Under the pieces are notes generated by a model that did not search any database, was not told the DNA's origin, and saw nothing but the letters and a program-made list of their open reading frames with translations. A stretch of 25,960 bases of DNA, from positions 1-25,960 of the forward strand of contig JACRGO010000227.1 in assembly GCA_016212295.1 (NCBI GenBank), written 5' to 3'. The position numbers and the translations under genes were made by a program. The DNA comes from Nitrospinota bacterium (lineage in GTDB: Bacteria > Nitrospinota > Nitrospinia > JACRGO01). Below are positions 1 through 25,960 of this stretch, piece by piece. How positions within the stretch are numbered: position 1 is the stretch's first letter; each line of letters begins with the position of its first letter.

Positions 1-55
1 ACACTGGAGCTCTGTCTCTGAATGACGGTTTTACTTGATTATCCTTTTTTGACAC
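1..55 (-). CDS. 5' start of an unknown gene running off the left edge
   Basis: A GTG codon at 53-55 (minus strand) opens a frame with no stop to the window edge; it reads VSKKDNQVKPSFRDRAPV (18 codons). A GGGAG ribosome-binding site lies nine bases upstream of the GTG. The first eight codons fall in the terminal repeat and recur at the right edge. An element-encoded protein such as a transposase would fit a gene start inside a repeated element end, but too little is visible to name it. This is inference from position, not from homology. Confidence 0.4.
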   Translation of the reverse strand, partial: MSKKDNQVKPSFRDRAPV

Positions 56-140
56 GATATTCTACTCCCATTCAATAGGCATTCATGAAGACGTCACCTT
101 TCGCCAGTAGTAAGTGTTGCGTTAGCTACTGGCTAACGGG
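31..140 (-). mobile_element. Left copy of 110-bp terminal inverted repeat
   Basis: Bases 31-140 are the exact reverse complement of 25851-25960. Sequence diverges right after 140, here entering a TIR-domain remnant. The repeat holds a hairpin (CGTTAGC at 120-126, loop TACTG, GCTAACG at 132-138) and an overlapping alternative stem (GCCAGTAG/CTACTGGC). It also holds an RBS and a GTG start codon pointing out of the window. These traits fit one end of a multicopy insertion element, with base 140 as its outer boundary. An intergenic repeat plus the 5' end of a duplicated gene is the alternative. Confidence 0.65.
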
Positions 141-276
141 GTTAAGAGCCTGCTAAAATTCTTAAAACCTTATTTGGAAAATGCTATTAATCGTGAAGTA
201 AAAATATTCGTGGATAGAGAGGGAATTCGCTCAGGCGATTCATGGCCGGATCGGATAAAAAATGCTCTTGCACATT
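141..276 (+). pseudogene. TIR-domain gene fragment, truncated at both ends
   Basis: The plus-strand frame entering at 141 reads like the interior of a bacterial TIR domain: SLLKFLKPYLEN, then VKIFVDREGIRSGDSWPDRI, then KNALAHS. This matches the alpha-A helix, the beta-B strand and the 'D..IR.GD.W...I..AL' core of TIR_2-type proteins. The beginning ('FISYS...') and the later half with the catalytic glutamate are absent. Homology stops near 276, and the frame then runs antisense through the 3' end of putA to a stop at 365. The upstream frame is stopped at 123, inside the mobile-element end. TIR proteins are common NAD-degrading effectors of anti-phage systems; this piece cannot be active. Confidence 0.6.
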
Positions 277-287
277 CGGGACGGCCG

Positions 288-3248
288 CTACACATCCTCC
301 AACGGGGCGAAGCCATGGCGGACGATATTTTCAGTGACCGTGACTGGAAACATAAATTGTTTTAAATAGTCAGGGCCGCCTGCCTTGGAGCCTATGCCGG
401 ACATTTTAAATCCGCCGAAGGGTTGGCGTCGCACCACGGCCCCGGTGATACCACGGTTGATGTAAATATTCCCGGCCTCCAATTCCCGCCTTGCGAATTC
501 GATGTTCGCAGGGGAACGGGAAAAAATCCCGGCTGTGAGGGCGTAGCGGCTGTTGTTTGCGATTTTCACCGCCTCCTGTATGTTCCCAGCCATGATAACG
601 GACGCCACTGGACCAAAAATCTCCTCCTGGGCTATGACCGCGTTCGGATCAACCTCCGAAAAGACGGCTGGACCAGCAAAGTATCCAATGTCGCCAAGCA
701 GGCCGGCGTCCATTCCCAGGACCAGGTCCGCCTCCTTTTCTCCTATCTCGATGAATTTTTTTACCTTGTCCACGGCCGAGACGTCTATGAGCGGACCATA
801 AAAAGAAGCGGGATCATCGGCCTGGCCCACGCGGACGCTTTTGACCCCTTCCACGAACCTCTCAAGGAAGTTCTTATAAACCTCCTTCAGCACAATGATC
901 CTGGACGCGGCTGAGCATTTTTGTCCCCCGTAACCGAAGGCGGAGGCGATGATCGCTTTCACGGCGTCGTCAAGGTCCGCGCTCCCGTCCACTATCACCG
1001 CGTTCTTCCCGCCCATTTCAGCTATCACGCTTTTAATATTGCCGCCGTTTCCCTGGTCCTCCTCGGAAGTAAGCCGCCTGATCCGGAGTCCAATTTCACG
1101 AGATCCGGTGAAGGCAATGAAGTCAATCCCCGCTTGCCTGACCAGGTAATCCCCCAGCTCTCCGCCCTGGCCTGGCAGATAGTTGACCACCCCGTCGGGG
1201 AGTCCGGCGTCCAGGAAAATCTCCATCAGCTTATAGCCGATGACCGGGGAAAAGCGGGAAGGCTTCATGATCGCGGCATTTCCGGCGGCCAGGGTCCCGG
1301 CTGTCATCCCCGTTAAAATAGCCAGGGGAAAATTCCACGGCGCGATGGCAAGTCCAACCCCCCTGGGCCTGTAACCATAAAAGTTGTCCTCGCCCGGAAT
1401 GGATTCCGTTTTCCGCGGCTTTCCCATCCTGGTGATTTCAGTTGCGTAATAATTCAGAAAATCCACTGCCTCGGCCACATCAGCGTCCGCCTCCCCCCAG
1501 TTTTTCCCGACTTCGTAGACCATCCACGCGGCCAAATCCATCCGTCTTTCCCGCATGATCCTGGCGCAATGAAAAAGGAATCCCGCCCTCCTTTCAGGGG
1601 AGGCCACGCGCCAGTCCCTGGACGCCTTGACAGCGGCCTCCACCGCCTTGTCAGCCATTGCCTTGTCGGATTTGGCCACAACGCCGACTGTCTCCCGGAA
1701 GTCGGATGGGTTGACAGAGGCGAGGACCTCGCCAGTATCGAACTTTTTTGATCCTATGACCGCCGGATATCTTCCGCCGAAATGTCCGCGGGCCTTTGCC
1801 AGGGCGGACCTCATGGCCTCGCGGTTCTCTTCCCTTGAGAAATCGGACAGCGGACAATTCGCGAATTGCTCTTTTTCCTCAGCCTGCGCTTTCGGCTTGG
1901 GCCTGTCTTTAATTTCCTTGTCCGGCGGCGCGAGTAGTTTTTCCTTTGGGACGTGTTCGCCGAAGCTCCGGCGGAGAAAAGATTCGTTTGAGGTGTTTTC
2001 AAGGATTCGCCTAACAAGATAAGCCATGCCTGGGAGCAGTTCGCCGTAAGGGGTATAGACCCTCACATCGTAGCCCAGATTCACAAGCGCGGTTTTTATG
2101 AGGTCGCCCATGCCGTACAGGACCTGGAACTCAATCCGCTCTTCCGGGACCTGGTATTCCCTGGCCTGGGCCGCGGCTCGGGCGATGCTCCGCACGTTGT
2201 GGGAGGCAATGGCCGTCCTGGCCACCTCGCTGTTAAGCAGGAGGGTCCTGGAAAGCTTCTCGAACTGGGCGTCGGTTTCACATTTACTGGTAAAGACCGG
2301 GACGGGCCAGCCTTTTTGCCGGGCGTTGATGACCTCAAAATCCCAATAGGCCCCCTTAACCAGCCTGATGGTGATGTCCCTTTCATTTTCCTTCAACCAG
2401 TCCAGGACGCTGGCCAGGAATTCCCCGGAGTCCTTTAAATAGGATTGGATAACAATTCCGAAACGGTTGGAGTTAACGAACTCCTTTTCGCCGGCCACCC
2501 GCTTGAAAATTTCCCATGACGAATCGCGATAGGCGAATTGCTCAGTGTCGATGTTGACGAACCCTCCCACTTCGTCCGCCGCGAGGAGGATTCTTTTCAG
2601 TCTCCCGTAAACGCCCTTGATGGTCTCTTCGGGGTGGATGGGGTCGAATTGCGAATAGAGGGAGGAGAGCTTGAGGGAGACGTTGATCTCGTCCCCGAAC
2701 TCCTCGTCAAGGCCGCCTCTCAATCCCTGGAGCATATCTATATACGCCTGCGCGTATTGTTCAGCCTCCTTTTCATTGGCAACCGCCTCGCCCAGGAGGT
2801 CCATGGTGAAAAGGACCCCTTCGTCCCGAAAGCGCTTCAATACCTCCATTGCCTCCTTTATATTGGCGCCGGAAATAAACTGAAGGGCGATTTTTTTTAT
2901 TGAATAACGGATGGCGGCCGCCGCGGCCTTTGGGGTCAACATGGCCGGGGTGATCATCTTCTCCCCGATCCTGAGCGGAAGGGGAAGGCGGTGTTGCGGA
3001 TGGGGAAAATATTCCTTCATCAGCCGGACTATTTCAGCGTCGGATTTTAAGGAGGGGAAGGCGTCAATGAAGCGGAGGACCTGGAGTTTCACGCCGGCGT
3101 CCGCCATGCACCACTCCATGATCTGCTTTTCCCACCAGGCCGCCTCCCAAAAGGAGGTGGATCTTTCATCTATTTCTGAAAAAATCCTCCAGCCGATGCT
3201 TTGCGTTATTGTTTCGAGACGGTCCTCGCTCAAGCTGTTCTTTTCCAT
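288..3248 (-). CDS. putA: Bifunctional proline dehydrogenase / P5C dehydrogenase (PutA)
   Basis: Oxidises proline to glutamate: an FAD-dependent proline dehydrogenase passes electrons to quinone, and an NAD-dependent delta-1-pyrroline-5-carboxylate dehydrogenase finishes the reaction. The ProDH part (about residues 100-440) shows IRLVKGAYWD, ASHNVRSIARA and RRILENTSNESFLR. The ALDH part (about 510-970) shows APWNFPLAI, FTGSREIGLRI, EMGGKNAVIV and the GQKCSA motif with nucleophile Cys at about residue 778. At 986 residues it is a compact PutA without the N-terminal DNA-binding domain of the enterobacterial regulator form. I chose the ATG at 3246-3248 because AAAAGGA lies just upstream; the frame stays open to 3341, but that stretch is dispersed-repeat sequence. 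No proline transporter is nearby, and the gene stands alone. Confidence 0.95.
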   Translation of the reverse strand: MEKNSLSEDRLETITQSIGWRIFSEIDERSTSFWEAAWWEKQIMEWCMADAGVKLQVLRFIDAFPSLKSDAEIVRLMKEYFPHPQHRLPLPLRIGEKMITPAMLTPKAAAAAIRYSIKKIALQFISGANIKEAMEVLKRFRDEGVLFTMDLLGEAVANEKEAEQYAQAYIDMLQGLRGGLDEEFGDEINVSLKLSSLYSQFDPIHPEETIKGVYGRLKRILLAADEVGGFVNIDTEQFAYRDSSWEIFKRVAGEKEFVNSNRFGIVIQSYLKDSGEFLASVLDWLKENERDITIRLVKGAYWDFEVINARQKGWPVPVFTSKCETDAQFEKLSRTLLLNSEVARTAIASHNVRSIARAAAQAREYQVPEERIEFQVLYGMGDLIKTALVNLGYDVRVYTPYGELLPGMAYLVRRILENTSNESFLRRSFGEHVPKEKLLAPPDKEIKDRPKPKAQAEEKEQFANCPLSDFSREENREAMRSALAKARGHFGGRYPAVIGSKKFDTGEVLASVNPSDFRETVGVVAKSDKAMADKAVEAAVKASRDWRVASPERRAGFLFHCARIMRERRMDLAAWMVYEVGKNWGEADADVAEAVDFLNYYATEITRMGKPRKTESIPGEDNFYGYRPRGVGLAIAPWNFPLAILTGMTAGTLAAGNAAIMKPSRFSPVIGYKLMEIFLDAGLPDGVVNYLPGQGGELGDYLVRQAGIDFIAFTGSREIGLRIRRLTSEEDQGNGGNIKSVIAEMGGKNAVIVDGSADLDDAVKAIIASAFGYGGQKCSAASRIIVLKEVYKNFLERFVEGVKSVRVGQADDPASFYGPLIDVSAVDKVKKFIEIGEKEADLVLGMDAGLLGDIGYFAGPAVFSEVDPNAVIAQEEIFGPVASVIMAGNIQEAVKIANNSRYALTAGIFSRSPANIEFARRELEAGNIYINRGITGAVVRRQPFGGFKMSGIGSKAGGPDYLKQFMFPVTVTENIVRHGFAPLEDV

Positions 3249-3284
3249 TGGTTTTCCTTTTACAAAAGTTGATCTTGGATACTC

Positions 3285-3348
3285 ACGGCGCAGCATGGCC
3301 GCAACCAAAACTTTTTTAACCGCAGATTCCGCAGATGGCACAGACTAA
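3285..3348 (-). repeat. Composite intergenic repeat upstream of putA
   Basis: Read on the minus strand, this stretch has a 'ccatctgcggaatctgcggt' block, then an A-run, then 'ttttggttgcggccatg' and 'ctgcgcc'. The second block recurs near 3561, 5459, 7800 (reverse) and 22822. The unit sits just before the putA RBS and creates a spurious 31-codon extension of the putA frame. Confidence 0.6.
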
Positions 3349-3419
3349 ATTATTTTTTATAAAATCTGTACTACAAACTTATAAAACTTTGTTTTTTTAG
3401 CAAAGTTTTTCATGCAACT

Positions 3420-3620
3420 CGTTGAAAAATAAATTCGAAATACGAATAACGAAATCCGAAACAATATCAAAATTCAAAGGTTAAAATTTCAAAACCCGGC
3501 CCCGTGGTTTGGAATTTTGGAATTGGGTTATTCGAATTTGTTTCGCATTTCGATATTCGGATTTTGGTTGCGGCGAAGCCGCGCCATGTAATCGGTGAAA
3601 TCCGTGGTTATGGATTCTTG
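3420..3620. repeat. AT-rich long inverted repeat with 'ttggttgcggc' tail
   Basis: The gap between putA and phoH (3249-3621) holds no gene. Bases about 3428-3490 (aattcgaaatacgaataacg and onward) are an imperfect inverted repeat of about 3505-3560 (gtttggaattttggaattgg through tattcggatttt). Next come 'ttttggttgcggcgaagccg' (3561 onward) and an 'atcggtgaaatccgtggtta' block. The whole could fold into a long hairpin. Similar AT-rich 'nattcgaaatncgaa' palindromes are widespread in environmental genomes; that comparison is from memory. Confidence 0.6.
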
Positions 3621-3621
3621 T

Positions 3622-4602
3622 TTATTCATTTTGCTTGCGGCGGACACGTTTTAAAAGATGCTTTTCGTACGCCTTGATGATCCTCTGGACAAGCCTGTGC
3701 CGGACCACGTCCCTTTCGTCGAAGTAAACAAAGGCGATCCCTTCCACTTCCCGCAGCACCTCCTGTATCTCCACAAGACCGGACCTCTTGCCTGTGGGGA
3801 GGTCGATCTGCGTGATGTCCCCTGTGACCACCACCTTGGAGTGGTATCCCATCCTGGTAAGAAACATCTTTATCTGTTCAGTGGTGGCGTTTTGCGCCTC
3901 GTCCAGGATAATGAAGCAATCGTTCAAGGTCCGGCCCCTCATGTAGGCCAGCGGGGCTATCTCGATGAGCCCTTTTTCCACCATCTGGGCCGCGCGGTCG
4001 AAGTCCACCATGTCGTATAGGGCGTCATAGAGAGGCCGCAGGTAGGGGTTGATCTTTTCCACCATGTCCCCGGGGAGAAAGCCCAGTCTTTCCCCGGCCT
4101 CAACCGCCGGCCGGGTGAGAATGATCCTGTTGTACTTTTTTTCAAGGAGGGCGGAGACCGCCTTTGCCATGGCGAGGTAGGTCTTCCCGGTTCCGGCCGG
4201 GCCTATCCCGATGACCACGTCATCCTTTTCAATGGCCTTGATATACTCTTGCTGCCTGAATGTTTGGGGGGAGACGTATCCCTTCTCAGGGGCCACGGGG
4301 ATGCGAAGGGAGATCATGGACTTCAAGTCCGGGGTTTCTCCTCTCTCCACAACGGAGAGGATGTAGCTGAAGTCGTTTTTGCCGACAGGGCGGCCCTTCT
4401 CCGTGGCTTCGTAAAGCTGCATGAGGAGGTTCTCCGCCGCGAAGCAATCCTCCTTCCGCCCCTTCACTGTAAGATGCCTTTCCCTGACGGAAATCCTGAC
4501 GTTCAGGGCCTTTTCCAGTCTCTTCAGGTTTTTGTCCTGGGAGCCGAAGACCTCGCGCAGGACATTGGCGTTGTTGAAGGTGATTTCTCTTTCGGATTCC
4601 AT
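3622..4602 (-). CDS. phoH: PhoH-family P-loop ATPase
   Basis: A cytoplasmic ATPase of the PhoH (YbeZ) family, related to the superfamily I helicase core and linked in other bacteria to RNA metabolism and ribosome maturation with YbeY. An N-terminal KH-like or R3H-like region (about 1-80) precedes the PhoH domain. Visible motifs are Walker A GPAGTGKT (134-141), TRPAVEAGERLGFLPGD, Walker B FIILDEAQN (230-238) and VVVTGDITQIDLP. The length of 326 is normal. It starts nine bases after the stop of the upstream glycosyltransferase gene, so the two are probably co-transcribed. The usual ybeY neighbour is absent here. No clear Shine-Dalgarno sequence precedes the ATG, consistent with translational coupling. 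Confidence 0.93.
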   Translation of the reverse strand: MESEREITFNNANVLREVFGSQDKNLKRLEKALNVRISVRERHLTVKGRKEDCFAAENLLMQLYEATEKGRPVGKNDFSYILSVVERGETPDLKSMISLRIPVAPEKGYVSPQTFRQQEYIKAIEKDDVVIGIGPAGTGKTYLAMAKAVSALLEKKYNRIILTRPAVEAGERLGFLPGDMVEKINPYLRPLYDALYDMVDFDRAAQMVEKGLIEIAPLAYMRGRTLNDCFIILDEAQNATTEQIKMFLTRMGYHSKVVVTGDITQIDLPTGKRSGLVEIQEVLREVEGIAFVYFDERDVVRHRLVQRIIKAYEKHLLKRVRRKQNE

Positions 4603-4611
4603 ACCGCGCTA

Positions 4612-5367
4612 TTAAGAATTTGCCCGGGCGTTCAACTCCCGGAGTTTAGCGTATTTCTTATACGAATAAAGGGCCTGGCCGTAAGCCAGGGCAAGTCCAT
4701 AATAGCCCTCCAGGAAGCCCCTTTTCAATACAAATGATTTTAAAAAACCAAACATGGGGCGAAACGCCAGGTCGGTTGGGCGGGTCTTCCTCCCGGCAAG
4801 GGCCATGTCCATGGCGGAGAGCGTTGAATAATGGTCCTGCCTGGAAAAATAATCCTGGAGGGAATCGTAGGTCTTGTGGAACAGATGGCCGTTCAGCAAG
4901 CCGGTTTTCCCATCAGCTTGGATGCCCTCGTGCACGGCGGATTCCGAGAAGGCCGCTGATTTTTTGTTGTAAAGACGTATTATTCTGTCCGGGTGCCAGC
5001 CAGAGTATTTTATCCAGCGTCCGCCTATGTAATTCCTTCTCACAACGCTATACGCAGGATGCGCGGGAGGGCCGGACATCAGCTTTTGGATCTCTTCTCG
5101 CAGCTCAGTGGACACGATTTCATCCGCGTCCACGTTGAGTATCCAGTCATTGGCCGCGAGGGCGGCGCACCGGTTTTTTTGCTTTCCGTACCCAAGCCAA
5201 TCTTTCTCAGTGAATACCTTGGCGGTGAATTCCCTTGCGATATCAAGGGTGCGGTCCGCGCTCCCGGAGTCAACCAGGACAATTTCATCAGCCCAACGGA
5301 CGCTCTCCAGGCAATCGCTTATTTTCGCTTCCTCATTAAAGGTAATTATCGTGACGGATAGTTTCAT
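4612..5367 (-). CDS. GT2 glycosyltransferase, LPS-core WaaE/KdtX-like
   Basis: A 251-residue cytoplasmic family-2 glycosyltransferase. The N-terminus has the nucleotide-sugar fold: LSVTIITFNEEAKISDCLES, VLVDSGSADRT and the metal-binding WILNVDADE. Next come GWHPDRIIRLYNK and AVHEGI, typical of the LOS/LPS core beta-glucosyltransferase group (WaaE/KdtX/LgtF). The C-terminus (about 215-245) is hydrophobic and basic and may be amphipathic. It probably adds a hexose to the lipid-A core or another envelope glycan; the acceptor cannot be read from sequence. The ATG is preceded by no strong RBS. A perfect 13-bp hairpin lies just upstream at 5386-5414. Confidence 0.85.
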   Translation of the reverse strand: MKLSVTIITFNEEAKISDCLESVRWADEIVLVDSGSADRTLDIAREFTAKVFTEKDWLGYGKQKNRCAALAANDWILNVDADEIVSTELREEIQKLMSGPPAHPAYSVVRRNYIGGRWIKYSGWHPDRIIRLYNKKSAAFSESAVHEGIQADGKTGLLNGHLFHKTYDSLQDYFSRQDHYSTLSAMDMALAGRKTRPTDLAFRPMFGFLKSFVLKRGFLEGYYGLALAYGQALYSYKKYAKLRELNARANS

Positions 5368-5385
5368 GGGGATTAAATAAAATAT

Positions 5386-5414
5386 AGTACCGCGGGCGGG
5401 ACGCCCGCGGTACT
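5386..5414. repeat. Perfect palindromic hairpin upstream of the GT2 gene
   Basis: AGTACCGCGGGCG (5386-5398) and CGCCCGCGGTACT (5402-5414) form a 13-bp stem with a GGA loop, ending 18 bases before the GT2 start codon. No T-run follows on either strand, so it is not a typical terminator. It may be a REP-like dispersed palindrome or a 5' UTR structure limiting translation of the gene. Confidence 0.7.
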
Positions 5415-5717
5415 TGGCAAGCCCATCAACTCAGCATCGTTTGAATACATCGAAATTTATTTTGGTTGCGCCCATGCCGAGCGCTATGCCAGAAAGTATA
5501 TGAAAACCGGCATGGGAAGGCAAGGAACAGAGGGCGGAAAACAAAAGGCGGAAGGCGAAGGATGGAAAGGCAAAGGGTGAAGGGTCTTTGCTAACTGGTT
5601 AGAGCGCAGTGAACCGATGAAACTAAATTTAGATACTTACTCGCTTATTCTGAGAAAATTAAAGGCACTTTTTTAAAAAGCGTTGACTATCCTGCCGGAT
5701 TCGAGAGCGGCTCATGT
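5415..5717. other. Gene-free stretch with repeat motif and purine-rich tract
   Basis: I see no protein gene here. A 'ttttggttgcgcccatgccg' copy of the recurring intergenic motif lies near 5459-5478. A purine-rich G/A tract runs from about 5514 to 5588. A short segment near 5590-5612 resembles a tRNA D-arm but has no tRNA around it. Confidence 0.4.
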
Positions 5718-6020
5718 CTACTTATTTTTTGCGTTTACTATACAAAGCGGATGCTCCTTTTGGCCGCAGCCCTGCCGCTCTATCTCCGTGACTCTTTCCC
5801 TGGTGGTGACGACGCAGAGTCCGATGTTCTTCCTGGCCAGTTCGCGCGCGAGCGCGAACAGTCCGGGGTCTTTTATCTTTCCCTTTTCACGCTCGGACTG
5901 GAGAGGCTCCAGCCAGTCCAGCATGGGCAAGGTCCTTTGCTCCCGGATGAGCTTCTCCAGCCTCAGCCCCTTCTCCCACGCCGACCCTTTCTCCGGCTCC
6001 TTGTCCCCGAACCATCTCAA
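5718..6020 (-). CDS. Hypothetical 100-residue protein downstream of glpD
   Basis: I do not recognise this protein. It is charged and probably cytoplasmic, with a helical N-terminal half rich in Glu, Lys and Arg (MRWFGDKEPEKG...KLIREQRTLPML) and a C-terminal part with a possible beta strand (NIGLCVVTTRERVTEIERQG) and two Cys. The start is a TTG at 6018-6020, with a purine-rich GGGAGAGG about nine bases upstream. The frame is the same as that of glpD and is open right after the glpD stop at 6060-6062, so it could be an independent gene in the glpD transcript or a former C-terminal extension of GlpD. No membrane segment or signal peptide is visible. Confidence 0.45.
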   Translation of the reverse strand: MRWFGDKEPEKGSAWEKGLRLEKLIREQRTLPMLDWLEPLQSEREKGKIKDPGLFALARELARKNIGLCVVTTRERVTEIERQGCGQKEHPLCIVNAKNK

Positions 6021-6059
6021 TGAGGCGGCCCTCTCCCCTGTCCCTAAGGCTGGACAGGC

Positions 6060-7637
6060 TTACCCGCGCCAACTCACAACGGACATTGCCTCCCTTTCCC
6101 TTGTTTCCGGGTCCCATCCCAATATTTCACCGGCCAGATCAGCCGCCCGCCTGGAGGTTTCAGCCTCTACCTTGCCAAGAATAAGCAGAGGGACCCTGCG
6201 GCGGAGTATGTCCTCCAGGGTCCTTGCCATCTCGTTTTCGGCGGCGTTGGTTATCTCCCCCCAGCAGAATGGGAAACCTGGGTCGATCCGCTCCGCCAGG
6301 CCAGGGGATCCTTTAAGCAAATCAAGAAGACCGCTGAGGGAAGACCCATAACGCCGTCCGCACCATACGGCTGTTTCAGGGTCAAGCCCCGCCTTCCTTC
6401 CCTTTTCCTCCAAGGCGTTCATGTCCTCCGGAAACCAGGGCAACGGACGCGACTCCGTGGGAGAGGCCCGTGTCTTTCCTTTGTCTATGAGTCCGGCAGC
6501 GCGGTCGAGCGTAGCCGCTGCCTCTATCCTGGCCGAGGTCATCTTGCCGCCCAAGGACGTCAATAACCGACCCTCCGGCTCCCACAACTCCCAATCCCTC
6601 GTCACCTCGGAAGGTTTTTTGCCTGGGCGGCCGGATAGGACCCTTAATCCAGCAAAGCGGCCCCTGATTTGAGAAGCGTCCCAGCCCGCGCCTTGGAGAA
6701 AGTGGTCAGCCGACTTCAAGAGATATTCTTCATCAGAGGCGTCCACTTTCACATGGCCGGGATCGCCTTGGAAATCCGTGTCAGTGGTCCCGATCATGGT
6801 GGCGCCGTGCCATGGAATCAGAAAAAAAACCCTCCCGTCATATGGAGAGGTGAGGAGGACCGCGTCTTTGCCGGGCAAGGGAGGCATGATTAGGTGCGCT
6901 CCCTTTAACAGCCTGGCCCCGCGTCCGGCCATTTTCCCTGTCCCGCCAACTTGCCATGCCCATGGTCCAGCGGCGTTCACTGTAACCGAGGCGGAAAGCT
7001 CAACGCTAGCGCCGGTCTCTCGGTCCTTTATAACCGCGCCGCGAACTCTATTCCCTGAGCGGAGCAGTTCGACCGCCTCCGCGTAATTAACCGCCACGGC
7101 CCCGGCCTGAAGCGCACCTGAGACGATTTCCAGCGTCAGCCTGGCGTCATCGGTCTCGCAGTCCGTGTATGAAAAGCCGCCATATAGATTTTCCGGGGAC
7201 AGGAAAGGGGCTATAGCAAGGAGCTCATTTTTTGAGTGAAACCGGTGGGGACCAATCCTTGAACAAGCCCCCCCTAACCGGTCGTAAAGCGACAGCCCGG
7301 CGCCAAGCCTGATCCTCCCCAGTCTGCCGCCTTTATACAAGGGAAGGAGAAAACGGACAGGCCAGACTCTGTGGGGTCCAAGGGAAAGAAGACGCCTTCT
7401 TTCCTCCAGGGATTTTTTTACCAGGTCCAGCCAGAAATGCTCCAGGTAGCGGAGCCCTCCGTGTATCAACTTGGAGCTGGCGGATGAGGTCCCGCTCGCC
7501 CAGTCCCCTTTTTCCGCCAGCGCGGTTTTGAGTCCCCGCAAGGCCCCCTCATAGGCGGTCCATGCCCCGTAAATTCCCCCGCCGATCACGAGGAGATCAA
7601 AGGGGCCGTTCCGGAGTTCCTCGAAGTCCCTTTTCAT
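6060..7637 (-). CDS. glpD: Aerobic-type glycerol-3-phosphate dehydrogenase (GlpD)
   Basis: An FAD flavoprotein that oxidises sn-glycerol-3-phosphate to dihydroxyacetone phosphate and reduces membrane quinone; a peripheral inner-membrane enzyme. Domains: an N-terminal DAO fold with the FAD dinucleotide motif VIGGGIYGAWTAYEGALRG near residues 17-35, the family signature SSKLIHGGLRYLEHF (about 55-70), the middle motif MIGTTDTDFQGDP, and a C-terminal DAO_C helical domain (about 390-510). The length of 525 is full for the family. The ATG at 7635-7637 has GGAAGGA about 13 bases upstream. No glycerol kinase or facilitator gene is adjacent. The small unknown ORF downstream is in the same frame. Confidence 0.94.
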   Translation of the reverse strand: MKRDFEELRNGPFDLLVIGGGIYGAWTAYEGALRGLKTALAEKGDWASGTSSASSKLIHGGLRYLEHFWLDLVKKSLEERRRLLSLGPHRVWPVRFLLPLYKGGRLGRIRLGAGLSLYDRLGGACSRIGPHRFHSKNELLAIAPFLSPENLYGGFSYTDCETDDARLTLEIVSGALQAGAVAVNYAEAVELLRSGNRVRGAVIKDRETGASVELSASVTVNAAGPWAWQVGGTGKMAGRGARLLKGAHLIMPPLPGKDAVLLTSPYDGRVFFLIPWHGATMIGTTDTDFQGDPGHVKVDASDEEYLLKSADHFLQGAGWDASQIRGRFAGLRVLSGRPGKKPSEVTRDWELWEPEGRLLTSLGGKMTSARIEAAATLDRAAGLIDKGKTRASPTESRPLPWFPEDMNALEEKGRKAGLDPETAVWCGRRYGSSLSGLLDLLKGSPGLAERIDPGFPFCWGEITNAAENEMARTLEDILRRRVPLLILGKVEAETSRRAADLAGEILGWDPETREREAMSVVSWRG

Positions 7638-7765
7638 GCGCCGTTCTTATTCCTTCCAGCAATATATCAGGCCCGCCCCGGCGCAGCCTGTTATACTTGT
7701 GATTTCCCTATCGTTATCCGGCTTGTCCAAGAGTTGTATCTCTTGACGGGGCGTTATATTATTAC

Positions 7766-7848
7766 GTTAAGAAATCCGCGTTGTCCGCGCAAGTTTTTTA
7801 AGCCGGCCGCATAGCGCGGCGCGGCCGCAACCAAAATAAATTTCTCTT
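7766..7848. repeat. Intergenic composite repeat, reverse copy of the 'ttggttgcggc' motif
   Basis: Contains 'gaaatccgcgttgtccgcgc' (about 7769-7788), then 'gttttttaa', then a GC-rich palindromic block ending 'gcggccgcaaccaaaataaa'. That last part is the reverse complement of the motif seen near 3561 and 5459. It lies in the divergent gap between glpD and the DUF167 gene. Confidence 0.5.
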
Positions 7849-7890
7849 GAAGCATTCAACGCAGGTTTTATTTCAAGCGGAAAATGCAAA

Positions 7891-8271
7891 TTGAGACTGG
7901 AATTATTTTTGTCCACAAAAGATGTGAAGCAAGCGGGAAAAAATTTGGGTAATTCTCTCTCCTTTGTTGAAGAATCGCCCGGCGGACTGAAAATCAGCGT
8001 CCGGGTCCAGCCAAGGGCGTCGAGAAACGAGATAGGCGATGTGCGGGAAGGCGCCCTGCGCGTCAAACTCACTGCCCCGCCGGTTGACGGCTCCGCGAAC
8101 AAGCAATTGATAGCCTTCCTTTCCAAAAAATGGGACGTCCCAAAATCCCGCATGGAAATCCTGTCCGGTGAAGCAAGCCGCCAAAAACGCATCCTGCTTC
8201 GCGGCGTACCGCTCTCCCACTTGAAAAAGCATTTGGCGCCAGCGCCTAAATTAAAAGTTTTAATATACTAA
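7891..8271 (+). CDS. DUF167 / YggU-family small protein
   Basis: A small cytoplasmic protein of the UPF0235 (DUF167, YggU) family, whose biochemical role is not established. The family core spans about residues 30-105: GGLKISVRVQPRASRNEI, ALRVKLTAPPVDGSANKQLI and SGEASRQKRILLRGV. The 126-residue frame begins at a TTG (7891) with no good RBS. A GTG at 7924 and a TTG at 7945 are alternatives that would trim the atypical N-terminus to near the usual length of about 100. The stop at 8269-8271 abuts a dispersed repeat. In many genomes this family sits next to yggT or proC; neither is here. Confidence 0.85.
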   Translation: MRLELFLSTKDVKQAGKNLGNSLSFVEESPGGLKISVRVQPRASRNEIGDVREGALRVKLTAPPVDGSANKQLIAFLSKKWDVPKSRMEILSGEASRQKRILLRGVPLSHLKKHLAPAPKLKVLIY

Positions 8272-8402
8272 GCTCCAAACCCAAATGGCCAAATAACAAA
8301 TAAATCCCAATAACCAAAATTACAAGGAGCAAACAAAGAAATGGAATTGTTTTGGACATTCAGTTAATTGTAATTTGCTATTTGTCATTTGGGATTTTGT
8401 TT
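8271..8402. repeat. Dispersed AT-rich palindromic repeat, copy 1
   Basis: Starts agctccaaacccaaatggcc and closely matches 22715-22815: both share 'caaataacaaataaatc', 'caataaccaaaatt' and 'ggaattgtt.tggacat'. The left arm (ccaaatggccaaataacaaa) is an imperfect inverted repeat of the right arm (atttgctatttgtcatttgg). It supplies the last codons and stop of the neighbouring minus-strand glycosyltransferase. Confidence 0.75.
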
Positions 8403-9940
8403 CCCTCCCTCTCAATCTGAAACATTGAATTCAATCCAATAAAGCTGAAGCCGAAGTAAAAAATAAAGAGGAACGGAATAATCGCGGTGCGGTCCAAGGA
8501 AAACGCCAGGCGTATCAGGTGGAGAAAATAAGCGCCAAGAGCCAGTTCCATGATGGAAAGCGGCGCAAGGATAGTCAGCGACCTCCTCCAGTGGGAGGCC
8601 CGCTCCTTCGACAGCACGTTCCGCTTGGGGGTCCTCTCGAATTCGCCGGTCCTTAAAAAAATCCCCTCCAAAACCCCCAGGGAATTGCTGAGGGACACGC
8701 CCACGCCCACGGCCAGCAGCAACGGCAGGTCCCGGAAGGCCCGGAGCGTCCCGCGTCCCACCGCCGCCTGGCTTGCTATATAAAAAATGGCGATGGACAC
8801 CGTGGCCGTTAAATACAAGGGATAGTCGAGCAGGCTGTTCTTCACGGAAAAAATAAAGAAGGTGAATTCCACCCTCCTGGATATGGCCGGAAACAAGAGG
8901 ACCGCTAAAAGCAGGATGAAGGGATAGGAACAATTCACGGAAAGGTGGAAGGACGCCTCAACCTTCGCCTTCAAGGGAATGGCGGACGCCCAAATCCTCT
9001 TAATGAGTTTCCTGAAGGTCTGCATGGACCCCTTGGTCCAGCGCCGCTGCTGGATTTTGAAGGCGTTCGCCTGCACCGGCAATTCTCCAGGGACCGCGAC
9101 ATGGGGCAGGAAAAGAAATTTCCACCCCGCCAGTTGCGCCCTATAGCTCAGATCCAGGTCCTCGGTCAGGGTGTCGTCCTGCCATCCGCCCGCCTCTTCA
9201 ATGCATGCCCTTCGCCATATACCGGCCGTGCCGTTGAAATTGAAGAAACGGCCCGACCTGTTCCGCGCCGCCTGTTCAATTGCGAAATGCCCGTCAAGGA
9301 GCATGGCCTGGACCCTGGTCAGCAAGGAAAAGTCCCTGTTCACGTGGTCCCATCTCATCTGAGCGCAGCCTATTTCCTTGTCCGTGAAATAATGAATGGT
9401 CCTGAGCAGGATGTCAGGGGGCGGAATGAAATCCGAGTCAAGGATAAAAAAGAACTCCCCTGCGGCCTCCTTCATTCCGTTCCTAAGCGCCCCGGCCTTG
9501 AAGCCGGATCTCTCGCCCCTCCAGATATGCCGGATGGGGACCCCTGACCGGCGGAGGTCTTCCACTATCCCCGCCGCAATGGACCGGCACTCGTTCGTGG
9601 AGTCGTCCAGGACCTGGATTTCCAGAAGTTCCCTTGGGTATTGTATGGCGGAAACGGAGCGCAGCAGCCTTTCCACCACCTCTGTTTCGTTGAAGATGGG
9701 TAGCTGGATGGTAACGCGAGGGAGGTCCTTGAAATTGGAGCGGGGCTCCATGCCAAGGTTCTTGTGGCGGTGGTAGAGGAAGACAAGAAAGAGCCTGTGC
9801 AGGCTGAAGGTGGACAAAACCGCCCATACCGCAAGATAGGAATAAAGAAAAAAATCGGAAACGTAGGACACGGAAAAATTCATGGAACGCGGATTTTCAC
9901 GAAAAAAAAGGATTTTCGCTGATGAATAAGAAATCATCAT
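8378..9940 (-). CDS. Processive GT2 membrane glycosyltransferase (cellulose/mannan-synthase-like)
   Basis: A 520-residue integral inner-membrane glycosyltransferase resembling bacterial homologues of CslA-type glucomannan synthases and BcsA. A TM helix at about 30-55 is followed by the cytosolic GT-A domain: RVTIQLPIFNE, LDDSTNE (Asp112/113), LDSDF (Asp168, Asp170), TLTEDLDLSYR and QQRRW (297-301), the full D, DxD, TED, QxxRW set of processive enzymes. About four to six hydrophobic helices follow (340-510). It likely polymerises or transfers hexoses onto an exopolysaccharide or glycolipid; the product is unknown. Tandem ATGs at 9935-9940 sit behind AGGGGGTAGGAT. An internal Met20 is possible but has no RBS. 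The last eight residues (GNKIPNDK) come from a dispersed repeat. No PilZ domain or bcs partners are seen. Confidence 0.88.
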   Translation of the reverse strand: MMISYSSAKILFFRENPRSMNFSVSYVSDFFLYSYLAVWAVLSTFSLHRLFLVFLYHRHKNLGMEPRSNFKDLPRVTIQLPIFNETEVVERLLRSVSAIQYPRELLEIQVLDDSTNECRSIAAGIVEDLRRSGVPIRHIWRGERSGFKAGALRNGMKEAAGEFFFILDSDFIPPPDILLRTIHYFTDKEIGCAQMRWDHVNRDFSLLTRVQAMLLDGHFAIEQAARNRSGRFFNFNGTAGIWRRACIEEAGGWQDDTLTEDLDLSYRAQLAGWKFLFLPHVAVPGELPVQANAFKIQQRRWTKGSMQTFRKLIKRIWASAIPLKAKVEASFHLSVNCSYPFILLLAVLLFPAISRRVEFTFFIFSVKNSLLDYPLYLTATVSIAIFYIASQAAVGRGTLRAFRDLPLLLAVGVGVSLSNSLGVLEGIFLRTGEFERTPKRNVLSKERASHWRRSLTILAPLSIMELALGAYFLHLIRLAFSLDRTAIIPFLFIFYFGFSFIGLNSMFQIEREGNKIPNDK

Positions 9941-9956
9941 ATCCTACCCCCTCACA

Positions 9957-11633
9957 GTGGTCAAATCGCCTAACATTTATCCGGTGGTTTTTCTCCTGGT
10001 TTACTGGATTCCTTATATTTTAAAGGCCTCTCATTCCATTAACGGGCAAGGCGCTTCAGGCCAGGAGGCCAAGCCCGCAGCGGTCCTGATTATGCGCGTC
10101 GACACCGATGATGTTTTTAAGTCCATGCTCCATACCGGGACCGGCCTGGGCCAAACAGGCGAGGTCGTGCTTGTCAACCCGGAGGCCGAAATCCTTGTTC
10201 CGCTCAAATATCCCTTGCAGGACGGGACAAGGCCCGCTCCCCTGGAATACCGGATTCAGGCAAAACCCGCGGCGCTTGCGTCCCAGGGCAAGGAAGGAAT
10301 CATTGCCGCTGATGATTATCGAGGCGTCCCGGTCCTGGCCGCCTTTCGCTCCATTCAAATCTCCCCTGAGACATCATGGGGCATGGTGGTCAAGCAGGAC
10401 CGCTCCGAGGTCCTGGCCAATCTGAATAAGAGTATTTCATATTTTTTCCTTATCTTCGCCGCGGCTATTACAGCTCTGGTGGTTTTGACTTATTGGATCG
10501 CCACCGGGCTTTCCCGCCCCATCCACTTGTTGAGCCGGGCCGTCCGTCTGGTGGAATCCGGCGACTTAAGCGCCAGGGCGCCGGCAACCGGTCCCTATGA
10601 AGCGGCGGTTCTGGCCCTAGCCTTCAATTCCATGGCCCAGCGGATTCAGAATTGGCATGGAGAGTTGGAGCGCCGGATACAGGAGCGGACCCATGAACTG
10701 AGCATGGCCAATGAGGAATTGGAAAGGCAGAAGAAATTCCTGGAAGCGATACTGGATTGCGTGGAGGACGGCATAGTGGCATGCGACAACAACGCGGTCC
10801 TGACCCTCTTCAACCGGGCCACCCGTGAGTTTCACGGCCTGCCCCAGGAACCTCTTCCGGCGGAGAAGTGGGCGGACCATTACGACCTTTATCTCGCGGA
10901 CGAGAAGACCCCCATGAAAAGGGAAGACGTGCCCTTATTCCGGACCTTGAAGGGGGAGGCGGTGGACAACGTGGAAATGGTCATCGCCCCAAAGGAAGGG
11001 GCTCAGCGGACGCTTCTGGCCACTGGACGCGCCTTGATTGACGGCAATGGAGAGGGCCTGGGGGCGGTTGTCTCCATGCATGATATCACCGCGCGGAAAC
11101 AAGCGGAGGAAAAATTACGGGTTTACCGGGAAAATCTCGAAAAAATGGTGGAGGAGCGGACGCTTGAATTAAAAACGGCGAATGCAAAACTCCTGGAGGC
11201 CCTTGCGGAAAAGGAACTCCTCCTGCGCGAGATACACCATCGCGTGAAAAACAACATGCAAATCATCTCAAGCCTGCTGAACATGCAATCGCGCGCCATT
11301 TCCGACGGGAGATTGAAGGGAATTTTCGAGGACTGCCGGAACAGGATAAAGAGCATGGCAATGGTGCACGAGAAGCTGTACGCGCACGGCGACCTCGCCC
11401 GGATTGATTTCAATGAATACATAAGAAGCATTTCAAGCGGTTTATTCAGGTCCTACGCCGGCGCCCATGGCCGTGTCGCGTTCAGGACGGAATTGGAGGA
11501 TGGCGTTTTCCTGGGGATCGAAGCCGCCATCCCTTGCGGCCTCATACTTAATGAACTCATTACTAACGCCTTGAAGTACGCCTTTCCGGAAGGCAGGGCC
11601 GGGCGATGGACGGCACAACCCATTCCCCCTTAA
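9957..11633 (+). pseudogene. Sensor histidine kinase (Cache-HAMP-PAS-HisKA_2) truncated at both ends
   Basis: The 558-residue frame covers the C-terminal half of a periplasmic Cache-type sensor (about 40-150, ending ADDYRGVPVLAAFRSI), a TM helix (about 160-185), HAMP (185-240), PAS (255-365), a coiled coil and a HisKA_2 dimerisation domain with LLREIHHRVKNNMQIISSLL (probable phospho-His at about 428). The HATPase stops just after the N-box (ILNELITNALKYAFPEG): the frame runs into a CCCCCTT repeat and the nucleotide-binding G boxes are missing. The N-terminus lacks a recognisable first TM helix and the first Cache half. The GTG start lies 16 bases from the divergent glycosyltransferase start, leaving no room for its own promoter. 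It cannot autophosphorylate as encoded and is probably a remnant. Confidence 0.75.
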
Positions 11634-11657
11634 CAAAGGGGGATTAAGGGGGATGTA
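11619..11657. repeat. CCCCCTT/AAGGGGG palindromic repeat, copy 1
   Basis: Contains 'tcccccttaacaaaggggga' followed by 'ttaagggggat'. The same unit occurs twice more at 15952-16069. Here it forms the end of the truncated sensor kinase frame, so it or its insertion point marks the break. Confidence 0.7.
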
Positions 11658-11714
11658 AAGATGCATTTAACGGCGACTATCGGGGTTATATAATATTTCG
11701 CTGAATAGTTACAA

Positions 11715-11762
11715 AATTTTTCCTCCGCGCCTCTGTGTCTCAACGGTAAAAAATATTCTGAA
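11715..11762. repeat. 'gcctctgtgtctcaacggt' intergenic repeat
   Basis: The block tcctccgcgcctctgtgtct followed by 'caacggtaaaaaat' resembles 'tttgcgtctttgcggtgata' at 21164 onward. Both belong to a type of short intergenic sequence common in environmental genomes (from memory). Confidence 0.4.
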
Positions 11763-11803
11763 TTTTAAAATACGGATGAAATAATCTCAGGAATGGAAAA
11801 GAC

Positions 11804-12955
11804 ATGAACAAGGAACGAATCATGGTGGTGGAGGACGAAAAGCTCATAGCGCGGGACATAAAAGACTGTCTCGAAAAACTCGGCTACTCCGTGACTTCCA
11901 TAGTGGCGACCGGAGAGGCCGCAGTGCGCAGGGCGGAAGAGGACTCCCCGGACCTGGCGCTCATGGACATCCGGCTGGAGGGAGAAATGGACGGTGTGGA
12001 AGCGGCGGAGCTGATCATGTCGCGCTTTAAAATCCCCGTTGTTTACATGACCGCGCACGCGGACGAAAATATCCTGCAACGGGCCAAGGCCACCGGCCCC
12101 TTCGGCTATGTGCTCAAGCCCTTTGAGGAAAGGGAACTGTATATAGCCATTCAGATGGCCATATACAGGCACCGCGCGGAAAAGCGCCTCATGAAAAACC
12201 AGGCGGAATTGCGCGCGAATGAAAAGATCCTTCGTCTTACGCTGGACGCCGCAAGCGACGGCGGCTGGGACTGGGATATCCCCGCGGGGACGGTTCATTA
12301 CAGCGACAAATGGATTCAATCCCTTGGGTATGAAAGGGAGGACGTGGAACCCCATGTAAGGTTCTGGGAGAACATCGTTCATCCAGACGATATGCCCGGC
12401 GTAATGCAAAAACTGACCGACCACTTCGAGGGTCGCGTCCCAATTTACCAAGTTGAAAACCGGTTGCGGAAAAAGTCCGGGGAGTACAGGTGGAACCTGG
12501 ATCGCGGCATGGTCATAAGCCGGGGGCCCGATGGAAAACCGCTGAGGATGGTAGGCACGGCCACGGACATCTCGGACCGCAAGCGCGCCGAGGAAGAACT
12601 TCGCATCGCCAAGGAGCAGGCCGAGGAGGCCACGAAACTCAAGGACAAATTCGTGTCCCTGGTGGCCCATGATCTGCGGGGGCCCCTTGCCACCCTGCTG
12701 GGCTACCTTGGCCTTATAAACGACGAGTCTTCAGATCCAGAACAGACGATCCACTGGCGCGTGGGATCATCCGGGCCGTTATCGAGGAGATGGACGTGGC
12801 CGTGGTGGAGGCAGGGGACGGGGAAAAGGCGTTGGAGGCAATGGAGCGGACCGTTCCTCACATCATTATCACGGACCTGGTTATGCCGGGAATGGACGGC
12901 TTCGCGTTCCTGGAAAAAGTGCGGCAAAATACTAATGTCAGAAAGGTCCCAGTGA
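11804..12955 (+). pseudogene. REC-PAS-HisKA hybrid kinase, frameshifted after an internal deletion
   Basis: An N-terminal receiver domain (1-125; phospho-acceptor Asp55 in LALMDIRLEG; VLKPFEERE) is followed by a PAS/PAC domain (about 140-265; WENIVHPDDMPG, ATDISDRKRAEEEL) and a HisKA start with VSLVAHDLRGPLATLLGYLG (His289). Homology ends at about base 12738 (LINDESSDP). From there to the stop at 12955 the frame reads nonsense rich in Trp, Arg and Ser, because it runs out of phase over a second receiver domain. The rest of HisKA and the whole HATPase are missing. The parent was probably a REC-PAS-HisKA-HATPase-REC protein. The receiver and PAS part may still be translated: a GGAATGGA box precedes the ATG. 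Confidence 0.8.
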
Positions 12956-13083
12956 TCGTGGTGACCTCCGACCAGCATGCCGAGGTCCGCGACAAGGCAT
13001 TCCGCATGGGCGCGAATGATTTTATCGCCAAGCCCATAACACGGGAAGACCTTGCGCCGCGGGTCAGGAGGTTTTTGGAATAA
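12739..13083 (+). pseudogene. C-terminal receiver domain of the deleted hybrid kinase
   Basis: In the frame beginning near 12739 the sequence reads RTDDPLARGIIRAVIEEMDV, then EAGDGEKALEAM, IIITDLVMPGMDGFAFLEK, VIVVTSD and the conserved Lys in DFIAKPITRED. This is a nearly complete REC domain lacking only its first beta strand. It is one frame away from the upstream kinase gene and has no own start codon or RBS before the ATG at 12790. It could be expressed only by frameshifting or internal initiation. Sequence on both sides of about 12735-12742 is typical for its family, so the junction is a deletion point rather than gradual decay. Confidence 0.8.
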
Positions 13084-13087
13084 TGCC

Positions 13088-13130
13088 TGTTTAAGTTAAA
13101 AGTGACTAAAGTTTAAAGTGAGCTAAAGTC
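13088..13130. repeat. Short 'gtgactaaagtttaaagtga' direct repeats
   Basis: Near-identical short units (aagttaaaagtgactaaag, then tttaaagtgagctaaag) lie in the convergent gap between the receiver fragment and mltD. No terminator hairpin is visible. Confidence 0.4.
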
Positions 13131-13141
13131 GCGGTGAAAAA

Positions 13142-15436
13142 TCAGGTCGTGGTGTTCTTGGGGTTTTTGGAATTGACTATGGGAATGTTAAGGTCCTGGC
13201 CGGGTTTAAGCTTCGTGATATCAGTTTCCGGGTTATAGTCCTTCAGCAGCCAGTATGGGATTTCATAAACCGCGTTGCAGATCTCCCAAAGGCTTTGCCC
13301 TGGCTTCACTTTAATGATATCCACCCTGGTGACGTCAAAATTGGAATAAAAATCCTCCCTGAAACTATCGTGGAATTCCCTGCGCCTTTCCACGAACTCC
13401 TCCGGGGTCACCTTTTTAAAAACCAATTTTATCCTGTCGCCTACCTTTATGGACTTTTTGCGCAGACTGTTGTTCTTCCTTATGTCCGCAATGGTAAGCT
13501 CCGACCATTCTGAATAATGGCCCAGGGTTTCGTTGTTTTCCACAGTGACCATAACCCCCAGGGGGTTTCCCTGTTTGGCGCTTTTTAAAACCTCAACTCC
13601 GGATAGGGAGGAGACCTTCACCGCGTCCGGCTTTGCGCCTGATTCCTGTGCCGCAGGAGCCGGCGTCTCGTTTTTCGCGAGGGTCTCCGTATTGACCGCG
13701 CTATCCGCTGGTTTTGCCTTCTCCGCCGATGCCGCTGGAGCTTCCATTTTCTCAGGCCCTTCCGGCTTACCGGATACTTCCTTCTTTTCCGGTTTATCCG
13801 GTCCCAACGCTTTTTCCTGTTTATCTGGTCTTTGCGCCTTTTCCGGCTCAGGACCTTTTAAGAGCAAAGTCTGTCCGGGCCGCAACAGACTTGTTTTTTT
13901 CAACCTGTTCCACGCCAGGAGGTTTTCTACTTTTATTCCATGCCTTCTGGCAAGACTATTAATTGTGTCTTTCTCCTTGACCGTGTAGACGCCCGCCGCC
14001 GGTTCCGCGGCGGCCGCTGCTAACAGCGCGTCCGGCTTAGGATCAGCCACGGCGTCGGAAGATTTCTGGACCTCCTGGTCCTTTAAGCCGGGGTCCTGCG
14101 GGAGATGAAGAACCTGCCCGGGAGAAAGCCTGCTCCCGGAATGCATATGATTGAGCTGCGCGAGCGTTGAAGCGGAGGTCCCAAAGCGCTGCGCGATTCG
14201 GCCCATTGTGTCGCCGCGTTTCACCTCATACCACTTAGAGCGCTTTTGTTCCGAGAACCTGACGCCTTCCTTGGCCTCAGCCAATGCCGGCGCGAGTTCC
14301 TTTCCCTTGTTCCTGGGCAATTTCAATACGGTCCCCTTTGGGACCCTTTTTTCGCCGCGCACGACCGGAAGGCGAAGGCCGGGGTTGAATTCCGCCAACT
14401 CCGCCGGGGTCAGGCCCGCATTGGAGGCCAACTGCCTGAAATCGTAATAATGGTCCAGGGTGAGGGTGTCGTAAACAAATGGCGGATCAAACTTCAAATT
14501 GGGAGCATATTTTTCCTTGTTTCTTGACACATGCAGGGCCGCTAGGAATTCACAATAAAAATTCCTTGAAGCGAACCCGAAAGCCTTGCTCTGGTATTTA
14601 TCTATGATTTTAACGATATCGTCCCCGAACTGCTGCTTGGCCCGCATCATTCCATTCAGGCCGTGGTTATATGCGGTGATGGCAAGAGGCCAGCTTCCGG
14701 TTTCCTGGTAATTTTTTCTTAACAGCCTGGCGGCGGCGTCGGTGGCCATGAGGGGGTCCCGCCGTTCATCCACTTCGTAATTGATGTTCATGAAGATCTT
14801 GCCGGTGGAATGAGTGAATTGCCATATCCCCACCGCCCCCAGCTTGGAATAAGCGCCGATCTGAAAGGAAGACTCCACGTGGGGCAGGGCGGTCAGCTCC
14901 AGGGGGAGGTTGTATTTGTTGAAGATCGCCTCCATTTGGTCCATGTATCTTCCCGACCGGACCATTCCCTCGCGGAAACGGTCCGCCTGCCCCAATTGTC
15001 CGCGCACCCTGTCGCTTGCCCTTGAAAAATCCCCCTTCGCCAAATTCCTGACCCTTGTCTCTTCCTGCGAAAGGCCTCCATCGCCGTGCGATCCTGCCAA
15101 TCTTCTGAGTATGTTTCTGTACTTGTCCTTGGCCTTCCTAACGGACATTTCACGGGTCCTCGGAGGCAGTTCATTTAAATTCACTACCTCATAAATGACG
15201 TCAAGGTTTTCGTCATCATGAATGACAACCTGGCTGGTTGTATATTCGGAATAAATCTTTTTCCAGAAATCCACCTTGGTTTGCAGCTCCGGCGGGACCC
15301 TGAAATGGCTGGATATCTGCTTATTTTCCCCCTGGCCGCCCAATGACGCGTGGGCCTTGAAATCTCCAAGAGGAGAAAGCAATGATCCAGCCAAAAGAAG
15401 TAAAATCCTTATTCGCCCCTTGTTTGGAAGTTTCAT
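13142..15436 (-). CDS. mltD: LysM-containing membrane-bound lytic transglycosylase (MltD-like)
   Basis: A periplasmic enzyme cleaving the MurNAc-GlcNAc bond of peptidoglycan to leave 1,6-anhydro ends. The 764-residue protein has a Sec signal peptide (about 1-30, hydrophobic core ILLLLAGSLL, AHA cleavage site; no lipobox) and an alpha-helical N-region. The SLT domain shows LPHVESSFQIGAYSKLGAVG (catalytic Glu188), GIWQF and ITAYNHGLNG. Four LysM motifs bind glycan: about 401-445 (YEVKRGDT), 482-525 (YTVKEKDT), 629-672 (VTVENNET) and 705-755 (IKVKPGQSLWEI). A Lys/Pro/Glu-rich linker (about 528-600) separates LysM2 from LysM3. The third LysM is divergent. The ATG has AAAGGGGTG upstream. It is a monocistronic unit with a possible promoter at 15513-15541. 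Confidence 0.93.
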   Translation of the reverse strand: MKLPNKGRIRILLLLAGSLLSPLGDFKAHASLGGQGENKQISSHFRVPPELQTKVDFWKKIYSEYTTSQVVIHDDENLDVIYEVVNLNELPPRTREMSVRKAKDKYRNILRRLAGSHGDGGLSQEETRVRNLAKGDFSRASDRVRGQLGQADRFREGMVRSGRYMDQMEAIFNKYNLPLELTALPHVESSFQIGAYSKLGAVGIWQFTHSTGKIFMNINYEVDERRDPLMATDAAARLLRKNYQETGSWPLAITAYNHGLNGMMRAKQQFGDDIVKIIDKYQSKAFGFASRNFYCEFLAALHVSRNKEKYAPNLKFDPPFVYDTLTLDHYYDFRQLASNAGLTPAELAEFNPGLRLPVVRGEKRVPKGTVLKLPRNKGKELAPALAEAKEGVRFSEQKRSKWYEVKRGDTMGRIAQRFGTSASTLAQLNHMHSGSRLSPGQVLHLPQDPGLKDQEVQKSSDAVADPKPDALLAAAAAEPAAGVYTVKEKDTINSLARRHGIKVENLLAWNRLKKTSLLRPGQTLLLKGPEPEKAQRPDKQEKALGPDKPEKKEVSGKPEGPEKMEAPAASAEKAKPADSAVNTETLAKNETPAPAAQESGAKPDAVKVSSLSGVEVLKSAKQGNPLGVMVTVENNETLGHYSEWSELTIADIRKNNSLRKKSIKVGDRIKLVFKKVTPEEFVERRREFHDSFREDFYSNFDVTRVDIIKVKPGQSLWEICNAVYEIPYWLLKDYNPETDITKLKPGQDLNIPIVNSKNPKNTTT

Positions 15437-15512
15437 GTCACCCCTTTAAAATAAATAGCAATAGTTCACGAACCATCAACCATTGACTCCTGATCCCTGA
15501 CACCCGTGAGCT

Positions 15513-15541
15513 ATTATAATAAGTAAATGCCTTACTGTCTT
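15513..15541 (-). promoter_or_regulatory. Possible sigma-70-type promoter of mltD
   Basis: On the minus strand a perfect TATAAT (15513-15518) lies 17 bases downstream of AAGACA (15536-15541), a 4/6 match to the -35 consensus. It would give a leader of about 70 bases before the mltD ATG at 15436. Confidence 0.4.
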
Positions 15542-15608
15542 ATCAAATTACCCTGTAAAAGTCAAACCTGTAAATAAAATGACGGTAAAAAATTAATAGA
15601 GAAAGCAC

Positions 15609-15636
15609 TTGCATTCCCTGTGCCGTATGCTATAAT
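15609..15636 (+). promoter_or_regulatory. Strong extended -10 promoter for the micro-protein gene
   Basis: TTGCAT (15609-15614), a 16-base spacer and a perfect TATAAT (15631-15636) preceded by TGC (extended -10). It lies about 60 bases before the start codon of the small ORF at 15698 and on the same strand. It is the best sigma-70-like promoter in the window. Confidence 0.7.
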
Positions 15637-15697
15637 GCTTTTGGGAAAATTGGGAAAGCAAAAAACAATAAAAATCCGAAGGGGGGTGCAAATAATC

Positions 15698-15796
15698 ATG
15701 AGTGAATATACAGGGGTTGATATCTTGCTCTATCTTGTCGTGCTGTTCGGGGGAGTGTTTCTTATTGCTTCAGCGTCTTCCTCAGCCAAAAAATAA
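15698..15796 (+). CDS. 32-residue single-pass membrane micro-protein
   Basis: A short ORF with every expected signal: promoter at 15609-15636, a strong RBS AAGGGGGGTG (15679-15688) nine bases before the ATG, and a rho-independent terminator 28 bases after the TAA. The peptide begins MSEYTGVDILLYLVVLFGGV, continues FLIASASSS and ends AKK: a short polar N-terminus, one hydrophobic helix of about 17 residues (9-25) and a basic C-terminal tail, suggesting inner-membrane insertion. I do not recognise the family. Possibilities include an accessory subunit of a respiratory complex (like CydX or CcoQ), a membrane-stress peptide or a type I toxin. No antisense RNA promoter was identified. Flanking repeats isolate it from mltD and dut. 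Confidence 0.65.
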   Translation: MSEYTGVDILLYLVVLFGGVFLIASASSSAKK

Positions 15797-15823
15797 TTTT
15801 TTTGAATTATATAAAATTTCACG

Positions 15824-15868
15824 AGAACGGCAATCGCCATGAATTCATGGCGTGCCGTTCTTTTTTTT
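15824..15868 (+). terminator. Rho-independent terminator of the micro-protein unit
   Basis: AGAACGGCA (15824-15832) pairs with TGCCGTTCT (15853-15861). Inside it CGCCATGAATTCATGGCG (15835-15852) is self-complementary, and a two-base bulge lies on the left side. A run of T follows (15861-15868). This is the clearest intrinsic terminator in the window. Confidence 0.9.
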
Positions 15869-15951
15869 GCGTTGGCTTCACCTCGGCCACGCTTTTGTAA
15901 CTCACGGGGTTGCCATGAAAAATAATGGAAAGCCTCATTAGTTGATTTTTG

Positions 15952-16069
15952 CATCCCCCTTAATCCCCCTTGCTAAGGGGGAACTTAAACAGAACCTCTT
16001 TTGGGAGCGCCACCTTTTTTATGGGCGCGACAGGATTCCCCCTTTAAAGGGGGACCAAGGGGGATTTGA
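15952..16069. repeat. Pair of CCCCCTT/AAGGGGG repeats forming a MITE-like unit
   Basis: The left copy 'tcccccttgctaagggggaa' (after 'catcccccttaa') and the right copy 'ttccccctttaaaggggg' (followed by 'accaagggggat') are inverted relative to each other. They flank about 42 bases containing 'gggagcgcc...gggcgcgac'. The whole, about 118 bases, has palindromic ends like a small non-autonomous element, with no coding capacity. A single copy lies at 11619-11657. Together with 15869-16144 the region holds no gene; the rest shows nothing recognisable. Confidence 0.65.
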
Positions 16070-16144
16070 CTCCCTCGGCAATTGAGCTTGGCGTCATTTT
16101 ACATGGCGTCCCGTGAATAGTTGTCCTTTTTTTCCTTCCACGAC

Positions 16145-16564
16145 ATGGTCCTTAAAGTAATTAAACTTTCGCCGGACGCCCGCATGCCTTCAAAGGCATA
16201 CCCTGGCGATCTCGGCTTTGATCTTTATGCATCCGTGGATTGCGAGATTCCTCCCTCGGAGCAGGCCGCCGTTGGAACCGGCATAACGGTGGAAATGCCT
16301 GAGGGATGGGGAGGGATACTGAAGGACCGCTCCTCAATGGCCCTGAAGCGGATTTATATTTCAGCGGGGGTCATCGACCAGGGCTACAGGGGGGAAATCA
16401 AGGCGCTCCTTAGAAACGAATCCCAAGTCACATATAAAATCCGCCGCGGGGACAAGATCGCCCAGATGGTCCCGGTTCAGGTGACTGATTGGACAGTCAT
16501 GGAGACCTCTGGTTTAAAAGACACGGACAGAGACGCCAATGGCTTCGGGTCCTCGGGAAAATAA
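16145..16564 (+). CDS. dut: dUTP pyrophosphatase (dUTPase)
   Basis: Hydrolyses dUTP to dUMP and pyrophosphate, keeping uracil out of DNA and supplying dTMP synthesis; normally a homotrimer. The five family motifs are present: GDLGFDLYA (I), LKDRSSMA (II), AGVIDQGYRGEI (III, with the catalytic Asp), RRGDKIAQMV (IV) and DANGFGSSGK (V, the glycine-rich arm). Motif II reads KDRSS rather than the common GRSS or PRSS, a mild variant. I chose the ATG at 16145 (139 residues). A TTG at 16121 would add eight residues unlike the family, and neither has a good RBS. The gene ends three bases before the next start codon, so it is probably co-transcribed with the activator gene. Confidence 0.92.
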   Translation: MVLKVIKLSPDARMPSKAYPGDLGFDLYASVDCEIPPSEQAAVGTGITVEMPEGWGGILKDRSSMALKRIYISAGVIDQGYRGEIKALLRNESQVTYKIRRGDKIAQMVPVQVTDWTVMETSGLKDTDRDANGFGSSGK

Positions 16565-16567
16565 TAC

Positions 16568-19435
16568 ATGGAAAACGAAAAAATCAAGACCGCCCTGCCC
16601 GCGCTTGAGGAAAAGATCCTCCAATACGGGAAGGAAAATCTTTACGATATCCTGCACTTCACCTCCACCGGGCTGCTGGAAATTTTTGCCTGCCATGGAA
16701 TAAGAATTTTCCTGGAGGACCTGGCTGAAGGACTCCTTATCTGCCGATACGCGCTCTCGGAAAAATATGAAAAGGCGCGAGGCACGAGCTGTTTCATCTC
16801 CAACGAGGAGTCCATTGTTTCCAAGGCCTTTGTCACCAGGGAAATCATCATGTCCTGGGAAAAGAAGGAAGGGAAACCCTTTGTTATAGGGGAATTCGAG
16901 AAAAAACTCGGAATACAAAATTCCGCGGCGGTCCCGATCGTGGACGGCCAAAAGTCCATAGGCGTTGTGTGCCTGGACTATTCCAGGAAGCCTGAACTTT
17001 GCACTGCCGCTAACATGGCCTCCCTGGAAAAATTTTTCGGCGCCATCTCCTCCCTCATACAGCAAGCCTCCAGGTATTACCAGGAAATCAACTTTTCCAG
17101 GCAGGTGGACGCCATAAGAAAAAAAAACGCGGCAACGATCATGCTGAGCTCTTCCGTCAAGCTCATGGAAAAACTGGCCCTTGCCTCGGTCATCATTCCC
17201 CAGTCAGGACCCGAGGGGACCGCTAAAAGGGCCTCTCCATCCTCCGGCCCGGCGCGGGTTTCCGATTGCGCCGATATCCTGGCCGTGTATGCCGTTGATA
17301 TCCTCGAACGGGAAATCCACGATAATCCCAATTACAGCGCCATCATAAAAATGGGACCCATCCTCGACCGGCTGGCTTATATCCATCCGCATAAGGGTCT
17401 TGTGGGCAAGGACAAAAAGGTCCTCCCGCTTTTTTTCATGGACCTTTTGGAAGAGGATTTTTCGCCAAAGGCGGCGGTGAAAAAACTCGGCTTGAGGACC
17501 CTGTACATGGTTCCAAGGTTCGGGCCGGAGACCGGCCAGCTTGTTTGCATAGTCAACTACTTCACCAAGGAGCCGTATTCCTTTTCGGATTTCGAGAGGG
17601 AACTGCTGAACGACCACGCCAAGATGCTGGAGCGCATGATCCAGGACGTGGGCCGGGAGCACATAGAGATTAAAATCCTGAGCGAGATAGAAGCGCTGCG
17701 CCAGGAAAAAGACGCCGACCTTGCGCACTTTCTCAAGCGAGTCCTGTCCATGGCCTCGGAATTGATCGGCGCGGACACGGGCACAATCTCCTTGCTGAAA
17801 AACATCAACGGGACGCCCTGGCTTGTGGTGGAGGACGCGGACGGAAAAACCATCGGCGCCAAGGCCAGGGAATGGCAGAAGCGCCTTATCCCGCCGCTAA
17901 GGGTTGGAGGACATGAAATCCCCAAGGGCCAGCGCTCCCTCACCGGTCTCGCCGCCCACACCAAAAGACCCATCATGTGCAATGACGTTGGGGCCGAGGC
18001 CAGGGAAGACGGGTTCTACCTTGAGGTTTCCACCCTGGTGAAGTCGGAATTGGCCATCCCCATTCTATCCGGGGAAGAGGTGATAGGGGTCATAAGCCTC
18101 GACTCCTTTATCGGGGAATACTTCACCATCGAGCATCAGCGCATCCTCTCAATCATCTCCAGGCTCATAGCGGAAAGGGTGAGGATGTGGGTGAAAATCG
18201 AGACCTTGCAGGAAGAGATCCGCTTCCTTCAAAAGGAGCTTCATTACCGCGACCCGAAGGTCTCGTCCTATAGTTTCGGCAACATCATAGGCAAAAGCCC
18301 CAAGGTGCGGGAGATAGTGGAAAATATCCGGGTGGTCTCGGAATACCTCGCGGGCCTGCTGCTGCAATGGCAAAAAGGCCCGCCGGGGGAAATGGCAACC
18401 GGCGTCCCCTCTATTCTCATCATGGGGAATACCGGTTCTGGAAAGGAGTTTTTTTTCAACAATATTTATTCAATGCTCCAGGAAATAATCAAGCGTGAAA
18501 GTGGAAGGGAAGTCGAGCTCCCCTTAAGGAAAACCAATATAGCCGCCTACAGCGGGGAGCTTACATACAGCGAACTCTTTGGACATAAAAAAGGGGCTTA
18601 TACAGGAGCGGACTCAGACCGGAAGGGCATCCTTGAGGAAGCTGACGGGGGAATCGTTTTCCTGGATGAGATAGGCGACGCCGACCATAAGACGCAAGTG
18701 CAATTGCTCAGGTTCCTGGACAACGGGGTTTCCATGCGCCTGGGTGAGAGCAAGTCCAGGCATTCACGGGTGGTGCTGGTCGCGGCCACCAACAAGGACC
18801 TGAAAGAGGAAATCCGCAAGGGAAAATTCCGCGAGGACCTCTACCACAGGCTAAGCGAATTGACCCTGCGCATTCCCTCACTCACGGAGAGGCGGGAGGA
18901 CGTCCCGGACCTCGCGACCCATTTCCTGGGCAAGCTCTATTTGACCTGTAAGAAGAAAGACGAACCCTCCTCCCCGCCGCAACTGGACGAGGGGGCAAAA
19001 AAATTCCTGGCCCAATACCCGTTCAAGGGAAATGTCCGGGAACTGCGGAGCATGCTTCTTCGGGCCCTTTTATTCAGGAAGGGGAACCGCATCACTGCCA
19101 GGGACGTCAAGATGGCCATATCTGAGGGGGAAATAAAAAACAATGACGGCTTTTCCTCCGCGGCCCAGGCCAGGGACATAATCGACGCGATAAAAAACGG
19201 GGAATCGGATTTCTGGGAAGCGGTTTACAGGCCCTATTCCAAAAAGGCCATGACAAGGCAGACGGTCAAGGAGGTCATTGAAATGGGAAAAGAGGAATTC
19301 GGAAACGGGATTCCAAACCTGGCCTTGAAGCTTAAAGTCTGCTCCTCAATAAAGGGGAATAACAGGGAGGAGACCTTGAAGTTCCAAAAGTTCAAGAATT
19401 TCATTTACAAGACAATCAAAATTACGTTTGATTGA
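16568..19435 (+). CDS. Multi-GAF sigma-54-type AAA+ activator without Fis HTH
   Basis: A 955-residue cytoplasmic regulator. About residues 1-545 look like three GAF-type sensor domains (about 15-165, 190-365, 375-545; for example SAAVPIVDGQKSIGVVCLD and ELAIPILSGEEVIGVISLDS). The AAA+ domain (about 570-820) has Walker A GNTGSGKE (620-627), the sigma-54 contact loop as GAYTGA (676-681; consensus GAFTGA), Walker B GIVFLDEIGD (about 695-704), VAATNKDL, FREDLYHRL with arginine fingers, and the sensor II motif GNVREL. An insertion of about 20 residues precedes Walker A. Instead of a Fis-like HTH the C-terminus carries SDFWEAVYRPYSKKAMTRQT and a basic helical tail, a type seen in some activators presumed not to bind DNA specifically. 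Targets are unknown. Confidence 0.88.
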   Translation: MENEKIKTALPALEEKILQYGKENLYDILHFTSTGLLEIFACHGIRIFLEDLAEGLLICRYALSEKYEKARGTSCFISNEESIVSKAFVTREIIMSWEKKEGKPFVIGEFEKKLGIQNSAAVPIVDGQKSIGVVCLDYSRKPELCTAANMASLEKFFGAISSLIQQASRYYQEINFSRQVDAIRKKNAATIMLSSSVKLMEKLALASVIIPQSGPEGTAKRASPSSGPARVSDCADILAVYAVDILEREIHDNPNYSAIIKMGPILDRLAYIHPHKGLVGKDKKVLPLFFMDLLEEDFSPKAAVKKLGLRTLYMVPRFGPETGQLVCIVNYFTKEPYSFSDFERELLNDHAKMLERMIQDVGREHIEIKILSEIEALRQEKDADLAHFLKRVLSMASELIGADTGTISLLKNINGTPWLVVEDADGKTIGAKAREWQKRLIPPLRVGGHEIPKGQRSLTGLAAHTKRPIMCNDVGAEAREDGFYLEVSTLVKSELAIPILSGEEVIGVISLDSFIGEYFTIEHQRILSIISRLIAERVRMWVKIETLQEEIRFLQKELHYRDPKVSSYSFGNIIGKSPKVREIVENIRVVSEYLAGLLLQWQKGPPGEMATGVPSILIMGNTGSGKEFFFNNIYSMLQEIIKRESGREVELPLRKTNIAAYSGELTYSELFGHKKGAYTGADSDRKGILEEADGGIVFLDEIGDADHKTQVQLLRFLDNGVSMRLGESKSRHSRVVLVAATNKDLKEEIRKGKFREDLYHRLSELTLRIPSLTERREDVPDLATHFLGKLYLTCKKKDEPSSPPQLDEGAKKFLAQYPFKGNVRELRSMLLRALLFRKGNRITARDVKMAISEGEIKNNDGFSSAAQARDIIDAIKNGESDFWEAVYRPYSKKAMTRQTVKEVIEMGKEEFGNGIPNLALKLKVCSSIKGNNREETLKFQKFKNFIYKTIKITFD

Positions 19436-19512
19436 TAATGACTATTTACCAATGACTATTGTATATTATTACTTTCAGAAAGTTACGTTTTCCGCGTAAA
19501 TTTTTCAATCGT

Positions 19513-19542
19513 TTCCTGAAGCGCGCATGGCCGTGCTATGAT
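19513..19542 (+). promoter_or_regulatory. Possible promoter of nnrD/nnrE
   Basis: TTCCTG (19513-19518), 18 bases, then TATGAT (19537-19542) with an extended -10 TGC. It lies about 40 bases before the chosen start at 19583. The -35 element is weak. Confidence 0.3.
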
Positions 19543-19582
19543 GTCAGATGGCGATTGTAAATTATCAATTATCGAGGCAACC

Positions 19583-21142
19583 ATGAAACTAACCACATCT
19601 CAGGAAATGCGGACCCTGGACCAGCGGTCCATCGGGGAATACGGCGTCCCGGGCATGGTCCTCATGGAGAACGCCGCATTTCAGACCGTTAAAGTCCTCC
19701 GGGAAAAATATGGCCGCCTCCTGGAGGGGAAGGTCTTCATCTTCTGCGGCAAGGGGAACAACGGCGGGGACGGCTTGGCCATTGCCCGGCATCTTGCCAA
19801 CTCAGGGCGCGGTGTGGAAATAATCCTCCTCGCGGAGCCTGGAAGCATCCAGGGCGACGCGGCCATAAATTTAAATATCGTCCAGAAACTTGGCATTCCC
19901 ATCCATGCCGCGACCGGCCCGGAAAAGCTCCTCGCCCTTGCAGGCCGCATATCTGGGAGCGGGTTGGTGATCGACGCCATTTTCGGGACCGGCCTGGCCA
20001 ATGCCCCAACCGGACTTTTCAAGGACGCCATTGAGTTCATCAACGCACTGCCGAACCAGGTCCTGTCCGTTGATATCCCTTCCGGCCTGAACTCCGACAC
20101 TGGAAGGGTCGACGGCCCCTGCGTCCACGCCAATATAACCGTAACCTTCGGCCTGCCCAAACGCGCCCACTTCCTGACCCCTGCCTCCAATTTCGTGGGA
20201 CGCCTGGAGGTGGTGGACATCAGCATCCCGGCCAGACTCATTGAAAAACTCGATACCCGCGTGGAGGCCATGGAAAGGGAGGAAATAGCGTCCCTTCTGC
20301 GTCCTCTGCCCCAGGATTCCCACAAGGGGAATTTCGGCCACTTGGTGGTGGTCGGGGGCTCGGAGGGAAAAGGGGGGGCGCCCGCAATGGCGGCCCTCTC
20401 CGGCTTGCGGTCCGGGGCCGGACTCGTCACGCTGGCTGTCCCGCGGAAAATACACCAGTCAATAGAAACCGGATTGCCGGAGGTGATGTCCTTTCCGCTT
20501 CAGGAAACCGAGGACAACTCCATAGCGGAGGGCGCGGCCAAGAAACTAGTCCCTTTTCTTAAGGACAAGAATGCCGTGGCCCTTGGACCCGGCATAAGGA
20601 CCAATCCCGCGACCGGGAGGTTCTTCAGGGAAATAGTGGGAAACGTTACGTGTCCATTAGTGATAGACGCTGACGGATTGAACATCCTGGCCAAGGAAAA
20701 GGACATTTTAACCGGACTGAAGGGCCGCGCCGTCTTGACCCCCCATCCCGGGGAAATGGCGAGGCTTACGGATACAACCGCCCAGGAAGTCCAGGAGCGA
20801 AGACTGGAAGCGGCCCTGGAACTGGCGGAAAAAATTGGATGCGTGGTGGTGCTGAAGGGGGCCGGGACAGTTATCGCCTTGCCCGATGGCAGGGCATTCA
20901 TTAATACCACCGGAAATCCAGGAATGGCTACGGCCGGGACCGGGGACGTGCTCACTGGAATTATAGGGGGTTTCCTGGCCCAGGGCCATGGACTGGAAAA
21001 CTCGGCGAAAATCGGAGTCTTCCTCCACGGGTTGGCCGGGGACATCGCGGCAGGGGATCTCGGGGAGCGGTCCTTGATGGCCGGCGACGTGATCCGCGCC
21101 ATTCCCAAGGCTTTTCAACGCCTGGCTAAGGAAACGCTTTAG
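19583..21142 (+). CDS. nnrD: Bifunctional NAD(P)H-hydrate epimerase / ADP-dependent dehydratase
   Basis: Repairs damaged NAD(P)HX: the N-terminal YjeF_N (NnrE) domain epimerises R- and S-hydrates, and the C-terminal carbohydrate-kinase-like (NnrD) domain dehydrates the S form using ADP. The epimerase half (about 1-215) shows MVLMENAAF, FCGKGNNGGDGLAIARHL, VIDAIFGTGL and VDIPSGLNSDTG. The dehydratase half (about 230-515) shows HKGNFGHLVVVGGSEGKGGA, LGPGIRTNP, IDADGLNIL, LTPHPGEMARL, VVLKGAGTVI and GMATAGTGDVLTGIIGG. The length of 519 is normal for the fusion. The ATG at 19583 has GAGG six bases upstream and starts the canonical MKLTTSQEMRTLD. Upstream ATGs at 19538 and 19541 overlap the presumed promoter. 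Confidence 0.95.
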   Translation: MKLTTSQEMRTLDQRSIGEYGVPGMVLMENAAFQTVKVLREKYGRLLEGKVFIFCGKGNNGGDGLAIARHLANSGRGVEIILLAEPGSIQGDAAINLNIVQKLGIPIHAATGPEKLLALAGRISGSGLVIDAIFGTGLANAPTGLFKDAIEFINALPNQVLSVDIPSGLNSDTGRVDGPCVHANITVTFGLPKRAHFLTPASNFVGRLEVVDISIPARLIEKLDTRVEAMEREEIASLLRPLPQDSHKGNFGHLVVVGGSEGKGGAPAMAALSGLRSGAGLVTLAVPRKIHQSIETGLPEVMSFPLQETEDNSIAEGAAKKLVPFLKDKNAVALGPGIRTNPATGRFFREIVGNVTCPLVIDADGLNILAKEKDILTGLKGRAVLTPHPGEMARLTDTTAQEVQERRLEAALELAEKIGCVVVLKGAGTVIALPDGRAFINTTGNPGMATAGTGDVLTGIIGGFLAQGHGLENSAKIGVFLHGLAGDIAAGDLGERSLMAGDVIRAIPKAFQRLAKETL

Positions 21143-21157
21143 ATTTTTATACGTTTA

Positions 21158-21192
21158 TTAACTTTGCGTCTTTGCGGTGATAAAAAATTTCA
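21158..21192. repeat. 'ttgcgtctttgcggtga' intergenic repeat
   Basis: Short block actttgcgtctttgcggtga followed by an A-run, related to the block at 11715-11762. The rest of this 189-base gap is AT-rich, and no convincing promoter for the next gene is seen. Confidence 0.4.
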
Positions 21193-21331
21193 AATATTTT
21201 TGGTTAGGCTTTTCAGGAAACCACGAATTTTCTATTTTTTTTAAAGGCCACTTTACTAATTTAATTTAGTTATGTTAAAATTTGCACCTTCGTGTATAAA
21301 AAATTCTCCCTAATGTAAAGGAAACGCGTCT

Positions 21332-22222
21332 ATGTTGAAAAAATCTCTTTTCTCTTTCTTCGTATGCCTTGCCTTGGCCTTCTCTCCTTTTTACGGACGT
21401 CTCCAGGCCGCTGAAATCCAACAGGCAAATGAAACCTCTCCAGCGGACGGGACCCTGATATTCGGCATAAAGCCAGGTTCTCCGGAAAATGATAGCGCCG
21501 CGAAAAATGAAAAAAAGGAAAAAAGAATGGCCGGGGTCACGAAGCTGGAAATAAAGGAAGCCAAGGACGATGCGGGAGAATTCCAGGAAGAATTCAAGGA
21601 AGAGGACGAGTACCTGGTGGAAACCCCGGATCCTTATGAAAATTTTAACAGGACCATGTTCAGATTTAATGATTTTTTATACGAGGAAATCATGGAGCCG
21701 GTGTCCACGGTTTATTACGATGTTACGGAAAAAGATTTCCGCACAGTCGTGAAAAACTTCTTCAACCACGTCAAAATGCCCATCAGACTGGTAAGCAGCG
21801 TGTTGCAGGGAGACGGAGAAAAGGCCATCAGGACCTTGGAACGGTTTGTCATAAACACGGCCTTTTGCGGGGGATTGGTGGATGTGGCCAAGACGGAATT
21901 CCATATTGACGAGGTTGAGGAGGATTTTGACCAGGCCCTTGGATCCAACGGGGTGAAAACCGGGCCGTATATAGTGTGGCCCTTTATAGGACCCTCCACA
22001 GCCAGGGCAACGGTCGGCTCGATTGTTGACGGGTTGATGAATCCCATGTGGCTTCTCGGCCCCGGAGTGGGGGCTGATTTCGGCGTTGGCGCCATGAAAA
22101 AAATAAACGAGACCGCCACCAGTCTGGACGTAAAGGAAGAAATCGACGATATGGCCATAGATTCCTACCTGAGCGTGCGGGACCTCTACCTCCAGTACAG
22201 GAAGGGGAAGCTGGAGGAATAG
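21332..22222 (+). CDS. mlaA: MlaA (VacJ)-family outer-membrane lipid-asymmetry protein
   Basis: MlaA removes surface-exposed phospholipids from the outer membrane and hands them to the MlaC/MlaFEDB retrograde pathway. The 296-residue protein has a signal peptide (1-26, FFVCLALAFSPF core, LQA cleavage), then a charged Lys/Glu-rich region (about 27-95) that is longer than usual. The MlaA domain follows: DPYENFNRTMFRFNDFLYE, NFFNHVKMPIRLVSSVLQGD, ERFVINTAFCGGLVDVA, DFDQALGSNGVKTGPYIVWP and FIGPSTARATVG. No Cys follows the signal core, so it is probably not lipidated, unlike E. coli MlaA. TAAAGGAAAC precedes the ATG as RBS. No other mla genes are in the window. A palindrome follows the stop. Confidence 0.92.
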   Translation: MLKKSLFSFFVCLALAFSPFYGRLQAAEIQQANETSPADGTLIFGIKPGSPENDSAAKNEKKEKRMAGVTKLEIKEAKDDAGEFQEEFKEEDEYLVETPDPYENFNRTMFRFNDFLYEEIMEPVSTVYYDVTEKDFRTVVKNFFNHVKMPIRLVSSVLQGDGEKAIRTLERFVINTAFCGGLVDVAKTEFHIDEVEEDFDQALGSNGVKTGPYIVWPFIGPSTARATVGSIVDGLMNPMWLLGPGVGADFGVGAMKKINETATSLDVKEEIDDMAIDSYLSVRDLYLQYRKGKLEE

Positions 22223-22243
22223 ATGTTTCTCTTTTGATTCCAA

Positions 22244-22271
22244 GTAGGGGCACGACGCTTCGTGCCCCTAC
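22244..22271. repeat. Perfect palindrome after mlaA
   Basis: GTAGGGGCACGA (22244-22255) and TCGTGCCCCTAC (22260-22271) form a 12-bp stem with a CGCT loop, about 20 bases after the mlaA stop. No T-run follows on the plus strand. It may end or stabilise the mlaA mRNA, or be a REP-like dispersed palindrome. Confidence 0.7.
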
Positions 22272-22324
22272 AAGTCTAAATCCCCTCCTTGCATCCTTTT
22301 TCTTGCTTACCGCGGCTTATAATA

Positions 22325-22708
22325 TTGTTCCCAGTCAAACCTGAAAAAGAAAATCTCTTGAAGAAAAAAATGGCCTCCCTGGGCATCAGGGAGGAAGACT
22401 TGGCCGAGTCCTTTGTCCGTTCCGGCGGGAAAGGCGGCCAAAAGGTGAATAAGACCTCCACTTGCGTTTATCTTAAGCACCTGCCCACCGGGATGGAGGT
22501 CAAATGCCAAAAGGACCGTTCCCAGGCCTTGAATCGCTACCACGCCAGAGCGGCCTTGTGCCAAAAAATTGAGGCCATGCTAAGTGGAGAGGAGAGCGAG
22601 GAGGCGAAACGAATAAAAAAAATGAGGAAGCAAAAGCTAAGGCGAACCAAAAGAGCCAAGGAAAAAATGCATACGCAGGAGCCAGAAGTAAGAATTCAGG
22701 ATTCGTAA
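22325..22708 (+). CDS. Release-factor-like GGQ-domain protein
   Basis: A class-I peptide-chain release factor domain alone: the GGQ loop (VRSGGKGGQKVNKTSTCVYL) that drives peptidyl-tRNA hydrolysis, then GMEVKCQKDRSQALNRYHAR. No stop-codon recognition domain is present. The C-terminus is strongly basic (KRIKKMRKQKLRRTKRAKEK), as in the ArfB/YaeJ ribosome-rescue tail that enters the mRNA channel. The protein probably releases nascent chains from stalled ribosomes. The start is uncertain: the TTG at 22325 gives the family-like N-terminus (FPVKPEK...). An upstream TTG at 22289 and the ATG at 22370 are alternatives, none with a clear RBS. The last residues (QEPEVRIQDS) appear to derive from intergenic repeat sequence. 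Confidence 0.85.
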   Translation: MFPVKPEKENLLKKKMASLGIREEDLAESFVRSGGKGGQKVNKTSTCVYLKHLPTGMEVKCQKDRSQALNRYHARAALCQKIEAMLSGEESEEAKRIKKMRKQKLRRTKRAKEKMHTQEPEVRIQDS

Positions 22709-22712
22709 GTAA

Positions 22713-22845
22713 AAAGCTCCAAATCACAATTGTCAAATAACAAATAAATCTCAATAACCAAAATTCCAAGTAACAAACAAGGAAAAGGAATTGTTCTGGA
22801 CATCTGGAATTTTGCTTTCCCTTTGGTTGCAGCCATGCCACGATA
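22713..22845. repeat. Dispersed AT-rich repeat copy 2 with 'tttggttgcagcc' tail
   Basis: agctccaaatcacaattgtc and the following 80 bases align with 8271-8375 in the same orientation with few changes. The right arm is shorter, ending at 'ggaattttgctttccc', and is followed by 'tttggttgcagccatgccac', a copy of the motif near 3561 and 5459. The second half of the inverted repeat is lost here. Confidence 0.75.
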
Positions 22846-22856
22846 TGATTTCCTTA

Positions 22857-22885
22857 TTGACAAAAACTTCAAAAGATTATATTTT
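22857..22885 (+). promoter_or_regulatory. Sigma-70-type promoter for the 133-residue protein
   Basis: A perfect TTGACA (22857-22862) with a 17-base spacer to TATTTT (22880-22885), followed 36 bases later by the ATG at 22921. The -10 matches 4/6. TATATT at 22878-22883 is an alternative with a 15-base spacer. Confidence 0.55.
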
Positions 22886-22920
22886 ATAAGTGTTTAAAAG
22901 ACTTGGAGGAATAAAAGACC

Positions 22921-23322
22921 ATGCAGCCGGCTCCTTCCATAGCGCTCAACGCTAAACTCTATTTAAGGCATTCCAAAAGCACGGACGTCCTCACGGAGGA
23001 AGGGAGGCAGGTCAATAATGCCAACCTCTCGCCCACGGCGGCGTACCAGGAAAACGGGGCGCCCAGGATGGGGTTCAGCCGTGAGCCTGCGGATTTCGCC
23101 TTTGCCTCATACATGAAGACCAAGTCCGGCGAGATCAGGCCAACGGAAGGAAAGAATGTCCTGCGAGCCCTCAACCAATCCTCCGCTCCGGTCCAATCCG
23201 GAAATTCTTCTCCTGCGCAATCCGAGCCCCCTGCCGGCGGCGGAAACGCCGGATTCATGGCGGCCAGAAACAATTCCACCTCCGAAACCAGCAAGGGAAC
23301 GGCTGTAAACGTCACGGCCTGA
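22921..23322 (+). CDS. Hypothetical 133-residue low-complexity protein
   Basis: I do not recognise it. The ATG is preceded by an optimal RBS (TTGGAGGAATAA, about ten bases upstream) and by a consensus-like promoter, so it is likely expressed. The N-terminal half is mixed polar (PSIALNAKLYLRHSKS, then GFSREPADFAFASYMKTKSG). The C-terminal half is rich in Ser, Asn, Gly, Pro and Ala (SSPAQSEPPAGGGNAG, TSETSKGTAVNVTA) and looks disordered. There is no signal peptide, TM segment or Cys. The stop lies four bases from the convergent end of the GH57 gene, with no terminator between. A surface or secreted role by an unconventional route, or a regulatory linker, is possible; nothing supports one choice. 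Confidence 0.6.
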   Translation: MQPAPSIALNAKLYLRHSKSTDVLTEEGRQVNNANLSPTAAYQENGAPRMGFSREPADFAFASYMKTKSGEIRPTEGKNVLRALNQSSAPVQSGNSSPAQSEPPAGGGNAGFMAARNNSTSETSKGTAVNVTA

Positions 23323-23326
23323 CCTT

Positions 23327-25795
23327 TTATTTCAATAACGCCCTGAACCTGTCCACGTTGATCCCGAAAACCCCGTCCGCCAGGTCCAGCGCCATTTCCG
23401 CGAACCGGTAAGCCTCCTGCCCGATCTCCCTTCCCTCCCTCTTGCCCCACAGTTCAGTGAAAGGGCCTTTCAGGAAATTGAAAAGGACATTTTGCGCCGG
23501 GGCCAGGTCCACCTTAAGGCCAAGGGCGGATATGATCTCGGTTATGCTCCGGACCTCCTGGAGGGTGCCGGCGTCCGGTTTCCTGAAAAGGGAATTGAGC
23601 TTCATGTAAAGCGTTTTCAGCAGCACCTTTTTTTCAAAGTCCGTGGTCTTTACCGGAATTTGAAGCCGCGAGGCAAGTTGGATCAATTCTACCGCGTTCC
23701 CGAACTTCCTAGGGTCGGTCTCCCCATGCAGATATTCCATTTCGCATTGGAGTTTATGATGCAGGGCGTAACTCACCGTCAACCGGACCTCTGAAGGGAG
23801 GTCAACGCCGAACTTGACCATGCGCTTGATCATCTCCTCGTTCTTGAGGAAGAAGTTCAAGGCCGTTTTCTTGAGTCCATCGAATGCCTGAGACATGGCC
23901 CTTACAAGTATCTCTTCGCGATGGTGCTCCAGCAGATCTGACAAGGTGTAACATGCCAGGCCGGACTCATTTCCTATCTCGGACGGGGAAATGAAGGACA
24001 ACTCTCCCCTGGCCAGCCTGGTCAATTTGCCAACCAGGGCGGACCTCGCGTCATGGGAAAGGTCTTCCCCCAGCCATGTCTTCAGGAAGGCGTCCTCTGT
24101 TTCCGCGCAAAAAAAGAAATATTTCTTCCTGAGGCCGAGGAATGGGTCGCGGACCTCCAAGTCACCCAAGGCAAGCCCATGGTTCTCGAAACGCTCCCTC
24201 CCGCTCAACGCGATTTCATAGAAAAAATATCCGCCGTTTTCCTTTCCAAGAAGCGCCCACTCCATGGCCGCCTGATTGGCGATCAGAGGCGGGGTCCCCA
24301 GCATTGGACGCACATGTTTTTCGTAAAGGCTTTTCCCTGTTTCGCCTCCCGCGTTGCTCCTGGCCTTTTCCAGTTCCCTCAAAAGGACCTCATGAAGTTC
24401 AGGCCTGCCGGACATCTCAATGGCGCGGGCCGCGTACCTCATATTCTGCAAGGGCTCCAAGCCGGAGATATCGTCAAAGAACCAGGCGCAACTGGTGAAC
24501 ATCAAAAGGGAATTCAACTGAGACTCCATGAGTTGCAACAGCTTCGCTCTTTCCCGGTCTTCCACGTTCTTGCCCGCGTGTTTCGCGAAAAAGCCGTCAG
24601 TCTTTTCCTGGGAGCGCTCTCTTCGCAGATCAACGAAATCAATGAAGGCAGCCCAGGGGTCGGGCAAATATTCCCTCACGGCTTGCTCAAAGGTCTTGTC
24701 CAACTCCTCCTTCACTTTATTCAAGCCTTCACGCAGCGGCGTCCTCCATTCCTGGTTCCATCCGGCGCGGCTCCCAGCGGAACAGCCGCAGTTCTTCCTC
24801 CAACGGTCCACGCCGTGGGAACAGCTCCAGGAGGTCCCCTTGCCTTCCCCGCCTTGTTCCAGTTCCACTTCCATGAAAGGAGAAAACCGCTCAAGGAAAT
24901 ATCCGTAGTTGGTGACTCTGAACCGGAACTTCTGGGCTATGGAGGAAAAGAAGGCGGAAAGGCACATGTCCCCGAAGGGTTCATGGTGTCCGTAAGACTC
25001 GCCGTCGGTGCAGATATTGATTAATTTCGGCCTGCCCGCCTCTTTACCCCAGGCGGAGGAGAGCCTCTCGCCGAAGCGGTTGGCGTCCCGAAGTAAATGC
25101 TCGAAGGCCACGGAAGTGGAAACACCTTTATTGAAGAAGAACACATCCAGGTGTTTCCCATTGGAAAAGATGCGGTACGGCATGGTGGTGTCAATTGCGC
25201 CGTTCCGGACGTCGGTCCAGTGGTCCTCGCCTATTTTCCTTATACGGCGCGCCTGGAAGGGGGAGAGAATGGTGAAGCGGATGCCGTGGTCCATTAGAAG
25301 TTCGGCGGTGGTCCTGTTGATCGCGGTCTCGGCAAGCCACATCGCCTCCGGTTCCCTGCCGAAATGTCTTACGAAATCCCTTTTCCCCAATATTATCTGG
25401 AGTTCCTGCTCCCTTCTGCCAGCCAGGGGCATGATCACGTGGTTGTATACCTGGGCCATTGCGTTGCCGTGTCCGCCGTTCAGGGCGCGGCTCGCGAGGT
25501 CGGACTCTATAATTGCCTCATAAGTGGCTGGGTGGTACTCCTGGAGCCAGTTTATAAGGGTCGGGCCGATATTGAAGCTAAGGTATTTATAGTTGCTAAC
25601 TATGTCCAGTATCCTTCCCTTGGAGTCCAGGGTCCTGGAAAGCGTGTTCGCCTTATAGCACTCGGCGGTTATGCGTTCATTCCAATTGTGGAAGGGGGTG
25701 GCGCTGTCCTGCCGCTCAATTACTCCCAGCCAGGGGTTTTCCCTCGGAGGCTGGTAAAAATGGCCGTGAATGGTGAGATATTTTTCAAATTGCAA
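23327..25795 (-). CDS. GH57-family glycoside hydrolase with DUF3536
   Basis: An 822-residue retaining alpha-glucan-active enzyme of family GH57 (alpha-amylase, 4-alpha-glucanotransferase or branching type), probably cytoplasmic because no signal peptide is present. The catalytic barrel spans about 1-310: conserved region 1 HGHFYQPPRENPW (10-22), GGHGNAMAQ, the nucleophile region EAMWLAETAINRTT (Glu156), and CTDGESYGHHE. The following helical region includes a DUF3536 stretch (about 340-620: GVDRWRKNCGCSAG, FTSCAWFFDDISG) typical of a distinct GH57 subgroup of unassigned specificity. A TTG start at 25793-25795 is supported by TAAAGGA five bases before it. The gene is alone; no glycogen genes are adjacent. 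It probably acts in glycogen or other alpha-glucan turnover. Confidence 0.92.
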   Translation of the reverse strand: MQFEKYLTIHGHFYQPPRENPWLGVIERQDSATPFHNWNERITAECYKANTLSRTLDSKGRILDIVSNYKYLSFNIGPTLINWLQEYHPATYEAIIESDLASRALNGGHGNAMAQVYNHVIMPLAGRREQELQIILGKRDFVRHFGREPEAMWLAETAINRTTAELLMDHGIRFTILSPFQARRIRKIGEDHWTDVRNGAIDTTMPYRIFSNGKHLDVFFFNKGVSTSVAFEHLLRDANRFGERLSSAWGKEAGRPKLINICTDGESYGHHEPFGDMCLSAFFSSIAQKFRFRVTNYGYFLERFSPFMEVELEQGGEGKGTSWSCSHGVDRWRKNCGCSAGSRAGWNQEWRTPLREGLNKVKEELDKTFEQAVREYLPDPWAAFIDFVDLRRERSQEKTDGFFAKHAGKNVEDRERAKLLQLMESQLNSLLMFTSCAWFFDDISGLEPLQNMRYAARAIEMSGRPELHEVLLRELEKARSNAGGETGKSLYEKHVRPMLGTPPLIANQAAMEWALLGKENGGYFFYEIALSGRERFENHGLALGDLEVRDPFLGLRKKYFFFCAETEDAFLKTWLGEDLSHDARSALVGKLTRLARGELSFISPSEIGNESGLACYTLSDLLEHHREEILVRAMSQAFDGLKKTALNFFLKNEEMIKRMVKFGVDLPSEVRLTVSYALHHKLQCEMEYLHGETDPRKFGNAVELIQLASRLQIPVKTTDFEKKVLLKTLYMKLNSLFRKPDAGTLQEVRSITEIISALGLKVDLAPAQNVLFNFLKGPFTELWGKREGREIGQEAYRFAEMALDLADGVFGINVDRFRALLK

Positions 25796-25850
25796 GGGGT
25801 TCCTTTACGGTAAAAAGAAAATAGCTTCGCGAATTGATTTGAAAATATCT

Positions 25851-25960
25851 CCCGTTAGCCAGTAGCTAACGCAACACTTACTACTGGCGAAAGGTGACGT
25901 CTTCATGAATGCCTATTGAATGGGAGTAGAATATCGTGTCAAAAAAGGATAATCAAGTAA
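25851..25960 (+). mobile_element. Right copy of 110-bp terminal inverted repeat
   Basis: The exact reverse complement of 31-140. It starts abruptly at 25851, about 55 bases upstream of the GH57 start codon. Hairpin CGTTAGC (25853-25859), loop CAGTA, GCTAACG (25865-25871). A competing stem uses GCCAGTAG (25858-25865) and CTACTGGC (25881-25888). An RBS (GGGAG, 25922-25926) and a GTG (25936-25938) follow. The window stops where the match does, so the true extent is unknown. Confidence 0.65.
25936..25960 (+). CDS. 5' start of the repeated unknown gene, right edge
   Basis: GTG followed by seven codons (VSKKDNQV) before the window ends; identical to the start of the frame at 55-1 on the minus strand. 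The GGGAG RBS lies nine bases upstream. It is probably a second copy of the same element-encoded gene. Confidence 0.35.

Follow-up and report, generated by a model that had tools for sequence, protein, structure and literature searches.

The stretch from 15609 to 15868 carries a promoter, a ribosome-binding site (RBS), an ORF with a membrane helix and a terminator, each of which stands out in the sequence statistics, and we put the probability at about 0.5 that it is monocistronic and encodes a single-pass inner-membrane peptide of 32 residues, which would pack on and modulate a larger membrane protein encoded elsewhere. The window, by which we mean all of the DNA that was analyzed, is a whole contig (C189) of 25,960 bases from a 3.74 Mb genome in 237 contigs that is 90.5% complete. 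The unit is housed in a 684-nt gap between divergent genes. To the left, on the minus strand (13142-15436), is a LysM/SLT lytic transglycosylase that is MltD-like; to the right, on the plus strand, is a dUTPase (ORF 16121-16564, with an alternative ATG start at 16145). Direct reading places the promoter, RBS, ORF and terminator exactly where the initial annotation had put them (Table 1), and the sequence statistics give good support to its proposal of a self-contained transcription unit with a translated single-helix peptide. A 110-nt perfect inverted repeat is present at both contig ends (31-140 and 25851-25960), which is probably where the assembly broke.

Table 1. Features of the 15609-15868 unit and of the promoter-like sites opposite to it
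Feature	Position	Strand	Basis
-35-like TTGCAT, 3/6 to consensus, 16-nt spacer	15609..15614	+	direct reading; too weak for consensus scan
Perfect extended -10 TATGCTATAAT	15626..15636	+	window scan, local shuffles, genome count
A-rich leader, 55 nt, inferred start	15643..15697	+	-10 position; leader plus ORF without excess structure, z = +0.3
Shine-Dalgarno AAGGGGGGTG, 10 nt	15679..15688	+	anti-SD duplex -14.1 kcal/mol
32-codon ORF MSEYTGVDILLYLVVLFGGVFLIASASSSAKK, predicted single-pass membrane peptide	15698..15796	+	ORF statistics; AlphaFold helix 2-30
Intrinsic terminator: stem with 2-nt bulge, AATT loop, T8	15824..15868	+	folding versus window and shuffles
Divergent promoter-like site AAGACA-17-TATAAT, for the MltD-like gene 13142-15436	15513..15541	-	consensus scan, 10/12 matches
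Antisense promoter-like site TTGCCG-16-TATAAT over the end of the unit	15806..15833	-	consensus scan, 10/12; ~4% of shuffles as good

The extended -10 promoter that had been claimed is indeed a perfect match to that element. It is the single occurrence in the window of TGnTATAAT, and of the perfect TRTGnTATAAT, and a perfect extended -10 is present in 0.2% of shuffles of 15437-15698. Genome-wide there are 22 such sites, whereas the reversed pattern used as a control occurs 4 times; many of these promoter sites sit some tens of bases upstream of ORFs. The motif is therefore probably a working promoter type in the source genome. As the -35 is poor, the strength of the promoter rests on the extended -10. 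Transcription is expected to start near 15643, ~7 nt past the -10, and the distance from there to the terminator gives an RNA of about 220-225 nt, in keeping with the ~220-nt transcript originally predicted; this RNA would be abundant. A 58-aa GTG frame from 15620 was rejected because it starts upstream of the expected transcription start. Elsewhere in the genome, a TTTGGTTGC(G)GCC...GCGC sequence lies 5' of several perfect extended -10 sites (L098, L099, L109), and copies of a TTTTGGTTGCGGC...CGCGCC motif occur in the intergenic stretches 3561-3588, 5452-5482 and 7810-7844, as if this TTTTGGTTGCGGC/TTTGGTTGC repeat family carries or borders promoters.

The Shine-Dalgarno sequence is located 9 nt before the ATG at 15698. 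The energy of its anti-SD duplex is matched or beaten by 2 of the 779 ATGs in the window, ATG 15698 itself included, which places this RBS among the two strongest; the site ranks top by a second score too. The predicted fold of the full-length RNA pairs the Shine-Dalgarno and start region partly (mean unpaired SD = 0.41), and we count this against our preferred explanation. The ORF that follows ends with a TAA stop at 15794-15796. When the transcribed stretch is shuffled, some ORF of 25 codons is seen in 51% of cases, an ORF of 25+ codons with a TM helix in 0.35%, and a TM-helix ORF with a moderate RBS in 0.05%, while 0 of 20,000 shuffles match the observed ORF for hydrophobicity plus RBS; these chance tests were made after the fact, and their margins are wide.

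Codon usage in the ORF is neutral to weakly gene-like and is of no help to the coding reading. Against the intergenic background, frame 0 scores +3.6 bits and the other two plus frames -13 and -15, and gene-like codon content among the plus frames is confined to the ORF's own. Against the ORF's own base composition, however, the score is only +0.3 bits, and GC3 is 0.44 as compared with 0.68 in the neighbours. The coding reading thus rests on the RBS, the ORF and the helix, and codon usage adds nothing to it.

Downstream of the ORF, a hairpin at 15824-15861 leads into a T8 tract (15861-15868), with an energy of -25.7 to -27.2 kcal/mol (z = -7.2). This is the strongest terminator in the window (the next is at -18.7), and it beats all 2000 shuffles. 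The intrinsic terminator that had been noted is therefore present and is the best in the window, although its stem carries a 2-nt bulge, because of which a simple terminator scan missed it. The T-run is on the plus strand only and the flanking genes are divergent, so that a plus-strand RNA starting in the gap would give the terminator a use. The broader claim, that these are the strongest expression signals in the window, stands by ranking for the RBS and the terminator.

A length of ~220 nt, a position in an intergenic gap and a strong terminator are also features of sRNAs with intrinsic terminators, and the unit could encode a small regulatory RNA in which the ORF is incidental or secondary (a dual-function RNA). 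The strong promoter and the T8 terminator are typical of sRNAs, and an ORF that has no relatives and neutral codon usage would be consistent with this. However, the RNA upstream of the terminator (leader plus ORF) is no more structured than shuffles (z = +0.3), Rfam gives no match for the unit RNA even at E = 1, and DNA conservation of the unit within the phylum is limited to short AT-rich matches (E >= 0.0015). The unit also differs from such sRNAs in its strong RBS and TM-coding ORF, a combination that at this quality is very unlikely by chance. Given that no excess structure is seen outside of the terminator, an mRNA is likelier than an sRNA, and we consider the latter unlikely.

The peptide reaches a Kyte-Doolittle value of 2.43 over 19 residues, and AlphaFold (single sequence) predicts one helix spanning residues 2-30 with a mean pLDDT of 87.6, in agreement with the initial annotation of a short ORF with one TM helix. 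Its basic tail was a generous description; the two lysines are there (31 and 32), but the net charge is about -0.5. Acidic residues are found at positions 3 and 8, and the C-terminal end, ASASSSAKK, is serine-rich. On the basis of these acidic residues and the two lysines, the positive-inside rule suggests an N-out, C-in topology. The hydrophobic moment is low across the helix, as in a buried packing helix and not an amphipathic pore former. Small single-pass membrane proteins form a loose class under 60 aa, described by size (20-60 codons) and by one helix of 15-30 residues (PMC10903887), and the 32-aa peptide lies within these ranges. Conservation across species is a screening criterion for such proteins and not part of their definition (PMC10903887); for the 32-aa peptide it was not found in 76 other genomes of the phylum or, within search sensitivity, in the other databases.

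The homology check proposed with the initial annotation, a tblastn search with the 32-mer, returned no relative in its own genome or in the 76 others, all 77 of which belong to one class. Plasmid and phage sequences (tblastn), IMG/VR (seeds of 7-8 residues) and GTDB contigs (exact 8-residue seeds, which would miss distant relatives) likewise gave no relative, and Pfam, NCBIfam, PHROGs, PDB sequences and Foldseek gave no match. A 79% match over 14 residues in G004 was rejected as chance, as it lies in another reading frame, in what resembles the signal peptide of an exported lipoprotein. The sole other genome of the same genus that was compared is distant (the MltD-like proteins are 51% identical). 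There, the MltD-like gene is preceded by a different ORF and no such peptide, in a contig that ends 337 nt upstream, and no match to the dUTPase of the window was found in this genome. By these comparisons, and with the genomes sampled so far, the peptide is an orphan. As a consequence, selection on the protein sequence cannot be shown, which we count against our preferred explanation, and homology does not separate an accessory subunit from a stress peptide or a toxin. In the relative G013 (contig 121, 1677-1948; L020), we observed two consecutive single-helix small ORFs of 36 and 46 aa with strong RBSs, which are perhaps small subunits of a respiratory complex.

AcrZ, KdpF and CydX are small single-helix proteins that act on larger membrane proteins, and CydX and KdpF are as a rule encoded in one operon with the complex to which they belong. 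The 32-aa peptide resembles all three in its length class (about 29-49 aa), its one hydrophobic helix and its short polar ends. Unlike the genes for CydX and KdpF, its gene stands alone beside the MltD-like and dUTPase genes, and Pfam families of the CydX/KdpF kind do not match it even at E = 10. The neighbours (MltD-like, dUTPase, sigma-54 activator) point to no partner, which counts against an accessory role. CydX has been described as a small single-helix accessory protein of a membrane complex (PMC4325964), and AcrZ acts on AcrB (PMC7267776), a partner encoded elsewhere, as is proposed here for the 32-aa peptide.

In the preferred reading of an accessory membrane peptide, RNA polymerase would start near 15643 from the extended -10 promoter, the ~220-nt RNA would end at the strong intrinsic terminator, and ribosomes would load at the near-consensus Shine-Dalgarno. 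The peptide would insert as one helix, about residues 8-26, its acidic N-terminus probably external and its Lys-Lys tail cytoplasmic. We infer transcription, translation and orientation; that the peptide may pack on a larger membrane protein from another locus and alter the stability or activity of that protein is a guess made by analogy. The unit has the look of one designed for sustained, high-level production of a membrane micro-protein.

The same signals could serve a type I toxin-like peptide, short and hydrophobic, that depolarizes the cell's own membrane and is held down by an antisense RNA. Membrane-associated type I toxins are hydrophobic peptides under 60 aa with one helix (PMC8309996), a description that also fits the 32-aa peptide. 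It shares with TisB, Fst, Ldr and TimP the length under 60 aa, the one helix, the predicted cytoplasmic C-terminal lysines and the short mRNA with a terminator. A search of the sequence for the antisense RNA, which had been suggested as a check, yielded one promoter-like site (10/12) over the 3' end of the unit. However, a site as good is seen in about 4% of shuffles, no antisense terminator was found for the unit, and complementarity to the leader in the divergent region, where TimR-type antitoxins lie, is not above chance. Antisense RNA keeps type I toxin genes in check, together with structures that sequester the RBS where these are required (PMC8309996). TimP calls for caution in this respect, since its mRNA is abundant and yet kept from being translated by a neighbouring sRNA (PMC7667032). 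Here the RBS is near-consensus, the leader is short, and leader plus ORF fold no more than shuffles, with no clear RBS sequestration. These properties, together with the lack of antisense terminator and complementarity signals, make the unit unlike the usual type I toxin genes. The peptide further differs from TisB, Fst, Ldr and TimP in its acidic N-terminus, in a low hydrophobic moment with no amphipathic helix, and in matching no family, the Pfam toxin families included. A type I toxin is thus unlikely, and less likely than an accessory micro-protein, although the antisense promoter-like site and the partial pairing of the RBS in the full-length fold leave it some probability.

The position of the unit between its neighbours bears on two further readings. 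The promoters of the unit and of the lytic transglycosylase gene point away from each other; their -35 elements are about 67 nt apart, with a direct repeat of CCTGTAAA between them, as might be seen if the peptide were an envelope-stress or regulatory micro-protein tied to the transglycosylase via a common control region. The 8-nt repeat is within chance, however, and the MltD-like gene of the same-genus relative, as far as its contig extends, lacks the peptide upstream. We regard this link as improbable. The second reading looks to the other side, where the next gene on the same strand is the dUTPase (16121, or ATG 16145). A short ORF followed by a terminator, and a peptide with a serine-rich end, would fit an attenuator, in which translation of a leader peptide controls read-through of the terminator. 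Against this, no antiterminator pairing is better than shuffled arms, opening the terminator costs about 21 kcal/mol, and the peptide is more hydrophobic than the usual leader peptides. Moreover, dUTPase has no part in amino-acid biosynthesis, and its gene lies more than 250 nt from the unit, with a dispersed repeat in between. Attenuation is therefore highly improbable.

That dispersed repeat, at 15945-16070 and on the minus strand at 11626-11662, has CCCCCTTAATCCCCCTT...AAGGGGG arms and looks like a MITE or REP-type element; 56 sites in the genome match the 15945-16070 copy, in part over just 39 bp and in part over about 125 bp. The RBS stretch at 15679-15697 (AAGGGGGGTGCAAATAATC) resembles the inverted outer end of this repeat (AAGGGGGATGCAAA-AATC). 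Of four regions tested, one gave a p of about 0.007 for the complementarity over 14 nt; for the local alignment, p is 0.0005 versus mononucleotide shuffles. The G-runs in both inflate such matches. Most copies of the repeat read ACATCCCCC where the 15945-16070 copy reads GCATCCCCC. The likeness is probably coincidence, and it is very doubtful that the RBS and pre-start region is derived from or controlled by the repeat. If it were, repeat RNAs of the opposite strand might form a 14-bp duplex with the RBS and thereby shut off the peptide in trans, and a newly born membrane-peptide gene would be wired to a repeat family with some 50 genomic places. A separate 90-nt repeat is present in two copies that are 87% identical (8270-8359, and 22714-22803 on the minus strand). 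Its pseudo-peptide, MSKTIPFLCLLLVILVIGIYLL..., is matched about 100 times in the genome, mostly by copies interrupted by an in-frame stop, and relatives yielded no convincing match; it is a dispersed DNA repeat and not a protein family.

Genes this short are dropped by annotation pipelines. The present case, the significance of which is limited by the absence of comparative evidence, indicates that, in a poorly sampled phylum, a probable micro-protein gene invisible to homology methods can be picked out by its regulatory signals alone. If expressed, the product would be a membrane peptide confined to its lineage and perhaps of recent birth, and would provide a test case for the origin and usefulness of orphan transmembrane peptides.
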